Below are positions 1 through 64,000 of a stretch of 64,000 nt of DNA, piece after piece. Numbering within the stretch: the stretch's first letter is position 1; every line of letters begins with the position of its first letter. The notes beneath the pieces are model-generated. The model had not been told where the DNA came from, ran no database searches, and was given only the letters and a program-made list of their open reading frames with translations. Source of the stretch: an uncultured Flavobacteriaceae bacterium (GTDB lineage: Bacteria; Bacteroidota; Bacteroidia; Flavobacteriales; Flavobacteriaceae); contig CANLWN010000005.1 of NCBI GenBank assembly GCA_947494825.1, positions 248,001-312,000 on the forward strand. The letters are read 5' to 3'. The position numbers and the translations under genes are program-made.

Positions 1-544
1 TTATTGCAGCAATGTAGACCAAGGGAATTCCAGCATATGACCAATGGATCAGGGTTCCAAAAATACCCATTCCCAGTAATAAGTTCAATCCCCTGCAGAT
101 GCCCATATTGATCGGCCCTAGAAAGGCGTACTTTTTAGAAAAAGAATCATAGAGCACTATGGCCAGTGCTAATATCACGGCCAAAGTGCCACAAAGGACG
201 TTTACCCAAAAGGCCAGCAATATCCCTGCTAAAAGTAGGGAAAGCCCATAAAAAGAGGCCGCTTTTACAGAAACAAGTCCACTGGGGATAGGCCTTTCAG
301 GACGTTCCTTTCGGTCAATTTTCGCATCGAATACATCGTTCAACACGACCCCTGCAGCATATAGACAAACCGAAGAAGCTATCAAAAATACCAGTTTTAA
401 TGGAATGTCCGGGCCAATTGAAGAAAAATCGAAGCTTGAGCCATAGGCTCCTGCAATCGCCGAACCTGCCAAAATATCGGCCATTGCCGTTGGAAGATTG
501 GCCGGACGGGCAAGTCTTAAATACCCCTTGAAAACCGCGTTCAT
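1..544 (-). CDS. eboC: UbiA-like prenyltransferase EboC (partial, C-terminus beyond the window edge)
   Basis: Integral-membrane UbiA-superfamily protein; 181 codons are visible and no stop is reached. The ATG at 544 directly follows the TAA of the upstream gene with no spacer. The polar motif NDVFDAKID (N69, D70, D73, D77) followed by RKERPERPIP is the first aspartate-rich, Mg-pyrophosphate-binding motif of UbiA enzymes. Hydrophobic segments flank it on both sides. UbiA members transfer prenyl groups to aromatic or other acceptors. The order EboA-like, TatD-like, UbiA-like identifies it as EboC of the ebo cluster rather than a menaquinone or heme enzyme. The substrate is unknown. The second Asp motif lies outside the window. 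Confidence 0.85.
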   Translation of the reverse strand, partial: MNAVFKGYLRLARPANLPTAMADILAGSAIAGAYGSSFDFSSIGPDIPLKLVFLIASSVCLYAAGVVLNDVFDAKIDRKERPERPIPSGLVSVKAASFYGLSLLLAGILLAFWVNVLCGTLAVILALAIVLYDSFSKKYAFLGPINMGICRGLNLLLGMGIFGTLIHWSYAGIPLVYIAAI

Positions 545-1456
545 TTACGTTATTTTATCGGGATCCACCACTTTTGGCTGCTGGCCTCTTAGTACACTAT
601 TATCGTTAAACAGTTTGGTCTGGTCTACCCCCTTGGGTTGCAACCAATCGGATTCCTTCATTTTGCCATTTTTGCCAAAAGCATCCAGGGCGTTTTGATA
701 ACATGTTTTTACCACATCGATCCTGGGAATGCCACTATTGATCATTAAATTGGCAGTTTTTGGAACGGCCAGGGGATCGCTCACTCCCCAATCTGCGGAA
801 CTGTCCACAATGATGTTATCGCTCCCATATTTCTTGACCACGGCAACCATACGTTCATTGCCCATTTTGGTTTTTGGATATATCGTAAAGGCGGCTATAA
901 AACCTCTATCGAGTACGTCTTTCACCGTTTCTTCATTGTTATGATCAATAATGACCATGGAAGGGTCCAGGCCGTGCTCCAAGCAGACTTCCATACTCCG
1001 AAGCGTTCCTGCTTTTTTATCCCTATGAGGGGTATGTACCTGGACTACCATATTGAGTTCCTTAGCCATTTCCAACTGAATCCTAAAGTATTTATCCTCT
1101 GCGGGGGTTTGATCGTCATAGCCAATTTCCCCAATGGCAACTACGTTTTCTTTATGCATATATAGGGGCAAGAGCTCAATGACCTGTTCCGCCAAGGCCT
1201 CATTATTGGCCTCTTTGGAATTTAGGCCAATGGTGCAATAATGCCGTATTCCGAACTGACTGGCCCTAAAGGGCTCCCAGCCTACCAGACTACTGTAATA
1301 ATCCTGAAAAGAACCCACTTGGGTACGCGGTTGGCCCAACCAAAATGAAGGTTCAATAAGGGCAACTATTCCTGCTTGGGCCATGGCCTCATAATCATCC
1401 GTCGTTCGCGAGGTCATATGTACATGAGGGTCAATGAACATCATTTTGTTTTCCAT
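545..1456 (-). CDS. eboB: TatD-family metal-dependent hydrolase EboB
   Basis: TIM-barrel hydrolase of the TatD/amidohydrolase group, about 303 residues from the ATG at 1456. An earlier in-frame ATG at 1480 would overlap eboA by 22 bp; 1456 is preferred because only 2 bp then separate it from the eboA stop and the protein begins just before the first beta strand. Metal ligand pattern is intact: HVH near the N-terminus, Glu in GEIGYDD, His in QVHTPH, His in IDHNNEE and Asp in DSSADWG. TatD proteins are nucleases or esterases; in ebo clusters the substrate is not known. It is translationally coupled to eboA before it and eboC after it. Confidence 0.85.
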   Translation of the reverse strand: MENKMMFIDPHVHMTSRTTDDYEAMAQAGIVALIEPSFWLGQPRTQVGSFQDYYSSLVGWEPFRASQFGIRHYCTIGLNSKEANNEALAEQVIELLPLYMHKENVVAIGEIGYDDQTPAEDKYFRIQLEMAKELNMVVQVHTPHRDKKAGTLRSMEVCLEHGLDPSMVIIDHNNEETVKDVLDRGFIAAFTIYPKTKMGNERMVAVVKKYGSDNIIVDSSADWGVSDPLAVPKTANLMINSGIPRIDVVKTCYQNALDAFGKNGKMKESDWLQPKGVDQTKLFNDNSVLRGQQPKVVDPDKIT

Positions 1457-1458
1457 AC

Positions 1459-2316
1459 TCAATTCTTTAAAGTCTCCCAAGTTAGTTGTTTGTCCCGAAT
1501 CCGTGTTACCAAATGGGGATATCTTTTGATCAATACTTTGGCTTCCGGTTTGTCCGAATCGCTACAGCAAAGTACTCCCGCCATGTTCTCCACAGGGTTA
1601 TGGCTCTTCAATAAACGTTCCATGTCCTGCAAGAGTACCTCGTTCAAAAAAGCGCCGACCGGGCGCCAAAAATAAGGGTCAATATCCCTTGATGCGGCCC
1701 AGCGTTCGTGCGCATAGTCCGATATGATCCGGGCAAGTTCGCTATTGGCCCTTTTATCGATAGCAACAATGTCCTGCAAGTTCTGTTGCATAAAAGCCGC
1801 TTTTAGATACATCTGGTTCCATTCCTGATCATTAAAATATAGGGCAGGATAAGGGTTTTTTAAAGCGATGGCATTAAAAACGGTTGCGATGTTGGTTCTT
1901 AAGGCCTCCACCGCGGTGCTTTTATAGTTTTGGGCATTGGGTAGCAGGACCAGAAATTTGAGCAGTGCAATCAGTTCCTCGGTATCCGCCACTTGAATGA
2001 TATTGGCCACCTTTGGGGCAAAAAATGCCTCATTATGCCCTAAGACCTCGGCCAAGAGGTAAATCCTGGCCACTTGCTGCATATTACCGCGTTGAACTTT
2101 TAGGTATTCCAGTAAATCGGAGTCGCTGTTGTCCAAAGCAAGCGCGGTACTCCGGTCTACCTTGGATGCTATTAAACTATAGGTTAGATACAACTCCCGA
2201 GCAGATTCTTCCTCAATGATCTTCTCGATCTTATCACGGAACCAAATTTTAGTGTCATTGTCCAGACCACTCTCTACAATTGTGGCCAACTGTGTACGTA
2301 CATTTTCCAATCGCAT
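1459..2316 (-). CDS. eboA: EboA domain-containing protein
   Basis: 285-residue soluble, mostly helical protein with no signal peptide or membrane segment. I recognise it as EboA from overall sequence character (N-terminal region with ARELYLTYSLIASKV, C-terminal PYFWRPVGAFLNEV) and from its place as first gene before TatD-like and UbiA-like genes. EboA has no established biochemical activity. The ebo cluster of Nostoc punctiforme has been implicated in moving a scytonemin precursor to the periplasm, and related clusters occur in other bacteria and in eustigmatophyte plastids. It is the promoter-proximal gene here, divergent from miaE across about 200 bp. Confidence 0.75.
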   Translation of the reverse strand: MRLENVRTQLATIVESGLDNDTKIWFRDKIEKIIEEESARELYLTYSLIASKVDRSTALALDNSDSDLLEYLKVQRGNMQQVARIYLLAEVLGHNEAFFAPKVANIIQVADTEELIALLKFLVLLPNAQNYKSTAVEALRTNIATVFNAIALKNPYPALYFNDQEWNQMYLKAAFMQQNLQDIVAIDKRANSELARIISDYAHERWAASRDIDPYFWRPVGAFLNEVLLQDMERLLKSHNPVENMAGVLCCSDSDKPEAKVLIKRYPHLVTRIRDKQLTWETLKN

Positions 2317-2498
2317 GGCAGCACTTATAAACTTAGAAATTATTCTTGATTGCTCGGGAATCCTGCATTCTTATACAATCCACGATAAGGATATAAAAAT
2401 AAAACTAATTCTTATTGAAATGCACAAAACTTCGACATATGTACCTAGAATTATCATAAAGTGCGAGCTCTGCATTATGACCTTAGTTACATTCTTTC

Positions 2499-2506
2499 TA
2501 TTTTTG
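2499..2506 (+). promoter_or_regulatory. -7 promoter element upstream of miaE
   Basis: TATTTTTG matches the Bacteroidota -7 consensus TAnnTTTG exactly and lies 15 bp before the miaE ATG at 2522. No clear TTTG -33 box is seen. Its position argues against the longer upstream reading frame that would put the start at 2216. A short GCCC/GGGC stem falls in the predicted leader. Confidence 0.45.
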
Positions 2507-2521
2507 CCCAAAAACAGGGCA

Positions 2522-3103
2522 ATGCTAGGCTTAAAACTACCCACAGACCCACGTTGGGTGAATATTGTGGAAAAGAATATTGAGGAAATCCTTACAGATC
2601 ATGCCTACTGTGAGCAGAAAGCGGCAAGTACGGCCATTTCCTTGATTATTGGGTTTCCGGAAAAATCCGAACTGGTACAGGAAATGACGGCCTTGGCCCG
2701 GGAGGAAATGGCCCATTTCAAAATGGTCCATGACAGGATTATAGCCCGTGGCTGGACCTTGGGTAGGGAACGCAAGGATGCCTACGTGCTGCAACTCATG
2801 AAGTTCTTTCCCAAAGGTGGTAGCCGAAATACGCATTTGGTCCACAAACTGTTGTACGCAGCGCTAATCGAGGCGAGGAGTTGCGAACGTTTCCGATTGC
2901 TTTCAGAAAACATCCAAGATCAGGAACTGGCCACCTTCTATCGCGACCTCATGGTAAGTGAGGCCAATCATTATACCATGTTCCTGGCCTTTGCCAGAAA
3001 ATATGGTAATCGCGAAGAGGTCGATAAAAAATGGCAAGAGCTTCTGGTGTATGAGGCTACAATCATGAAAGACCTGGGAAAAAAAGAGACCATACACGGG
3101 TAG
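2522..3103 (+). CDS. miaE: tRNA-(ms2io6A37) hydroxylase MiaE
   Basis: 193-residue non-heme di-iron monooxygenase that hydroxylates the isopentenyl group of 2-methylthio-N6-isopentenyladenosine at tRNA position 37. Ferritin-like ligand set is complete: E31, E62 and H65 (EEMAHF), E117, E147 and H150 (SEANH). The frame is open upstream to 2216, but MLGLKLPTDPRWV is the expected family N-terminus and a promoter element sits at 2499-2506, inside the upstream extension. The gene is monocistronic, divergent from eboA and convergent with ppx, which starts its stop codon 34 bp further on. Confidence 0.93.
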   Translation: MLGLKLPTDPRWVNIVEKNIEEILTDHAYCEQKAASTAISLIIGFPEKSELVQEMTALAREEMAHFKMVHDRIIARGWTLGRERKDAYVLQLMKFFPKGGSRNTHLVHKLLYAALIEARSCERFRLLSENIQDQELATFYRDLMVSEANHYTMFLAFARKYGNREEVDKKWQELLVYEATIMKDLGKKETIHG

Positions 3104-3137
3104 TCCTACTATAACAGAGGGTGCCAGGTCTGGGATA

Positions 3138-4046
3138 TTATTGGGTTTTGTTCAACCAGCCATCACCAAAGTGGTACAAGGTTTTGATCATGCCGTCCGA
3201 TAGGCCTATTTTGGGCACATGGATCTTTTTTGCCCCACTCCATTTGGCGGCCGATAAATAGATCCGTGCTGCGGGAATGATAACATCTGCCCGATCGGGA
3301 TTAAGGCCCAATTCCAACAGTCTGTCCTCGTAGCTCATACTTTCCAAAAATCGGTATTGTGCGTTTAACCAGATATAGGACAAGGGCTCCCCTTCCTTTC
3401 TCCCGGACATCTTGTGCAGTTTGTTGATGTTGCCTCCGGACCCAATTATGGATATTGGGGACAGATCAACGGTATGTTGGGCTATCCAATCTTCCAATTG
3501 TTCCCAAGTAGCATCGGCGACCATTTCGTTCAGAAGGCGTACCGTGCCTATCTTAAAGGATTTTGATACCCGTATTTTGCCCCTTGTGAAAACCGTAAAT
3601 TCCGTGCTTCCACCGCCCACATCTATATACAAATAGGCCCGATCTCTTTCAATCAGTTCTTTCAAATCCGTTGAGGCAATAATAGTGGCCTCCTGTTTTC
3701 CATCTATAATGACGATCCGGATTCCGCTCTCCTGGTGGATTCTTTCAATAATCTCCGAGCCATTGGACGCCTCGCGCATAGCGGAGGTGGCACAGGCCAT
3801 GTATTTTTCTACCCCGTGTACTTCCATTAATAGTTTAAATGCCTTCATGGTCTTCACCATGCGTTCCGTATGGTAATCCGATATTTTACCTTTTGTAAAG
3901 GCATCCTCTCCCAACCTAACGGGAATGCGGATCAGTGCACTTTTACGGAATTTCGGTTCCTGTTTGCCCTCTTCCAGCACATTCTGGATCAAAAGTCGGA
4001 TGGCATTGGAACCGATATCTATAGCCGCAAATTTTCTGACCTTCAA
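3138..4046 (-). CDS. ppx: Ppx/GppA family exopolyphosphatase
   Basis: 302-residue ASKHA-fold phosphatase of the short form, without the C-terminal HD-like domains of E. coli Ppx. Phosphate-1 motif IDIGSNAIRL (residues 9-18), Glu119 in the GKQEATII segment, phosphate-2 motif DVGGGSTEF (142-150) and GSGGNINKL later. The family removes terminal phosphates from polyphosphate or hydrolyses pppGpp. Location 11 bp downstream of ppk1 in the same operon favours polyphosphate turnover; pppGpp hydrolysis cannot be excluded. Confidence 0.9.
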   Translation of the reverse strand: MKVRKFAAIDIGSNAIRLLIQNVLEEGKQEPKFRKSALIRIPVRLGEDAFTKGKISDYHTERMVKTMKAFKLLMEVHGVEKYMACATSAMREASNGSEIIERIHQESGIRIVIIDGKQEATIIASTDLKELIERDRAYLYIDVGGGSTEFTVFTRGKIRVSKSFKIGTVRLLNEMVADATWEQLEDWIAQHTVDLSPISIIGSGGNINKLHKMSGRKEGEPLSYIWLNAQYRFLESMSYEDRLLELGLNPDRADVIIPAARIYLSAAKWSGAKKIHVPKIGLSDGMIKTLYHFGDGWLNKTQ

Positions 4047-4057
4047 AACAATACGGT

Positions 4058-6139
4058 TTAGGAATTTAACTTTTGTAGGTAGTAGTCATACGTGGCAAAT
4101 TGGGACCTTACCTTAAATTTGTCATTTTTTCGGTAGGCATTGTCCTGTTTTTCCGTAAAGACCCTGGCCTTTACATTATCGTTCCATGAGATCTCAAAGG
4201 TTTCGATCAACTCCTGTTTTATCTCCGGATCATAAATAGGACAGCCTACCTCCACCCGGTAGTCCAGGTTACGTGTCATCCAATCGGCAGATGAGATATA
4301 TACTTTCGGGTCCTGATCGTTCCCAAAGATAAATACTCTGGGGTGCTCCAGAAACTTGTCCACCACGCTAATGGCCTCAATATTCTCGCTCATGTCCTCC
4401 ACTCCCGGAATTAAGCAGCAAACGCCCCTGACGATCAATTGAACCTTAACCCCTGCCCTACTGGCCTCATACAATTTGTCTACCATTTTGTATGAGGTCA
4501 GGCTGTTCATTTTTATCCTAATAAAGGCCTCCTTGCCCACAATCGCATTGGCAATTTCGTTTTCCATCAATTTTTCGAATACATTGCTGGTATAGTGGGG
4601 AGAGACGATAAGATGTTTGTATTTTTTGATCTTATAGGTGGTTTCAAAGAAATCGAACACCTTGTTCAATTCCTTCAGGATTTTGTCATTTGCCGTAAAC
4701 AAGGTGTAATCTGTGTAAATTTTGGCCGTGGATTCATTAAAATTGCCCGTGCTTACAAAACCATATCTCCTAAGTCCTTTATCTTCTTCCCGTTCGATCA
4801 GGCAAATTTTGCTGTGTACCTTAAGGCCCGGTACCCCAAAGATCAATCGGATTCCCTCTGCCTGTAGTTGCTCCGCATATTGAATGTTGGCCTGTTCATC
4901 AAAGCGGGCCTGCAACTCTATCTGCACCGTAACCTGTTTTCCATTCTTTGCGGCATTGATCAAGGAAGCCGCCACCTGCGAATTGTTGGCCAAGCGATAT
5001 ACGGTAATCTTGATACTTTTCACCTTGGGATCCAAGGCTGCTTCCCTCAAAAATTTTATGACATAGGAAAAGGTATGATAAGGGGTGTACTGCAAATAAT
5101 CGCGCTGGGAAATCTGTTCCAAGACGCTGCCCTCCAAATTGAAGCCTTTGACGGGAAGTGCGGTGATCTTTTTATACATCAAATCTTCCCTGCCCAGACT
5201 GGGAAAGCCCATATAGTCCCTTCTATTGTGATAACGCCCGCCGGGAATAACACTATCCGTATCCGCTATATGCATTTTCTCCTTGAGAAATTGAAGCGTA
5301 TCCCTTGCTATGCTCTTGTCATAAACAAAGCGGACAGGGTTGCTGATCTTGCGGTGCTCCACACTGCTGGATATCTTTTCGATAAAACTTTTACTCAGAT
5401 CGTTGTCCATATCGAGTTCGGCATCCCGGGTAATCTTGATCATATGGGCCGAGATGGACTTGTAATCGAACATATTGAAGATGCTATCCAGCGAGTACCG
5501 GATCAAATCGTCCAGTACGATGATGTGATTTTTGTCGCCTTCCTTGGGAAACACCACGAAACGGTCTATCCCCTTTGGAATCTCTATGAGGGCATAGCGC
5601 AATTCCTTTGACGGTTCCGGCGGGGAACCATCCTCCGTTTTCAATACTATTTTTACAGCCAGGTAGGCCGCGGTATCATTTAAGGTAGGAAAGCGCGTAA
5701 GGTCATTTAAAATAATCGTCATTAGGACAGGGCTCACCTTTTGCGCAAAATAATTCTTCGCAAATTCGGCCTGCTCCTCGGAGATTTCGGTTTCATTGAT
5801 CATAAAAATATTCTGGGCCTCCAGTTCCCGTTCAATATCTCCTAGAACCTCCAAGCTTTCGGCCTGTTGCTTAATAACGATTTTGGTGATTTCTTCCAAC
5901 AGATCTTTTGCCGTTTCCCCTCCCAATACGCGCTTGCCCGACTTCCCCGCGTCAACAATCCGCTTTACCGTGGCATAACGCACCTTGAAAAACTCGTCCA
6001 AGTTATTGGAAAATATGCCGAGAAACCGAATGCGTTCTATAAGGGGAACCTTTTTGTCCGCACTTTCCTGCAATACCCTTTCATTAAAGCGCAACCAGCT
6101 AATTTCCCTATTAATGTATTGGTTTTTGACTTTCTTCAT
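4058..6139 (-). CDS. ppk1: Polyphosphate kinase 1
   Basis: 693-residue PPK1, which polymerises the gamma-phosphate of ATP into polyphosphate. The N-terminal domain INREISWLRFNERVL is diagnostic. The two phospholipase-D-like C-terminal domains carry the autophosphorylated His442 in LKVHSKI and a second His near 599 (LEHPRVFIFG) followed by SSADWMTRNLDYRVEV. Length equals the usual about 690. The ATG overlaps the sixA stop by one base (TAATG), indicating translational coupling, and ppx follows after 11 bp. The operon therefore holds both synthesis and probable degradation of polyphosphate. Confidence 0.97.
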   Translation of the reverse strand: MKKVKNQYINREISWLRFNERVLQESADKKVPLIERIRFLGIFSNNLDEFFKVRYATVKRIVDAGKSGKRVLGGETAKDLLEEITKIVIKQQAESLEVLGDIERELEAQNIFMINETEISEEQAEFAKNYFAQKVSPVLMTIILNDLTRFPTLNDTAAYLAVKIVLKTEDGSPPEPSKELRYALIEIPKGIDRFVVFPKEGDKNHIIVLDDLIRYSLDSIFNMFDYKSISAHMIKITRDAELDMDNDLSKSFIEKISSSVEHRKISNPVRFVYDKSIARDTLQFLKEKMHIADTDSVIPGGRYHNRRDYMGFPSLGREDLMYKKITALPVKGFNLEGSVLEQISQRDYLQYTPYHTFSYVIKFLREAALDPKVKSIKITVYRLANNSQVAASLINAAKNGKQVTVQIELQARFDEQANIQYAEQLQAEGIRLIFGVPGLKVHSKICLIEREEDKGLRRYGFVSTGNFNESTAKIYTDYTLFTANDKILKELNKVFDFFETTYKIKKYKHLIVSPHYTSNVFEKLMENEIANAIVGKEAFIRIKMNSLTSYKMVDKLYEASRAGVKVQLIVRGVCCLIPGVEDMSENIEAISVVDKFLEHPRVFIFGNDQDPKVYISSADWMTRNLDYRVEVGCPIYDPEIKQELIETFEISWNDNVKARVFTEKQDNAYRKNDKFKVRSQFATYDYYLQKLNS

Positions 6140-6624
6140 TATCTAAGTTGTTTTGGGAAAAGGGTATGTTTGGTGATGCCCTTATCTGCATCTTTCCAGT
6201 GGTCAATATTGAAATTTATCTGTACCAGGCCAGAGGTGGGAACATTGTCTATGGAGGTACTGCCATAGGTATTGGCCACATTGGTAAAGGCATAATTGTG
6301 CCCAAATAACATTACCGTATCCAGGGTGTCGTCCAAATTGGTCACGAAGGTAAAGACGCTCTCCCCTGAAAAATCGTACAGGAAATCGGTAAGCTGAAAG
6401 GAAGTAAAGGGGAAATCGAGTCCACGTAAAAAGATCATACAGGTGTGCAGTGCCCTGTTGGCAGGGCTGGAAAAAATGGCATCGGGAAGTACGCCCAGAG
6501 ATTTAAATTCTGAAAGTACCAAATGGCCATCCCGAATTCCCCTTTCTTTCAGGGGCCTATCCTTGTCATTGACTTGATACTCCCAAGAGGACTTTCCGTG
6601 CCGTACTAAAATTAATCGCTTCAT
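6139..6624 (-). CDS. sixA: SixA-type histidine phosphatase
   Basis: 161-residue phosphohistidine-dependent phosphatase. LVRHGKSSW holds the catalytic RHG (R8, H9, G10), SSPANRALHTC the second Arg, and LFGHNYAFTN the second catalytic His. Small size and absence of extra domains fit SixA, which in E. coli acts on phosphohistidine in signalling or PTS proteins. First gene of the sixA-ppk1-ppx operon. A role acting on phosphohistidine of PPK1 is tempting but only inference. The region directly upstream of its start is repeat-derived DNA. Confidence 0.85.
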   Translation of the reverse strand: MKRLILVRHGKSSWEYQVNDKDRPLKERGIRDGHLVLSEFKSLGVLPDAIFSSPANRALHTCMIFLRGLDFPFTSFQLTDFLYDFSGESVFTFVTNLDDTLDTVMLFGHNYAFTNVANTYGSTSIDNVPTSGLVQINFNIDHWKDADKGITKHTLFPKQLR

Positions 6625-6933
6625 TATTGCTAGTTGATGGTCTGTGGGTTTCTGGTTTAAGAACCTACCATTTTTTATTGCTAATTGTTCATTGTTTACT
6701 GCTAACCGTCAATGGTCCACGTTTAAAGGTTCGAGATTCTTCGCTTCGCTGCGCTCATCTCTGAATGACAATGCACATTGATTTGTCATTCCGAGCCTGC
6801 GAGGAATCTCTGGTACCATTACCTACTGCTTACTGTCTACTGCCTACTGCCTACTGTCTACTGTTATAAGTTTCAGGTTCAAGGTTGGGCATTATTTATT
6901 GATCATTGATTATTGCTAATTGTTCATTGATGC
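6625..6933. repeat. Intergenic repeat block between pdxH and sixA (heptad arrays plus REP-like palindrome)
   Basis: 309 bp without a credible gene. Heptad arrays flank a central REP-like element at 6733-6810. The clearest stretch is TACTG recurring at 6824, 6831, 6838, 6845, 6852 and 6859, exactly every 7 nt with the other two bases drifting. The block lies directly upstream of the sixA start, so the promoter of the polyphosphate operon must lie in it or upstream in pdxH. I found no clear TAnnTTTG box. Confidence 0.8.
6733..6810. repeat. REP-like palindrome, family A, copy 1
   Basis: Arms GAGATTCTTCGC...CTGAATGACA and TGTCATTCCGAG...GAGGAATCTC are imperfect inverted repeats around a spacer of about 15 bp. 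Copy 2 at 8653-8730 is nearly identical, including the preceding GTTTAAAGGTTC. It could fold into a long hairpin in RNA from either strand. Confidence 0.85.
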
Positions 6934-7581
6934 CTACGGTGCCAAACGTTCTATTTTCCAGTTGTAATCCGCTTGTAGGTTATACCGTATTCTGTCATGC
7001 AGCCTATTGGGTCTGCCCTGCCAGAACTCTAGGGAAACTGGTTTAACGATATATCCGCCCCAAAAGTTTGGTCTTTCTATTTCCTTGCCCTCGTATTCCT
7101 TTTCCAGTTTTCGCAGGCCTTCTTCCAATTCCTCGCGAGATTGGATTACGGCACTTTGGTCGGACACGATAGCGCCCAATTTACTGCCTTCCGGCCTCGA
7201 TTCAAAATACCCATCGGACAAATTAGCCGCTATTTTTTCGACCTTCCCTTTTATGATAATTTGCCGTTCCATATTGGGCCAAAAAAAAGAAAGGCATACA
7301 TTGGGGTTCTTGGCTATGGCCTTCCCCTTTTCACTTTCGTAGTTGGTGTAAAAAATAAAGCCCTCAAAGGTGTATTTTTTTAGCAGGACTACCCTGTTTT
7401 TTGGAAAACCGTCCAAACCCATGGTGGAAAGCGTCATCGCATTGGGTTCATCCACGCCCTCAGAAGCTTCCACCTCATAGAACCATCGCTGAAAAAGCTC
7501 CATGGGATTATCGGAAATGGAATCCTCACTAAGCGCGCTTTTGGTATACGTTTTCCTATAGTTTCCTAGGTCCTTTTGCAT
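6934..7581 (-). CDS. pdxH: Pyridoxamine 5'-phosphate oxidase
   Basis: 215-residue FMN enzyme converting pyridoxamine or pyridoxine 5'-phosphate to pyridoxal 5'-phosphate, the last step of B6 synthesis and salvage. Family landmarks: MTLSTMGLDGFPKNRVVLLK (FMN and substrate contacts), GFIFYTNYESEKGKA, FFWPNMERQIIIKGKVEK, and the C-terminal EFWQGRPNRLHDRIRY segment whose Arg-x-His contacts PLP. Length is standard. Repeats flank it on the 3' side; rnz lies 60 bp upstream on the same strand, so the two may be co-transcribed. Confidence 0.95.
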   Translation of the reverse strand: MQKDLGNYRKTYTKSALSEDSISDNPMELFQRWFYEVEASEGVDEPNAMTLSTMGLDGFPKNRVVLLKKYTFEGFIFYTNYESEKGKAIAKNPNVCLSFFWPNMERQIIIKGKVEKIAANLSDGYFESRPEGSKLGAIVSDQSAVIQSREELEEGLRKLEKEYEGKEIERPNFWGGYIVKPVSLEFWQGRPNRLHDRIRYNLQADYNWKIERLAP

Positions 7582-7641
7582 TTTACATCAATTCAAAAAC
7601 AAGATAAACAAAGTTGGGCAAAAGATGGCAAATTGCGCACA

Positions 7642-8547
7642 TCAAAACTCGAACACTTTTCCATCATCCGACAGTTCCACCCTATCAAAAATTTCTTGGG
7701 CTTCCTCCTTAAAAAGGTCAATGGATTTGTAGCGTGTGGAATAATGGCCCAGAATCAATTGCCCCACCCCCGCCGCCTTGGCTATGGAAGCAGCCTCTTT
7801 GGCGGTGGAATGCTTTGTTTTTGTGGACAAATGGGCCTCCGAATCCAAAAAGGTAGATTCGTGATAGAGGACATCCACATTTTTAATCATTGGCACAATT
7901 TCGGGGGCATGGCCCGTGTCGCTGCAATAGGCATAGCTCTTTGGTTTTGGCGGGTCCAAGGTGAGCTCCGCGTTCGGTATCAGGGTACCGTCGTCCAATG
8001 TTATGTCGTCCCCATTTTTGATGCCATTATAGTTGTACTTGCCTATTCCATATCGTTGTACCTCGGCCAGGTTTAACTTACGAGGGCCCACTTTTTCGCG
8101 GAACAGGAAGCCATTGGTATATACCCTGTGCTTCAAAGGAATGGTAGTAACGGTAAGTTTGTCGTCCTCCAAAATGCGTTCTGGTTTTTTTGAGGTCATT
8201 TCGTGGAAGATCAAAGGATAATCGGTCCATGAGTCCCCTAACTTCAAAAGCAGGGTTATGGCCTCTTTGATGCCCTTTGGGCCATAGATATGCAATTCCT
8301 TCTTTCTTCCCAATAACCTAAAAGTGGAAATAAGACCGGGCAGGCCAAAAAAATGGTCGCCGTGCAAATGGGAAATAAATATGTGGTCTATCTTGGAAAA
8401 TTTTAGCTTGCTCTTGCGCAGTTGTACCTGTGTGCCCTCCCCGCAGTCTATCAAAAAAAGCTGTCCCTTCAGTTCAAGGATCTGTGCGGTAGGGTTCGTT
8501 AGGGTACGTGGTGTAGCGGCATAACAACCCAGGATGTGTAATTTCAT
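7642..8547 (-). CDS. rnz: Ribonuclease Z
   Basis: 301-residue metallo-beta-lactamase-fold endonuclease that trims the 3' end of tRNA precursors. Zinc motif HLHGDH at residues 60-65, then the GPRKLNL segment that belongs to the flexible-arm region, SDTGHA, HEST and LGHYSTRY supplying the remaining ligands. Short-form (about 300 residue) RNase Z. A heptad array GTTnnnG begins 6 bp upstream of its start codon, so its leader and possibly its promoter consist of repeat DNA. The bona fide rnz is this gene, not the small STAS-like gene at 9611. Confidence 0.94.
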   Translation of the reverse strand: MKLHILGCYAATPRTLTNPTAQILELKGQLFLIDCGEGTQVQLRKSKLKFSKIDHIFISHLHGDHFFGLPGLISTFRLLGRKKELHIYGPKGIKEAITLLLKLGDSWTDYPLIFHEMTSKKPERILEDDKLTVTTIPLKHRVYTNGFLFREKVGPRKLNLAEVQRYGIGKYNYNGIKNGDDITLDDGTLIPNAELTLDPPKPKSYAYCSDTGHAPEIVPMIKNVDVLYHESTFLDSEAHLSTKTKHSTAKEAASIAKAAGVGQLILGHYSTRYKSIDLFKEEAQEIFDRVELSDDGKVFEF

Positions 8548-8652
8548 ATGTTGGTTCCTGGTTTAGGGTTAGAGGTTCAAGGTTTCTGGTTTAAGGTTTA
8601 AGAACGGGTCATTTTTTATTGCTTATTGTTCACTGCCCATGTTTAAAGGTTC

Positions 8653-8730
8653 GAGATTCTTCGCTTCGCTGCGCTACGCTCTGAATGACAATACGCATTG
8701 ATTTGTCGTTCCGAGCCTGCGAGGAATCTA
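8653..8730. repeat. REP-like palindrome, family A, copy 2
   Basis: Same arm order as copy 1: GAGATTCTTCGC...CTGAATGACA, spacer, TTGTCGTTCCGAG...GAGGAATCTA. Differences from copy 1 are a few substitutions only. Confidence 0.85.
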
Positions 8731-8854
8731 TGGCACCATTACCCAGCCCTGCTGCCTGTTGTTCACTGCCAACTGCCTACTGTTATAGGTTTCTGGTTTC
8801 AGATTCAAGCTTGGGCATTGTTTATTGTTCATTGCTTATTGTTCATTGTTAACT

Positions 8855-8926
8855 GCCGGATAAAATGCATCACGCCATGCGCTAAGCGCCGAGCGCATTA
8901 CCAATTCATCATTCATAACTCAACAC
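8855..8926 (-). repeat. GCGC-rich composite repeat, family C, copy 1
   Basis: Begins CCGGATAAAATGCATC, passes through GCGCTAAGCGCCGAGCGCA, which has hairpin potential, and ends in AATTCATCATTCATAACTCAA. Related copies: 9021-9093 and, in opposite orientation, 36587-36672 and the units within 55815-56204. Confidence 0.8.
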
Positions 8927-9020
8927 TGAGAACCGCCTACTGCTTACTGTTTCAGGTTCAAGCTTGGGCATTGTTTATTGTTAATTGATTATTGCTAATT
9001 GCTTATTGTTCATTGCTTAC

Positions 9021-9093
9021 TGCCGGATAAAATACATCGCGCCATACGCCAAGCGCCGAGCGCATTGCCAATTCATCGTTCATCACTCAACAC
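9021..9093 (-). repeat. GCGC-rich composite repeat, family C, copy 2
   Basis: Shares the whole module with copy 1. Its extension through about 9120 (CACATAAAACCCAACA followed by heptads) is the reverse complement, with few changes, of 36560-36672. Confidence 0.8.
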
Positions 9094-9123
9094 ATAAAAC
9101 CCAACATTGCCAACTGCCCACTG

Positions 9124-9606
9124 CTAACTGTTTAAGGTTTGTGGCGTGTAGTCTCTGAGGTCCTCTGGGGTAAACCTGCCCTTAAAAGTAAACGCATATG
9201 GGGTCTCGCCGTGCGTATTGAGGTAACTTAGCCTAAGTTTTGCCTCTGCTACCGTGGGTATGGTTCCTTTCTTAATATACCAGAATGCCATGTGCATTTC
9301 CTGCATAGCACTAAACCACTCCTTTCTTCTTGTAAAAATGGCCACGTGGTCGGATTTGTACGTAAAATTGAACAAATCTTCCATAGAGGTCCAGACCGAC
9401 ATGTTGACGATGATAAAATCATCTTCGAAGGCTTGGATAGCGGTGGCATTGTTATTTTCATCCTGCAAGCGCCATACAAAGCCCTCACTTTGTTCGGCCA
9501 AGGCATTGATCCGGTCCAGGTTATTGACAAAATCGGCCATTACCGGACTGTCCATGGGTGCAAGCGCCCTTGCAATATTAATTTGAGCCAATTGATATTC
9601 CTCCAT
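9124..9606 (-). CDS. DUF3291 domain-containing protein
   Basis: 160-residue soluble protein recognised as DUF3291 by the pattern QINIARALAPMDSPVMADFV, GFVWRLQD, VNMSVWTSMEDLFNFTYKS and HMAFWYI. The fold resembles dimeric alpha-beta-barrel monooxygenases; activity is unknown. It starts 4 bp after the STAS-like gene and so is probably the last gene of the pyrR operon. Its final codons (roughly the last eight residues) are encoded by heptad-repeat DNA, which suggests the original 3' end was replaced or extended when the repeat block formed. Confidence 0.85.
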   Translation of the reverse strand: MEEYQLAQINIARALAPMDSPVMADFVNNLDRINALAEQSEGFVWRLQDENNNATAIQAFEDDFIIVNMSVWTSMEDLFNFTYKSDHVAIFTRRKEWFSAMQEMHMAFWYIKKGTIPTVAEAKLRLSYLNTHGETPYAFTFKGRFTPEDLRDYTPQTLNS

Positions 9607-9610
9607 AAAG

Positions 9611-9943
9611 TTACAGATCCAGATCCCGTTCTATTTCTTCCATTTCTATAATGTCCTTAGCCTCCCGTACCGTGGGTACCACACAGACCTCATCGGGAAC
9701 CTCGTCGAAAGACACCTTATTGGTGACCAATACAAACGATTTCCCTGAACCCCTATGGGTATTGGACAGTTCCAGGAACTCCAGTACATCCCCGGCAGTA
9801 AATCGAGAAAAGGAAAAAAGGTTTACAATAATATTGTCGTTCTTTAATTTGGGATACGCCTTGTTCAGGTTTTCCAAGAATTGCCGCAATGAAATATCCT
9901 CTTGGAAAACGATAGTGGTAGTACCCTCTTTGTCAAAAATCAT
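9611..9943 (-). CDS. STAS-like domain protein in the pyr operon
   Basis: 110-residue protein with the alternating strand/helix pattern of STAS (anti-anti-sigma-like) domains: a central IIVNLFSFSRFTAGDVLEFLEL corresponds in position to the strand, loop and helix that carry the phospho-acceptor in SpoIIAA-type proteins, followed by strand SFVLVTN and an acidic C-terminus. No cognate kinase or anti-sigma factor is adjacent. Lies 7 bp after pyrB and 4 bp before the DUF3291 gene. It has no metallo-beta-lactamase motif, so a ribonuclease Z name would be wrong. Function unknown. Confidence 0.65.
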   Translation of the reverse strand: MIFDKEGTTTIVFQEDISLRQFLENLNKAYPKLKNDNIIVNLFSFSRFTAGDVLEFLELSNTHRGSGKSFVLVTNKVSFDEVPDEVCVVPTVREAKDIIEMEEIERDLDL

Positions 9944-9950
9944 ACTCCGT

Positions 9951-10877
9951 CTATTTTATTTTTGAAGCCAATAAGTATATCACAGCCATGCGAATGGCCA
10001 CTCCGTTCTCTACCTGGTTCAGTATAATGGACTGGTCAGAATCTGCCACATCGCTGGTTATTTCCACGCCACGGTTAATGGGTCCGGGATGCATGATCAC
10101 TATTTCCTTATCCAAGCTGTTAAGTACTTCCTTGTTGATACCATACTGCTGCGTATACTCACGCGTAGTGGGAAAATAGCTAATGTCCATCCTTTCGTTC
10201 TGTATGCGTAACATATTGGCCACATCGCACCAGTTCAAGGCCTTTCTCAGATCGGTCTCCACTCCAATGCCCAGGGATTCAATATGTTTGGGAATCAAGG
10301 TCCTAGGGCCGCACACCTTAACCTGTGCACCCTGCAGTTTAAGGGCAAAAATATTGGAGAGCGCCACCCTTGAGTGCAGAATGTCCCCTACGATTACCAC
10401 ATTTTTGCCACCCACATCGCCCAATTTCTCCCGGATCGAAAAAGAATCCAAAAGGGCCTGGGTGGGGTGTTCATGTGCACCATCGCCCGCGTTGATGATC
10501 GCCGCCTTTATATGTTCGGACAAAAAGATCCCTGCTCCGGGGTTGGGATGGCGCATGACCACCATATCTACCTTCATGGACAGGATATTGTTCACCGTAT
10601 CTATAAGGGTTTCCCCCTTTTTTACCGAAGATTGTGCCGCCGAAAAATTGATGACATCCGCGGACAAACGCTTCTCTGCCAATTCAAAGGAAAGCTTGGT
10701 TCGGGTGCTGTTCTCAAAGAAGATATTGGCAATGGTAATATCGCGTAGGGAGGGTACTTTCTTGATGGATCTATTGATGACCTCCTTAAAATGATCTGCC
10801 GTTTCAAAAATAAGCTGAATATCCTTTTTTGTAAGGTATTTGATTCCCAACAAGTGCTTTACACTTAATTCGCTCAT
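9951..10877 (-). CDS. pyrB: Aspartate carbamoyltransferase catalytic chain
   Basis: 308-residue enzyme that condenses carbamoyl phosphate with aspartate, the committed step of pyrimidine synthesis. Carbamoyl-phosphate loop STRT at 57-60, HPTQ at 137-140, RIQNERMD and MHPGPINRGVEI (aspartate and carbamoyl phosphate contacts) are all present. Length is that of the catalytic chain alone. No pyrI regulatory-chain gene is next to it. Located 6 bp after pyrR, in the pyrR-pyrB-STAS-DUF3291 operon. Confidence 0.96.
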   Translation of the reverse strand: MSELSVKHLLGIKYLTKKDIQLIFETADHFKEVINRSIKKVPSLRDITIANIFFENSTRTKLSFELAEKRLSADVINFSAAQSSVKKGETLIDTVNNILSMKVDMVVMRHPNPGAGIFLSEHIKAAIINAGDGAHEHPTQALLDSFSIREKLGDVGGKNVVIVGDILHSRVALSNIFALKLQGAQVKVCGPRTLIPKHIESLGIGVETDLRKALNWCDVANMLRIQNERMDISYFPTTREYTQQYGINKEVLNSLDKEIVIMHPGPINRGVEITSDVADSDQSIILNQVENGVAIRMAVIYLLASKIK

Positions 10878-10883
10878 TCTTGC

Positions 10884-11423
10884 TTATTTACTTACCAAAT
10901 ATATCAGATCCTGTCCATCATTTTCTTCCCACATCACTTTCACTTTCTCCTCATTGATTGCATCTACCTGCCTGCCTCGATAGTTGGGTTGTATGGGCAA
11001 ATGTCTGCTAAAACGCCTATCGATCAAGGTCAACAATTCTATTTCCTTAGGTCTTCCGAAGGATTGGATGGCCGTGAGGGCCGCCCGGATGCTTCTTCCG
11101 GTGTACAGGACATCATCTATAAAGACCACTTTTTTATCATCTACCAAAAAATCAATCCGCGTCGTGTTGGCCTCCAGGGTCTTTTCTCCCCGACGAAAAT
11201 CGTCCCTGTAAAAGGTAATGTCCAAAAATCCCAGATTTATTTCCTTTACGCCGTATTCCTCCTTTAGTATTTTGGTGAGCCTTTCGGCCAAAAAGATGCC
11301 ACGGGGCTGTAGGCCCACAAGTACCGTATCCTTGAAATCCAAATGATTTTCCAAAAGTTGACAGGCCAAGCGGTGTAGTATAATGTGTATCTCTTTTGAG
11401 GAAAGCAGTACTTTTTGACTCAT
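10884..11423 (-). CDS. pyrR: PyrR, pyrimidine operon regulator / uracil phosphoribosyltransferase
   Basis: 179-residue type I phosphoribosyltransferase. PRPP-binding motif VVFIDDVLYTGRS at 99-111; QPRGIFLAERL and DITFYRDDFRR match PyrR. In Firmicutes PyrR binds the nascent pyr mRNA and causes attenuation, and it also has uracil PRTase activity. I looked upstream (11424-11520) for an antiterminator/terminator pair and saw none, so RNA-based control is not supported here. Nomination as regulator rests on family and its position in front of pyrB. Confidence 0.92.
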   Translation of the reverse strand: MSQKVLLSSKEIHIILHRLACQLLENHLDFKDTVLVGLQPRGIFLAERLTKILKEEYGVKEINLGFLDITFYRDDFRRGEKTLEANTTRIDFLVDDKKVVFIDDVLYTGRSIRAALTAIQSFGRPKEIELLTLIDRRFSRHLPIQPNYRGRQVDAINEEKVKVMWEENDGQDLIYLVSK

Positions 11424-11451
11424 AGGTTAGGTGCCCAACACTTTTGCAGTA

Positions 11452-11459
11452 CAAAAATA
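11452..11459 (-). promoter_or_regulatory. -7 promoter element upstream of pyrR
   Basis: CAAAAATA on the + strand reads TATTTTTG on the - strand, an exact TAnnTTTG match, 28 bp before the pyrR ATG. A TTTG at - strand 11475-11472 is too close (12 bp) for a normal -33 box. Confidence 0.45.
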
Positions 11460-11547
11460 GGGATTTCTCCCCAAACTTCTTTGGACATATTGGACATCCG
11501 AAGCTGTAAAGGTTAAAAATTGGACCCAACGTTCTGTGGGGGCCAAC

Positions 11548-11580
11548 AAAAAAGCCCCGACCAGAGGCCAGGGCTTTTCC
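11548..11580 (-). terminator. Rho-independent terminator of rpsA
   Basis: On the - strand AGCCCTGGCC, loop TCT and GGTCGGGGCT form a 10-bp stem (two G-T pairs) at 11575-11553, followed by a T run. It lies just after the rpsA stop and separates rpsA from pyrR. Confidence 0.9.
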
Positions 11581-11598
11581 TTGTTTATTGCAGAAAGC

Positions 11599-13437
11599 TT
11601 ACTTCTTCTTGGAATCGGCTTCCATTTTGTCCTTTAAGGCCTGCAATTTTTCATTGGCATCCCCCAATGTGGGTTTGGCCTCGTCAGCACTGGCTTTGGC
11701 TTTTTTGGCCGCTGCCCTTACATTACGTTGCTCTTCTTCCCTAAAGATTGCGGTATGGCTAGCCACTACACGCTTAAACTCCTTGTTGAATTCAATGATC
11801 TTAAATTCTGCTTCCTCACCTTTGCCCAATTTTTTGCCATCCTCTTTTTCCAAATGACGCTGTGGAACAAAAGCAGTGATATCATCATTAAAATCTATGG
11901 TTGCACCTTTATCTACAATCTCAGTGATAGCAGCTTTGTGCACGGTACCCAGGGCAAATTCTTTCTCGTACTTGTCCCATGGGTTCTCTGTGGTCTGCTT
12001 GTGGCCCAAGCTTAATTTGCGACCGTCAACATCGAGTTCCAATACCTCAACTTCCAAAGTATCGCCCACCGTCACAAATTCGGACGGGTGCTTCACTTTT
12101 TTGGTCCAGGAAAGGTCGGAGATATAGATCAATCCATCTATTCCTTCCTCCAGTTCTACAAATACGCCAAAATTGGTGAAGTTCCTTACGATACCTTTGT
12201 GTCTGGAACCTACAGGGTATTTGGTAGTAATATCGGTCCAAGGATCCGGGGTCAATTGCTTGATGCCCAAGGACATTTTTCTGTCTTCACGATCCAAGGT
12301 GAGCACTACGGCTTCTACAGCATCGCCTACCTTAACAAAGTCCTGCGCGGAACGCAAGTGGGTAGACCAGGACATTTCCGAAACGTGGATCAATCCCTCA
12401 ACGCCTTCGGCTACTTCAATAAATGCACCGTAATCGGCAATGACCACTACTTTGCCTTTCACCTTATCGCCTATCTTGATCTCTTCGCTCAAGGCATCCC
12501 AAGGATGTTTGGACAATTGTTTTAGACCCAATTGGATCCGTGATTTGTTGTCATCAAAATCCAGGATGACCACGTTCAATTTTTGATCCAATTCCACCAC
12601 TTCGTTCGGGTGATTGATCCTGCTCCAGGACAGGTCGGTGATATGTACCAATCCGTCTACACCTCCAAGGTCGATAAACACCCCGTAAGAGGTAATATTT
12701 TTTACAACCCCTTCCAGTACTTGTCCCTTTTCGAGCTGACTGATGATCTCTTTCTTCTGTTCTTCGATATCCGCTTCGATCAAGGCTTTATGGGAAACAA
12801 CAACGTTCTTAAACTCGTGGTTGATCTTTACCACTTTGAACTCCATAGTCTTCCCAACGTACTGATCGTAGTCGCGAATAGGTTTCACATCAATTTGGGA
12901 ACCTGGCAAGAAGGCCTCGATGCCAAAAACATCAACGATCATTCCTCCCTTGGTCCTACATTTTACGAAACCGGTCACTACCTCTTCCTTGTCATGGGCG
13001 GCATTTACCCTATCCCAGGCCATAATGGTCCTGGCTTTTCTGTGGGACAATACCAATTGTCCGCTTTTATCTTCGCGTATGTCTATCAACACCTCTACCT
13101 TGTCACCAACCTTCAAGTCCGGATTGTAGCGGAACTCGTTCAAGGAAATGACACCTTCGGACTTCGCATTGATATCAATGATAGCTTCCCGATCGGTAAG
13201 GTACACCACGGTACCTTCTACAACCTCCTCATCGGCGGTATCCACGAAATTTTCTGCTACCAAGGTCTCGAACTCCTTTAGTTTGGAATCTTCAACGCGC
13301 TCAATTCCCTGCTCGTACTTTTCCCAATCAAAACTTTCCAAAAACTCTTTAGGGTCCTGTGCAGGGGCTTCTACTTTTGTTTCTTGTTTAGCTTCGGTAA
13401 CTTCTTCTGCCGGAGCTGTTGTTTTTTCTTCAGCCAT
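11599..13437 (-). CDS. rpsA: 30S ribosomal protein S1
   Basis: 612-residue protein with an acidic, Ala/Glu-rich N-terminal extension (about residues 1-75) and six S1/OB RNA-binding domains: the last four carry the typical GxxxxxxxYGxFV core (NITSYGVFIDL, VIADYGAFIEV, NFTNFGVFVEL, EIVDKGATIDF). It binds mRNA upstream of the start codon during initiation. This matters in Bacteroidota, where Shine-Dalgarno use is weak. Lys/Asp-rich C-terminal tail. Monocistronic, with strong promoter (13555-13585) and terminator. Confidence 0.97.
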   Translation of the reverse strand: MAEEKTTAPAEEVTEAKQETKVEAPAQDPKEFLESFDWEKYEQGIERVEDSKLKEFETLVAENFVDTADEEVVEGTVVYLTDREAIIDINAKSEGVISLNEFRYNPDLKVGDKVEVLIDIREDKSGQLVLSHRKARTIMAWDRVNAAHDKEEVVTGFVKCRTKGGMIVDVFGIEAFLPGSQIDVKPIRDYDQYVGKTMEFKVVKINHEFKNVVVSHKALIEADIEEQKKEIISQLEKGQVLEGVVKNITSYGVFIDLGGVDGLVHITDLSWSRINHPNEVVELDQKLNVVILDFDDNKSRIQLGLKQLSKHPWDALSEEIKIGDKVKGKVVVIADYGAFIEVAEGVEGLIHVSEMSWSTHLRSAQDFVKVGDAVEAVVLTLDREDRKMSLGIKQLTPDPWTDITTKYPVGSRHKGIVRNFTNFGVFVELEEGIDGLIYISDLSWTKKVKHPSEFVTVGDTLEVEVLELDVDGRKLSLGHKQTTENPWDKYEKEFALGTVHKAAITEIVDKGATIDFNDDITAFVPQRHLEKEDGKKLGKGEEAEFKIIEFNKEFKRVVASHTAIFREEEQRNVRAAAKKAKASADEAKPTLGDANEKLQALKDKMEADSKKK

Positions 13438-13554
13438 TTGCTGATCTAAATTTGTATCCCAAGGTGTTACAAGAGTTAAACAATTACCTTGGAAGGATTA
13501 TGGTTTTCGTTTTATACCTCCCTTTTCCTCTTGAAATTTTGTCAAAAAGGAGTG

Positions 13555-13585
13555 CAAAAATACAATTAATAAATGGTTTTACAAA
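13555..13585 (-). promoter_or_regulatory. Promoter of rpsA
   Basis: On the - strand TTTG (13585-13582), a 19-bp spacer, then TATTTTTG (13562-13555). Both boxes match the Bacteroidota TTTG/TAnnTTTG promoter at the expected spacing. It implies a 5' leader of about 110 nt before the ATG at 13437. Confidence 0.75.
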
Positions 13586-13698
13586 CCTAATCCCCAGAAG
13601 CTTGGAACCGGACCTACTATTTTAGGGGATTTCTGTTAAAATCTTACTAGAATTTGTATCTTGACACCTAAATATTAACCATTTTAAAAAGAACAAGT

Positions 13699-14079
13699 AT
13701 GAGTGTTAAAGCGAAGTACCAAGGCGTTTTGAGCCTTGGCGAACAATTAGGGATAAAAGATGGGAATGTCACCGAGGAAGGCGGTGTTCTGAAGATAAAA
13801 GGCGTGGCCAATACCCCTTACGAGAAGGACCTTATATGGGACAAAATTAAGGAGCTCGGGGGCGAAAACCCTTCGGATATCAAGGCCAACATTGGCGTAT
13901 CGGATGATTCGGTGTATCACAGGCATGTGGTGAAAAGCGGGGAGTCCTTGAGTAAAATTGCGAAGCACTACTATGGCGATATGATGAAATACAAGGAGAT
14001 TTTTGCCGCCAACACCAATATATTGAGCAATCCGGATGTAATCCATCCCGATCAGGTCTTGGTGATTCCCAATGCTTGA
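13699..14079 (+). CDS. BON-LysM protein, Kbp/YgaU-like
   Basis: 126-residue protein without a signal peptide. An N-terminal BON-like domain (about 1-65, with GGVLKIKGVANTPYEKDLIWDKI) is followed by one LysM domain (about 73-125, HVVKSGESLSKIAKHYYGD to HPDQVLVIPNA). This architecture is that of E. coli Kbp (YgaU), a cytoplasmic potassium-binding protein; LysM in that context does not bind murein. Whether the flavobacterial homologue senses potassium is not known. Its 3' end runs into the bidirectional terminator at 14094. Confidence 0.88.
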   Translation: MSVKAKYQGVLSLGEQLGIKDGNVTEEGGVLKIKGVANTPYEKDLIWDKIKELGGENPSDIKANIGVSDDSVYHRHVVKSGESLSKIAKHYYGDMMKYKEIFAANTNILSNPDVIHPDQVLVIPNA

Positions 14080-14093
14080 TAAGCAATACCTCT

Positions 14094-14219
14094 AAAGGGG
14101 CTGTTCAAATATCGAATTCATTGTCATTCCGAGGTACGAGGAATCTTAGCTTTCCTTTAGGTGAAAGATTCTTCGCTTCGCTCTGAATGACACAAATGAT
14201 GGAATTGAACAGCCCCTTT
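14094..14219. terminator. Bidirectional terminator with an REP-like palindrome in its loop
   Basis: Perfect 15-bp arms AAAGGGGCTGTTCAA (14094-14108) and TTGAACAGCCCCTTT (14205-14219) flank a 96-bp interior. T runs follow on the + strand; on the - strand the right arm also follows cmk's stop. It separates the convergent LysM and cmk genes. The interior is a family A palindrome (14122-14192). Confidence 0.85.
14122..14192. repeat. REP-like palindrome, family A, copy 3 (inverted arm order)
   Basis: TGTCATTCCGAGG...GAGGAATCTT, a 15-bp centre with CTTTC/GAAAG, then AAGATTCTTCGCTTCGCTCTGAATGACA. The half-units face the other way round from copies 1, 2 and 5: TGTCATTC is outermost and GAATCTT innermost. 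Confidence 0.85.
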
Positions 14220-14220
14220 T

Positions 14221-14913
14221 TTATTGCCTTTCGATAACCCGGAGAGCGTAACCGTGAATGCGCTCAAATTGTTCCTTTAGGCCCATATCGCTATTATCAA
14301 ATTCAATGGCATCCTCAGCTTTCTTCAGTGGGGAAAATTCACGGTGGGAATCTATGTAGTCCCTATCCTGTACGTTTTTGAGGACATCGGCATAACTTAG
14401 TTTTTCTCCTTTGTCCAATAGTTCCTTATAACGTCTGGTAGCTCTGGCCTCTGGAGAGGCGGTCATAAATATTTTTAGTTCCGCCTCGGGAAAGACTACG
14501 GTCCCAATATCACGACCATCCATTACAATACCTTTCTCCTTCCCCATCCCCTTCTGCATATCCACCAGTTTTGTCCTTACTTCCTTGATCGTTGCTACCT
14601 TGCTCACCTGTCTGGAAACGTCAAGGGTCCGAATCTCCCTTTCAACGTTTTCATCATTGAGGTACATCTCGGCAAAGCCCAGTTCAGCGTTGTAGACAAA
14701 ATTCAGCTCGATCCCCGGCAGGGACTTCACCAAGGCATCCAAATGTTCCGTGTGCCCCCCTACATAGCCTTTCCGCATGGCATGGAGGGTCACAGCCCTG
14801 TACATAGCGCCTGTATCGACATAGATATATCCCAAGGCCCGTGCCAACTCTTTGGCAATGGTGCTCTTCCCTGTGGAAGAGTAGCCATCAATTGCTATGG
14901 TGATTTTTTGCAT
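14221..14913 (-). CDS. cmk: (d)CMP kinase
   Basis: 230-residue nucleoside monophosphate kinase phosphorylating CMP and dCMP. P-loop GYSSTGKST at residues 10-18; DTGAMYRAVTLHA (substrate contact), MDGRDIGTVVFPEAELKIF (the RDxGT element) and ARATRRYKEL lid region follow. The frame extends two codons further to a TTG at 14919, but the ATG at 14913 (MQKITIAIDG) is chosen because a -7 box covers 14917-14924. Stop codon TAA abuts the terminator arm. Confidence 0.95.
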   Translation of the reverse strand: MQKITIAIDGYSSTGKSTIAKELARALGYIYVDTGAMYRAVTLHAMRKGYVGGHTEHLDALVKSLPGIELNFVYNAELGFAEMYLNDENVEREIRTLDVSRQVSKVATIKEVRTKLVDMQKGMGKEKGIVMDGRDIGTVVFPEAELKIFMTASPEARATRRYKELLDKGEKLSYADVLKNVQDRDYIDSHREFSPLKKAEDAIEFDNSDMGLKEQFERIHGYALRVIERQ

Positions 14914-14916
14914 GCC

Positions 14917-14924
14917 CAAAAATA
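14917..14924 (-). promoter_or_regulatory. -7 promoter element directly in front of cmk
   Basis: TATTTTTG on the - strand, ending 3 bp before the cmk ATG. If used, transcription would begin at or within a few bases of the start codon, giving a leaderless or near-leaderless mRNA. Confidence 0.4.
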
Positions 14925-14998
14925 GGTAGAAATAGGGAGTTCCTGCACAGGCGATATCAAATTTTATCGGACCGTTGCGCTAGCAGCTTCCCTAAGGG

Positions 14999-17449
14999 TC
15001 AAAGTTTCTTTGCTTTTTTTACCTTCTGATCGGTAATGGCAATGTCTATCACCTCGCTCATATCGGTCACGTAATGAAAACTAAGTCCTTTGAGGTATTC
15101 CTCCTTGATCTCCAAAATGTCCCTTCTGTTTTCTTCAGAAAGAATGATTTCCTTGATCCTGGCCCTTTTTGCCGCTAGAATCTTTTCCTTGATGCCCCCA
15201 ACAGGAAGTACCTTGCCCCGCAAGGTAATTTCTCCTGTCATGGCGAGGCTTTTCTTTACCTTTTTCTGGGTAAACAAGGAAACCAGGGAAGTGAGCATGG
15301 TGATACCTGCACTAGGCCCATCCTTGGGAGTAGCCCCTTCCGGTACATGTATATGCACATTGTAATTGTCAAAGACTTCCGGGGAAATTCCAAAACTCTC
15401 GGCATTGGATTTTATATACTCCATAGCAATTGTTGCGGACTCTCGCATCACCTTGCCCAAATTTCCCGTTATATTCAGGTTGCCCTTACCTTTGGATAGA
15501 ATGGACTCTATAAATAGAATATCGCCCCCTACACTTGTCCAGGCCAAACCTGTTACCACCCCGGCCACATCGTTGTTCTCATATTTATCCCGTTCCATCC
15601 GGGCAGGTCCTAGTACCTTTTCCACGTCTTCATGGGTGACCTTAACGTTATAGGTTTCCCCAATGGCGATGGATTTAGCGGCAAAACGCACCATTTTGGC
15701 CACCTGTTTTTCCAAAGATCGTACTCCGGATTCCCGGGTATAACCCTCCACTATTTTTTCAAGTTGGGGTTTTCCAATTTTTAGGTCCTTGGGGGTCAGC
15801 CCATGTTCCTTTAGCTGTTTTGGCAACAGATGCCTTTTTGCAATTTCAACTTTCTCCTCAATAGTATAGCCGGTAACGTTTATAATTTCCATGCGGTCCC
15901 GTAATGCAGGCTGTATCGTGGAAAGGTTATTGGCCGTGGCAATGAACATAACCTTGGACAGGTCATAGCCTACTTCCAGGAAATTATCGTGAAAATCACT
16001 GTTCTGTTCCGGATCCAAAACCTCTAACATGGCAGAGGACGGATCGCCTTGATGGCTGCTCGACAGCTTATCTATCTCATCCAAAATGAATACCGGATTG
16101 GATTTGCCCGCTTTCTTAAGACTCTGTACAATTCTCCCTGGCATGGCACCGATATATGTTTTTCGATGTCCCCGGATTTCGGCCTCGTCCCGCATTCCTC
16201 CAAGGGACATGCGCACATATTCGCGCCCCAAGGACTCGGCAATGGATTTCCCCAGGGAAGTCTTACCTACACCCGGAGGCCCATAGAGGCATAAAATGGG
16301 AGATTTCATATCGTTGCGGAGCTTTAATACCGCCAAATATTCTATAATCCTTCTTTTTACGTCCTCTAAACCGTAATGGTCCCGGTCTAATATCCTTTGC
16401 GCCCTTTTAAGGTCGAATTTATCCTTGGAAAACTCGTTCCAGGGCAACTCCAAAAACAGATCCAGGTAATTCCTTTGAATGGAGTATTCCGCCACTTGCG
16501 GGTTCATCCGCTGCATTTTGGACAATTCCTTGTCAAAATGTTGGGCGATTTTCTCGTCCCATTTTTTCTTTTGGGCCTTTAGGCGCATCTCATCGATTTC
16601 CTCGTCATAGGTAGCCCCGCCCAGTTCCTCCTGGATGGTCTTCATTTGCTGATGTAGGAAATACTCGCGTTGCTGCTGGTCCATATCGCTCCTCACCTTG
16701 GACTGGATAACATTTTTCAATTCCAATTTCTGGAGTTCCACATTCATGTATTTTAATGTGGCCAGAGCCCTTTTCTGCAAGTCGGGAATCTCTAGCAATT
16801 CCTGTTTTTCCTTAACATCCAAGTTAAGGTTGGAGGAGACGAAGTTGATCAAAAAGGAGTTGCTCTGGATGTTTTTTATGGCAAAGGTGGCCTCACTGGG
16901 TATATTAGGGTTGTCCTTTATGATCTGCAGTGCAAGTTCTTTGATGGAGTCGATAACCGCTAAAAATTCCTCGTCCTCATGGCCGGGCCTTTGCTCTTCA
17001 GTTTCTTTTATGGTAGCGGTGATATACGGTTTCTCCGTAAGTACTTTGGTAATCTCAAAGCGCTTTTTTCCTTGAATGATTACCGTGGTATTGCCATCGG
17101 GCATTTTTAGCACCCTCAATATTCTGGCAACCGTGCCTAAGGTATTGATATCCTTGATTCCCGGATTCTCCGTTTCCTCATCCTTTTGGGACACTACCCC
17201 GATAACCTTGGACCCATTGTTGGCGTCCTTGATCAGGTTGATCGATTTATCGCGTCCGGCGGTAATCGGTATTACAACGCCCGGGAAAAGAACGGTATTG
17301 CGTAAAGGTAATATCGGAAGGGTTTCCGGAAGGCCTTCATTGTTCATTTCTTCCTCATCCTCCGGGGTCATCAGCGGAATTAATTCGGCATCCTCATCAA
17401 TTCCTTGTAACGACATATTGTCAAAATTTGAAAATTTAGAATCTCCCAT
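14999..17449 (-). CDS. lon: ATP-dependent protease Lon (endopeptidase La)
   Basis: 816-residue AAA+ serine protease of the cytosol. N-terminal substrate-binding domain ([19 protein letters not shown]), long helical linker, Walker [10 protein letters not shown] and Walker [10 protein letters not shown], sensor region ATANNLSTI, and C-terminal protease domain with catalytic Ser713 in DGPSAGITM and the Lys dyad partner in GGIKEK about 41-43 residues later. Normal length. It is transcribed divergently from the ECF sigma gene at 17665; the 215-bp gap shows no clear heat-shock element that I can name. Confidence 0.97.
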
Positions 17450-17664
17450 ACTCGTATTTCGGTCATTCTGTCATTCGCGGACAGAAATCCAGTTTTTGTT
17501 TTAGTTTGTAATCCAGGAAAAAGCTGCAATAGCACGGGATTGGCCCGGCCGCAATTCCTTTTATATTCTTCTAGGACAATTGTTGTGCCAAGAAATCCAA
17601 AATTTCCTTAAAAAACTGTAACATTGAACAAATTGAGTCATCTCTAAGACAAACCATTCACTTT

Positions 17665-18219
17665 TTGAGCCACAAAATTGAACATACTGACGCGTTATTA
17701 CAATTGTGTTTAGAAGGAAAACAAAGTGCACAGTTGGAAATTTATAACCGATACTACAAAGCCATGTACAATACAGCTTTGCGGATCGTGAAAAATAGTG
17801 CCGAAGCGGAGGATATCATGCAGGAATCGTTTTTGAATGCGTTTACGAAACTGCATACATTCAAAGCGGAGGTAACATTTGGATCTTGGTTAAAACGGAT
17901 TGTAATAAACAACAGTATCTATCATTACAGAAAGCAACGTAAGAAGAACGAAGTTGCGCTAGATGATATAATGTACAAGGTCGAAGATAATGATGGAGTT
18001 GCTTCGGATCATGTGTTTACAGAACTGAAGGCTCAAAAGGTGCTGGAAACCATGAAACAATTAAAGGACAATTACAGAGTTTCTTTGACCTTACATTTAA
18101 TCGAGGGCTATGATTACGAAGAAATAAGCAGCATAATGAATATAAGCTATGCAAATTGTAGGACTACGATTTCCAGAGCTAAGGAAAGTTTGAGAAAGAA
18201 AATAATAAATATACAATGA
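17665..18219 (+). CDS. ECF-family RNA polymerase sigma factor
   Basis: 184-residue sigma-70 factor with regions 2 and 4 only. Region 2: YYKAMYNTALRIVKNSAEAEDIMQ; region 4: YEEISSIMNISYANCRTTIS (helix-turn-helix). The start is TTG at 17665: there is no in-frame ATG upstream before the next stop and the first internal ATG would delete part of region 2. First of four overlapping genes: the ATGA overlap with the next gene implies coupling. The downstream products are a membrane protein with a cytosolic N-terminus, as expected for an anti-sigma factor, and two exported repeat proteins. Confidence 0.9.
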   Translation: MSHKIEHTDALLQLCLEGKQSAQLEIYNRYYKAMYNTALRIVKNSAEAEDIMQESFLNAFTKLHTFKAEVTFGSWLKRIVINNSIYHYRKQRKKNEVALDDIMYKVEDNDGVASDHVFTELKAQKVLETMKQLKDNYRVSLTLHLIEGYDYEEISSIMNISYANCRTTISRAKESLRKKIINIQ

Positions 18220-18779
18220 TGGAAAAAGGAAAATTGGATAGCTTGTTTAAAAACTTGCAGGGCACCTTTGACACGGAAGAACCGGCTCAGGGTCACCAAC
18301 AACGGTTTTTGGAAAAACTGGAAGGCACCCATAAAGTGGTCAAAATGGACAGAAAACGAAGCTCCTGGTGGAAACCACTTTCCATCGCTGCCTCCGTTGC
18401 CATTTTGTTGGCCGTAGGTATTGGCCTGTTTGCCCCGAAACAATCGCTAGATGAACGGATGGCAAAAATAGCTCCGGAAGTTTCGAAAACGCAATTTTAT
18501 TTTACCAGTCTTGTCGAGGAACAGGTAAAACTGCTGGAGAGTCAAAGTACACCGGAGACCCAAAAAATCATTGATGATACAATGATCCAATTAAAAAAAC
18601 TGGAGGACAATTACACCACGTTGGAACAGGACCTTTTAAATGGAGGGAACAGCAAGCTTATCCTAAGTGCCATGATAACCAATTTCCAAACGAGAATAGA
18701 TCTTTTGCAGGATGTTCTAAATCAAATCGATACAATAAAAACTTTAAAAAATTATAATGATGAAAATTATACTATATAA
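18216..18779 (+). CDS. Single-pass membrane protein, probable anti-sigma factor
   Basis: 187 residues: charged N-terminal cytosolic segment (1-50), one transmembrane helix at about 51-73 (WWKPLSIAASVAILLAVGIG), then an extracytoplasmic helical region with heptad-like Leu spacing. I see no classical zinc anti-sigma motif (HxxxCxxC). The role is inferred from topology and the 4-bp ATGA overlap with the sigma gene. A second ATG three bases on (18219) is an equally possible start. The next gene overlaps its end by 23 bp. Confidence 0.6.
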   Translation: MMEKGKLDSLFKNLQGTFDTEEPAQGHQQRFLEKLEGTHKVVKMDRKRSSWWKPLSIAASVAILLAVGIGLFAPKQSLDERMAKIAPEVSKTQFYFTSLVEEQVKLLESQSTPETQKIIDDTMIQLKKLEDNYTTLEQDLLNGGNSKLILSAMITNFQTRIDLLQDVLNQIDTIKTLKNYNDENYTI

Positions 18780-19851
18780 ATATACAGCAGTGCTGTTTTT
18801 GATGCTGCCGACCTTCCTCTTGGCCAACAACGGAACGCCAAAGGGCAGGTATACCAAGGAGAAAACGATTAAAAAGGAATACGATGTAAACTCCGATGCC
18901 CTGTTAAAGGTTAGAAACAGTTATGGAAACCTCAACATCACCTCCTGGAACGAGAACCGCGTGCTCATAGAGGTGCATATCAAGACCAACGGTAACAACG
19001 AGGAGAAGGTGCAGCGGCGACTGGACGAGATTACCGTCGATTTTGAGGCCAATAGTGATCTGGTTTCTGCACGGACCATCTATAATAAAAACAAGAACGA
19101 CTGGGGGTGGAACTGGGGCAAGAACAAAAATGTGAACATACAGATCAATTATACCATAAAAATCCCTATCAAGAACAGTGTTCACTTAAGTAACGACTAT
19201 GGCAATATCTATTTGGACCGTGTTGATGGCCATGCTAAAATAAGCTGTGACTATGGAAGGCTGGAGATAGGCGAACTGCACGGAAGAAACAATCAACTGA
19301 GTTTTGATTATACCTCAAGATCCACCATTGAATATATAAAAAGTGGTAAAATATCGGCAGATTATTCTGGTTTTACCGTGGAAAAAGCTGGTGATCTGAT
19401 CATCAATGCGGATTACACCAATTCCACCATAGAGCAAATGGGCAACCTGCAGTACTCCAGCGATTACGGCAATCTGGAAGTTGGGGAAGCCAATAATGTG
19501 CAGGGCAATGGCGACTATATCAATGTAAAGCTAGGGACGATACATGGCAACGTGGATATCAGTGCGGATTATGGCTCGCTCAAGATCGATGAAATGGCCG
19601 AGGATGCCGGGAACATAGAAATAAGAACGGATTATACCGGTATCAAAATCGGATATGACGCCCAGTATTATTTTGACTTTGAAATTACCGCCGAATATGC
19701 AGGGGTGAGCGGAAAGGACGAGTTTGAAATCAATATCAGCAAGGAAAAGTCCCATGAAAAATATTACAAGGGCTATTACGGACAGGCCAATAGCGGCAAC
19801 CGAGTGTCTATCACCAGCGATTACGGCAGTATCTCATTTTATAAACTATAA
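18757..19851 (+). CDS. Secreted DYG-repeat solenoid protein (DUF4097-like)
   Basis: 364 residues with a signal peptide (LFLMLPTFLLANN, cleavage about 24). From residue about 145 on, a DY[GTS] motif recurs about every 17-21 residues: NDYGNIYL, CDYGRLEI, FDYTSRST, ADYSGFTV, ADYTNSTI, SDYGNLEV, GDYINVKL, ADYGSLKI, TDYTGIKI and a last SDYGSISF. This is the pattern of a beta-helix with one rung per repeat and an Asp-Tyr ladder. The family resembles DUF4097 putative adhesins. Function unknown; co-transcription with the sigma factor suggests an envelope role. Confidence 0.75.
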   Translation: MMKIILYKYTAVLFLMLPTFLLANNGTPKGRYTKEKTIKKEYDVNSDALLKVRNSYGNLNITSWNENRVLIEVHIKTNGNNEEKVQRRLDEITVDFEANSDLVSARTIYNKNKNDWGWNWGKNKNVNIQINYTIKIPIKNSVHLSNDYGNIYLDRVDGHAKISCDYGRLEIGELHGRNNQLSFDYTSRSTIEYIKSGKISADYSGFTVEKAGDLIINADYTNSTIEQMGNLQYSSDYGNLEVGEANNVQGNGDYINVKLGTIHGNVDISADYGSLKIDEMAEDAGNIEIRTDYTGIKIGYDAQYYFDFEITAEYAGVSGKDEFEINISKEKSHEKYYKGYYGQANSGNRVSITSDYGSISFYKL

Positions 19852-19869
19852 CATCTAAAAATCGATCAA

Positions 19870-20601
19870 ATGAAAAAAATAACAATCTTAGTGGTAAGCG
19901 TACTATTGGCGACCACAGTAAGTGCCCAATGGGGCAAGAAAGTTAAAGGAAACGGGAACGTAGTAACCATAGAAAGGTCTACGGGCGACTACGATGCAAT
20001 AGCCCTCTCTGGCTGGTTCGATGTAGACCTCGTCTCAGGAACTGAAGGTGAACTGACCATAAAAGGAGAGGAAAACCTGCTCGAATACATAAAGACGGAG
20101 GTAAAAAATGGCAAATTGATCATTAAGACCGAAAAAGGTGTAAACCTTAGACCTTCCTCCTGGGGCAGGGATGGTGGAATCTACATTACGGTACCCATAG
20201 AGCACGTAAGTTCAGTAACACTCTCGGGATCAGGGGACATTGTAGGGAAAACTACCATCAAAACGGACAATTTCAACACCAATATATCGGGTTCGGGAGA
20301 CATTTCCCTTTCCGTTGAGGCTACCACTGTGGAAGCCACCATGTCCGGTTCAGGTGATATCAATTTAAGTGGCCGGACCAATGATCTGGAAGTACAGGTA
20401 TCCGGTTCGGGCGATATCAAAGCGTATGAACTGGAGGCCGAAAACGTGACCGCCCAGGTATCAGGTTCTGCGGATATCAAGGTTACCGCCAATAAAATGC
20501 TAAAGGCCAGGGTATCCGGGTCCGGAGATATCAGTTATCGGGGAAATCCCGATAAGGTTGATACCAAAGCATCGGGATCCGGGGACATTTCCAAAGGATA
20601 A
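19870..20601 (+). CDS. Secreted head-GIN domain protein (DUF2807)
   Basis: 243 residues with signal peptide (ITILVVSVLLATTVSAQ). Start of the GIN domain: FDAIALSGWFDVDL-like segment YDAIALSGWFDVDLVSG. The body contains seven SGSGDI/SGSADI repeats at 18-21 residue spacing, each the turn of a beta-solenoid rung. DUF2807 proteins are predicted exported beta-helices of unknown role. It is 18 bp after the DYG-repeat gene and ends the ECF operon at a terminator. It shows the same one-rung-per-repeat logic as its neighbour but with a different ladder residue set. Confidence 0.88.
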   Translation: MKKITILVVSVLLATTVSAQWGKKVKGNGNVVTIERSTGDYDAIALSGWFDVDLVSGTEGELTIKGEENLLEYIKTEVKNGKLIIKTEKGVNLRPSSWGRDGGIYITVPIEHVSSVTLSGSGDIVGKTTIKTDNFNTNISGSGDISLSVEATTVEATMSGSGDINLSGRTNDLEVQVSGSGDIKAYELEAENVTAQVSGSADIKVTANKMLKARVSGSGDISYRGNPDKVDTKASGSGDISKG

Positions 20602-20618
20602 TATAAAGAATTGTAATA

Positions 20619-20655
20619 TCGAGCGCCGGCCTCTGGTACGGCGCTCTTATTTTTA
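20619..20655 (+). terminator. Rho-independent terminator of the ECF/solenoid operon
   Basis: Perfect 8-bp arms GAGCGCCG (20621-20628) and CGGCGCTC (20639-20646) with a 10-nt loop, followed by TTATTTTT. It lies between the convergent GIN gene and MFS gene. Confidence 0.88.
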
Positions 20656-21984
20656 AGATAACTTCTTTTTGAGATGTACCCGCGTCAATAAAAAGGCTCC
20701 CACGAGGAAAAACAGGCCCAAGAAGATGGTCGCATTTCGCATGCTTCCCGTAACCTGAGCAACAAAGCCGTACAAAAAGGTGCCAATGATAATCCCTATT
20801 TTCTCTGCCACATCGTAAAAGCTAAAAAAGGAGGTGGTATCCGTGGTGTCCGGAATAAACTTGGAGTAGGTAGACCGCGACAAGGCCTGTATACCGCCCA
20901 TGACCACGCCCACACAGCCGGCCGCAATATAGAAGTCCATGGGGGTAATCAAAAAATAGGCGTAGATGCATATGAACACCCATAAGATATTGATAACGAT
21001 CAAGGTTTTGATATTCCCAAAGGCCTTGGATGCCAATGCCGTCAGGGTAGCCCCCAAAATAGCGACCACCTGGATGACCAAAATACTGATAATCAGCCCA
21101 AACGTACGGCCGCTATCCGAGCCCCAATCGATCTCCTCCTCACCAAAATAGGTAGCGATCAGCATTACCGTCTGTACCGCCATACTGTACACAAAAAAAG
21201 CGACCAGATACCGTTTTAATTTGGTTTCCTCACCCAATTGATGCCATACTTTTTTTAACTCCCGAAAACCGTTCAGGACCACATGCTCCCTTCTACCCTC
21301 TCTTTTGTTTCCCTTGGGCAAGTGAAAGAAGGTGTACTGACTAAATAGTATCCACCAGATTCCGACCGTCACAAAGGAATATTTCATCGCTTTTATTTCA
21401 GCCGCTTCCCCCGCATCGCTCTCAATTCCGAACAAGGCCGGCTTCATGACCATGCCCAAGTTGAGCAACAATAAAAGGACACTTCCAATATAGCCCATGG
21501 AAAAACCCTTGGCACTGACCCCATCTTGCTGTTCCGGAAAGGCAATATCAGGAAGGTAGGAGTTGTTCACCGCAAAGCTCACCCAAAAACCTACCAGCCC
21601 AAAAAAATAACAGCCCAGACTAAAATAGATATGCTCAAGGGAAAACCAATAGAGGCCAATACAGGAGACGCCGCCCAGATAACAGAAGAATTTCATAAAA
21701 ACCTTCTTATTGCCCATATAATCCGCTATACCGGATACCAAGGGGGTAACAATAGCGATAAACACAAAGGCCAGGGAAGTGACGTAGCTTATTAGGGGTG
21801 CACGTGCTATCTCACCGCCAAAAACCATCACTTTTTCAATTTCGGCCACCCTAAACAGGGCCCCGTAAAAAATGGGGAATATGGCCGAGGCGATCACCAG
21901 GCTATAGACCGAGTTGGCCCAGTCATAGAATGCCCAAGCGTTTAACAATTTTTTACTTCCCTTTATCGCTATTGCTCTTGCCAT
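20653..21984 (-). CDS. UMF1-family MFS permease
   Basis: 443-residue transporter with about 12 hydrophobic segments. The N-terminal motif LNAWAFYDWANSVYSLVIAS is characteristic of the UMF1/Atg22-like branch of the major facilitator superfamily, as is GGIQALSRSTYSKFIPD in the second half. The substrate is not predictable; fungal relatives export amino acids from the vacuole. It is encoded downstream of the M48 gene on the same strand, 69 bp away. Confidence 0.85.
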   Translation of the reverse strand: MARAIAIKGSKKLLNAWAFYDWANSVYSLVIASAIFPIFYGALFRVAEIEKVMVFGGEIARAPLISYVTSLAFVFIAIVTPLVSGIADYMGNKKVFMKFFCYLGGVSCIGLYWFSLEHIYFSLGCYFFGLVGFWVSFAVNNSYLPDIAFPEQQDGVSAKGFSMGYIGSVLLLLLNLGMVMKPALFGIESDAGEAAEIKAMKYSFVTVGIWWILFSQYTFFHLPKGNKREGRREHVVLNGFRELKKVWHQLGEETKLKRYLVAFFVYSMAVQTVMLIATYFGEEEIDWGSDSGRTFGLIISILVIQVVAILGATLTALASKAFGNIKTLIVINILWVFICIYAYFLITPMDFYIAAGCVGVVMGGIQALSRSTYSKFIPDTTDTTSFFSFYDVAEKIGIIIGTFLYGFVAQVTGSMRNATIFLGLFFLVGAFLLTRVHLKKKLS

Positions 21985-22053
21985 ATGTCAAAAAAATTAA
22001 AGCCGTCCCCAGGGAACAGCTTTATATCTACAATTCGTGAAATACCATATTGC

Positions 22054-22863
22054 TTATTGAAAGGAGCTAACCCCATATTTTGCCGCTTCCTGCTTTGCCA
22101 AGGGGGCCCACTGGCTAAGATTTGCAATTCTTGTGTCGTTTGATGGGTGGGTGCTTAAAAACTCAGGTGGTGCCTGTCCGCCACTGTTTGCCTTCATTCG
22201 TTTCCAAAGTTCAGCGGCCTCATCCGGATTGTATCCGGCAATGGCCATAATCTGTAGCCCGATCCTATCGGCCTCGGTCTCATGACTTCGACTAAAAGGA
22301 AGCATCAATCCCACAGTGGAACCTACACCATAGGCCTGATTGAACGTATTCCGCTTTTCAGGGTCCTGAATGGCCACATTTCCGGCCACGGCGCCAAGTT
22401 GCTGTAGCATACCGGCACTCATTCTTTGTGCACCGTGATCTGCCAAGGCATGAGCTACTTCGTGGCCCATGACTACGGCCACACCTGTTTCTGTCTGGGT
22501 AATGGGAAGTATCCCGGTATAAAAGACGATTTTACCACCGGGCATACACCAAGCGTTCACCGTTTTATCATCTACCAAATTATACTCCCATTTATAATCT
22601 TTTAAGTAACCCGGATAACCGTTAGCAGACAACCAACGCTCTGCCGCTGAAGAAATCCGTTGGCCCACCTTGGTAATCATTTGGGCATCGGAAGTTCCCT
22701 TAATCACCTTATTCTCTCCAAGAAATTGATCGTACTGCGCAAAGGCCATAGGAAATATCTGGCTGTTCGGATAGAAGTTCAGGGTACTCTTTCCCGTAAA
22801 TGGATTTGTTTTACATGCGGCTACGCCAAAAAAGACAACCAACATGATTAATAATCTCCTCAT
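22054..22863 (-). CDS. M48-family metallopeptidase, lipoprotein (BepA/LoiP-like)
   Basis: 269-residue periplasmic protease. Lipobox with Cys17 (FFGVAAC). Zinc motif HEVAH at 134-138, third ligand Glu in SHETEADRIGLQIM, and LSTHPSNDTRI near the C-terminus. Proteins of this type (YcaL, LoiP, BepA) act in outer-membrane quality control. Membrane anchoring on the periplasmic side is inferred from the lipobox. No TPR domain follows, unlike BepA. It lies 35 bp downstream of the GH31 gene. Confidence 0.92.
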   Translation of the reverse strand: MRRLLIMLVVFFGVAACKTNPFTGKSTLNFYPNSQIFPMAFAQYDQFLGENKVIKGTSDAQMITKVGQRISSAAERWLSANGYPGYLKDYKWEYNLVDDKTVNAWCMPGGKIVFYTGILPITQTETGVAVVMGHEVAHALADHGAQRMSAGMLQQLGAVAGNVAIQDPEKRNTFNQAYGVGSTVGLMLPFSRSHETEADRIGLQIMAIAGYNPDEAAELWKRMKANSGGQAPPEFLSTHPSNDTRIANLSQWAPLAKQEAAKYGVSSFQ

Positions 22864-22898
22864 TGTAATGGTGTTTAGTAGGGGTAAAATACAAAAAT

Positions 22899-25298
22899 TT
22901 ACTTTCCAATAATATGCAGTTCTGTAAAATCTTTGCTTATTTCAATAGAATTGTTTCCATTTAATTTTACGTCCTTGAATGATATGGTTTCATTATCCAG
23001 CTCAATACAATCGATCTTAAAGGGCAAGCCGTGCAGTTGCAGTTTAAAGGTGCTGTAGGGCGTAATGTAGGTCCCGTTCTTGAACTGTTGTATGATCAGT
23101 TCATTTTCCTTGCCCTTTAGCTTAAAATTCCGCAGGCTGTACCGTCCTTTTTTATAATCGTAGCCATCCTGTCCGTCCTCATAGACCGTTGATTTCTCGG
23201 TCCCCTTTTTAAAATATACGTCCAACTGTAATGCCTTTATTTCTTTTTCCCCCACGTATTGCTGTACCGGATACTTGGGAATTATGGCGCCTTCTTTTAT
23301 GAATATCGGAATCTTGTCCAAATCTGCCACTACCCATTTTTCCTTTCCGCCATTTACAATTTCCTCGGTCCAAAAATTGTACCATTTTCCCTTGGGAATG
23401 TACATACGCCTCCCCTGGGCGTTAGGCTCCTGGATAGGGCAGACCAAAATCTGTTCCCCAAAAATAAACTCATCGGTCCTAAAATGCGTCTGGGTATCTT
23501 CCTGGTCATAATACACCAGGGACTGTAGCATGGGCTTATCCTCGGAAATATATTTCCAGAACATGGTATAGAGGTAGGGCAGTAATTGATAACGCAATTC
23601 GATAAATTTCCGGACAATATCGGTCACTTCGGTACCGAAGGACCAAGGTTCTTGATCCCCGTGATCCCCACTGGAATGGACCCTACAAAACGGATGAAAA
23701 ATCCCCAATTGTATCCATCGGGCAAACAATTCGCCATTGGGCTGCTCCGCAAACCCTCCGATATCGGAACCCACGAACGACATGCCGCTCATGCACATAC
23801 GTTGTACCTGAACATTGGCGATCCACAGATGTTCCCAGGTAGCTACATTATCTCCTGTCCAGGTAGAACTAAATCGCTGTGCACCGGCATAGGCGGCCCT
23901 GGTAATCACAAACGGACGCTTGGGATATACGTACTTTTTAACGCCATCATAGGTAGCACGGACCATCTGCATACCATATATGTTGTGTGCCTTCCTATGG
24001 CTACAGGGATGCCCATCGTAATCATGTCTCATATCCAGGGGCGCCGTCTTGGAGGGAACCTCCATTACGGCGGGTTCGTTCATATCGTTCCAAACGGCGT
24101 GAACGCCTATATCTGCCATCATTTCCTTGTACAGCCCGGCCCACCATTCCCGCACTTCGGGATTGGTAAAGTCGGGAAAATTACATTCGCCCGGCCAAAC
24201 CTTACCGTGCATATAGGGCCCATCTGCGCGCTTACAGAAGTAATCCTTCTCCATAGCTTCCTGATACACCCAATAATCCTTGTCTACCTTAATGCCCGGA
24301 TCGATCATCGCGACGGTTTTCATACCGTCCTTGTAGAGTTCATCGATCATACGTTTGGGGTCGGGAAATTTGTCCTTGTCCCAGGTAAAACAACGAAATC
24401 CGTCCATATAATCAATATCCAGATAGATGGCATCGCAGGGAATTTTGAGGTCCCTAAACGTTTTTGCAATCTCCTTGACCCTGCTCTCGGGATAATAACT
24501 CCACTTGGATTGGTGATACCCCAAGGCCCATAAAGGGGGTAATTCCGGGGTCCCGGTCAAATCGGTATAGGACGTTACTACTTGCGACATCTCTGGCCCG
24601 TAGAAAAAATAATAGTTCATTTCTCCCCCATCTGCCCAAAAACTTGTGGTATTTCGACGCTCATGGGCAAAATCAAAATAGCTTCTAAAGGTGTTGTCAA
24701 AGAAAACCCCATAGGCCTTACCGCTATGAAGGCCAATAAAAAAGGGAACAGCCTTGTACAAGGGGTCTTGATCTTTGCCATAGGCATACTGGTCCGTAAC
24801 CCAGTTATTGACCCTTTTTCCCTTAAGGTTGGTATGTGTGGCCTTATCTCCCATTCCGTAAAAACTCTCGGCCGACTGGGTAATCTTGCTCATTTTCACC
24901 GTATTGCCCCCGTACTCGTAGTTTTCCTCCCAATGGAACCCCAATTCATCCTCATTAATGATATTTCCTTCCAGATCGGAAATCTGGATCCGCAGTGTTT
25001 TTTTGTCCACTAACACGCGAAGCTTACCCGTTTCTACTAGATATTCGGTCTTGGTCTCCTTAGTCTCCAAGTGGTTGTACCCTCTACTGGCCTCCTCGCT
25101 TATGGCATAGGAAAAATCTGGCTCAAATACGTTCTGCGTGGCATATCTAAATCGGACGACACTATCCCTTAAAACTGTTATTTGAAGGATGACCCCGTTC
25201 TGGGTCGTGAAATAAAGTTTATCGGTCTCCTGTTTAAAGTCTATGATGGTATCGGGATACAAATTTCCTTTGTATTCCAACTGTGTATTGGTAATCAT
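22899..25298 (-). CDS. Glycoside hydrolase family 31 (alpha-glucosidase)
   Basis: 799-residue GH31 enzyme. Nucleophile Asp405 in WNDMNEPA and acid/base Asp483 in TWTGDN; the N-terminal beta domain and C-terminal beta domains are full length. No signal peptide, so probably cytosolic, releasing glucose from the non-reducing end of alpha-glucans or maltooligosaccharides. It is downstream of glgB in the alpha-glucan locus but separated by 101 bp that contain a 16-bp palindrome, so it may have its own control. Other GH31 specificities (alpha-xylosidase) cannot be excluded. Confidence 0.92.
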   Translation of the reverse strand: MITNTQLEYKGNLYPDTIIDFKQETDKLYFTTQNGVILQITVLRDSVVRFRYATQNVFEPDFSYAISEEASRGYNHLETKETKTEYLVETGKLRVLVDKKTLRIQISDLEGNIINEDELGFHWEENYEYGGNTVKMSKITQSAESFYGMGDKATHTNLKGKRVNNWVTDQYAYGKDQDPLYKAVPFFIGLHSGKAYGVFFDNTFRSYFDFAHERRNTTSFWADGGEMNYYFFYGPEMSQVVTSYTDLTGTPELPPLWALGYHQSKWSYYPESRVKEIAKTFRDLKIPCDAIYLDIDYMDGFRCFTWDKDKFPDPKRMIDELYKDGMKTVAMIDPGIKVDKDYWVYQEAMEKDYFCKRADGPYMHGKVWPGECNFPDFTNPEVREWWAGLYKEMMADIGVHAVWNDMNEPAVMEVPSKTAPLDMRHDYDGHPCSHRKAHNIYGMQMVRATYDGVKKYVYPKRPFVITRAAYAGAQRFSSTWTGDNVATWEHLWIANVQVQRMCMSGMSFVGSDIGGFAEQPNGELFARWIQLGIFHPFCRVHSSGDHGDQEPWSFGTEVTDIVRKFIELRYQLLPYLYTMFWKYISEDKPMLQSLVYYDQEDTQTHFRTDEFIFGEQILVCPIQEPNAQGRRMYIPKGKWYNFWTEEIVNGGKEKWVVADLDKIPIFIKEGAIIPKYPVQQYVGEKEIKALQLDVYFKKGTEKSTVYEDGQDGYDYKKGRYSLRNFKLKGKENELIIQQFKNGTYITPYSTFKLQLHGLPFKIDCIELDNETISFKDVKLNGNNSIEISKDFTELHIIGK

Positions 25299-25374
25299 TG
25301 CCCGTTTTTTTTAAAGTCTCACAAAAAAAAGACTTTAGCCCGTAAAAATGAAAAGATATTGTGACCAGTTATAA

Positions 25375-25390
25375 ACTATAACGTTATAGT
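25375..25390. promoter_or_regulatory. Perfect 16-bp palindrome, candidate operator in front of GH31 gene
   Basis: ACTATAACGTTATAGT is its own reverse complement. The central AACGTT with a CpG at the axis is typical of operators bound by LacI/GalR-type repressors. It lies 77 bp upstream of the GH31 start and 10 bp beyond the glgB stop. No LacI-type gene is in the window. Confidence 0.45.
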
Positions 25391-25399
25391 ACGGTTATA

Positions 25400-27298
25400 T
25401 TATTGCATAATAACAACGCCTAGTGGGGGAATGCTGATTTCAACGGATTTTTCATACCCATGCCAGGGTGTCTTTGTTGTTTTGATATTGGTATTACGCA
25501 TACCACTGCCGCCGTATTTGGTATCATCCGTATTAAAAACTTCCTTTAACTTTTTGGTTTTCGGCACACCTATCCGATACTGTTCTCGCGGCACCGGAGT
25601 AAAATTACAGGCTACTATTAAATCGTTTTCCGCATCGTGGCCCTTGCGGATATAGGTCAGTACGGAATTCTCGTGATCCCCATAATCTATCCACTGAAAC
25701 CCTTCCGCACTGAACTGTTTTTCATACAATGCCGGAAAATCCTGGTACACCTTGTTCAGGTCCTTGACCAACTGTTGTATCCCGGAATGAAAATCGTACT
25801 TCAACAGATGCCAGTCCAGGCTATGCTGATAGTTCCATTCCGCCGTCTGGCCAAATTCGGCCCCCATAAAAATAAGATTGGTTCCCGGATGGGTATACAT
25901 ATAGCCAAATAACAGTCTAAGGTTGGCAAAGCGCTGCCATTCGTCTCCCGGCATTCGGTATAAAAGCGATTGTTTCCCGTAGACCACCTCATCATGGGAA
26001 AAAGGCAGCATAAAGTTCTCCGTAAACGCATAGGTCATGCTAAAGGTGAGGTCGTTCTGATGGTGCTTCCGATAGATGGGTTCTTTTTTAAAGTACTCCA
26101 GGGTATCGTGCATCCATCCCATCATCCATTTCATTCCAAAACCCAGTCCGCCTATGTTCACAGGTCTGGAAACCATGGAGAAGGAGGTAGACTCCTCCGC
26201 TATGGTCTGCACGCCCTTGAAACTTTTATAGACCTCTTCATTGAGCTCCTTAATAAAGGATATGGATTCCAGGTTCTCCCTGCCCCCGAACTCATTGGGT
26301 TCCCACTCCCCTTCTTCCCTGGAATAATCCAGGTATAACATGGAAGCTACGGCATCTACCCTTAGGGCATCGGCATGATATTGATCCAACCAGAACAAGG
26401 CATTGCTGATCAAGAAGGCCCGCACCTCGTTTCTTCCGTAGTTGAAGATAAGACTTTTCCAGTCTGGGTGATATCCCCTCCTTCGGTCTGGGTGCTCGTA
26501 TAGATTGGAGCCGTCAAAAAACCCCAATCCGTGGGCATCTTCCGGAAAATGTGAAGGGACCCAATCGAGAATGACCCCAATATCGTTTTGATGCAGCTTA
26601 TCGATCAATAGTTTAAAATCTTCGGGTTTTCCAAAGCGGGAGGTAGGAGCAAAATACCCCGTAAGCTGGTATCCCCAAGAGGGGTCATAAGGATATTCCA
26701 TAATGGGCATGAACTCCACATGGGTAAAATTCATTTCCTTTACGTAAGTGACCAAATCCTCAGCCAATTCCACATAGGACATAAATTTGTCCCCGCCATT
26801 TTTGCGCTTCCAGGACCCCAAATGCACCTCATAAACCGAATAGGGTCTGTCCAGGCCGTTTTTCTCCTCCCTATAGCCCATCCATTTTTTGTCCTTCCAT
26901 TTATAGGGCGCATCCCAAACCACGGAGGCCGTATTGGGTGGATGTTCACAATAACGCGCAAAAGGGTCTGCTTTTTCTGTTTTTATGTCGTTATTATGTG
27001 AATGTATCTTGTATTTGTATTTAGTACCCTTGTCCACGCCAGGGATAAAGCCCTCCCAGATACCGCTCTCATCCCAGCGAACATTGAGTTTATGGTCGCC
27101 CTCTAGCCAATAGTTGAAATCGCCCACAACGGAAACCGATTTGGCCGTTGGGGCCCAAACGGCAAAATAGGTGCCTTTTTCGCCATTGACCTCTATAAGA
27201 TGCGAGCCCAGCTTTTCATAAAGCCGAAAGTGCTTTCCGCCCTTGAACAGGTCAATATCAAAATCTGAGAATAAACTGTGCGGGATAACATTGCCCAT
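25400..27298 (-). CDS. glgB: 1,4-alpha-glucan branching enzyme
   Basis: 632-residue GH13 enzyme that introduces alpha-1,6 branches into glucan. N-terminal CBM48 (about 20-120), then the catalytic barrel with nucleophile Asp315 (ALRVDAVASM), acid/base Glu368 (TIAEES) and FSHDEV; the 53-residue Asp-Glu spacing equals that of E. coli GlgB. It lacks the extra N-terminal module of the 728-residue E. coli protein. It starts 8 bp after the maltokinase stop, and serves the GlgE route by branching the linear chains. Confidence 0.95.
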   Translation of the reverse strand: MGNVIPHSLFSDFDIDLFKGGKHFRLYEKLGSHLIEVNGEKGTYFAVWAPTAKSVSVVGDFNYWLEGDHKLNVRWDESGIWEGFIPGVDKGTKYKYKIHSHNNDIKTEKADPFARYCEHPPNTASVVWDAPYKWKDKKWMGYREEKNGLDRPYSVYEVHLGSWKRKNGGDKFMSYVELAEDLVTYVKEMNFTHVEFMPIMEYPYDPSWGYQLTGYFAPTSRFGKPEDFKLLIDKLHQNDIGVILDWVPSHFPEDAHGLGFFDGSNLYEHPDRRRGYHPDWKSLIFNYGRNEVRAFLISNALFWLDQYHADALRVDAVASMLYLDYSREEGEWEPNEFGGRENLESISFIKELNEEVYKSFKGVQTIAEESTSFSMVSRPVNIGGLGFGMKWMMGWMHDTLEYFKKEPIYRKHHQNDLTFSMTYAFTENFMLPFSHDEVVYGKQSLLYRMPGDEWQRFANLRLLFGYMYTHPGTNLIFMGAEFGQTAEWNYQHSLDWHLLKYDFHSGIQQLVKDLNKVYQDFPALYEKQFSAEGFQWIDYGDHENSVLTYIRKGHDAENDLIVACNFTPVPREQYRIGVPKTKKLKEVFNTDDTKYGGSGMRNTNIKTTKTPWHGYEKSVEISIPPLGVVIMQ

Positions 27299-27306
27299 AG
27301 TAATCG

Positions 27307-28941
27307 TTAGTTAGTTTCGTTAATAATGCTCATAATCCCTTCCAGGGGTATGATGGCCCACATGGGCCTGGAGTTCATTTCGTAGCCTAGTTCGTACACC
27401 GCTTTTTCCAGCATACAATATTCCAGAATAAAGATGCGCTCCTGGCTATACCCGATATTTAAATTATGTTCCTGTATCATCTCCACATAAGTGCCCAGGA
27501 ATACACCGATAAAAAAACGGTAAAGGATTTCCCCGGCCTTAAAAAGATCTTCCTGGGAATACGGGTAGTTGTTGCCCTCACCAAAAATGGTAGCATAGAT
27601 GGCGTAGTGAAACGACCTAAAAATACCCGCAACGTCCTTAAGGGGAGGTTGCTTCACCTTGCGATCCCGTATGGTACTCTCCGGTTCCCCCTCAAAGTCC
27701 AGCAGATAAAAATCCTCATCCTTGACCAGTATCTGCCCCAAATGATAATCGCCATGTACCCTAATGCGTTCCCCTTTTAATTTGGTCCAATCGAAGTTCA
27801 CAAAGCGCTTTCGAATCTCGTTCTTGCGCTCCAAAAACTCATTGGCCAGGTCCAGGGTAAGTCCTTCCAAGCGATGCAAGTTGTTCTCTACCGTATTCAA
27901 ACGGTTCTGAAATTGGTACAGCAATCTGTTCTTTAGCCAAACCTCGTAATCCCCATTAAAATGGGTAGGCGTAAAAGCCGTATCCTCAAATTCCGAGCCT
28001 AAGGCGATATGCATTTCCGCCGTCCTTCTGGCCAATACCTGAAGTTTCAAAAAAATGTTGAGTCCCGCCCAGTCAATAATCTCCGGGGGAACATCCTTGA
28101 TGGACAGCCGTTGGAACATTTCGGTCTTAGGCAGGGCGTGCACATTAATGTGCTTATAGTCCAGGTTGCCGAAGATCTTCTGCAGTTCCTTTAACATATA
28201 ATCCCAAGCATCGCCCTGATTGGGAACCAATTCTTGCATCAAGGCAATGGTAATATTCACGTTTTCCGAATCCGTGATGCTTAGGCTTCCCTGATAGGCG
28301 GGCGTATTTTTGTATCCCTTTCTCTCGGACAGAAATTGGCTCATTTCATAGTCCGGATTCCTGTCCGCGTAAATTCTACGGAAGAACTTGATGACCGAAG
28401 TGTCGTTGATGATGATGGAGGTATTGCTCTGCTCCAGGCCCATAAAGCGGGAGGAAACATAACTGGTATCTGCAAAATCCCTGCTCTTGTGGTAGCTTAC
28501 ACGGGTGGTATCATTGGGTTCCGCGTGTGCGATGCGTTCAAAAACCAGCTTTCGAAAGGCCTCTAGGTTAACCGCATCGATGATAAACCCCTCCTGGCCC
28601 TTGATGGACAGAGGTAAAATCCTGTCTTTCTTGGCAAAACTCTCGTCGGACACGAAAGCGATAGGCAAAAAATAGTGCTGATAAAAGGCCTCTTCATAAT
28701 TCACTTCCAACAGCAGGCCATAATAGACCTCTCCCTTTTGTTGGATACGGAAATACTCTTGGAGTTCTATGTATTTGAGCTTACTCGCCTTGCCACCGTA
28801 CCAACGTTGTTTTAGAATATAGGCTTCCAAAACATCGGAGAGAAAAACTTTGATAAAAGCCTTGTTTTCGAGCAGGTCCTCCCATGATACGTCAAAGGCG
28901 TAGGGGGGTCGTGCCAGGGAATCTTGCTTTTTCTTGGACAT
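27307..28941 (-). CDS. mak: Maltokinase
   Basis: 544-residue aminoglycoside-phosphotransferase-fold kinase making maltose 1-phosphate from maltose and ATP. N-terminal QRWYGGK segment is typical of Mak; catalytic HGDYHLGQ with Asp398 and metal-binding DFEGEP with Asp415. In many bacteria this kinase is fused to the C-terminus of trehalose synthase; here it stands alone, 2 bp after glgE. Its substrate maltose would have to come from somewhere other than a TreS encoded at this locus. Confidence 0.9.
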   Translation of the reverse strand: MSKKKQDSLARPPYAFDVSWEDLLENKAFIKVFLSDVLEAYILKQRWYGGKASKLKYIELQEYFRIQQKGEVYYGLLLEVNYEEAFYQHYFLPIAFVSDESFAKKDRILPLSIKGQEGFIIDAVNLEAFRKLVFERIAHAEPNDTTRVSYHKSRDFADTSYVSSRFMGLEQSNTSIIINDTSVIKFFRRIYADRNPDYEMSQFLSERKGYKNTPAYQGSLSITDSENVNITIALMQELVPNQGDAWDYMLKELQKIFGNLDYKHINVHALPKTEMFQRLSIKDVPPEIIDWAGLNIFLKLQVLARRTAEMHIALGSEFEDTAFTPTHFNGDYEVWLKNRLLYQFQNRLNTVENNLHRLEGLTLDLANEFLERKNEIRKRFVNFDWTKLKGERIRVHGDYHLGQILVKDEDFYLLDFEGEPESTIRDRKVKQPPLKDVAGIFRSFHYAIYATIFGEGNNYPYSQEDLFKAGEILYRFFIGVFLGTYVEMIQEHNLNIGYSQERIFILEYCMLEKAVYELGYEMNSRPMWAIIPLEGIMSIINETN

Positions 28942-28943
28942 CC

Positions 28944-30881
28944 TTATTTTTTAATATGGAACAAATGAAGGGGTAAGGTGGGATGCAATTCGACAAAGTT
29001 CCACTCCTTATCCCAAATATACCCATTGTCGGTAATAAGGTCGTGAATATTTATGGATTGTCCATGATGTATTCCCAAATCTTCCATAGGAAGTTGTACA
29101 GAGCCCTGTTGGGCATAATGTGGATCCAGACTGATGATCATCAGGGTTTCATCGGTCTTGTCATCGTTCCACTTGTAAAAGGCGAGCAATTGTTCGTTCT
29201 CCATATGGCAGAATCGGATGTTGTTGGTCTGTTGTAGGGACTGGTGGTTTTTCCGAGCCTCGTTTATTTTACCGATGACCCGCATGAGCTTATTCTCCCG
29301 AGTCCAATCCCAATGCCGTATCTCGTATTTCTCACAATCCAGATATTCTTCCTTGCCTGGCATGGCCTCGGTGACCATATATTCAAAAACGGGGCCGTAG
29401 ATGCCAACATTTCCACTTAAGGTAGCCGCAAGGGCATACCTCAAAAGGTGCATGGGCTCGTTGGCACCCTGCAGATGGTAGGGATTGATATCCGGGGTGT
29501 TAGGCCAAAAATTGGGCCGGTAGTACTCCCGCATTTGGGTCTGGGTCAGTTCTACCACATATTCGATGAGTTCATGTTTTCTCACCCGCCAGGTAAAATA
29601 GGTGTACGATTGGGAAAACCCCTGTTTGGCCAATTGTTGCATCACTTTGGGCCGGGAAAAGGCCTCGGCTAGGAAAAGCACATTGGGATGATCTTTTTTA
29701 ACCTGTGCGATCAACCAGTTCCAAAAATAATAGGGTTTGGTGTGGGGATTATCCACACGGAATATTTGTATACCCAGTTTCACCCAGTGCAGGGTAACGT
29801 CCAGCAGTTCTTGCCAGAGCTCCTTATAGGCTTCGGTCTCAAAATAAAAATTGACGATATCCTGGTATTTTTTGGGTGGATTTTCCGCGTACTGCATGGT
29901 ACCATCAGGACGTTTTCTAAACCATTCCGGATGGGAGCTAATATAGGGATGGTCCGGGGCCGCCTGAAACGCAAGGTCCATCGCTATTTCAATGCCCATA
30001 TCCTTGGCTTTATCAATAAGGCCCTTAAAGTCCTTTTCGGTCCCCAACTCAGGATGTATGGCCTTGTGCCCCCCCAGCCTGGAACCAATGCCCCAGGGAA
30101 CACCACTATCGCCCTCCTGGGCATCCGTGGTGTTGTTCTTTCCCTTTCGATTCACTTCCCCAATGGGATGTACCGGGGGAAAATAGAGCGTATCAAAACC
30201 CATATTGGCAATTCTGGGCAGCAGGCGCTCACAATCCTTAAACGTACCGTGCTTTCCTGGCTCGGCCGCGGCGGACCTTGGAAAAAATTCGTACCAAGTA
30301 CTGAAGTTGGCTTTTTTTCTATCTACATAGACCTGTAGGTCCGGACCTGTATTTGCCAGGAATCGCGCAGGATATTTTATGAACAATTCGTGCAATTGCT
30401 CGGAGGTGGCAGCGGTAACGGCCTGGTCATAACTACTATCGTCCTGAAACCACTTTGCTACTTTTTCCGCGTAGGTCTTTTCAGCGGCCTGGGCCTTTTT
30501 CGTAAGTTGTTTTAAGTACTGCACTCCATCGAGCAGTTCGCTCTTCACATGTTGTCCATCTTTAAGTTTGGCCTCAATACCGTGTTGCCAATTTAGCGCA
30601 TAGTCTACCCAACCTCTTACTTTGTAGGTGTAGTATCCTTGTTTTTGTACATGAAACAAAGCGGTATGCACATCATTTCCCAGATGTGACATGCGCACCT
30701 CGTTATATTTTTTATCCGTCTCATGCTTAAACAGCACTTCGGCCTGGATTACATCATGTCCGTCGGGGAGTACATCGGCGGTCACCGTAACGGATTCCCC
30801 AACGACCCGCTTTATAAAGAACGCCCCGGCATGCAGCTGTGGCGCGATGTTTTCTATTACAACACGTTGTTGTCTCAACAT
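28944..30881 (-). CDS. glgE: GlgE, alpha-1,4-glucan:maltose-1-phosphate maltosyltransferase
   Basis: 645-residue GH13 subfamily 3 enzyme that extends alpha-1,4-glucan with maltosyl units from maltose 1-phosphate. Diagnostic segments: FFPRSAAAEPGKHGTF, LYFPPVHPIGEVNRKG, nucleophile Asp377 in FRVDNPHTKP and acid/base Glu406 in FLAEAFSRP; their 29-residue spacing matches Streptomyces GlgE. N-terminal beta domain about 1-120. First gene of the glgE-mak-glgB operon. Upstream 30882-30970 shows no clear promoter box. Confidence 0.96.
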   Translation of the reverse strand: MLRQQRVVIENIAPQLHAGAFFIKRVVGESVTVTADVLPDGHDVIQAEVLFKHETDKKYNEVRMSHLGNDVHTALFHVQKQGYYTYKVRGWVDYALNWQHGIEAKLKDGQHVKSELLDGVQYLKQLTKKAQAAEKTYAEKVAKWFQDDSSYDQAVTAATSEQLHELFIKYPARFLANTGPDLQVYVDRKKANFSTWYEFFPRSAAAEPGKHGTFKDCERLLPRIANMGFDTLYFPPVHPIGEVNRKGKNNTTDAQEGDSGVPWGIGSRLGGHKAIHPELGTEKDFKGLIDKAKDMGIEIAMDLAFQAAPDHPYISSHPEWFRKRPDGTMQYAENPPKKYQDIVNFYFETEAYKELWQELLDVTLHWVKLGIQIFRVDNPHTKPYYFWNWLIAQVKKDHPNVLFLAEAFSRPKVMQQLAKQGFSQSYTYFTWRVRKHELIEYVVELTQTQMREYYRPNFWPNTPDINPYHLQGANEPMHLLRYALAATLSGNVGIYGPVFEYMVTEAMPGKEEYLDCEKYEIRHWDWTRENKLMRVIGKINEARKNHQSLQQTNNIRFCHMENEQLLAFYKWNDDKTDETLMIISLDPHYAQQGSVQLPMEDLGIHHGQSINIHDLITDNGYIWDKEWNFVELHPTLPLHLFHIKK

Positions 30882-31163
30882 AATTTTTTGGTTTGATCCG
30901 GTTTTTGCTAAAAATAGGAAATTATAGGGAAACGCAAATTCGCAACGCTATAAATTTTACGGGGGCTAACGGAATTTTAGGTTTAAAGTTCAAGGTTAGT
31001 AGTGGGCAGTTGACAGTTGCAGTGGGCAGTTCTCCGTATTGAGTAATGAACTATGGGTTGTGAGTTCAGGAGTTGATGAATTATGAATGATGGGTTCTCT
31101 TCGCTAATGGCTTTTGCCTCTTCACTTATCTATGTGGCCCTCTGAATTACAAGGTAGGTTGGC

Positions 31164-31192
31164 TTGTCATTCCGAGCCTGCGAGGAATCTCT
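31164..31192. repeat. REP-like family A half-unit, copy 4
   Basis: TTGTCATTCCGAGCCTGCGAGGAATCTCT without its partner arm. Its final GAATCTCTGG merges into the first unit of the 22-bp array, so the array may have grown from this end. Confidence 0.8.
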
Positions 31193-31362
31193 GGTAGATG
31201 CAAAGCACATCTCTAGCGGATGTAAAGCACATCTCTGGCTGATTCAAAACATATCTCTGGCAGATGTAAAACACATCTCTGGCAGATTCAAAACGCATCT
31301 CTAGCGGATTTAAAATAAATCTTTGGCTGATTTTGAAAAAATCTCTGGCTGATTTGGGATTA
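31187..31362. repeat. 22-bp tandem array, eight units
   Basis: ATCT recurs at 31187, 31209, 31231, 31253, 31275, 31297, 31319 and 31341, exactly every 22 bp. The typical unit begins ATCTCTGGC, has GAT at unit positions 11-13 and ends AAAACAC. The first five units are the most alike; units 6-8 drift, with AAAATAA or GAAAAA ends. Confidence 0.92.
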
Positions 31363-31464
31363 CGAACGCTAAACTTAGCATTTAATACCATCAACCACCC
31401 ACTGCCCACTGTTGTCGATACGATCTTTGGCTCAGTGCCGTATCAGAGATGAACGAATAGCAAA

Positions 31465-31530
31465 CTACCCTTCCGTCCCCGACGCTCGCTTTGCTTCGGT
31501 CGGGGCCACCTTCCCTTAACAAAGGGAAGG
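31465..31530. repeat. Dispersed repeat family D, copy 1
   Basis: CTACCCTTCCGTCCCCGACG... ...CGGTCGGGGCCACCTTCCC and AACAAAGGGAAGG. Two nested inverted repeats: CCCCGACG/CGGTCGGGG and CCTTCCC/GGGAAGG. Copy 2 lies in opposite orientation at 43043-43106. Confidence 0.8.
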
Positions 31531-31682
31531 AGCTGTTTGGAACCCCGAATGATGAATTTCGAATTATGAGTGCTGAACCTGGCAGTATTTGTGCGCAACG
31601 CTATAACTCTTCACTTTTTAACCCGTCCCTCATAATTCATAACTGAACACTACCCACTGTTTCTGGTTTTTGGTATACGGTT

Positions 31683-31760
31683 GAGATTCTTCACTTCGCT
31701 AAGCTTAGCTCTGAATGACAATACACAATAATTTGTCATTCCGAGCCTGCGAGGAATCTC
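31683..31760. repeat. REP-like palindrome, family A, copy 5
   Basis: GAGATTCTTCACTTCGCT...CTGAATGACA, spacer, TTGTCATTCCGAG...GAGGAATCTC. Same arm order and length (78 bp) as copies 1 and 2. Confidence 0.85.
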
Positions 31761-31883
31761 TATTTTCATTGAAAAACCAAAGCTTTGCTATTTTTTGGAA
31801 CGCTTTTTGTAAAACGGATAGAGTAACCCTGAAAAAGGCCTTATAACCAAGGGGTGCATCAACAAACACAAATACAAGTTATT

Positions 31884-32438
31884 ATGAAAAAAATCAGTTT
31901 TACCCTCGGTACTTTAATCGCCCTATTTTTTATTTCCTGTGAAGGCCCCGCCGGACCTCCCGGTTTTGACGGTCTGAACGGCCTGGATGGCCTGGATGGT
32001 GTAAATATTCTAGGGCAGGTCATTGAAATTGAAGGGGATTTTAACCCTTCCAATGATTTTTCGATCTTTTTTGAGTTTCCACAAACGATAGAAGTCTTCG
32101 AGTCGGATGTTGTGCTGGTCTATATACTCTTTGATCAAACGGAGGACAGTAACGGGGAGGCCGTAGATGTCTGGCGTTTGCTGCCCCAAACCCTTATCGT
32201 AAATCAAGGACTGCTACAGTACAATTACGATCATACCTTTCTGGATGTGAATATTTTCTTGGAGGCCGATTTTGACCTTGCCACGTTGCTTCCCGGGGAT
32301 ACGGACAATCAAATATTCCGCATCGCGGTGGTACCGGCAGATTTTGCCACCTCAAAACTGGACAAGTCCAACCTTAGTGCCGTGATGCAAAGCTTGAATG
32401 TTAGCGAAAGCGATATCAAGCGGGTACCTGTGAATTAA
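31884..32438 (+). CDS. Lipoprotein with short collagen-like segment
   Basis: 184 residues. Signal peptide with lipobox Cys19 (ALFFISC). Directly after the lipid-modified Cys come seven Gly-X-Y triplets (GPA GPP GFD GLN GLD GLD GVN), then a mostly beta globular domain of about 140 residues. The in-frame start at 31854 would put ten polar residues before the signal, so ATG at 31884 is chosen. Seven triplets are few for a stable triple helix; the segment may act as a spacer or trimerisation tag. The C-terminal domain is not recognised. Followed by an (AT)n tract and terminator. Confidence 0.75.
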   Translation: MKKISFTLGTLIALFFISCEGPAGPPGFDGLNGLDGLDGVNILGQVIEIEGDFNPSNDFSIFFEFPQTIEVFESDVVLVYILFDQTEDSNGEAVDVWRLLPQTLIVNQGLLQYNYDHTFLDVNIFLEADFDLATLLPGDTDNQIFRIAVVPADFATSKLDKSNLSAVMQSLNVSESDIKRVPVN

Positions 32439-32447
32439 TTTTTCCCC

Positions 32448-32464
32448 ATATATATATATATATA
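32448..32464. repeat. (AT)8 dinucleotide tract
   Basis: Seventeen alternating A/T bases, 9 bp after the stop codon of the collagen-like lipoprotein and touching the base of the terminator stem. Confidence 0.95.
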
Positions 32465-32500
32465 AAACGCCCTGTTTCTTTTTTTGAAATGGGGCGTTTG
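32465..32500 (+). terminator. Rho-independent terminator of the collagen-like lipoprotein gene
   Basis: Arms ACGCCCTGTTTC (32467-32478) and GAAATGGGGCGT (32486-32497) pair over 12 bp with two G-T pairs, loop of seven T, then TTTG. The T-rich loop is unusual. Confidence 0.8.
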
Positions 32501-32743
32501 CTTTGAGGAAACCATTTCTTTCCTTACAGCAAGTTCCTTTGGGGCCTAGACCATCATTACCTCCGGTAAGCCGCTTCCCGACCGTAATTTCCTTGAATTT
32601 TCGCTTTTTGTAACCCCAGTATCAAAGATTGAAACATCCCTGCTAATCGGAACCTTATACGCTTGCTACTTTTATGTAGGCGCGAAGTACAGCATATTTA
32701 AGACTTCCGTAGTAAAGAACAAATAACTTTTAAACCTAGTCCT
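32501..32743. other. Intergenic region, no gene seen
   Basis: Non-repetitive stretch between the terminator and the next lipoprotein gene (with the preceding tract and terminator it makes a gap of about 305 bp). No open frame of note, no hairpin and no exact TAnnTTTG box were found. It should contain the promoter of the gene at 32744. Confidence 0.6.
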
Positions 32744-33229
32744 ATGAAAACGAAAACTAAAAAACCTCCAATTTTCTCCTTGTTGCTTTTTATATCCCTA
32801 TTGTTCACTGCTGCCTGCAGTAGTGATGAGGAAGATTTTTCCTTGGAGGGGGACAATTTTTCAATTTCCGATATTGCTGGAAGTTGGATAGCCACAAGTG
32901 CCGTATTCGATATTGCCGGAACCGGACCATCGCAACGGATAGATGTTGTTGAAGAGGGTGGTACCGTAACATTGGTAATTCAGAATAATGGAAGATTTAC
33001 ACTTACCATTACCCAAGTTGGGCAAGCATCAGAGGTAACCACGGGAAGACTTGGGTTTGATGAAGATTTATTGGTAGTATCCTATGATGATGATCCAGAC
33101 GAATTCGAGTTTTTTGGAAGTCAATTTTCTGGCAATAACCTCTCCATACAAGGGCCCGCCGAATTTGATTTTGATGGGGATGGGATAGATGATCCTGCCC
33201 GGGTCTCACTGGATTTGGTTCGAAATTGA
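32744..33229 (+). CDS. Lipoprotein, lipocalin-like candidate
   Basis: 161 residues with a long signal peptide and lipobox Cys25 (LFTAAC), followed by the acidic SSDEEDF linker common in Bacteroidota surface lipoproteins. The mature part is predicted as a small beta barrel: DIAGSWIATSAVFDI, GTVTLVIQNNGRFTLTI, LLVVSYDDDPDEFEFF, which matches the repeated strand pattern of lipocalin-like proteins. A DFDGDGIDD string resembles a calcium loop. No function can be assigned. Monocistronic with its own terminator. Confidence 0.75.
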   Translation: MKTKTKKPPIFSLLLFISLLFTAACSSDEEDFSLEGDNFSISDIAGSWIATSAVFDIAGTGPSQRIDVVEEGGTVTLVIQNNGRFTLTITQVGQASEVTTGRLGFDEDLLVVSYDDDPDEFEFFGSQFSGNNLSIQGPAEFDFDGDGIDDPARVSLDLVRN

Positions 33230-33322
33230 CCCAGTGAAACCCCATAAGATTGCTTGTCCGTGGTATTCCCATGATACCGACTACATGCCAGTTTAGTTTT
33301 CATTAAGATCCTGATTCATCAT

Positions 33323-33358
33323 AACCCCTGTTTCTCCTTTGGGAACAGGGGTTTTTTA
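33323..33358 (+). terminator. Rho-independent terminator
   Basis: Perfect 10-bp arms AACCCCTGTT (33323-33332) and AACAGGGGTT (33344-33353), 11-nt loop, followed by TTTTT. About 95 bp after the stop of the lipoprotein gene. Confidence 0.9.
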
Positions 33359-33401
33359 TGTCCTTTTGCTACCTGATCCGATTATCTAGCCAATATTGAC
33401 G

Positions 33402-33409
33402 TAAATTTG
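33402..33409 (+). promoter_or_regulatory. -7 promoter element upstream of the msrB pair
   Basis: TAAATTTG matches TAnnTTTG; it lies 39 bp before the first msrB ATG. No good -33 box is visible at normal spacing. Confidence 0.45.
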
Positions 33410-33448
33410 AAAGGACCGAAAGACTAGTGCGTCTAAAAAACAAAAACG

Positions 33449-33952
33449 ATGATCAAAAAAGTAATTTTTGGCCTCTGTATTATCCTTGCGGGTTGCAAGG
33501 GTGTTTCCCAAGACAAGGAAGTGGCGGCTAAAACGGACGAACAACAGGAAGAGACCTATGCAGTGACCAAGACCGATGCGGAGTGGCACAAAGAACTCAC
33601 CGATATGCAATATTATATCCTGCGAAGAAAGGGAACGGAAAACGCCTTTACCAGTCACCTGCTCAACAATAAGGAAAAGGGCACCTATGCTTGTGCAGGC
33701 TGTGGAACGGCCTTGTTCAAGAGCGATCATAAATTTGATTCGGGTACCGGTTGGCCCAGTTTTGACAGGGAAATAGAAGGTTCGGTTTCCTTTAGCACGG
33801 ATTACAACATCGGTTATGCCCGTACGGAAGAACACTGTTCCACCTGCGGTGGTCACCTAGGGCACGTGTTCAATGACGGTCCGGCGGCCACTACCGGAAA
33901 AAGACATTGTATCAATGGGGCAGCCCTAAACTTTATACCTGAAAACGAATGA
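33449..33952 (+). CDS. msrB: Peptide-methionine (R)-S-oxide reductase MsrB, lipoprotein form
   Basis: 167 residues. Lipobox Cys16 (CIILAGC) places it on the outside of the inner membrane or in the outer membrane. Structural zinc Cys82/85 and Cys130/133, catalytic Cys154 in KRHCIN. In the segment DSGTGWPSF the position that holds the resolving Cys in two-Cys MsrB is Thr100. It therefore looks like a one-Cys enzyme that needs another reductant. Its stop overlaps the start of the second msrB by 4 bp (ATGA). Confidence 0.93.
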   Translation: MIKKVIFGLCIILAGCKGVSQDKEVAAKTDEQQEETYAVTKTDAEWHKELTDMQYYILRRKGTENAFTSHLLNNKEKGTYACAGCGTALFKSDHKFDSGTGWPSFDREIEGSVSFSTDYNIGYARTEEHCSTCGGHLGHVFNDGPAATTGKRHCINGAALNFIPENE

Positions 33953-34356
33953 GCAAAACGTATCCCATAAATAAATCCGAGGACGACTGGAAAACGCAAC
34001 TCTCCGAGGATGAGTATCGTGTGCTTCGCGAAAAAGGCACCGAATATCCCCACACAGGAAAATTCAACCTGCATTTTGAAAATGGGGATTACCACTGTAA
34101 GGCCTGCAATGCAAAGCTTTTTGAAAGCGAACATAAATTTGAGAGCGGTTGTGGTTGGCCCTCTTTTGATGAAGCCGTAGAGGGCGCCATAGAGTACATA
34201 CGGGACACGTCGCACGGTATGATCCGTACAGAAACCGTGTGTGCCAATTGCGGGAGCCACCTAGGGCATGTCTTCAATGACGGACCCAGGGATACTACCG
34301 GACAGCGGTATTGTATCAATTCGGTCAGCATCGACTTTGACGCTTCGAAAGACTGA
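33949..34356 (+). CDS. msrB: Peptide-methionine (R)-S-oxide reductase MsrB, cytosolic form
   Basis: 135 residues with no signal. Zinc Cys50/53 and Cys98/101, catalytic Cys122 in QRYCIN, and Cys68 in ESGCGWPSF, the usual resolving Cys that allows recycling by thioredoxin. It reduces methionine-R-sulfoxide in proteins. Together with the preceding gene it gives one operon covering cytosol and envelope, with different catalytic set-ups. Confidence 0.95.
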   Translation: MSKTYPINKSEDDWKTQLSEDEYRVLREKGTEYPHTGKFNLHFENGDYHCKACNAKLFESEHKFESGCGWPSFDEAVEGAIEYIRDTSHGMIRTETVCANCGSHLGHVFNDGPRDTTGQRYCINSVSIDFDASKD

Positions 34357-34401
34357 TTCATTTATCTTTGAAGGTGCCAAACGGCATCGAAAACAAGGAA
34401 A

Positions 34402-34929
34402 ATGGATTATACGACCAACTTTATTGAAAGTGCACTTTACGAGTTCCGGCGTTATAAAACGTTGGGCGACAAGACCTTTTTGCAACTGAGCGAAACGGAT
34501 ATCCATTGGACCTACCATACCGGTGATAACAGCATTGCCCTGATTGTAAAGCACATGGTAGGTAACATGTTGAGCAGGTGGACCAACTTCAGGACCGAGG
34601 ATGGTGAAAAATCCTGGCGAAACAGGGAAACGGAATTCAAGGACCCCTACCCTACCAAGGCCAAGATGCAAAAGGCCTGGAAAGAAGGCTGGGCCTGCCT
34701 CTTTGCCGCACTCGAATCCATCAATGCCGATAACTTTGATACGCCCATCCGCATTAGGGGCGAAGCGCATACCACCATGGAGGCCGTGAACCGGCAACTT
34801 GCGCACTACGCCAACCACGTGGGCCAAATTGTACTTATGGGCAAAATGATCAAGGGCAAAGATTGGATTTCCCTATCCATTCCCAAGGGCGGTTCGGAGG
34901 CCTTTAACCAACAAAAGTTTTCCCGTTAG
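34402..34929 (+). CDS. DUF1572 / DinB-superfamily protein
   Basis: 175-residue four-helix-bundle protein. Likely metal ligands are the His in IVKHMVGNM and the HYANH pair in LAHYANHVGQI, the three-His pattern of DinB/YfiT-type proteins. Some members are thiol transferases (bacillithiol or mycothiol dependent); for DUF1572 the activity is unknown. It lies 45 bp after the msrB pair on the same strand and could be co-transcribed; a redox-related role would fit but is inference. Confidence 0.85.
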   Translation: MDYTTNFIESALYEFRRYKTLGDKTFLQLSETDIHWTYHTGDNSIALIVKHMVGNMLSRWTNFRTEDGEKSWRNRETEFKDPYPTKAKMQKAWKEGWACLFAALESINADNFDTPIRIRGEAHTTMEAVNRQLAHYANHVGQIVLMGKMIKGKDWISLSIPKGGSEAFNQQKFSR

Positions 34930-34991
34930 GGCAGCGCCCGATCTTCACATTTATTTTCATAAGCTCCCTATGGGCTTTCATTTTGGTTTCG

Positions 34992-34999
34992 TAACTTTG
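34992..34999 (+). promoter_or_regulatory. -7 promoter element upstream of lpdA
   Basis: TAACTTTG, an exact TAnnTTTG match, 33 bp before the lpdA ATG. A -33 box is not obvious. Confidence 0.5.
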
Positions 35000-35032
35000 C
35001 CACTTCAATTTTGGATATAAAAAATTTAATAT

Positions 35033-36424
35033 ATGAGCAATTTCGATGTTATTGTTTTAGGTAGTGGCCCAGGGGGATATGTAACCGCCATTAGGGCTTC
35101 GCAATTAGGATTTAAGACCGCAATTATAGAAAAGGAAAGTCTTGGCGGTGTTTGCTTAAATTGGGGGTGTATACCCACTAAAGCCTTATTGAAATCGGCT
35201 CAGGTGTTCGAGTATCTACAGCATGCGGGCGACTATGGATTGAAGGTAGAGGGTGCCGATAAGGATTTCGGTGCCGTGGTGCAACGAAGTCGCGGCGTGG
35301 CCGATGGCATGAGTAAGGGCGTTCAATTTCTGATGAAAAAGAACAAGATAGAGGTCCTGAACGGTTTTGGAAAACTGCGCCCTGGTAAAAAAGTAGCGGT
35401 AACCGATGCCGACGGCAAGGAAACCGAGTATTCCGCATCACATATCATCATTGCCACAGGAGCGCGAAGCAGGGAACTGCCCAGCCTACCTCAGGATGGA
35501 AAGAAGGTTATTGGATACCGCGAGGCCATGAGCCTTAAAGAACAGCCCAAGAAGATGATCGTAGTGGGGAGTGGTGCCATAGGTATTGAATTTGCCTATT
35601 TCTACAACGCCATGGGTACCGAGGTGACCGTGGTGGAATTCTTGCCCAATATTGTACCCGTGGAAGATGAGGAGGTATCCAAGCAATTGGCACGCAGCTT
35701 CAAAAAGGCCGGCGTCAAAATAAAGACCTCTGCGGAGGTTACCAAGGTAGATACCTCCGGAGATGGCGTAAAGGCCACGGTAAAGACCGAAAAGGGAGAA
35801 GAGATCCTGGAGGCCGATATTGTACTATCTGCTGTGGGCATCAAGAGCAACATAGAGAACATTGGCCTGGAAGAGGTAGGGATTGCCGTGGACAGGGACA
35901 AGATTATTGTGAATGATTATTACCATACCAACATTCCAGGATATTATGCCATTGGTGATGTTACCCCAGGGCAAGCCCTGGCCCACGTGGCCTCGGCCGA
36001 AGGTATCCTTTGTGTGGAAAAAATTGCCGGGATGCATGTGGAACCCTTGGATTATGGCAATATTCCCGGATGTACCTATTGCATCCCCGAAGTGGCGTCC
36101 GTAGGGCTTACGGAAAAACAGGCACGGGAAAAAGGATTCGACATTAAAGTGGGCAAGTTTCCCTTCTCCGCCAGCGGTAAAGCAAAGGCTTCCGGCAACT
36201 CGGATGGCTTTGTCAAGGTAATCTTTGATGCCAAGTACGGGGAATGGCTAGGGTGCCATATGATAGGCGTTGGGGTCACCGATATGATCGCCGAGGCGGT
36301 CGTAGCCCGAAAGTTGGAAACCACCGGACATGAAGTGCTCAAAGCGGTACATCCCCATCCTACGATGAGCGAAGCTGTTATGGAAGCTGTGGCGGATGCC
36401 TATGGCGAGGTTATACACCTGTAA
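35033..36424 (+). CDS. lpdA: Dihydrolipoyl dehydrogenase
   Basis: 463-residue flavoprotein (E3) that reoxidises dihydrolipoyl groups of 2-oxoacid dehydrogenase complexes and the glycine cleavage system. FAD site GSGPGGYVTAIRASQLG, redox pair Cys41/Cys46 in GGVCLNWGCIPTK, NAD site GSGAIGIEFAYFYNAMG, and the catalytic His in VHPHPTMSEAVMEA. No E1, E2 or lipoate genes are close, so it probably serves several complexes. Repeat block follows directly after the stop. Confidence 0.97.
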   Translation: MSNFDVIVLGSGPGGYVTAIRASQLGFKTAIIEKESLGGVCLNWGCIPTKALLKSAQVFEYLQHAGDYGLKVEGADKDFGAVVQRSRGVADGMSKGVQFLMKKNKIEVLNGFGKLRPGKKVAVTDADGKETEYSASHIIIATGARSRELPSLPQDGKKVIGYREAMSLKEQPKKMIVVGSGAIGIEFAYFYNAMGTEVTVVEFLPNIVPVEDEEVSKQLARSFKKAGVKIKTSAEVTKVDTSGDGVKATVKTEKGEEILEADIVLSAVGIKSNIENIGLEEVGIAVDRDKIIVNDYYHTNIPGYYAIGDVTPGQALAHVASAEGILCVEKIAGMHVEPLDYGNIPGCTYCIPEVASVGLTEKQAREKGFDIKVGKFPFSASGKAKASGNSDGFVKVIFDAKYGEWLGCHMIGVGVTDMIAEAVVARKLETTGHEVLKAVHPHPTMSEAVMEAVADAYGEVIHL

Positions 36425-36885
36425 ACTCTACCTGAATCCTAGTGGGGCAGTTGACGGTTGACAGTTGACAATAAGCAATTAACAATAAACAATGCCCAAC
36501 TTTGAACCAGAAACAGTTGGCAGTTAGCAGTAAGCAGTGAACAATTAGCAATAAGCAATGGGCAGTAATCAGTTGGCAGTGTTGGGTTTTATGTGTCGAG
36601 CGATGAATTATGAATGATGAATTGGCAATGTGCTCGGCCCTTGGTGTAAGGCGCGATGCACTTTATCCGGCAGTAGGCAGTGAACAATGAACAATAAACA
36701 TTAAACAATGCCCAACCTTGAACCAGAAACAGTGGGCAGTTGGCAGTGTTGGGTTTTATGTGTCGAGCGATGAATTATGAATGATGAATTAGGTGAGATG
36801 AGTTCTCAATGGCAATTTTGAACTTGAGCTTGAACCTTGAACTTTAAACCTTGAACCTTGAACTTTAAACCTTGAACCTAAAAAC
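36425..36885. repeat. Intergenic repeat block between lpdA and DUF3817 gene
   Basis: 461 bp filled by repeats. Ten consecutive heptads of CAGTnnn/CAATnnn at 36514-36583, family C module at 36587-36672, a shorter second C-like segment (36745-36790), and eight heptads of CCTTGAA/CTTTAAA at 36828-36883 ending 2 bp before the DUF3817 start codon. No gene is visible. Confidence 0.9.
36587..36672 (+). repeat. GCGC-rich composite repeat, family C, copy 3
   Basis: TTTTATGTGTCGAGCGATGAATTATG... AATGTGCTCGG ... GGCGCGATGCACTTTATCCGG. Reverse complement of 9021-9093 with few changes, and flanking heptads also match. Confidence 0.8.
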
Positions 36886-37167
36886 ATGTTGACCGTATTC
36901 CGTACCACCGCCATTCTTGAGGGCATTTCCTATCTGTTGCTTTTTGCCCTGGGCATGCCCTTAAAGTACTGGGGGGAAATTCCCGAACCCAATATCTATA
37001 TCGGCTATGCGCATGGATTCCTTTTTATCGCCTTTGTGGCCCTGGCAGCAGTTTTTTGCTACGAACGCAAATGGGGTTTGAGACGTTTTACCATGCTATT
37101 CATCGCCTCGCTTTTGCCCTTTGGTACTTTTTATGCGGACCAAAAATACTTGAGAAAACAGGGGTAA
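36886..37167 (+). CDS. DUF3817 membrane protein
   Basis: 93 residues with three hydrophobic helices. The N-terminal FRTTAILEGISYLLLFALGMPLKY and AHGFLFIAFV segments are typical of DUF3817 (YdzA-like) proteins, whose function is unknown. The region that should carry its translation signals is entirely a heptad array, so expression may depend on the repeat itself or on read-through from lpdA 460 bp upstream. Confidence 0.85.
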   Translation: MLTVFRTTAILEGISYLLLFALGMPLKYWGEIPEPNIYIGYAHGFLFIAFVALAAVFCYERKWGLRRFTMLFIASLLPFGTFYADQKYLRKQG

Positions 37168-37191
37168 TTGCCTTAGGGTAGCGTATACTCC

Positions 37192-38373
37192 CTAATTCTG
37201 TTCAAACTTGTAGATGGCCCCGTCAAAGCTACAGATATAAAGCTCATTAGCGGAATCGGTGCCAAAGGAGGCAATACCCAAATTGGTGTCTTCCAGTAAG
37301 GTATTTGTAGGATTCGTATTTGTGGTAAGCGCCCATATCCGTCCAGACTCAAAATCCCCATAGATATAACGGCCTTGCAGTTCGGGTACCAGGTTTCCCC
37401 GGTAGACATACCCCCCGGTGACCGATACATCGCCCTGGTCTTGGTTGTATTCATGAACGGGAAGGGTAAGGCCATTGGTATCACATGAATTTGCAAGAAA
37501 ACATTCGGAGCCCTCCATAGTATTCCATCCGTAATTATTGCCGCTTTCTATAATATTGATCTCTTCCAAGCGGTCCTGCCCTACATCACCGCTCCACAGG
37601 GAACCGGTCTGGGTGTCAAAACTCATTCTCCAAGGGTTGCGCAGGCCGTAGGCGAACAGTTCTCCCCTACTTCCACTATCGTTCACAAAAGGATTATCTG
37701 CCGGTATAGCGTAGTTGTTGCCATTTTCCGTCCGATCCACATCGATCCGTAGTATACCACCCAGGAGATTGCCCCTGTTCTGCGCATTCCCTTGTGGATC
37801 GCCACCAGAACCTCCATCGCCCGAGGCAATATAGAGATAACCATCGGGGCCAAAAGCCAGTTGTCCGCCATTGTGATTGGTAAAGGGCTGTGGAATTTCC
37901 AAAATAAGGGTCTCGCTGGACACTTCAGCTTGGTCCGGGTCGGTATCCGACACCTTAAAACGGGAGATTACCGATAAGCGTTCAGAAGGGTTATAGCACA
38001 CAAAAAAGTATCCATTTGTAGCGTAATCGGGATGAAATGCCAGCCCCAGGAGGCCCTGTTCATCGGCCGTATCGGATACGGCATCCTCAATATCCAAAAA
38101 AACGGTGGAACTGGGCGTATTGGCTACATTGGGGAACACCTGGATGACCCCACGTTGTTCTACCACAAAAATACGGTCCGTACCATCTGCCGGACTCTGT
38201 AAATCCAAGGGTCTGCTAAAGCGCAGTTCCGGAAAGGCGTTCACCACGGAAAGACCACTGGGATCAGGCGGATCAACCGGATCGGTGCGACCGGGATCGT
38301 CACTGGAATTGCAGGAAAAAATTAGGGCAAGGAAAAAAGGGTTAAGTTTCTTAACAAGCGTTTTCATCATCAT
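37192..38373 (-). CDS. PQQ-dependent sugar dehydrogenase-type lipoprotein
   Basis: 393 residues. Lipobox Cys21 (FLALIFSC) with a Pro/Asp-rich linker, then a six-bladed beta-propeller of the soluble aldose sugar dehydrogenase (YliI/Asd) family: LQSPADGTDRIFVVEQRGVI, LGLAFHPDYATNGYFFV, GGQLAFGPDGYLYIASGDGG, GLRNPWRMSFD, and YIYGDFESGRIWAL. Such enzymes oxidise aldoses with PQQ in the periplasm. No PQQ synthesis genes are in the window, so cofactor supply is unknown. Monocistronic, convergent with DUF3817. Confidence 0.9.
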   Translation of the reverse strand: MMMKTLVKKLNPFFLALIFSCNSSDDPGRTDPVDPPDPSGLSVVNAFPELRFSRPLDLQSPADGTDRIFVVEQRGVIQVFPNVANTPSSTVFLDIEDAVSDTADEQGLLGLAFHPDYATNGYFFVCYNPSERLSVISRFKVSDTDPDQAEVSSETLILEIPQPFTNHNGGQLAFGPDGYLYIASGDGGSGGDPQGNAQNRGNLLGGILRIDVDRTENGNNYAIPADNPFVNDSGSRGELFAYGLRNPWRMSFDTQTGSLWSGDVGQDRLEEINIIESGNNYGWNTMEGSECFLANSCDTNGLTLPVHEYNQDQGDVSVTGGYVYRGNLVPELQGRYIYGDFESGRIWALTTNTNPTNTLLEDTNLGIASFGTDSANELYICSFDGAIYKFEQN

Positions 38374-38452
38374 AGCGGATTAATGGGTAATGTCTATGAA
38401 CAAGAACGCGTATTTTGGGCTATAAAGTATGTGTAACCCCTTATTTTACAGA

Positions 38453-38869
38453 TTATTCCAAAAAACTTTGAATCGCAAGATCGTAACTTTGCAGCCCAAA
38501 ACCCAGCACTACGCCCTTGGCGCCCGAGGAGATATGTGAAACGTGCCTAAAATCCTCACGCTTAAAGGTGTTGGAAATATGGACCTCGATTACCGGCGTT
38601 TCAACAGCCTTCACCGCATCCCCAATGCCTACCGAGGTGTGGGTGTAGGCAGCGGCATTTAGAATGATGCCGTCAAAGGAAAACCCCACTTCCTGAATTT
38701 TGTCGATAAGCTCCCCTTCTATATTGGACTGAAAGTAATGGAGTTCCACCATTTCGAATTTTTCCTGTAACTGCTTAAAATAGTCATCAAAAGTAGTGTT
38801 TCCGTATACCTCAGGTTCCCTTTTCCCAAGCAGGTTAAGATTGGGGCCGTTGATTATGATCAGCTTCAT
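38453..38869 (-). CDS. aroQ: Type II 3-dehydroquinate dehydratase
   Basis: 138-residue dodecameric shikimate-pathway enzyme. IIINGPNLNLLGKREPEVYG contains Asn10, Arg17 and the catalytic Tyr22; LNAAAYTHTS, VEVHISN and the Arg-rich KREDFRHVS complete the active site. An in-frame ATG lies 17 codons upstream (38920), but the Met at 38869 is the family start and a -7 box occupies 38874-38881. Confidence 0.95.
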   Translation of the reverse strand: MKLIIINGPNLNLLGKREPEVYGNTTFDDYFKQLQEKFEMVELHYFQSNIEGELIDKIQEVGFSFDGIILNAAAYTHTSVGIGDAVKAVETPVIEVHISNTFKREDFRHVSHISSGAKGVVLGFGLQSYDLAIQSFLE

Positions 38870-38873
38870 TCGC

Positions 38874-38881
38874 CAAAAATA
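38874..38881 (-). promoter_or_regulatory. -7 promoter element directly in front of aroQ
   Basis: TATTTTTG on the - strand, ending 4 bp before the aroQ ATG. Same arrangement as at cmk, predicting a leaderless or near-leaderless transcript. Confidence 0.4.
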
Positions 38882-38894
38882 GGAAATACTGCGG

Positions 38895-38925
38895 CATAAA
38901 AAAAGCGATGGAAAATCCATCGCCT
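38895..38925 (-). terminator. Rho-independent terminator of the gene at 38948
   Basis: On the - strand GCGATGGA (38923-38916), loop TTT and TCCATCGC (38912-38905), then seven T. It separates the 39-kb membrane-protein gene from aroQ. Confidence 0.9.
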
Positions 38926-38947
38926 TATATGCTGCAATATCTATTTT

Positions 38948-39412
38948 CTAATTAAAGGCGTATCGGAACCCAAGGCCAAACCTGGCCGCTTCAAAGGTAT
39001 CCCCGTTATCTCCTAAAAAGATCCAGGGCCTCCAGTCAAAGGAAAATGCCAAGGGCACATTGTTGATCTTAAAATCCAAGCCTACCACAGGTCGCAGAAA
39101 AACTTCGGTATCCCCATCAAAAAATGCGATGGAGGGTCCTGCACCTGCAAACCATGTTAGTCCGCCAGCATTGGGGAAGGAGCCATGATACTCGTACAAG
39201 AGTGTAAGAAAAGTGACGTTATCGCCAAAGGTTACTTCGCCCAAACCGGCATGCTCCTGGGCAAAAAAGTGTTTTACGGAAGGTCCCACCAAGGTCTGAC
39301 CATCGCCAAAATCAATGCCAAGGCCCAAGGCAGTGGTATAGTTGGACTGTGCGTTGGACTGAAATGTTGTAAATCCAATAAGAACGACTACTAACAATAA
39401 AAGCTTTTTCAT
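38948..39412 (-). CDS. Small outer-membrane beta-barrel candidate
   Basis: 154 residues with signal peptide (KLLLLVVVLIGFTTFQSNAQ). The mature part is made of amphipathic strands with aromatic ends (ALGLGIDFGDG, LTWFAGAGPSIAFF, PLAFSFDWRPWIFLG) and ends in the aromatic residue string FGLGFRYAFN, which suits an eight-stranded barrel recognised by the BAM machinery. The family is common in flavobacteria but unnamed. Function unknown. Confidence 0.7.
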   Translation of the reverse strand: MKKLLLLVVVLIGFTTFQSNAQSNYTTALGLGIDFGDGQTLVGPSVKHFFAQEHAGLGEVTFGDNVTFLTLLYEYHGSFPNAGGLTWFAGAGPSIAFFDGDTEVFLRPVVGLDFKINNVPLAFSFDWRPWIFLGDNGDTFEAARFGLGFRYAFN

Positions 39413-39536
39413 TTGTGTAATTTTATGGTTATAGGTATTCGGGCAAGTTTATTTTGCCACTTGGGTATTTACGAAAAACTTGAAAAAAAAGTTGTTTTGG
39501 GCGCTTTGAAAAAGAGAATCGGCCTAATAAAATACG

Positions 39537-40028
39537 TCAAAATTTAAAGCCCGAAGTTATGGTGAGCATACTATTGGGCCTGGGGGCCTTATCAAATTCG
39601 GTATTAAAACGCTTTACCTTAAAATCGCCCTGTGCCTGTATAAAAAAGTTTTTGTTTACATCATATCCTGCACCGGCAGCTGTACCAAAACCTGTGGGCC
39701 GCATCTCCCCAGTGCCTGCGGTACGGAAAAAATCCAGTGTAGGGCCACCCAGCACATATACTTTTTCAGAAAGATAATATTTGCCCATTAGCGGGAAATG
39801 ATAGGTGCCGCCTTCCAGTTCGCGAACGTAGATTCCCTGGAGCTGAACGCGAAATTTCTCGGATAGGCTATACTCCTGTAGCGCATCAAAAAGATATACT
39901 TTTTCAATGGCCTCCCCGAAAAAACCAAGATTGTCCGCAGTAGTGGTAAAGGGATTTGTTTCCCGTACCTGGGCATAACCGATAAGGCTGTACAAACAAA
40001 CTGACCAAAGGATAAAATGTCTTGCCAT
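39537..40028 (-). CDS. Porin-family outer-membrane protein candidate
   Basis: 163 residues with signal peptide (LWSVCLYSLIGYAQ). Repeated amphipathic strands (EKFRVQLQGIYVREL, YHFPLMGKYYLSEKVYVLGGPTLDFF, GTAAGAGYDVNKNFFIQAQGDFKVKRF) and the terminal TITSGFKF with a C-terminal Phe indicate an eight-stranded OmpA/OmpX-like barrel. Not related closely to its downstream neighbour at 38948 by eye, though both are short barrels. Function unknown. Confidence 0.7.
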   Translation of the reverse strand: MARHFILWSVCLYSLIGYAQVRETNPFTTTADNLGFFGEAIEKVYLFDALQEYSLSEKFRVQLQGIYVRELEGGTYHFPLMGKYYLSEKVYVLGGPTLDFFRTAGTGEMRPTGFGTAAGAGYDVNKNFFIQAQGDFKVKRFNTEFDKAPRPNSMLTITSGFKF

Positions 40029-40201
40029 GCCGAGAGGAGTTAGTTAGTCATTCCTCCTTAAATTTAGTAGTATTTGGCGATATAGGACCGGCATTTGCTT
40101 CGCATTATGATAAATTTAACCCAAAACATTCTGCCCAAACCTTTCGCCTCCTTGGATATCTGACAATTTCAGTATTGAAAACTAATGAATACCTTTAGCC
40201 C

Positions 40202-41122
40202 ATGAACTGGGAGCAAGCCGTAAGGGACTATCAACACTACTTGAAAATAGAACGTGGGTTATCGGACAATTCCATTAAGAACTACCTTTTTGACCTGTCC
40301 AAACTCACGGCTTTCCTAGAGGCGCAGGAACTATTAGAAAGCCCTATTTCTATCGGTAAGGAAACGGTGCAGCAGTTCATTTACCAGGTGGCAAAAACCG
40401 TTAATCCAAGGTCACAGGCCCGTATTATTTCTGGCCTCAAGAGTTTTTTTAACTATTTGGTCTTTGAGGATTACCGTACGGACAATCCCATGGACCTGGT
40501 AGAATCGCCCAAAATTGGCCGTAAGCTGCCGGACACCCTGTCCCAGAAAGAAATAGACCTTGTCATCGGGGCCATAGACCTGTCAAAACCCGAGGGCGAA
40601 CGCAACAGGGCCATGTTGGAGACCCTTTATGGTTGCGGACTTCGGGTATCCGAATTGATCAATCTAAAAATCTCCGATCTCTTTTTTGAAGAGGATTTTA
40701 TCAAGGTTACCGGCAAGGGCAACAAACAGCGCTTTGTTCCCATCAGCAAGGTAAATAAAAAGTACATCACTATTTATCGTACCCAAATTAGGGTGCACCA
40801 GACGGTGCAAAAGGGGTTTGAGGACATCCTGTTCCTGAACCGCAGGGGCAAGCAACTTACGCGCGCCATGGTCTTCACCATTATCAAGCAGTTGGCAGAA
40901 AAGGTGGGCCTGCAAAAGAACATAAGTCCGCACACCTTTAGGCATTCCTTTGCCACCCATTTATTGGAAGGGGGCGCAGATCTGCGGGCCATTCAGCAAA
41001 TGTTGGGCCATGAGAGCATTACTACCACCGAGGTCTATATGCACGTGGACCGAACACACCTGGCAGCCATCATGAATACTTACCACCCCCGAAGGGAGCA
41101 TGGTGCCAGCAAGGCAGATTGA
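40202..41122 (+). CDS. xerD: Tyrosine recombinase XerD
   Basis: 306-residue site-specific recombinase acting at dif to resolve chromosome dimers. N-terminal SAM-like core-binding domain (1-105), catalytic domain with the full set Arg148, Lys172, His244, Arg247, His270 and nucleophile Tyr279. Length and the HTFRHSFATHLLEGGADLR motif are those of housekeeping XerC/XerD rather than phage integrases. No attachment site or mobile cargo is next to it. Assignment to XerD over XerC is likely but not certain. Confidence 0.9.
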   Translation: MNWEQAVRDYQHYLKIERGLSDNSIKNYLFDLSKLTAFLEAQELLESPISIGKETVQQFIYQVAKTVNPRSQARIISGLKSFFNYLVFEDYRTDNPMDLVESPKIGRKLPDTLSQKEIDLVIGAIDLSKPEGERNRAMLETLYGCGLRVSELINLKISDLFFEEDFIKVTGKGNKQRFVPISKVNKKYITIYRTQIRVHQTVQKGFEDILFLNRRGKQLTRAMVFTIIKQLAEKVGLQKNISPHTFRHSFATHLLEGGADLRAIQQMLGHESITTTEVYMHVDRTHLAAIMNTYHPRREHGASKAD

Positions 41123-41287
41123 CCCTTTTTTTCATCAAAACCTCTTCATTAAGCTAAAAGTGCATACAAATTTTATGCGTAGGCGAATTGTATACATTAG
41201 CGCAATCGATATAGTTGATTTTATTGGTCTTCGCGTACTTCTGGTGCTACAGAAAATAATATATTTATGACCTTAAAAAATTGACCA

Positions 41288-42988
41288 ATGGAAAAAAACC
41301 TCGCAAGAAGCTGGTGGAAGGAAGGTATTGTTTACCAGATTTATCCTAGAAGTTTTCAGGACACTAATGGAGATGGAGTTGGTGATATCGGTGGTATTAT
41401 TCAACGACTGGATTACATAAAGAGCCTGGGTGTGGATATCATTTGGCTGAACCCCATCTATAAGTCGCCCAATGATGACAACGGCTATGATATTAGCGAT
41501 TATCGGAACATCATGGAGGAATTTGGCACCATGGAGGACTTTGACCTGCTGCTTTCGGAAATGAAGAATAGAGGGCTAAAAATGGTGATGGATCTTGTGG
41601 TGAACCACAGCAGTGACGAACACGAATGGTTCGAAGCTTCCAAAGCCTCGCGGGACAATCCCTATCGCGATTATTACCACTGGTGGCCAGCTGAGAAAGG
41701 AACACCGCCCAAACGTTGGAGCTTCTTTGATGTGGAGAGCAACGCCTGGAAGTATGATGAGACCACGGACGCCTACTATCTGCACTATTTCTCCGTAAAG
41801 CAACCCGATCTTAAATGGGAAAATCCCAAGGTGCGCCGGGAAATTTACGATATGATGGACTACTGGTTCCAGAAGGGTATAGATGGTTTCCGTATGGATG
41901 TTATTCCCTTTATTTCAAAGGACACCACCTTTCCTGAGCTTCCCGAGCAGTATAACGGAGAATTTATTCCCTACTACGCCAGCGGTCCCAAATTGCACGA
42001 ATACCTTCGTGAAATGAACCAGGAAGTACTTAGCAAATACGATATTATGACCGTAGGGGAGGCCATTGGAGTTTCTACCGAGCAGGCGCTGGATTTTGTG
42101 GACGAAGAGCGAAAGGAACTGAACATGTTCTTTCATTTTGACCTGCTCTCGTTAGATCGCGCCTCGGGTGGAGGATTTTGGATGCGTGAAGATCAATGGA
42201 AACTTACGGAATTTAAGGAAATCCATTCTAGATGGGACGCGGCCTTTGCGGAAAAGGGATGGGGAAGTATGTTCCTGAACAATCATGATTTTCCAAGAAG
42301 CGTAAGCCGTTGGGGCAATGATTCCCAGGCCCATTGGTACAATTCCGCAACCATGTTACAGACTTTTTTGCTTACCATGCGGGGAACGCCCTATTTTTAT
42401 TATGGCGAAGAAATTGGGATGACCAACATCCGCATGGATCGTATTGAGGACTACAGGGATATCAATACGCTCAACAGGTATGAGACCCTATCAAAAAATG
42501 GGGCCGACCTTGCGGTCTTTATGGAAAATGAAAAGGACGCCAGTCGGGATAATGCTAGAACACCCATGCAATGGGATACCACTGAAAATGCCGGATTTAC
42601 CAGCGGGAAACCCTGGTTAAAGGTCAACGAGAACTATCAGGAAGGCATTAATGTAGAGGTACAACTAAGCGATAAAACTTCAGTGCTTAACTACTTTAGG
42701 AGCATGGTACAGCTCAGGAAAAATAAGCTGACCCTGGTCTACGGGGCCTATACACTCTTGCTGAAAGACAGTGAGGATATCTACGCCTATACCCGGACCC
42801 TTGGGGACGACCGCTGTTTGGTATTGCTGAGTTTTGCTACCCGTACGGTTTCGGTAAACCTGGAGGAGGTACATTTTGACAAGGCCAAATTATTGATTTC
42901 CAATGACGAGGACCATGCAGATCGCATCAAAAGCGACGCCCACTTTACGCTAAAACCCTATCAGGCCATGGTTTATGAGCTTTTTTGA
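41288..42988 (+). CDS. GH13 alpha-glucosidase (oligo-1,6-glucosidase type)
   Basis: 566-residue cytosolic GH13 enzyme of the GH13_31-like group. Catalytic Asp204 (GFRMDV), Glu258 (TVGEAI) and Asp334 (NNHD). Numbering is close to that of Bacillus oligo-1,6-glucosidase (199, 255, 329). QPDLKWENPKVR is typical of alpha-glucosidases and argues against trehalose synthase. It cleaves maltose, isomaltose or short oligosaccharides. Upstream there is a near-palindrome at 41162-41178 (GCATACAAATTTTATGC) and TGTATACA at 41189-41196 that could be operators. Confidence 0.9.
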   Translation: MEKNLARSWWKEGIVYQIYPRSFQDTNGDGVGDIGGIIQRLDYIKSLGVDIIWLNPIYKSPNDDNGYDISDYRNIMEEFGTMEDFDLLLSEMKNRGLKMVMDLVVNHSSDEHEWFEASKASRDNPYRDYYHWWPAEKGTPPKRWSFFDVESNAWKYDETTDAYYLHYFSVKQPDLKWENPKVRREIYDMMDYWFQKGIDGFRMDVIPFISKDTTFPELPEQYNGEFIPYYASGPKLHEYLREMNQEVLSKYDIMTVGEAIGVSTEQALDFVDEERKELNMFFHFDLLSLDRASGGGFWMREDQWKLTEFKEIHSRWDAAFAEKGWGSMFLNNHDFPRSVSRWGNDSQAHWYNSATMLQTFLLTMRGTPYFYYGEEIGMTNIRMDRIEDYRDINTLNRYETLSKNGADLAVFMENEKDASRDNARTPMQWDTTENAGFTSGKPWLKVNENYQEGINVEVQLSDKTSVLNYFRSMVQLRKNKLTLVYGAYTLLLKDSEDIYAYTRTLGDDRCLVLLSFATRTVSVNLEEVHFDKAKLLISNDEDHADRIKSDAHFTLKPYQAMVYELF

Positions 42989-43042
42989 CAAAGGATATCT
43001 TTAGTGGATAAAGCTAGTTCGGCGGGCAAAATCAAATAGCAC

Positions 43043-43106
43043 CGCCCCTTTGTTAGGGAAAGGTGGCCATGACCGAGCATAGCGAGTGTCGGGGGCGGAA
43101 GGGTAG
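43043..43106. repeat. Dispersed repeat family D, copy 2
   Basis: CGCCCCTTTGTTAGGGAAAGGTGG...GACCGAGCATAGCGAGTGTCGGGGGCGGAAGGGTAG in positions; reverse complement of copy 1 with several changes. The internal hairpin GACCGA...TCGGGG is kept but the CCTTCCC arm is damaged. Confidence 0.75.
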
Positions 43107-43234
43107 CCCCATGCCCTAAGCATGTGGCAGTGCGGAAGAGCATTCCTCATACCAACAACCAGAAACCTTGAACCTTGAACCTTGAACCTTGAACTTTAAA
43201 CCTTCAACATTATCCCTTACCTTTAACCATTAAC

Positions 43235-43262
43235 ACGCACCGAAGCCTTGGCGTAGGTGCGT
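43235..43262 (+). promoter_or_regulatory. Stem-loop in the leader of the amidohydrolase gene
   Basis: ACGCACC (43235-43241) pairs with GGTGCGT (43256-43262); inside, GCC and GGC form a second 3-bp stem with a TT loop, leaving a symmetric GAA/GTA internal loop. It ends 22 bp before the ATG at 43285. No T run follows, so it is not a terminator. Confidence 0.5.
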
Positions 43263-43284
43263 AAACCCAGACAACAAGAGACAG

Positions 43285-44712
43285 ATGAAAAAAGTTATTT
43301 TACACAGCATGGTTACCTTCCTGACGTTTGCCGGGGCATACGGGCAAAAAGGAGTTCAGGACGTCCTGAAAAACTTGGAGGCCAAGACAGAGGCCTACAG
43401 TGGCATTGCCCAGGATATCTGGGAGCTTGCCGAGATGGGCTATTTGGAGGAAGAAAGCTCCAAATTGCTACAGCAAACCTTGGGCAGCGCAGGGTTTTCC
43501 ATTAAAACAGGCGTTGCCGGTATCCCCACGGCCTTTGTGGCGGAATATGGCAGTGGTACACCCGTTATTGCGATCCTAGGGGAGTATGATGCACTTCCCG
43601 GTCTCTCACAACAGGCAGTGCCCCAAAAGAAAAGCGCGGACAAGGCGGCGGGGCACGCCTGCGGCCATCATTTGTTCGGAACGGCCTCTACGGCAGCGGC
43701 CATTGCCGTTAAGGATTGGCTGGTGGCCAACAAGGCCCAGGGAACGGTACGTTTTTATGGCTGTCCGGCCGAGGAGGGCGGTTCCGGTAAGGTGTATATG
43801 GTACGCGACGGACTTTTCAATGATGTTGATGTTGCCCTGCACTGGCATCCCGGCTCCCAAAATGCAGCCAGCGCAGGAGCGGCCCTAGCGAACAAGTCGG
43901 CCAAATTCCGCTTCCACGGGGTTTCTGCCCATGCGGCCGGTGCGCCGGAAAAGGGACGTTCTGCCCTGGATGGCGTGGAGGCCATGAATGCCATGGTAAA
44001 TCTAATGCGGGAACACATACCGGAAAGGGCCCGTATACATTACGTAATCACCAGTGGCGGCAAAGCGCCCAATGTGGTCCCGGATTTTGCGGAGGTGTAC
44101 TACTATGCCCGACATAACCGCAGGGACGTGGTCATCGATATTTTTGACCGTATGGTAAAGGCCGCCGAGGGTGCAGCCCTGGGAACCGGTACTACCATGG
44201 ACTACGAAATGATCGGGGGTACGCATGAGCTGCTGCCCAACCTAACGCTCCAAAAATTGATGCACGACAACCTCAGCAAGGTGGGCGGGGTGGAATACAG
44301 TGCCGAAGAAAGGGAATTTGCCGATAAGATCGCGCGTAGCCTGGGCTACGAAAAGGCGGATATAGATCGGGCAAGGACCGTACAACCGTACCGAACGGAG
44401 GCGAAGGCCTACGGCTCTACCGACGTGGGCGATGTGAGCTTCGCGGTACCTACCGTGGGCATGGGCACAGCGACCTGGGTCCCTGGCACTCCGGCACACA
44501 GCTGGCAGGCCGTAGCGGCCGGTGGCACTACTATAGGAAAAAAAGGGATGATGGTAGCGGCCAAGGCACTAACACTCACGGCTATTGACCTGCTTAAGGA
44601 CAAGGATCTGGTAGCGAAAGCCAAAGCCGAATTTTTAGAGCGAAGAGGGGAAGATTTTGTGTACATCCCCCTATTGGGAGACCGCTCCCCTGCCCTGGAC
44701 TATCGCAAATAA
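43285..44712 (+). CDS. Exported M20D-family amidohydrolase (AbgB-like)
   Basis: 475 residues with signal peptide (VILHSMVTFLTFAGAYG). Metal-binding HACGHHLFGT, Glu pair in GCPAEEGGSGK, HWHPG, and a dimerisation domain starting near HGVSAHAAGAPEKG mark an M20 amidohydrolase. The family splits N-acyl amino acids, hippurate or p-aminobenzoyl-glutamate; AbgB is the closest by length and motif order. Periplasmic location differs from E. coli AbgB. The substrate is not predictable. Monocistronic. Confidence 0.88.
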   Translation: MKKVILHSMVTFLTFAGAYGQKGVQDVLKNLEAKTEAYSGIAQDIWELAEMGYLEEESSKLLQQTLGSAGFSIKTGVAGIPTAFVAEYGSGTPVIAILGEYDALPGLSQQAVPQKKSADKAAGHACGHHLFGTASTAAAIAVKDWLVANKAQGTVRFYGCPAEEGGSGKVYMVRDGLFNDVDVALHWHPGSQNAASAGAALANKSAKFRFHGVSAHAAGAPEKGRSALDGVEAMNAMVNLMREHIPERARIHYVITSGGKAPNVVPDFAEVYYYARHNRRDVVIDIFDRMVKAAEGAALGTGTTMDYEMIGGTHELLPNLTLQKLMHDNLSKVGGVEYSAEEREFADKIARSLGYEKADIDRARTVQPYRTEAKAYGSTDVGDVSFAVPTVGMGTATWVPGTPAHSWQAVAAGGTTIGKKGMMVAAKALTLTAIDLLKDKDLVAKAKAEFLERRGEDFVYIPLLGDRSPALDYRK

Positions 44713-44904
44713 TTGACGTAATCAACATCGACCTAAAACGATATAAAAATTATTCTTCGCTTTCCACCCTTTCCTGCTGGGGCAGGGACTGGTAATCATG
44801 GGCAAGGGACCACATACCCTTATGGGGCCAATCAAAAAAATATCAATTGCATGTAACAAAAGTGTACACTGTCCTACTAATCGTATAGAAACTACTAACC
44901 GACC

Positions 44905-45399
44905 GTGAACAAAGAACTCGAACATCGTTTTGTAACCGAGCTGGAGAACAATCAAAATGTTGTTCACAAAGTTTGTAGCCTGTATACCAATGATAGGGAT
45001 TCGCACAAAGACCTTTTTCAGGAAATTACCATACAACTCTGGAAAGCCTATCCCAAGTTTAGGGGCGAGGCAAAATTTAGTACATGGATGTACCGGGTGG
45101 CCTTGAACACCGCGATTACCCTGTACCGGAAATCCAAGAAGAGAGTACCTACCCAAGATTATGACTCGGTAATCTATAAAATAAAATCCGATGAATACGA
45201 CGAAACCCAGGAACAACAGCTTAGGCTCATCTACAAGGCGGTACGGCAGCTCGGAGATATTGACAAGGCCTTGGTCTTCCTGTATTTGGAAGATAAGGAC
45301 TATAGCGAAATAGCGGATACCCTTGGTATTACGGAGGTGAATGCCAGGGTAAAAATGAATCGCGTAAAGAACAAATTAAGAACCATACTAAATCCTTAA
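44905..45399 (+). CDS. ECF-family RNA polymerase sigma factor
   Basis: 164 residues. Region 2: KVCSLYTNDRDSHKDLFQEI and FSTWMYRVALNTAI; region 4: KDYSEIADTLGITEVNARVK. GTG start at 44905 (GTGAACAAAGAA); no in-frame ATG is present upstream in the intergenic gap. It precedes a multi-pass membrane protein gene by 4 bp, an arrangement typical of sigma/anti-sigma pairs. Confidence 0.9.
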   Translation: MNKELEHRFVTELENNQNVVHKVCSLYTNDRDSHKDLFQEITIQLWKAYPKFRGEAKFSTWMYRVALNTAITLYRKSKKRVPTQDYDSVIYKIKSDEYDETQEQQLRLIYKAVRQLGDIDKALVFLYLEDKDYSEIADTLGITEVNARVKMNRVKNKLRTILNP

Positions 45400-45403
45400 G
45401 GAT

Positions 45404-46048
45404 ATGATGGACGAACTGGAATTACTCAAAAAAGACTGGCAAAAAAAGGACGACAAGCATCCTAAGTTGACCTTTGATGAGATCTATAAAATGATCTGGA
45501 AGAAATCTAGCTCCATTGTCAAATGGATTTTCTACATCAGTATCATAGAATTTGTCTTCTGGGCAGTGATCAATACGGTCTTCACTGACGCTGAATCCCT
45601 GAACACCATGAAGATGATGCATATTTATGAGATCAATATGGCCCTGACCATCATAAACTACGCCGTGCTGCTTTTCTTTATCTATAAGTTCTATAGCAAC
45701 TACAAAAAAATATCGGTCACGGATTCCTCAAGAAAATTGATGAAGACCATCTTGGATGTCAAAAGAACGGTAACCCAGTATGTATGGTTTAATATTGGGA
45801 TTTTTATCGTGTACCTGATCATTGGCCTGTACGGCAACCTAAAATATGGACCCAATAGTGAAAAAATCCTGGAAGCGGCATCCCAGGCCGGGAACGAGAC
45901 AGTATTCTGGATATTGGTCTTCGGTGCCTTTCTGCTGGCGGCAACCTTGGTGTTGTTATTGATCTGGGGCTTCTATAAGCTGCTTTACGGACTTCTTCTC
46001 CGAAAACTTAGGGAAAACTATGGGGAGCTGAGGAAATTGGAGGTCTAG
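45404..46048 (+). CDS. Four-helix membrane protein, probable partner of the ECF sigma factor
   Basis: 214 residues: charged cytosolic N-terminus (1-38, ELELLKKDWQKKDDKHPKL), then four transmembrane segments at about 39-60, 78-98, 124-146 and 170-198. Similar proteins follow ECF sigma genes in many flavobacteria. Anti-sigma function is inferred from context only; no zinc or known anti-sigma motif is visible. Its TAG stop overlaps the TAG stop of the convergent acyltransferase gene in a shared CTAG. Confidence 0.65.
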   Translation: MMDELELLKKDWQKKDDKHPKLTFDEIYKMIWKKSSSIVKWIFYISIIEFVFWAVINTVFTDAESLNTMKMMHIYEINMALTIINYAVLLFFIYKFYSNYKKISVTDSSRKLMKTILDVKRTVTQYVWFNIGIFIVYLIIGLYGNLKYGPNSEKILEAASQAGNETVFWILVFGAFLLAATLVLLLIWGFYKLLYGLLLRKLRENYGELRKLEV

Positions 46049-46848
46049 GTCCGCCATTTTCGCTGCTTGTTCTCTTCTTCATAGGCCAGTAGTTCTGCCT
46101 GTGGGATTACCTTCAAAAAGGAAGGATGCTGTTCAATGGCATATTCCAGTTTTTCCATAATGGACTCCACTGCTTCATTTTTATAATCGATATCCAGGGG
46201 CTCTTTGATGACCATAGACTGCAGAATGCCCTTTTTCTTGATCCGAAGTCCTTTTTTATCGAACGAGCGACGGAAGCCGTCGATTACCACGGGCACTACT
46301 ACCGGATTGTATTTCTTAATGATGTGCGCGGTTCCCTTGCGCAAAGGCTTCCAAGGTTTTGTGGTGCCTTGGGGAAAGGTAACCACCCATCCGTCCTTTA
46401 GGGCCGTTCCTATATTGGAGATATCGCTCATCTTTACCTGTCTGTTCACCTCCTTGCCATCGGCCCGCCAAGTACGTTCAATACTTATGGAACCGGCATA
46501 GGCCAATATCTTGGTCAACAAACTTTTCTTCATGGTCTCTGCCGCTGCCACATAGTACATATTCAATTTGGGGTTCCAGAGATAGCCCACATTTTTGATG
46601 CTGTCCTCCCTACCGCTAAGACTGGCATTGAACACATGGAACATGGCCACCACATCGGCAAAATAGGTCTGATGGTTGCTGACGAAAAGTACATTGGTAT
46701 GGGGCAGACCGCGAATGACCTCGGAGCCCTCAATTTCCAGTTTGTTAAAACCCTTATAGCGCTGGTGGGTCATGAGGCCCATAATGCGGATCAACCATTT
46801 TTTGACAAAAAGGATATGTCCAAAAGGATTTCTTTTAAATAGCCCCAT
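46045..46848 (-). CDS. PlsC-like lysophospholipid acyltransferase
   Basis: 267-residue membrane-associated acyltransferase. The catalytic motif reads NHQTYFAD, with five residues between His59 and Asp65 instead of the canonical four (HX4D). The second motif FPQGTTKPW corresponds to FPEGTR. VVPVVIDGFRRSF matches the fourth PlsC block. It should acylate a lysophospholipid or related acceptor such as an ornithine lipid. The catalytic spacing makes the exact substrate class uncertain. Confidence 0.8.
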   Translation of the reverse strand: MGLFKRNPFGHILFVKKWLIRIMGLMTHQRYKGFNKLEIEGSEVIRGLPHTNVLFVSNHQTYFADVVAMFHVFNASLSGREDSIKNVGYLWNPKLNMYYVAAAETMKKSLLTKILAYAGSISIERTWRADGKEVNRQVKMSDISNIGTALKDGWVVTFPQGTTKPWKPLRKGTAHIIKKYNPVVVPVVIDGFRRSFDKKGLRIKKKGILQSMVIKEPLDIDYKNEAVESIMEKLEYAIEQHPSFLKVIPQAELLAYEEENKQRKWRT

Positions 46849-46886
46849 AGTGTTAGGTACGAACGTTAAAAATACAAAATATGAAC

Positions 46887-47531
46887 TTATAGCACCCGTT
46901 TAAACAGTTCCTTGACCTCCATGAGCATCATAGCCGTGGCGCCCCACACGGTATAACCATTTAATTTAAAGGCAGGTACGGGAACTTTCCCTTGGCTATA
47001 CGAAGTTGTTAATCTTTGGTTAATTAGGTTCCGATCGTCCATAAAATGGTCCAAAGGCACCTCTACCAGTGCCTCTACCTCCGATTCTTGAAGGCGAAAG
47101 GGGCTCTCTTTTTGATACAATCCAAGATAAGGGTACACCTCAAAATTACTTGGCGGGATATAGATTTCGCTAAGGGGCCGTAACACTTGAACCTTCTTAA
47201 GATCCACGCCCACTTCCTCCTCCGTTTCCCGTAGGGCGGTCTCCAGAATATTGGCGTCCCCACGTTCTTCCTTTCCTCCCGGAAAACCGATCTGATTGGA
47301 ATGTACGCCCGGGTATGTCTTTCTCAAGATCAACAACAAATGGGTATGGTAACGGTCATCGGGATAAAAAAGGGCCATGACCCCGGCTTTTTTTGGGGCT
47401 TGGCGTTCCACGTTCAGCGCCTTTAACTCTTTGATCCGGTCCAAGGGAGCCATTTTATGGTGGGAAGATTCTCCCGGTAGTGGTAGATTTTTTATTTTTG
47501 GAATCTGTTTGGAAAAATCTTGGAAGTCCAT
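46887..47531 (-). CDS. Nudix CoA pyrophosphatase
   Basis: 214 residues from the ATG at 47531. The frame is open to 47804, but MDFQDFSKQIPKIKNLPLPG is the family N-terminus and the extension would lie wholly inside the oppositely oriented PPIase gene. NuCoA motif LLLILRKTYPGVHSNQIGFPGG runs into the Nudix box at 85-107 (GGKEERGDANILETALRETE). It hydrolyses CoA to 3',5'-ADP and phosphopantetheine. Its start codon shares bases with the start of the divergent PPIase gene. Confidence 0.92.
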   Translation of the reverse strand: MDFQDFSKQIPKIKNLPLPGESSHHKMAPLDRIKELKALNVERQAPKKAGVMALFYPDDRYHTHLLLILRKTYPGVHSNQIGFPGGKEERGDANILETALRETEEEVGVDLKKVQVLRPLSEIYIPPSNFEVYPYLGLYQKESPFRLQESEVEALVEVPLDHFMDDRNLINQRLTTSYSQGKVPVPAFKLNGYTVWGATAMMLMEVKELFKRVL

Positions 47532-48255
47532 GAATCGGAAATGCATCGGTTTCTTTACCACAATACTACTAATTTTTTTAGCGGGATGTAATGACGCGCC
47601 CAAGAAAAAAGCCATATCCCCTTTACCGGAGGAAGTGGCCAAAAAAGACAGTGTTGTCATAGACAGTGTGGTTGAACCTGCACAATCCCCAGAGGATGAA
47701 CCCTTTGTACTGACGGAGGACAATGCCATCGATTTCTTTTTTGAATACAACAAGACCCGCACAAAGAACAAGGTAAAGCTCACTACCAGTTTTGGAAGCT
47801 TCACGGTACAACTCTACGATAATGTACCCTACCATGCTTCCAATTTCGTCTACCTTGCGGATAAGGGGTATTTTGACAATACCTATTTCCATCGCGTGGT
47901 TAAAAATTTCATTATTCAGGGCGGAAATGCAGACAATAAGGAAACATCCAGAAAGCGAAAGGCCATAGGGCGGTACCTGCTCCCCCCCGATGGGAAAAAG
48001 GGCCATAGGCACCATCGTGGCACCATTTCCATGCCCAGCAGTGAAATAAACAATCCACATATGCTGGCCTCTCCCTATGAGTTTTTTATTGTGGTGACCA
48101 AACCGGGTTCTTACCATTTGGATGGGGAGTATACCCCTTTCGGAAGGGTCATAGCGGGAATGGACGTTGTGGACAAAATTAACGAGCAACCGGTAGATGA
48201 CGGGGACTGGCCCTCACAGAACATTTATATTTTTAAGGCCGAGGCGTTGGATTAA
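47530..48255 (+). CDS. Cyclophilin-type peptidyl-prolyl isomerase, lipoprotein
   Basis: 241 residues. Lipobox Cys20 (FLAGC), linker of about 70 residues, then a cyclophilin domain: VKLTTSFGSFTVQLYDNVPYHASNF, FHRVVKNFIIQGGNAD with the catalytic Arg, and GRVIAGMDVVDKINEQPV. It catalyses cis-trans isomerisation of prolyl bonds in the periplasm. The domain carries a longer insertion around KGHRHHRGTISM than E. coli PpiA. The ATG at 47530 overlaps the divergent Nudix ATG (CATG), so each promoter must lie inside the other gene. Confidence 0.9.
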   Translation: MNRKCIGFFTTILLIFLAGCNDAPKKKAISPLPEEVAKKDSVVIDSVVEPAQSPEDEPFVLTEDNAIDFFFEYNKTRTKNKVKLTTSFGSFTVQLYDNVPYHASNFVYLADKGYFDNTYFHRVVKNFIIQGGNADNKETSRKRKAIGRYLLPPDGKKGHRHHRGTISMPSSEINNPHMLASPYEFFIVVTKPGSYHLDGEYTPFGRVIAGMDVVDKINEQPVDDGDWPSQNIYIFKAEALD

Positions 48256-48281
48256 AAGTTGGGCCGGTCGGTACCTGCAAC

Positions 48282-48893
48282 TCATTTAGCGTTGCGATAG
48301 ATATTGGGCAGGGCAATGCCAAACTTCACGGCCAACAACCGGATAACGATAACAATTAGGATACCGCTGATATCGGCATATGCGCTTATAAAGGGAATCT
48401 TTAGCAGTAAAAAATAACCAACGCCCCCCAAAATGCAGGCGGTTGCGTAGATCTCCCTTCGGAAAAGTACCGGAATCTCATTGCAGAGAATGTCACGGAT
48501 GACCCCTCCAAAGCTGGCCGTCATGGTACCCAGAGCTATGCACATAATAGGTTCCAATCCGGCATTGAGCCCCTTTTCTATCCCCACCAAGGTATAGAGT
48601 CCAATGCCAATGGTATCGAACAGGAAAAGCGAGGTGCGCAGGTATTTTAGTTTTCCCCTAAAGACAATGGCAAAAATTACTGTTCCGATGATGGTAAAGA
48701 TATAGACCGACTCCCGCAACCAGACCACTGGGGTCTCCCCGATCAACAGATCCCTAAGGGTACCGCCACCTACCGCGGTCACGAAGGCCACGATAAGCAC
48801 CCCAAAAACATCGAGCTTTTTGTCCATGGCCACCAGCACCCCGGAAATGGCAAAGGCAATGGTACCCAGAATATCAATGGTAAAGTAGAACAT
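48282..48893 (-). CDS. Trimeric intracellular cation (TRIC)-like channel, UPF0126
   Basis: 203 residues with about seven transmembrane segments. Two repeated halves, each with the signature GG(T/V)xRDxL: VGGGTLRDLLIGETPVVWL and GGVIRDILCNEIPVLFRRE. Prokaryotic members form potassium-permeable trimeric channels. It starts 3 bp after the RDD gene stop, so the two are probably co-transcribed. Confidence 0.9.
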   Translation of the reverse strand: MFYFTIDILGTIAFAISGVLVAMDKKLDVFGVLIVAFVTAVGGGTLRDLLIGETPVVWLRESVYIFTIIGTVIFAIVFRGKLKYLRTSLFLFDTIGIGLYTLVGIEKGLNAGLEPIMCIALGTMTASFGGVIRDILCNEIPVLFRREIYATACILGGVGYFLLLKIPFISAYADISGILIVIVIRLLAVKFGIALPNIYRNAK

Positions 48894-48896
48894 AGG

Positions 48897-49613
48897 CTAT
48901 AGTTGTTGGGTGTAGAAGTTGTAGTCCTTGATTACAATGTCTACAAATTCCAAAGGGTTAAGATCTGTGGAAATATCCGTTACTTTCTTTATTCGGTTGC
49001 TCAAGGAGATAATGATATGATGGTCGCCGTTCATTCTGGCCGCGTCGTACAATTCCTTTATGGTCTGCATTTCCCGGTCTTTAAAAACAGTAACCTGTGG
49101 AAACTTTGGTTTATAATCCATCGACAACTCCCGCAAGAGGGTATCGCGCAGGCCCACCTTTTTCTTTTCGCTGATTACCGTAGTCCCTGCAGCTATATCC
49201 CCCACACGTTGTCCGTTGCCCCGTATCAATATGGTAAGTACGGCTAAGCCACCCGAGGTAAGCACCACATCGATGATCCGCAGCAGCCATCGCACGAAAT
49301 AACTGCTGAAACCTGGTTTGGAACCGTCCAATTTCACCACACGTATGGCCATGATGCTCTTACCTACGGTCTTTCCGTCCATAAAGGTCTCCAAGAGTAC
49401 ATAGTAGAGAAAGGCGGGAAGGGACAAAAGCAAATATAGCGCCCACATATCGGCAAAGTCTATCTCCAGGGATACCAAAAGCAGTATCATCAGTATGGTG
49501 TAGATTCCGATGACCAGACTATCGATGAGATACGCCAACATCCGATCCCCAAGATGCGCGGTATTTTGGGCAATACTGATATTTTGCGCGGTTTCTATTT
49601 GAAATTGATTCAT
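48897..49613 (-). CDS. RDD-family membrane protein
   Basis: 238 residues. RDD domain (about 20-150) with three to four transmembrane helices: AHLGDRMLAYLIDSLVIGIY, DGKTVGKSIMAIRVVKLDGS and a basic RWLLRIIDVVL. A cytosolic C-terminal region of about 80 residues follows. The role is unknown; some RDD proteins are Na+/H+ antiporters. Divergent from the SpoIIM-like gene with a 35-bp gap. RDD and SpoIIM genes are often neighbours, so they probably belong to the same functional block. Confidence 0.9.
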   Translation of the reverse strand: MNQFQIETAQNISIAQNTAHLGDRMLAYLIDSLVIGIYTILMILLLVSLEIDFADMWALYLLLSLPAFLYYVLLETFMDGKTVGKSIMAIRVVKLDGSKPGFSSYFVRWLLRIIDVVLTSGGLAVLTILIRGNGQRVGDIAAGTTVISEKKKVGLRDTLLRELSMDYKPKFPQVTVFKDREMQTIKELYDAARMNGDHHIIISLSNRIKKVTDISTDLNPLEFVDIVIKDYNFYTQQL

Positions 49614-49648
49614 ATTATTAGTTACTTTGAGTACAAACCCAACAGTTA

Positions 49649-50626
49649 ATGCGTGAGGCGGCTTTTGTAAAACAAAATAAAGACAAATGGGCTACTTTTG
49701 AAAGCGTGCTTTCCAATAACAAGCAGATTCCGCCCGATGAGCTCTCGGACCTTTACATAGAAATTACCGATCACCTAAGCTACGCCAAAACCTTTTACGG
49801 AGGTAGTAATACGGAATTTTATCTGAACTCCCTCGCGTCGCAGGCCCACCAAAAAATCTATAAGACCAAACGCGAATCCAAGAGCCGTATTGTATCTTTT
49901 TGGAAAACAGAATTCCCGTTAATGTTCTTTAACCATCAGAGGGAATTATTGATCGCCTTTCTCGTTTTCGCCTTTTTTACGGTTGTCGGTGCCTTTTCGG
50001 AAGCAAACGAAGGAGATTTTGTACGTTCCATATTGGGTGATGGCTATGTGAACATGACCCTGGAAAATATAGAAAACAACGACCCCATGGCGGTATACAA
50101 GCAACAAGGGGAATTTAATATGTTCCTGGGCATTACCATAAATAACATAAAGGTGGCCCTGATGGCCTTTGCCTATGGCATTATGCTTGGCATAGGTTCG
50201 CTGATGATTATGATGCAGAATGGTATTATGCTGGGCAGCTTTCAGTATTTCTTTTATGAAAAAGGGCTGCTTTGGGAATCGGTTCGAACGATTTGGATAC
50301 ACGGTACCATAGAAATTTCCGTAATCATCATTGCGGGCTGCGCAGGGCTCGTACTGGCCAACGGCATGCTTTTTCCAGGAACCTATTCCCGACTGGCATC
50401 CTTTAAACGCGGGGTAATCAATGGCTTAAAGATATTGGTGAGCACCATTCCCTTCTTTATTGTCGCCGGCTTTTTGGAGGGCTTTGTGACCCGCCATACG
50501 GAAATGCCGGATTGGCTTGCCATACTCATAATTGTAGGATCGTTATCATTAATTATATTTTATTACGTTATATACCCTTCCCAACTTCATAAAAAACTAA
50601 AACATGATCAAAGACAACTACATTGA
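49649..50626 (+). CDS. SpoIIM-family membrane protein
   Basis: 325 residues: soluble N-terminal helical region (1-90), then a stage II sporulation protein M-type domain with about six transmembrane helices (FFNHQRELLIAFLVFAFFTV, YGIMLGIGSLMIMMQNGIML, WIHGTIEISVIIIAGCAGL). The HGTIEI string is the family signature. This is not a spore former; the family is widespread and of unknown general role. It overlaps the next gene by 23 bp and heads the MoxR/DUF58 operon. Confidence 0.88.
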   Translation: MREAAFVKQNKDKWATFESVLSNNKQIPPDELSDLYIEITDHLSYAKTFYGGSNTEFYLNSLASQAHQKIYKTKRESKSRIVSFWKTEFPLMFFNHQRELLIAFLVFAFFTVVGAFSEANEGDFVRSILGDGYVNMTLENIENNDPMAVYKQQGEFNMFLGITINNIKVALMAFAYGIMLGIGSLMIMMQNGIMLGSFQYFFYEKGLLWESVRTIWIHGTIEISVIIIAGCAGLVLANGMLFPGTYSRLASFKRGVINGLKILVSTIPFFIVAGFLEGFVTRHTEMPDWLAILIIVGSLSLIIFYYVIYPSQLHKKLKHDQRQLH

Positions 50627-51488
50627 ATTTAAGAAACAACGCGAGCTAGGGGAAATATTAACCGACACCTTCGCCTTTTTGCGTACACAATTAAAACCTT
50701 TTTTGAGTACCTTCTTCAAGATCGTAGGGCCTTATCTGCTGGTTATGCTGCTCGCTTTTGCGCTGTATTTCTACTCCTTCAGCTCGGTCTTGAACTTTAA
50801 CGTACAGACTTCTTACGAAGGTTTTGACCCGATACTCATGATTATTGCGATACTGGCCCTAGTAGTGACCTCCATTGCTGCCTATGTGATGTCACAGGCC
50901 ACGGTACTCTATTATATCAAGTCCTATGCGAACAACAAAGGAACTACGGATTTTGACGAAATCAAAAAGGAAGTTTACGGCTCCTTTTGGAACTTTATCG
51001 GACTTGGATTTCTTGTAGGCCTTTCGGTAATGGTTGGTTTTATGTTCTGTTTTTTTCCAGGGATATACCTTATTGTTCCCCTGTCCCTGACCTTTAGCAT
51101 TTTGGTCTTTAACCAAAAAGGGGTATCCGAGGCCTTTAGCTACAGTTTTACCCTGGTAAAGGACAATTGGTGGATTACCTTTGCCTCCATCTTTGTGGTG
51201 GGTATCATTGTAGGCGTAGCCGGCTATGCCTTTAGTCTTCCCGCGGCCATATACAGCTGGGTGAAAATGGGCGTGTTTTCTGGAGAAGTGGATGCGGTGA
51301 CCATGATGGACGGCTTTTTTGACCCTATTTACATTCTGCTGAACCTGTTGGCGACCTTTTTTAAATTTTTGCTCAACCTTATATCAGTGGTGGCCGGGGT
51401 ATTCATTTATTTTAATCTAAACGAAAAGAAAAACTTTACAGGCACCTACGAACGCATTCAAAACCTGGGCAATATCCCGGAAAACTAA
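50604..51488 (+). CDS. Multi-pass membrane protein (glycerophosphodiester phosphodiesterase membrane-domain-like)
   Basis: 294 residues with about six hydrophobic helices and no catalytic motif. The N-terminus LGEILTDTFAFLRTQLKPF resembles the cytosolic lead-in helix of the GDPD/YciC-type membrane-domain superfamily, and GIYLIVPLSLTFSILVFNQKGVSEAFSYSFTLVKDNWW fits that superfamily. It is the second gene of the operon. Function unknown. Confidence 0.7.
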   Translation: MIKDNYIEFKKQRELGEILTDTFAFLRTQLKPFLSTFFKIVGPYLLVMLLAFALYFYSFSSVLNFNVQTSYEGFDPILMIIAILALVVTSIAAYVMSQATVLYYIKSYANNKGTTDFDEIKKEVYGSFWNFIGLGFLVGLSVMVGFMFCFFPGIYLIVPLSLTFSILVFNQKGVSEAFSYSFTLVKDNWWITFASIFVVGIIVGVAGYAFSLPAAIYSWVKMGVFSGEVDAVTMMDGFFDPIYILLNLLATFFKFLLNLISVVAGVFIYFNLNEKKNFTGTYERIQNLGNIPEN

Positions 51489-51489
51489 T

Positions 51490-52230
51490 ATGTACAAATT
51501 CCTTCTTGTCCTAGCGCTGTGCACCTTGGTTCCGTTTTTCACTGCGGCCCAAAGCGAAGCCGCGCTGCCTCAATACGACCAGACACAACTGGATGTAAAA
51601 GAGATCAGCGAGGAGGATTTAACGACCTATAGAAAGGATCCCAAGTTTGATTACGAAATAAAAAAAAGCGAAAACAACTGGTGGAACCGTTTCACCAGTT
51701 GGCTCCTTTATCAACTGTCACAATTTTTTGAATGGGTCTTTGGAGCGGAAAAAGCTGTAGGCTTCCTGGCCGTTTTTCTCCGTGTGGTTCCCTATGTGCT
51801 GTTAGGGGTTCTGATCTTCTTACTTGTCAAGTTTTTTCTCAAGGTGAACTCAAGGGCACTGATCTACTCCAAAAAGAATACGGCCGTTGTTTCACTGTCC
51901 GAGGATGAGCATATCATCAAGAATGGGGATATTGAGCAATTGATCCAAAAGGCTTTGAAAAACAAGGACTACCGCCTGGCCATTAGATATTACTACCTTT
52001 TTATCCTGCAACTAATGAGCGAGAAGCAGCTCATAGCTTGGGAACTGCAAAAAACCAATGATGATTACCTCAAGGAGCTCAAAACAAAGGAGCTGCAATC
52101 GCCCTTTAGTAGAACAACGCGGCTCTACGACCATATTTGGTACGGGGGGTTTGCCCTGGACGAAATTAAATATCAAAAAGCGGAACACGCCTTTTCCTCG
52201 CTACATAAAACCTTGAAAGAAGATGTTTAA
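51490..52230 (+). CDS. DUF4129 domain-containing membrane protein
   Basis: 246 residues: signal peptide (FLLVLALCTLVPFFTAAQ), periplasmic stretch, one transmembrane helix at about 90-112, and a cytosolic C-terminal DUF4129 domain (about 140-246) with IEQLIQKALKNKDYRLAIRYYYLFIL and a LYDHIWYGGFALDEIKY motif. The same domain is found at the C-terminus of some transglutaminase-like proteins in MoxR/DUF58 clusters. It starts 1 bp after the previous stop and overlaps the next gene by 8 bp. Confidence 0.88.
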   Translation: MYKFLLVLALCTLVPFFTAAQSEAALPQYDQTQLDVKEISEEDLTTYRKDPKFDYEIKKSENNWWNRFTSWLLYQLSQFFEWVFGAEKAVGFLAVFLRVVPYVLLGVLIFLLVKFFLKVNSRALIYSKKNTAVVSLSEDEHIIKNGDIEQLIQKALKNKDYRLAIRYYYLFILQLMSEKQLIAWELQKTNDDYLKELKTKELQSPFSRTTRLYDHIWYGGFALDEIKYQKAEHAFSSLHKTLKEDV

Positions 52231-53443
52231 AAAGGGCCGTGTATATATCGTCATTGCAATTCTTACCTTAGGGTTCGTGATGCTATTGCAGTACAACAAA
52301 CCCAAGGAGGTAAACTGGTACCCTTCCTATGTGGCCAAGCACAAAATTCCTTATGGCACCTATGTCCTAAACGATCTAATGACCCGTTGGTTTTCGGAAA
52401 ATGGCCAACAGGTCAGCGTACCGCCCTACGAATTCCTGTACAACAGCCCGACAGCGGCAGGCACTTATTTTTTTGTCAACGGTAGCGTTGCCTTTGGTGA
52501 AAGTGAATTGGATGCGCTCCTGGACTGGACCGCCAAGGGAAATACCCTTTTTGTAGCATCGGAAAGTTTTGAGGAACAATTGTTGGATACCCTGAATTTG
52601 GAGGTAGGCTCACTCTACAGTACAGACGGCGTAAAGCCTGATTATGAGTACCAACTGGTGCATTCGGACCTGAAATCGGTCAGAAACCATCACTTTGAAA
52701 AGGATTATTACGCAGCATATTTTAAAGCAGTGGATACCTTACATACCAAGATCGTGGGTTTGGTGACCACCAGTTCCGATACGGATACTTCACGGAAAGA
52801 ACATGCAAACGTCGTCAATCAGCCCTTTGGCGAGGGCCATATCGTCCTAAGTACATTTCCAAAAGCCTTTACCAACTACTTTATCCTGAGGGACAACAAC
52901 AAAGATTATACAGCAGGACTCCTATCCTACATTGATGGTTCCAAGAACCTGCTTATAGACAACTACCACAAGGCTGGAAAATCGTTTTACACCTCTCCCA
53001 TGCACGTTTTCCTGAACAACAAAGCACTAAAGTGGGCGTACTATATTGCATTGATCGGGGCCTTGCTCTACGTACTTTTTGAGGGCAAAAGAAAACAAAG
53101 GGCTATTCCCATAGTGCTACCGCTAAAAAATCAGACCTTGGCCTTTACCCGCACGATAGCCGATATGTACTTTGAAAAAGGGGAACAAAAACAGGTGGCA
53201 CAGCACAAGATCGATTATTTCCTGGAGCATATACGTTCCCACTTATATTTAGGCACAGCAACGCGGGACAAGGAATTTTATCGTAACCTGGCCGCCCGTA
53301 GCAACCATAGTGTAAAGGAGATAGAGGACTTGTTTCAATTTATGGCCAAACTGGAAAGGCAACACCAGGTCAGTAATCTTGAACTAAAAAAACTAAATAC
53401 CCTAATCGAAAAATTTAAAGCAAGAGTGGATGGAAAACAATGA
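52223..53443 (+). CDS. DUF4350 domain-containing membrane protein
   Basis: 406 residues. N-terminal anchor (VYIVIAILTLGFVMLLQ), a large extracytoplasmic DUF4350 domain (about 40-260; NDLMTRWFSENGQQVSV, EDLLDWTAKGNTLFVASE-like segment, FGEGHIVLSTFPKAFTNYF) with a glutamine-amidotransferase-like fold, a second membrane helix at about 272-290 (LKWAYYIALIGALLYVLFEG) and a cytosolic helical tail. Function unknown; always found with MoxR and DUF58 partners. Overlaps moxR by 14 bp. Confidence 0.87.
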   Translation: MFKKGRVYIVIAILTLGFVMLLQYNKPKEVNWYPSYVAKHKIPYGTYVLNDLMTRWFSENGQQVSVPPYEFLYNSPTAAGTYFFVNGSVAFGESELDALLDWTAKGNTLFVASESFEEQLLDTLNLEVGSLYSTDGVKPDYEYQLVHSDLKSVRNHHFEKDYYAAYFKAVDTLHTKIVGLVTTSSDTDTSRKEHANVVNQPFGEGHIVLSTFPKAFTNYFILRDNNKDYTAGLLSYIDGSKNLLIDNYHKAGKSFYTSPMHVFLNNKALKWAYYIALIGALLYVLFEGKRKQRAIPIVLPLKNQTLAFTRTIADMYFEKGEQKQVAQHKIDYFLEHIRSHLYLGTATRDKEFYRNLAARSNHSVKEIEDLFQFMAKLERQHQVSNLELKKLNTLIEKFKARVDGKQ

Positions 53444-54413
53444 GTTGAATTTTGACAATAGAATCCCATTGGAGGACCTAAAAAATGCCGTCACGGCCAT
53501 CAAGCAGGAACTGGCCAAGGTAATCGTCGGGCAGGAAAGTTTTATGGAACTGCTTATCATTTCCCTTTTGGTAGACGGACATGTCCTGATAGAAGGGGTT
53601 CCCGGAATCGCCAAGACCGTAACGGCCAAACTGTTCGCCAAAACCTTGAAGACCGAATTTGGGCGCATCCAGTTTACTCCGGATCTGATGCCCAGTGATA
53701 TCTTAGGGACTTCGATATTTAATGTGAAGACGTCCGAGTTTGAGTATAAAAAAGGACCCATTTTTTCCAACATCGTGCTTATAGATGAAATTAATAGGGC
53801 TCCCGCCAAAACACAGGCCGCACTTTTTGAAACCATGGAGGAAAGACAGGCCACGATGGACGGTACCACCTATCCCATGGGGGTACCCTTTATGGTGCTG
53901 GCCACGCAAAACCCCATTGAACAGGAAGGTACCTATGCCCTACCAGAGGCACAATTGGATCGTTTCCTATTTAAGATCAAAGTAGCCTATCCCTCCTTGG
54001 AGGAAGAAGTAAAAATAATACAGACCCACCATGAGCGTAAGGGCCAGAAGCCACAAGAACAAATTAAAAGTGTATTGACCCCTAAGGAATTGACCGATTA
54101 CAAACAGAAAATACAGGATGTGGTCGTAGAGGAAAAAATTATTAAGTATATCGCGGAAATCATTTCCAAAACACGGAACCACCCTCATCTGTTTCTGGGA
54201 GGATCACCCAGGGCATCCTTGGCCACATTGAACGCTGCCAAGGCCTTCGCCGCCATACAGGGTCGAGATTTTGTAATTCCTGAAGACGTAAAAAAGGCCC
54301 TGATACCTGTATTGAACCATCGCCTTATTCTTAGTCCGGAACGCGAAATGGAGGGAATGACCACTGAAAGTGTCATCACCATGATCATAGAATCAGTAGA
54401 AATCCCCAGATAA
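53430..54413 (+). CDS. MoxR-family AAA+ ATPase
   Basis: 327 residues. Walker A GVPGIAKT at 56-63, Walker B VLIDE with Asp119/Glu120, sensor I ATQNPIEQEGTYALPEAQLDRF, and sensor II GGSPRASLATLNAAKA. MoxR ATPases act as chaperones that activate or assemble partner proteins, usually those with MIDAS/VWA domains; here the likely partners are the DUF58, DUF4129 and DUF4350 products encoded in the same run of overlapping genes. Cytosolic. Confidence 0.95.
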   Translation: MENNELNFDNRIPLEDLKNAVTAIKQELAKVIVGQESFMELLIISLLVDGHVLIEGVPGIAKTVTAKLFAKTLKTEFGRIQFTPDLMPSDILGTSIFNVKTSEFEYKKGPIFSNIVLIDEINRAPAKTQAALFETMEERQATMDGTTYPMGVPFMVLATQNPIEQEGTYALPEAQLDRFLFKIKVAYPSLEEEVKIIQTHHERKGQKPQEQIKSVLTPKELTDYKQKIQDVVVEEKIIKYIAEIISKTRNHPHLFLGGSPRASLATLNAAKAFAAIQGRDFVIPEDVKKALIPVLNHRLILSPEREMEGMTTESVITMIIESVEIPR

Positions 54414-54420
54414 CAGCGCC

Positions 54421-55749
54421 ATGCAAATTCTACGGTCCTTTTACATACACCCTGTTTTCTTTCAATATATGGCATTATTGGCCGCATGCTTTACGCTGTC
54501 CTTTTGGTTGCCTCTCCTTTATCCCTTGGCGTGGCTCGCTACCTGGCTGCTGGCCGCTGCCTTTGTCTTTGACACTTATCTACTCTATGCCACCCATGGT
54601 ATCACGGCAACCCGTGTTTTACCACAAAAACTATCCAATAGCGACCACAATCCCATACAAATGGAGTTCGGTTCCAAATACCCCTTTAAAACATGGATTT
54701 CCGTCATTGATGAGCTGCCCCAACAATTTCAAAAAAGGGATTTTGAATATAAGACCCGTATCCTCAGTGGCGAAAACCAAAGTTTCAACTATACGCTTAG
54801 GCCCGTAGAGCGGGGCGAATATGTCTTTGGCAAACTAAATGTGTACGCTTCCTCACCCCTTAGAATCGTTAAACGTCGATACACCTTTCAGAAGGATCAA
54901 ATGGTCCCTGTATATCCCTCGATCATTCAAATGCAGAAATATGATTTTTTGGCAATCAGCAACAGACTTACCGCATTTGGATTGAAAAAAATTAGGCGTA
55001 TTGGCCACACACAGGAATTTGAACAAATTAAGGAATATATCAAGGGAGACGATTTTAGGACCATTAATTGGAAGGCTACAGCCAAGAAAAATCAGTTGAT
55101 GGTGAATCAATATCAGGACGAAAGATCACAACCCATTTACTCCATCATAGATACCGGAAGGGTCATGAAGATGCCGTTCAACGAACTGGCCCTGCTGGAC
55201 TACGCTATAAATTCTACCCTTGCATTTTCGAATGTGGCCCTGAAACGGAACGATAAAACGGGCATGCTCACCTTTTCCAAAGCCATGGAATCCTTTCTAC
55301 CTGCCTTGCAAAAACCTGCATATCTCAATACGATTCTGGAGACGCTATACAATATTACCACCGATTATTCGGATTCTGATTTTGGCCGGCTGTACGCTCA
55401 CGTAAAACGAAGGATCAACCACAGGAGCCTGTTGTTGCTGTACACGAATTTTGAACATATATCGGCCCTTCGAAGGCAACTCCCCTACCTTATGGCCTTG
55501 GCAAAAAAGCATGTTTTGGTGGTCATTTTCTTTGAAAACACCGAACTGGAACAGCTCATCGCTACCGATGCAGAGGACCTCCAGACCATTTATCACAAAA
55601 CCATCGCCGAGAAGTTCTCCCTGGAAAAGAGACTTATGCAGAAAGAAATGCAACAATACGGCATTCAGACCATTCTCACCAAACCGGAAAATCTCACCAT
55701 CAACACGATCAACAAATACTTGGAAATAAAGGCACGGGGGTTGCTTTAA
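54421..55749 (+). CDS. DUF58 domain-containing protein
   Basis: 442 residues. Two N-terminal membrane helices (about 15-60), a beta-rich middle region, and the DUF58 signature EFEQIKEYIKGDDFRTINWK followed by a VWA-like domain (YSIIDTGRVM, FSKAMESF, RSLLLLYTNFEH). Seven bp after moxR, last gene of the operon. Its stop is followed within a few bases by repeat DNA. Confidence 0.92.
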   Translation: MQILRSFYIHPVFFQYMALLAACFTLSFWLPLLYPLAWLATWLLAAAFVFDTYLLYATHGITATRVLPQKLSNSDHNPIQMEFGSKYPFKTWISVIDELPQQFQKRDFEYKTRILSGENQSFNYTLRPVERGEYVFGKLNVYASSPLRIVKRRYTFQKDQMVPVYPSIIQMQKYDFLAISNRLTAFGLKKIRRIGHTQEFEQIKEYIKGDDFRTINWKATAKKNQLMVNQYQDERSQPIYSIIDTGRVMKMPFNELALLDYAINSTLAFSNVALKRNDKTGMLTFSKAMESFLPALQKPAYLNTILETLYNITTDYSDSDFGRLYAHVKRRINHRSLLLLYTNFEHISALRRQLPYLMALAKKHVLVVIFFENTELEQLIATDAEDLQTIYHKTIAEKFSLEKRLMQKEMQQYGIQTILTKPENLTINTINKYLEIKARGLL

Positions 55750-56270
55750 GGTTTAAAGTTGGCAGTAGGCAGTTACAGTTGGCAGTTCTTTGTGTTAGGT
55801 TTTAAATGTTGAGTGTTGAATTATGAATTGCACTGCGTTCGGCGTGTGCATTATGGTGGGCAGTTCATGGTGTTTGGTGTTAAATACTGAGTGTTGAATT
55901 ATGAATTATGAATTGCGGTGCGCTCGGCGCTTAGCGTATGACGCGATGCATTTTATCTGGAAGTAAGCGGTTCTCAGTGTTGAATTATGGATTGCAATGC
56001 GTTCGGCGTTTGGCGCGTTGCATTATAGTGGACAGTTCCTGGCGTTAGGTGTTAAATACTGAGTGTTGAATTATGAATTATGAATTGCGGTGCGCTCGGC
56101 GCTTAGCGTATGGCGCGATGCATTTTATCGGGCAGTAGGCGGTTCTCAGTGTTGAATTATGAATTGCAATGCGTTCGGCGTTTGGCGCGTTGCATTATAG
56201 TGGACAGTTCATGGTGTTTGAGGTTCAAGGTTTCAGGTTTATAGTATCATTAACAAAAAAATAGGCAGTA
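55750..56270. repeat. Intergenic repeat block with a 172-bp tandem duplication
   Basis: 521 bp of repeats. Heptad strings (GGCAGTAGGCAGTTACAGTTGGCAG) lead in. CAGTTC recurs at 55861, 56033 and 56205, exactly 172 bp apart, delimiting two nearly identical units made of family C modules in alternating sub-types (TGCGCTCGGCGC and TGCGTTCGGCG). GTTnnnG heptads end the block close to the next start codon. No gene is visible. Confidence 0.9.
55861..56204 (+). repeat. 172-bp direct tandem repeat, two units
   Basis: Unit 1: 55861-56032; unit 2: 56033-56204. Differences are scattered single bases (for example TATGACGCG versus TATGGCGCG; ATGGTGTTTGG versus CTGGCGTTAGG). A partial unit precedes unit 1 and the start of a third follows unit 2. 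Confidence 0.9.
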
Positions 56271-56567
56271 ATGATCATTAGAATATTCAGGGCAACGGTC
56301 CACAAGGAGTTGCATATCGAGTTTATGGAAAAATTCAGGGAAATATCCATCCCCCTGGTCAAAACACAGCAAGGTTTGGTGGCCCTGGAGATTGGGGAAC
56401 CAACACAATGGCATCCCAACGAATTTGTAATGATCTCCACATGGGAAACAGAGCAACACATCCGCAACTTTGTGGGGGACCAGTGGAATGAGGCACATAT
56501 TCCCTCAGGGATGGAAAAATATGTAGTGCAATGCTGGGTACGCCACTACAGGAATGTTCCCCTCTAA
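56271..56567 (+). CDS. Antibiotic biosynthesis monooxygenase (ABM)-domain protein
   Basis: 98-residue dimeric alpha-beta-barrel protein: MIIRIFRATVHKELHIEFMEKF, VALEIGEP and VMISTWETEQHIRNF. Family members include heme-degrading and quinone monooxygenases; no catalytic residue set identifies which applies here. The repeat block ends 20-30 bp before its start. No signal peptide. Confidence 0.75.
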   Translation: MIIRIFRATVHKELHIEFMEKFREISIPLVKTQQGLVALEIGEPTQWHPNEFVMISTWETEQHIRNFVGDQWNEAHIPSGMEKYVVQCWVRHYRNVPL

Positions 56568-56699
56568 AGATCTATCCGCGTAATTTTTATATTCTGACCA
56601 TAGTCCAAAGTGCAAGCGCATTGTTTCAATTACCTAAACAATATTATATTTGGCAAGGGCCCTGTTTTCCAGTACCCTATGTTGTAAAAACAGAAAATA

Positions 56700-57329
56700 A
56701 TGGATTCCAAAAAACTAAAAAACCGGATCGGCTATTTCTTTATGGCGCTTTTTGCCATTTTTATAGGCCTTTATCCCTTGCGTTTTATAGGCCTCCCCTA
56801 TGATCAGAGCCTGCTCGCCGCCAAATCTGCTGCCTTGCTGAGCAGTGAGCTATACCTTGCTGGTTTCTATACCCATATTTTTATGGGCGGACTGGCCCTA
56901 TTGACCGGTTTTTCGCAGTTCTTTAAAAAGTTGCGTTCAACACGTCTTGGATTGCATAGGATTCTGGGAAAAGTATATGTGATTTCGGTATTTTTGAGCG
57001 GGTCGGCAGGCTTGGGTATTGCCTTTTTTGCTACAGGTGGTTTCATCCCGGCCTTGGGTTTTGGAGCGTTGGCCGTAGCATGGCTCTATACCACGACAAA
57101 CGCTTTTATCACCATAAAACAACAACAAGTACATGCACACCAGCGTTGGATGATTCGTAGTTATGCACTTTGTTTTGCCGCAGTCACCCTACGCCTTTAT
57201 CTGCCTTCCTTTATAGGCTTTTTGGGAATGGATTTTGTATCCGCGTACAAAATCATCGCCTGGCTGTGCTGGGTACCCAATATCCTTGTGGCAGAGTTTC
57301 TTATCATAAGAAAAATGCAGTTTGCCTAA
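56700..57329 (+). CDS. DUF2306 membrane protein
   Basis: 209 residues, about six transmembrane helices. LGLHRILGKVYVISVFLSG and HAHQRWMIRSYALCFAAVTLRLYLP match DUF2306, with conserved His residues at the membrane boundary that could bind metal or heme. Function unknown. Monocistronic with 132 bp upstream that shows no repeat. Confidence 0.85.
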   Translation: MDSKKLKNRIGYFFMALFAIFIGLYPLRFIGLPYDQSLLAAKSAALLSSELYLAGFYTHIFMGGLALLTGFSQFFKKLRSTRLGLHRILGKVYVISVFLSGSAGLGIAFFATGGFIPALGFGALAVAWLYTTTNAFITIKQQQVHAHQRWMIRSYALCFAAVTLRLYLPSFIGFLGMDFVSAYKIIAWLCWVPNILVAEFLIIRKMQFA

Positions 57330-57423
57330 TCCAATTACACTGCTTTAAAATCTTTGTCCATCCAGGCCTCTTGATGCGGATAATTTAACTATATTGTGTA
57401 CCCCTATTTAAGTACCCGTATAA

Positions 57424-57789
57424 ATGAAGAACATCCTGCACTCCCTATCCTGGATCGATTCGGTCGCTGGTGCCGTATGGATACTGTTGACCCTAATAAT
57501 GATTGGGGTACTGTACCAGATCTATCGGCGAAAAGGGTATACCAAAAAATCTTTTTACCTGGGCCTATTACTGTTGGTGCTGATATGGTCATATCCCTTA
57601 TACACCAACTTCTTTGATGCTTTGGAAATAGGAATGGCCGGCAATATTTTCACTTTGCTGATGACCGTGCTCTATATGGTGCGGTTAAAAACGGTTTCAA
57701 TTGGGCTATCCAAATTTATGATTCCCCAGGCCATATGGTTATCCGTAGCGTCTCTTTACGTGGGCTTGCTATTGCTGGACAAGTATTGA
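57424..57789 (+). CDS. Small membrane protein, unrecognised
   Basis: 121 residues with four predicted transmembrane helices: VWILLTLIMIGVLYQIY, FYLGLLLLVLIWSYPLY, GNIFTLLMTVLYMV and AIWLSVASLYVGLLLL. No motif I recognise. TspO-like or DUF-type integral protein. It lies 23 bp before the epimerase-like gene and is probably co-transcribed with it. Confidence 0.7.
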   Translation: MKNILHSLSWIDSVAGAVWILLTLIMIGVLYQIYRRKGYTKKSFYLGLLLLVLIWSYPLYTNFFDALEIGMAGNIFTLLMTVLYMVRLKTVSIGLSKFMIPQAIWLSVASLYVGLLLLDKY

Positions 57790-57812
57790 TACGCAATCAA
57801 TTGAATAAAAAT

Positions 57813-58757
57813 ATGCATACCATTTTAGGTTCGGGCGGGATCATCGCTAGTGAATTGGCCAAGGCACTTACCGAGTATACTCCCCATATCCGTTTGGTTA
57901 GCAGACACCCTGAAAGGGTAAACCCTAAGGATGAATTGCTTGCTGCCGATCTATTAAACCCCCTGGAGGTAGACCATGCCGTAGCGGGTTCCAAGGTAGT
58001 CTATGTTACCATTGGCTTTCCTTATAGTGCCAAGATCTGGCAAAGAACCTGGCCTACATTCATGGGGCACGTAATCAAAGCATGCAAGGAGCATGGTTGT
58101 AAACTGGTTTTTTTTGATAATATCTATATGTACGATGATGGGCAATTGGATGGTATGACCGAAAATACGCTCATTAACCCTCCTAGTAAAAAAGGTAAGG
58201 TCCGTGCCCAACTTGTACATATGATTATGGGAGAGGTAAAAAATGCCAATCTTACCGCCCTAATCGCCCGTTGTGCTGATTATTATGGTCCGGGAATAAC
58301 CCGGAACGGTATGTTGCGTGAAATGGTATTTAAAAATTTGGCCAAGGGTAAAAAAGCCAATTGGTTGGGATCGGCTCAACATAAACACTCCTTTACCTAT
58401 ACCCCAGATGCCGGAAAGGCGACTGCATTGTTGGGAAACACGGATGATGCGTATAACCAGATATGGCATTTGCCCACGGCGACCGATCCGTATACCGGAA
58501 AGGAATGGATAGAGCATATTGCGCAAACCATGGGGGTCACGCCCAAAATTCAGGTCGCCCCGAAGTTTTTGGTACGACTTATGGGCGTATTTATCCCCAT
58601 CATGAGAGAAATGGTAGAAATGTTGTACCAATACGATCGTGACTATGTATTTGATAGCAGTAAATTCGAAAAACGCTTTAATTTTACACCCACCCCTTAT
58701 ACCAAGGGCATACAGGAGGTAGTACGTTCCGACTATTCCCTTACCTCCAAAATTTAG
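57813..58757 (+). CDS. NAD(P)-dependent epimerase/dehydratase-family protein
   Basis: 314 residues from the ATG at 57813 (MHTILGSGGIIASELAKAL), chosen because the Rossmann strand starts there; the frame is open 26 codons further upstream. Nucleotide site GSGGIIAS, then VVYVTIGFPYS, FFDNIYMYDD, and CADYYGPG in place of the YxxxK dyad region. An atypical extended SDR (NmrA/epimerase-like). The substrate is unknown. The active-site Tyr in the NIYMYD segment has no Lys at the usual +4 position, so catalytic status is uncertain. Confidence 0.82.
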   Translation: MHTILGSGGIIASELAKALTEYTPHIRLVSRHPERVNPKDELLAADLLNPLEVDHAVAGSKVVYVTIGFPYSAKIWQRTWPTFMGHVIKACKEHGCKLVFFDNIYMYDDGQLDGMTENTLINPPSKKGKVRAQLVHMIMGEVKNANLTALIARCADYYGPGITRNGMLREMVFKNLAKGKKANWLGSAQHKHSFTYTPDAGKATALLGNTDDAYNQIWHLPTATDPYTGKEWIEHIAQTMGVTPKIQVAPKFLVRLMGVFIPIMREMVEMLYQYDRDYVFDSSKFEKRFNFTPTPYTKGIQEVVRSDYSLTSKI

Positions 58758-58819
58758 GACGTATTATCATTTAAGCTTATTATCTTAGCAATCAAAAAGA
58801 GAGCTTTTTACCGTATTTT

Positions 58820-59416
58820 ATGAGAACAGTAACACAACTCCTTATGTGCATCATCCTATTTTCGGCCCAGGCCCAGGAATCCACGGAAACCGATCTGCCC
58901 TACCAAAACATTCCCGAACATCCCGAAGACTACGGTCCTGGCAATGTGATTGCACGTATGATCGACGGACTTGGGTATCGCTATTATTGGGCTACCGAGG
59001 GCTTAACGGACAAGGATCTGCAATTTGCCCCTGCCGATGAAGCGCGAAACCTTATGGAAACACTGCAACACATTTATGGCTTATCCGAAACCATTGTAAA
59101 CGCTCCAAAGGGTGTGGCCAACGAACGGCCGCAAGACTGGTCCGCACTTTCCTACGTGGAATTACGAACGCTAACCTTAAGCCGTTTAAAGCAAGCGAGT
59201 GAGCTGTGTCGTGGGAAAAGGGCGGAAGATATCGATAAGATGCAGGTTAGTTTTAAAAATGGTGAAAAGCAGTTCGATTTTCCCTATTGGAACATGCTCA
59301 ACGGTCCGCTGGCCGATGCAATCTACCATACGGGACAGGTGGTTTCCTTTCGGCGTGCCTCTGGAAACCCCATGAACCCCAAGGTCAATGTTTTTACAGG
59401 CAAAACCACAGAATGA
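58820..59416 (+). CDS. Exported DinB-family protein
   Basis: 198 residues with signal peptide (LLMCIILFSAQAQ). DinB-like four-helix bundle: LGYRYYWATEGLTDKDLQF, METLQHIYGLSETI (His ligand), and DAIYHTGQVVSFRRASGNP (HTGQ with the second His). The third ligand is not clear. Most DinB proteins are cytosolic, so periplasmic location is notable. Its stop overlaps the start of the next gene (ATGA). Confidence 0.83.
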   Translation: MRTVTQLLMCIILFSAQAQESTETDLPYQNIPEHPEDYGPGNVIARMIDGLGYRYYWATEGLTDKDLQFAPADEARNLMETLQHIYGLSETIVNAPKGVANERPQDWSALSYVELRTLTLSRLKQASELCRGKRAEDIDKMQVSFKNGEKQFDFPYWNMLNGPLADAIYHTGQVVSFRRASGNPMNPKVNVFTGKTTE

Positions 59417-59832
59417 AAATGGAAAAGCATTTTGAACTGGATGATGAAACCTTTGAAGCGCAATTTGCAGACTGTAGCCTAAAGCCCTCTCTTTTTAGCC
59501 ACAGCGCACATTTACGTTTGGCCTGGATACACATAAAAAAATACGGCCTGGACGCTACTATAGACCATATGTGCGATCAAATAGCTAGGTATGCCGGTTC
59601 CTTGGGCGCCCATGACAAATTCAACAAAACCGTTACGGTGGCTGCCACCAAGGCCGTCCATCATTTTATGCAACGATCGGACTCGGATAACTTTCAGGGT
59701 TTTATTCAGGAGTTTCCACGCTTGCAAGATGATTTTAAAGGCCTCATGGATGCCCATTACGACATTGATATATTTGCGTTGGAGGAGGCCAAACGTATGT
59801 TTTTGGAACCTGACCGCCTGCCTTTTGATTGA
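59413..59832 (+). CDS. Unrecognised small soluble protein
   Basis: 139 residues (ATG at 59413; a second ATG two codons on is possible). No signal, no membrane helix. Predicted mostly helical with FSHSAHLRLAWIHIKKYG, HDKFNKTVTVAATKAVHHFM and FALEEAKRMFLEPDRLPFD. Several His residues are spaced as in metal-binding helical bundles. The longer frame from 59287 overlaps the DinB gene in another frame and is rejected. Coupled to the DinB gene by a 4-bp overlap. Function unknown. Confidence 0.7.
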   Translation: MKMEKHFELDDETFEAQFADCSLKPSLFSHSAHLRLAWIHIKKYGLDATIDHMCDQIARYAGSLGAHDKFNKTVTVAATKAVHHFMQRSDSDNFQGFIQEFPRLQDDFKGLMDAHYDIDIFALEEAKRMFLEPDRLPFD

Positions 59833-59848
59833 TCTTAAAATCCGTTTT

Positions 59849-60433
59849 ATGCCTTTGAAGTGGGCCCTTTATCTCCTATTTTGTTTAGGTCTTCTATCCT
59901 GTAGTACCAAAAAACAGCCGTCCCCTACCGAAATTGCCCAACAGTATTATCGGGCAATGAACCAGTCCGATTATGAGGGGGTTACCGAATTGTTTCTGGA
60001 CAGTATCCGTATGATCGAAAACGGTTATGACATCGTTCTTTCCAAAGAGGATTACATAAACTGGTTGCAGTGGGATTCCGTATTTAAACCCACCTACAAA
60101 ATTCTGAAGATTTCCGAGAAAAATGGTAAGGTTCAATTACACGTTTCCAAAAGCTGTAGACGTACGCTTTTTTTAAATGGGGAAGCAGTGGTCAACAATG
60201 AACTTATGACGTTAAGAGATCGGAAGATCGAACAAGTCGAGATTTTAAATTACGTGGTGTTCCACGACAGTTTGTGGGATGCAAATAGGTCCAAGCTACT
60301 CCGGTGGGTAGACGAAAACCGGCCCGAACTGAATGGTTTTTTGCACGACCAGAGCAAGACGGGAGGACTCAACTATTTAAAAGCCATAACGCTTTTCGAA
60401 GCTCATGATGGTAAAAGCTTGAAATCTCCCTAA
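59849..60433 (+). CDS. Lipoprotein of unknown function, NTF2-like candidate
   Basis: 194 residues from ATG at 59849: signal peptide with lipobox Cys18 (FCLGLLSC). The following IAQQYYRAMNQSDYEGVTELF is the typical first helix of SnoaL/NTF2-like domains. The later part is not recognised. The frame extends upstream to 59591 but that part lies within the preceding gene and lacks a signal. Starts 16 bp after the previous stop. Confidence 0.72.
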   Translation: MPLKWALYLLFCLGLLSCSTKKQPSPTEIAQQYYRAMNQSDYEGVTELFLDSIRMIENGYDIVLSKEDYINWLQWDSVFKPTYKILKISEKNGKVQLHVSKSCRRTLFLNGEAVVNNELMTLRDRKIEQVEILNYVVFHDSLWDANRSKLLRWVDENRPELNGFLHDQSKTGGLNYLKAITLFEAHDGKSLKSP

Positions 60434-60567
60434 AAGCCCGTTCTTTTCGATCCTTGCATTTGGTCTTTTCCCAAAAATCTTAAAACTTTGATAATCGCAC
60501 ACTTGGTCTCCCGCGTATGTGGTACCTTATAAGCACCAACCCAACTTTAGTACATAAAACAACTGTA

Positions 60568-61569
60568 ATGAAGTCCAGACAGGTCCTCTTAGCGCTCCTA
60601 TGCTGTTTCTTTTTTAGTTTCCTGAACGCCCAAGGGCTTAACGCCTTGGCGAAGGATTTTTTAAATACCCTGAGCCCCGAACTGCGGGAAAGGACCCTTT
60701 TTTCCTTGGACGACGAGGAACGCTATAATTTTCACTATACGCCCGTAAGGCGGAAAGGGCCAAGCTTCAACGACTTTAATGAGGCCCAGAAAAAGGCGGC
60801 GCTTAAACTCTTAAAAGCTTCCCTAAGTGCAGAGGGTTATCGCAAGAGCATTGAAATCATGGCCTTGGAAGGAGTCTTGCGCGTAATAGAACAGAACAAT
60901 TATCGAGACGACCTCGATTATCACTTTTGCATCTTTCATGAGGTAGATTCGGATGCATTCTGGGGATGGCGTTTTGAGGGACATCACCTTTCCCTGAATT
61001 TTGTTATTTCGGAGGGGAAGTTGCTCGCCGGAACCCCTGCCTTCTTCGGAGCCAATCCGGCCAAGGTGGCCCATGGACCACAGCAAGGAAAAGAAGTGCT
61101 TGGGTCGGAGACCCACCTTGCCTTTGCCCTGGTCAATTCGTTCTCCAAAATACAGTTGAGCAAGGCCCGATTTTCCGAACAGGCCCCTCGCGAAATCCTT
61201 ACCCGCACCAAAAGAAAAGTAGCCGCCCTGGAGCCCAAGGGAATTGGCTATGTGGCCCTGACAGACGCTCAGAAGAAAACCTTCCTCCAATTGCTGCGCG
61301 TATATGTGGATAATTACGAAACCCTTTACGCCCAAAGCCTATGGAGCAAAATTGAAAAAGGCGGACTGGACAGGCTCTATTTTGCCTGGGCCGGGGGGCT
61401 ACGGCCAGGAGTAGGTCACTATTACCGCATACAGGGCCCTAGCTTACTAATTGAATACGACAACACCCAAAACGGCGCCAATCATGTACATTCTGTAGTC
61501 CGCGACCTCACCAACGATTTTGGGGAGGACCTGTTGCGCAATCACCTGGAAAAACATCATAAGGATTAA
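60568..61569 (+). CDS. Exported DUF3500-family protein
   Basis: 333 residues from ATG at 60568, which begins a clean signal peptide (SRQVLLALLCCFFFSFLNAQ); the frame opens 17 codons earlier at 60517. DUF3500 features: LDDEERYNFHYTPVRRKGP, DYHFCIFHEVDSDAFWGWRFEGHHLSL (split in positions about 116-140) and GHYYRIQGPSLLIEYDNTQ near the C-terminus. The conserved His/Glu/Asp suggest a hydrolase, but no activity is established. Confidence 0.85.
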   Translation: MKSRQVLLALLCCFFFSFLNAQGLNALAKDFLNTLSPELRERTLFSLDDEERYNFHYTPVRRKGPSFNDFNEAQKKAALKLLKASLSAEGYRKSIEIMALEGVLRVIEQNNYRDDLDYHFCIFHEVDSDAFWGWRFEGHHLSLNFVISEGKLLAGTPAFFGANPAKVAHGPQQGKEVLGSETHLAFALVNSFSKIQLSKARFSEQAPREILTRTKRKVAALEPKGIGYVALTDAQKKTFLQLLRVYVDNYETLYAQSLWSKIEKGGLDRLYFAWAGGLRPGVGHYYRIQGPSLLIEYDNTQNGANHVHSVVRDLTNDFGEDLLRNHLEKHHKD

Positions 61570-61733
61570 GAGTCATAGTTGACTGTTAAAAGTTAATGGT
61601 ATAAAATGCAAACCCTAATTTTAAAATGTCAACTCAGAATTTAGAAATCCTAACGTAAAGCATAACCTCAAACCAATCAGCTCTTAATCACCACTTATTC
61701 CAAAAAACCCTAGGGATAATTCAAGAAGGGGGG

Positions 61734-63278
61734 TTATTCAATATTCAGTTTTTCAGTGTGTATGGAAATTTCTTTTTTCTCCTTATCATATTCCATCAAC
61801 AACACATATCCTATCTTGGCAGGTAATGGGAAAAAATTTGTTTTCCCTTCCTCGAGATAAATTTTGTCGGAAGACAATTCTCCTTCATCATGGATAATAG
61901 TCTTAAAGGCAAGTTTATTCTGCTCCCCTTTTAACCTTTCATAATCAATGAAGTTGGCGTAAAACCGATTATTCTCTTTATCAATTTGGGTATAGGCATA
62001 ATCAAATCCTCCAAGAGCCTTTACCATATGGGCATTCATTTGAGGACTTCCGAAATCAAAAACGTTCGGTATGTTGGATTTGCCTTTTTCAAATATTTCA
62101 ACATCAATTAAATCAAATTTATTATCAAATTTAAATACAATAGCATCGGTAATGGTAAGCTTGGTAAATCCGCCTGCGGTAGCTCCCCCACCTGCTGCCG
62201 CCAGGACGCCTAAAGCAATACCTGCCGCATCAGCCTTTTTTGAATACTGCTCCCCGATGGCATAGTACCCATCGTTGCCCATGCGTACGATTTCGTGGAA
62301 ATAGATATATCCGTAATCTTTGGTTTTACTACCCTTTTTGATGGCGACCTTTTTGCTGATATGATCTTTCCAACTCAATTTATTCTCGTAGGACAAGGTT
62401 CCGTCCATGTGGTATACTTCGGTATACAATCCCAAACTTTCCGCTTTGGCCAATTTGGCCTTGGGTTTGTAGTACTGTCCCAGAAAAACAATCTGATCTT
62501 CCTTAGTTATAAAGGCATTGGTAATGAGCCGAGGGTCTAGTTCATCATAATCTCTAGTGAAGAGGAGGTTGCCCGTATCAATTTCCAAGACTATAGTTCT
62601 TAGTGACATCTTTGCAGAACTTGCATAACGCTGTGATTTTTCCAACAACACCACTACTTTTTCATTAATTGCTATGGTGCTTATGTCCAAGGTTTCCTGC
62701 GAAGTTTTATCGGAATGGAATTCCCATTTTTTTCCACCATTCGTGGGAAAATATTGCATAGCATATCCTGATTTTTTACCTGTCAATAGACGTTTCAGTA
62801 AAAATCCTTTATTGTCTACAGGAAGTAATAGATTTAACGGTCGTGCCTTGGATTGGGAAGCAAGTCGCCTAAACTCGCCAGGGCTCACCGGCAATTGGAT
62901 TGGAGTTAGGTTGTTGGCCTGTTTGTCAAAACTTACGATTTCAATTTTTTTGTCCAGCTTGTTGAACAGGGCAAAGGTAAGTTGATCGCCGTTAAAACCC
63001 TTTCCGATCAAGACCGTCCTTTTTTTACTTATCATGGATTTTGTAGCCACATCATTTAGATTCTTATCCAAAATTTGTATCGCATATTCCCGTTCCTTGT
63101 TTTCAAGTTTATCCACCTCGTAAAAGAAATAATAACCGTCCACATCATTTTCGCCATCAGATATAGCACCGGAATTCTTAACATTGAATTTGGTAATATT
63201 GGCAATAGTGCGGTTTTGCGCATATACATTAATATTTGATACAAGTAATAGTAGTGTTAAAAGAGTAATGTTCTTCAT
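61734..63278 (-). CDS. Secreted 514-residue protein, unrecognised
   Basis: Signal peptide (ITLLTLLLLVSNINVYAQ). Mature protein is rich in beta strands with repeated hydrophobic-polar pattern (QILDKNLNDVATK, FALFNKLDKKIEIVSFD, VVLLEKSQRYASSA), suggesting a beta-propeller. At about residues 350-372 a glycine/alanine-rich hydrophobic insert (AAGIALGVLAAAGGGATAGG) interrupts it. It begins 5 bp after the stop of the M48 gene and is probably co-transcribed. Function unknown. Confidence 0.7.
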   Translation of the reverse strand: MKNITLLTLLLLVSNINVYAQNRTIANITKFNVKNSGAISDGENDVDGYYFFYEVDKLENKEREYAIQILDKNLNDVATKSMISKKRTVLIGKGFNGDQLTFALFNKLDKKIEIVSFDKQANNLTPIQLPVSPGEFRRLASQSKARPLNLLLPVDNKGFLLKRLLTGKKSGYAMQYFPTNGGKKWEFHSDKTSQETLDISTIAINEKVVVLLEKSQRYASSAKMSLRTIVLEIDTGNLLFTRDYDELDPRLITNAFITKEDQIVFLGQYYKPKAKLAKAESLGLYTEVYHMDGTLSYENKLSWKDHISKKVAIKKGSKTKDYGYIYFHEIVRMGNDGYYAIGEQYSKKADAAGIALGVLAAAGGGATAGGFTKLTITDAIVFKFDNKFDLIDVEIFEKGKSNIPNVFDFGSPQMNAHMVKALGGFDYAYTQIDKENNRFYANFIDYERLKGEQNKLAFKTIIHDEGELSSDKIYLEEGKTNFFPLPAKIGYVLLMEYDKEKKEISIHTEKLNIE

Positions 63279-63283
63279 TGTTA

Positions 63284-64000
63284 TTATTGATTTAATGATT
63301 CAAAAAAGTCCTTAGCGTCCAAAAATTCAATATGATCCCCGGCTATTGCACCATACCTGTGGCAAAAATAATAACCAATTTTTCGAATGTGTTTCAACTC
63401 CAGTTTATGAACAAATGAACGAATACGATTTAAATGTATCTCCTCCGAAAATGGACTGCTTTGAGGTACATACTTTCCCATTTTATGACGCTTTTTGGCT
63501 AAATACATTTTTTTTAGGGTTACCGCAGTTTTCACTACCCCTTCCCGATGCTCCTGCTGGTCTTGTATCATTATGAGTGATTCATACAAAGCAAGGTCCA
63601 GTTGGTTAAAATCCAATAAGGTATGCAGCTGCTGTTTTTTGGCCAGTTGCTTAAGTTGGGGAAGGTAGTTTGTGGTATTTTGGCTCTCCTCTATTTGGTG
63701 CTCCATATGCAGTTTCTCCAATCGATAAGGGATTTCAGGATGGGTCTTTAGAGAATCCTTGTCAAAGGCATAATCATTGCTACTTTCGCTAATATTAAAG
63801 AGGGTTTCTTCTTCTTCAATCCAATTCAGACGAAAAGGAAAGGATTCAAAATTTAGGATACTGTCTATCTTGGAAGCTTTGATAAAGCGAATTTGCTCCA
63901 GTTTGCCCAATTTTGTCAAGGCGGATAAGGCGGCATGCGGATTGTATCCAGTATTCTTCAACAAAATTAGCCCTAAGGAATCAGCCTGAGCTTCTGCATG
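63284..64000 (-). CDS. M48-family metallopeptidase, C-terminal part (start beyond the window edge)
   Basis: 238 codons visible; the frame stays open to the edge. The first residues visible are HAEAQADSLGLILLKN, which matches the third zinc-ligand helix (ExxAD) of M48 proteases, and THPEIPYRLEKL is the conserved late motif. The HExxH motif must lie just outside the window. A frame start at the TTG at 63964 would cut off this helix and is rejected. The C-terminal about 150 residues after the protease core are helical and unrecognised. Confidence 0.75.
   Translation of the reverse strand, partial: HAEAQADSLGLILLKNTGYNPHAALSALTKLGKLEQIRFIKASKIDSILNFESFPFRLNWIEEEETLFNISESSNDYAFDKDSLKTHPEIPYRLEKLHMEHQIEESQNTTNYLPQLKQLAKKQQLHTLLDFNQLDLALYESLIMIQDQQEHREGVVKTAVTLKKMYLAKKRHKMGKYVPQSSPFSEEIHLNRIRSFVHKLELKHIRKIGYYFCHRYGAIAGDHIEFLDAKDFFESLNQ

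Follow-up and report, generated by a model that had tools for sequence, protein, structure and literature searches.

A REP-like dimer enclosed in terminator-like arms between lysM and cmk of a Flavobacteriaceae genome: a composite hairpin that probably spreads by replacing resident terminators

The hairpin between the convergent genes lysM and cmk at positions 14094–14219 of the window (the whole stretch of 64,000 nt analysed here, from contig CANLWN010000005.1 of an uncultured Flavobacteriaceae bacterium, assembly GCA_947494825.1) is probably one copy of a composite terminator which carries a REP-like dimer in its loop and which spreads by replacing resident terminators. In related genomes, the outer arms and the dimer co-occur as a unit, the pairing of the arms is kept and the resident hairpin is substituted. 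By analogy with these copies, we infer that the window copy would have arisen by the same replacement.

The analysis confirmed that the nested palindrome is real. The left outer arm (AAAGGGGCTGTTCAA, 14094–14108, plus strand) and the right outer arm (TTGAACAGCCCCTTT, 14205–14219, plus strand) are exact reverse complements of each other (15/15 positions) and enclose a loop of 96 nt. The left arm belongs to the class GRCTGTYYNAA, which recurs with REP-like cores in relatives. Between the arms, a left spacer (14109–14121, plus strand) and a right spacer (14193–14204, plus strand) frame a 71-nt REP-like dimer without assigned strand (14122–14192, TGTCATTCCGAG...CTCTGAATGACA), which was recognised as family A, with its TGTC ends outside, from matches in its own genome. 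Upstream, the stop codon of lysM (13699–14079, plus strand, a LysM-domain protein with Pfam LysM) lies 14 nt before the left arm. On the other side, the stop codon of the convergent cmk (14221–14919, minus strand, cytidylate kinase with Pfam Cytidylate_kin) follows the right arm after 1 nt and is overlapped by a T run serving lysM (14217–14222, plus strand). An earlier note on this DNA had described a perfect 15-bp stem between convergent genes, with a REP-like element nested in the loop of a terminator-like hairpin, and both observations hold. The stem was also called GC-rich, which is generous for 7 of 15 bases.

RNA folding of positions 14080–14235 gave a minimum free energy of -62.9 kcal/mol (z -8.9), and 0 of 200 shuffled sequences folded as well. 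The bare hairpin reached z -8.9 on the plus strand and -6.7 on the minus strand, and in the folds of both strands the outer arms are fully paired around a long inner hairpin made by the dimer. On the plus strand, the 15-bp stem followed by TTTTTT corresponds to a predicted intrinsic terminator. A bidirectional terminator has a U tract on both strands; on the minus strand only TTT (14094–14096) was found, followed by AGAGG. Of the T runs claimed for both sides, that of the plus strand is thus strong and that of the minus strand weak, and the hairpin, judged from its sequence, looks like a terminator between the convergent lysM and cmk. It was not called in a standard terminator scan, because the loop limit of the scan is 8 nt. 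A census covered 452 kb of this genome, made up of the window and 400 kb of contig 5 with their 12-kb overlap counted once. No second inverted repeat was encountered that combined a T run with a loop of 40–220 and perfect arms no shorter than 11, and the mirror-symmetry control gave 0 matches. A search of eight loci against Rfam returned seven weak matches and none above the gathering score.

With at most one mismatch allowed, the window genome has the half-site TGTCATTCCGAG at 78 places; the reversed pattern gave 5. Counting the pairs by hand from this list gave 23 dimers with the TGTC ends inside (offset 25–26 nt) and 3 with the TGTC ends outside (offset 59 nt), including the window copy. 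The loop therefore does hold a family A palindrome, as had been noted before, in the minority arrangement. The two other dimers with outside tags, at C2:492598 and C2:493113, are 81% and 86% identical to that of the window, and no outer arms were seen around them by eye. Among the family A loci read, arms stand beside the window copy only, plus on one side at C3:13690.

Both outer ends of 14122–14192 carry the TGTC tag of the REP superfamily. By eye, the half-sites of the window pair only through ATTCC/GGAAT and ATTC/GAAT, and thus fall short of the stem of 8–9 bp starting with AT, with a loop of 4–5, that defines the superfamily. Because of this stem length, the inner element is named only REP-like. 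The Kordia-like copies carry the CGTC tag, and one Kordia copy does have a stem of the superfamily type (ATTCTGAG-CTTGA-CTCAGAAT). A search for the Y1 (RAYT) transposase, PF01797, gave 0 matches in the window genome (G000), which is 99.97% complete, and a RAYT was rejected as mover of the window repeat on this ground.

Several other repeats were observed in the window. Imperfect short repeats (TTGAACC, CAGTGGGCAGTT, GATGAATTATGAAT) form mosaic arrays at 6647–9150, 36450–36880 and 55770–56230; some of these repeats are inverted copies of each other across tens of kb, and REP dimers with inside tags are embedded in the arrays near 6738 and 8658. At 31187–31353, a 22-nt tandem repeat (ATCTCTGGCAGATGTAAAGCAC) adjoins a REP half-site, and similar tandem repeats adjoin half-sites at C3:13.4–13.7 kb (L170) and C1:837 kb (L162). 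Two 97-nt stretches within 33820–34320, 73% identical and 404 nt apart, may belong to two MsrB paralogues, judging from their motif.

Arms of the one class GRCTGTYYNAA recur in the window genome, and their cargo can differ. A perfect match to AGGGGCTGTTCAAA was found once, in the window arm itself; with two mismatches allowed, the 70 matches were not much above the 43 of the control. Thirty of these 70 places were inspected as loci, and two of them (L212, L185) lie between genes and flank REP-like palindromes that belong to a different TGTC family. L212 (C2:275795, about 275.6–275.9 kb, L212 positions 1354–1514) is a second composite, with the arms AGCGGCTGTTTGAAAAG/CTTTTAAACAGCCGCT, a cargo from a different TGTC REP family and a location between convergent frames. 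L185 (C2:180655) is a decayed version of the same arrangement. At L170 (C3:13690), GAGGCTGTCCAAAAAA precedes a TGTCATTCCGAG half-site and the right arm is missing. In all, the window genome yielded two composites that are intact and two that are decayed or partial.

Across the Flavobacteriaceae, the strict pattern of GRCTGTYYNAA, 2–32 nt and GTCATTCYGAG gave nine matches in 6 of 397 genomes, which belong to 5 of 237 genera, among them that of the window; the reversed-pattern control gave none. Both arms flank the REP core in eight of the nine, the ninth being C3:13690. The arm class GRCTGTYYNAAAAG plus a CGTC/TGTC-type REP dimer recurs as a unit, of which 31 copies were fetched in two genomes. 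With at most one mismatch, the arm AGAGGCTGTCTNAAAA occurs 25 times in G145 (reversed control 0) and 27 times in G375 (control 1). The counts are 4 in G201, 2 in G268, 4 in G168, 0 in G018 and 1 in G026, with reversed controls of 1, 1, 0, 1 and 0, respectively. Nineteen loci were read by eye in each of G145 and G375, covering 38 of 48. Both arms around a GTCA...TGAC core were present in 17 of the 19 loci of G145, some with decayed right arms. In G375, 14 of 19 had both arms and the core, one was decayed and four were short hairpins consisting of arms only; an arm-to-arm length of 133 nt is common in this genome. Many units sit just after stop codons. Convergent frames flank 12 of the 19 units in G145 and 6 of the 19 in G375, by a crude frame calling in which an antisense frame may pass as a gene. 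PF01797 is absent from G375, G201, G268 and G026 and present in G145 and G168; it is lacking in four of the six carriers searched (G000, G375, G201, G268).

The association was also seen in a REP-centred sample chosen without regard to the arms, namely all 20 exact half-sites of G375 and, of the 27 in G421, the first 20. These arms were found at 13 of the 20 loci in G375 and at 6 of the 20 in G421, i.e., 19 of 40 in total. At the threshold of the script, 18 of 40 loci were armless, among them L413 and L415, which keep decayed arms. The script assigned the remaining three to another arm: L445 is in fact L286, a standard unit which the script misread, L425 a 12-bp inverted repeat without T run and L432 an inner palindrome. 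At the same threshold, 0 of the 40 loci showed a REP core enclosed by a T-run terminator whose stem is clearly of another type. In the earlier note, the element was thought to have inserted into the loop of a local terminator, a reading said to be at risk if the arms were part of the repeat family elsewhere. In relatives they are: the arms travel with the REP core in the eight pattern matches above, from a set of six genomes, and at the 19 REP-centred loci, which speaks against this claim.

Short terminators with these arms and without REP dimer were observed at L271, L276, L280 and L284 in G375 and at L231 in G201. They are either precursors of the composite or products of internal deletion.

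The pairing of the arms was analysed on all 53 units, with each arm located by its consensus. Of 901 arm positions, 781 are paired, whereas permuting the partners 2000 times gave 719 ± 6 (maximum 744); this comparison ignores the kinship of the copies, and a few right arms with 4–5 mismatches may be misplaced in it. Where the left arm departs from the consensus (76 cases), the right arm offers a Watson-Crick or G-U partner 48 times and none 28 times, and the covariation signal is clearest at arm positions 5, 6, 10 and 12. Since pairing exceeds the shuffled expectation, the stem is being kept.

Orthologous sites in a Kordia-like genus allowed the comparison of filled and empty states. Kordia sp. 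TARA_039 (L115) has the same architecture as the window at the same lysM-cmk site, and its sequence is that of G424 (3159/3159 nt identical). In G201, a close relative of G424 (flanks 90% and 95% identical), the site is occupied by a simple terminator, AAAAGCTTCCAAATTGGAAGCTTTT. Its simple AGCTTCC stem is common to G201, G420, G427, G428 and G375, and the composite including the arms is found in G424 and G421; G422, G423, G425 and G426 were omitted because their flanks are more than 1 kb apart. In the cmk tree, which is based on this single gene and includes one partial sequence (G423), G424 groups with G201 as its sister (support 0.995), and G421 likewise with G420 (0.936). As G424 and G421 stand apart in this tree, parsimony makes the simple state ancestral and the composite gained twice. 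In G424 and G201 alike, the stem starts 21 nt behind the lysM stop codon; the distance from the stem to the cmk stop codon is 18 nt in G424 and 16 nt in G201. It had been proposed to look in relatives for an empty site with the same arms, possibly with a target duplication. Here, the arms of the empty site differ from those of the composite, which means that the hairpin was exchanged as a whole, and alignment of composite and simple sites by eye revealed neither a target duplication nor a remnant of the old stem. The lysM-cmk gaps of other genera contain many short terminators with unrelated stems and are too distant to polarise the event in the window; among the gaps read by eye, a REP dimer inside terminator arms was present only in the window and L115. 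G026, which shares AAAGGGG at the start of the arm, was considered as an empty site and not counted.

Similar substitutions were seen at other sites, where the relatives were taken from among the matches listed. At L285, G375 has the composite, and the same simple ACTCC stem (ACTCCTCAA-type) occurs in G420, G421, G427 and G428 and another simple stem in G425, i.e., the shared stem is present in four of the five relatives read, with the matching G423 and G426 omitted from the comparison. At L283, G375 again has the composite, and five of the seven relatives read (G421, G422, G425, G426, G427) have ACCTC-type stems, G201 and G423 having other ones. For this site only the left flank aligns, and the correspondence is claimed at the level of the same gap, since G421 and G422 have the simple terminator at a greater distance from the stop codon. 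A different REP-like unit (TGTCAYATCGAGCGCAGTCGAGAT) was observed just before the simple terminator at L283 in G422 (L324) and G421 (L345). The composite of L274 is present in G375 and G201, with GCTC-type stems in G420, G421, G422, G424 and G428 and other stems in G423, G425 and G426. At L217, G201 has the composite and G424 a simple AGCGAAC stem, a two-species comparison which is not polarised. The composite of L272 is common to G375, G424 and G201 among the matches listed. At L288, G427 has AGAAGCTGTCTAGAAAA...TTTTCAGACAGCTTCT without dimer and G375 has AGAGGCTGTCTAGAAAG plus the dimer, the other relatives read carrying unrelated stems; nearly identical arms without dimer would be expected whether a dimer had entered the loop in G375 or had been lost from it in G427. 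Left out were L275, L277, L282 and L287 (without usable relative), L278 (repeated right flank) and L289, where the matches were short and partial and one simple GGCTGTC-stem terminator was seen in G428. Simple terminators also change their stem at some sites, hence the turnover of hairpins is not peculiar to composites. Hairpin exchange may be general, with the composite as only one of its travellers.

In the explanation preferred here, the outer arms GRCTGTYYNAAAAG and the T tract would close an intrinsic terminator between convergent genes, with the REP dimer filling its loop. The dimer would fold first and bring the arms, which lie far apart, into contact, allowing the long hairpin to form quickly enough for termination. 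Termination would mainly serve lysM, the gene on the side of the good U tract. Within a genome, the unit would spread by exchange of the whole hairpin, most simply through template switching or ectopic repair via the flanking A tract and T tract, and such repair may start at a stalled or cut hairpin. These tracts are proposed because they are the only homology seen between unit and target and because the Y1 transposase is missing from four of the six carrier genomes searched. The broader proposition, that mobile terminators swap for resident ones with A and T tracts as the only homology and leave working gene ends and no scar, is put forward tentatively and may well not hold.

The nested anatomy by itself would favour the reading that a simple terminator already stood between lysM and cmk and that a REP-like dimer transposed into its loop, leaving the arms intact. 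Arms and cargo are indeed separable, as the similar arms of L212 hold a different REP family, and some terminators of relatives have the arms and no dimer (4 of 19 loci in G375; G427 at L288). We nevertheless consider this reading unlikely: the empty sites at lysM-cmk, L285 and L283 carry unrelated arms, the arms are common to several genera, and REP dimers were found in the loops of other terminator types at 0 of 40 loci at the threshold of the script. Both the separability and the uniform arms would be accounted for if a dimer entered the loop of a terminator and gene conversion among REP cores, which are alike within one genome, then overwrote the old stem with the standard arms. The intermediate expected from such a two-step course, a dimer within a non-standard T-run stem, was encountered at none of the 40 REP-centred loci, which makes it a distinctly improbable course.

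Conserved inverted ends and the common length of 133 nt in G375 could also be read as the marks of a MITE-like element, with the arms as terminal inverted repeats moved by a DDE transposase and the resident terminator lost later. Against this stand the flanks, which are complementary A and T tracts, with no target duplication seen at the aligned sites, the location of many units just after stop codons and the missing old hairpin even between species with about 90–95% identity in the flanks; such an origin appears very improbable. Exchange of the whole hairpin by a REP-carrying composite is retained as the probable explanation. If it is true, terminators, usually taken as fixed local features, would be exchangeable as cassettes, and REPs could spread without RAYT by terminator exchange instead of transposition. 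The idea can be tested on the orthologous filled and empty sites.

Parts of the arrangement have precedents. A bidirectional intrinsic terminator likewise has a stem between convergent stop codons and a U tract; its loop comprises a few nucleotides, whereas that of the window is structured, 96 nt long and accompanied by one weak U tract. REP/REPIN-RAYT elements, in the available portions of PMC3116915 and PMC2817692, are also short dispersed hairpin pairs; the Y1 transposase of such systems (PF01797) is lacking from the window genome. SPRITE, according to the available text of PMC3049150, is a dispersed pneumococcal repeat resembling a Rho-independent terminator at the 3' ends of genes, in a genome whose repeats have inserted into one another. 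It differs from the window hairpin in that an 18-bp duplex with a U-rich tract is described and no REP dimer in the loop; words beginning with "replac" do not occur in the main text.

The closest likeness is to the CGTC/TGTC REPs, which are described in the sections available from Di Nocera et al. (2013; PMC3733652) as mostly dimers with the tags outside, occurring in five phyla including Bacteroidetes. They have no dedicated transposase and lie mostly between unidirectional and convergent genes; in the two genomes diagrammed, most REPs between convergent genes are located at most 20 bp from the 3' ends of both. The words "terminator" and "Flavobacter" are absent from the main text, and nowhere in the sections mentioned is a resident hairpin said to be replaced. 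The literature searched, mostly without subscription papers, contained no account of REP units taking the place of terminators. REP dimers within palindromes, in contrast, are already published for other bacteria: according to the same sections, longer palindromes of A. variabilis, T. roseum and H. neapolitanus enclose REP dimers or elements, and free arms were not found in A. variabilis and H. neapolitanus. The window copy has the TGTC/CGTC tag and the pairing of units in opposite orientation in common with these dimers, and differs from them in stems that are shorter than 8–9 bp and mismatched. Those sections do not settle by what means CGTC-type REPs move in the absence of a transposase of their own; if REPs travel inside replacing terminators, their location at gene ends and the absence of target duplications would follow at once.
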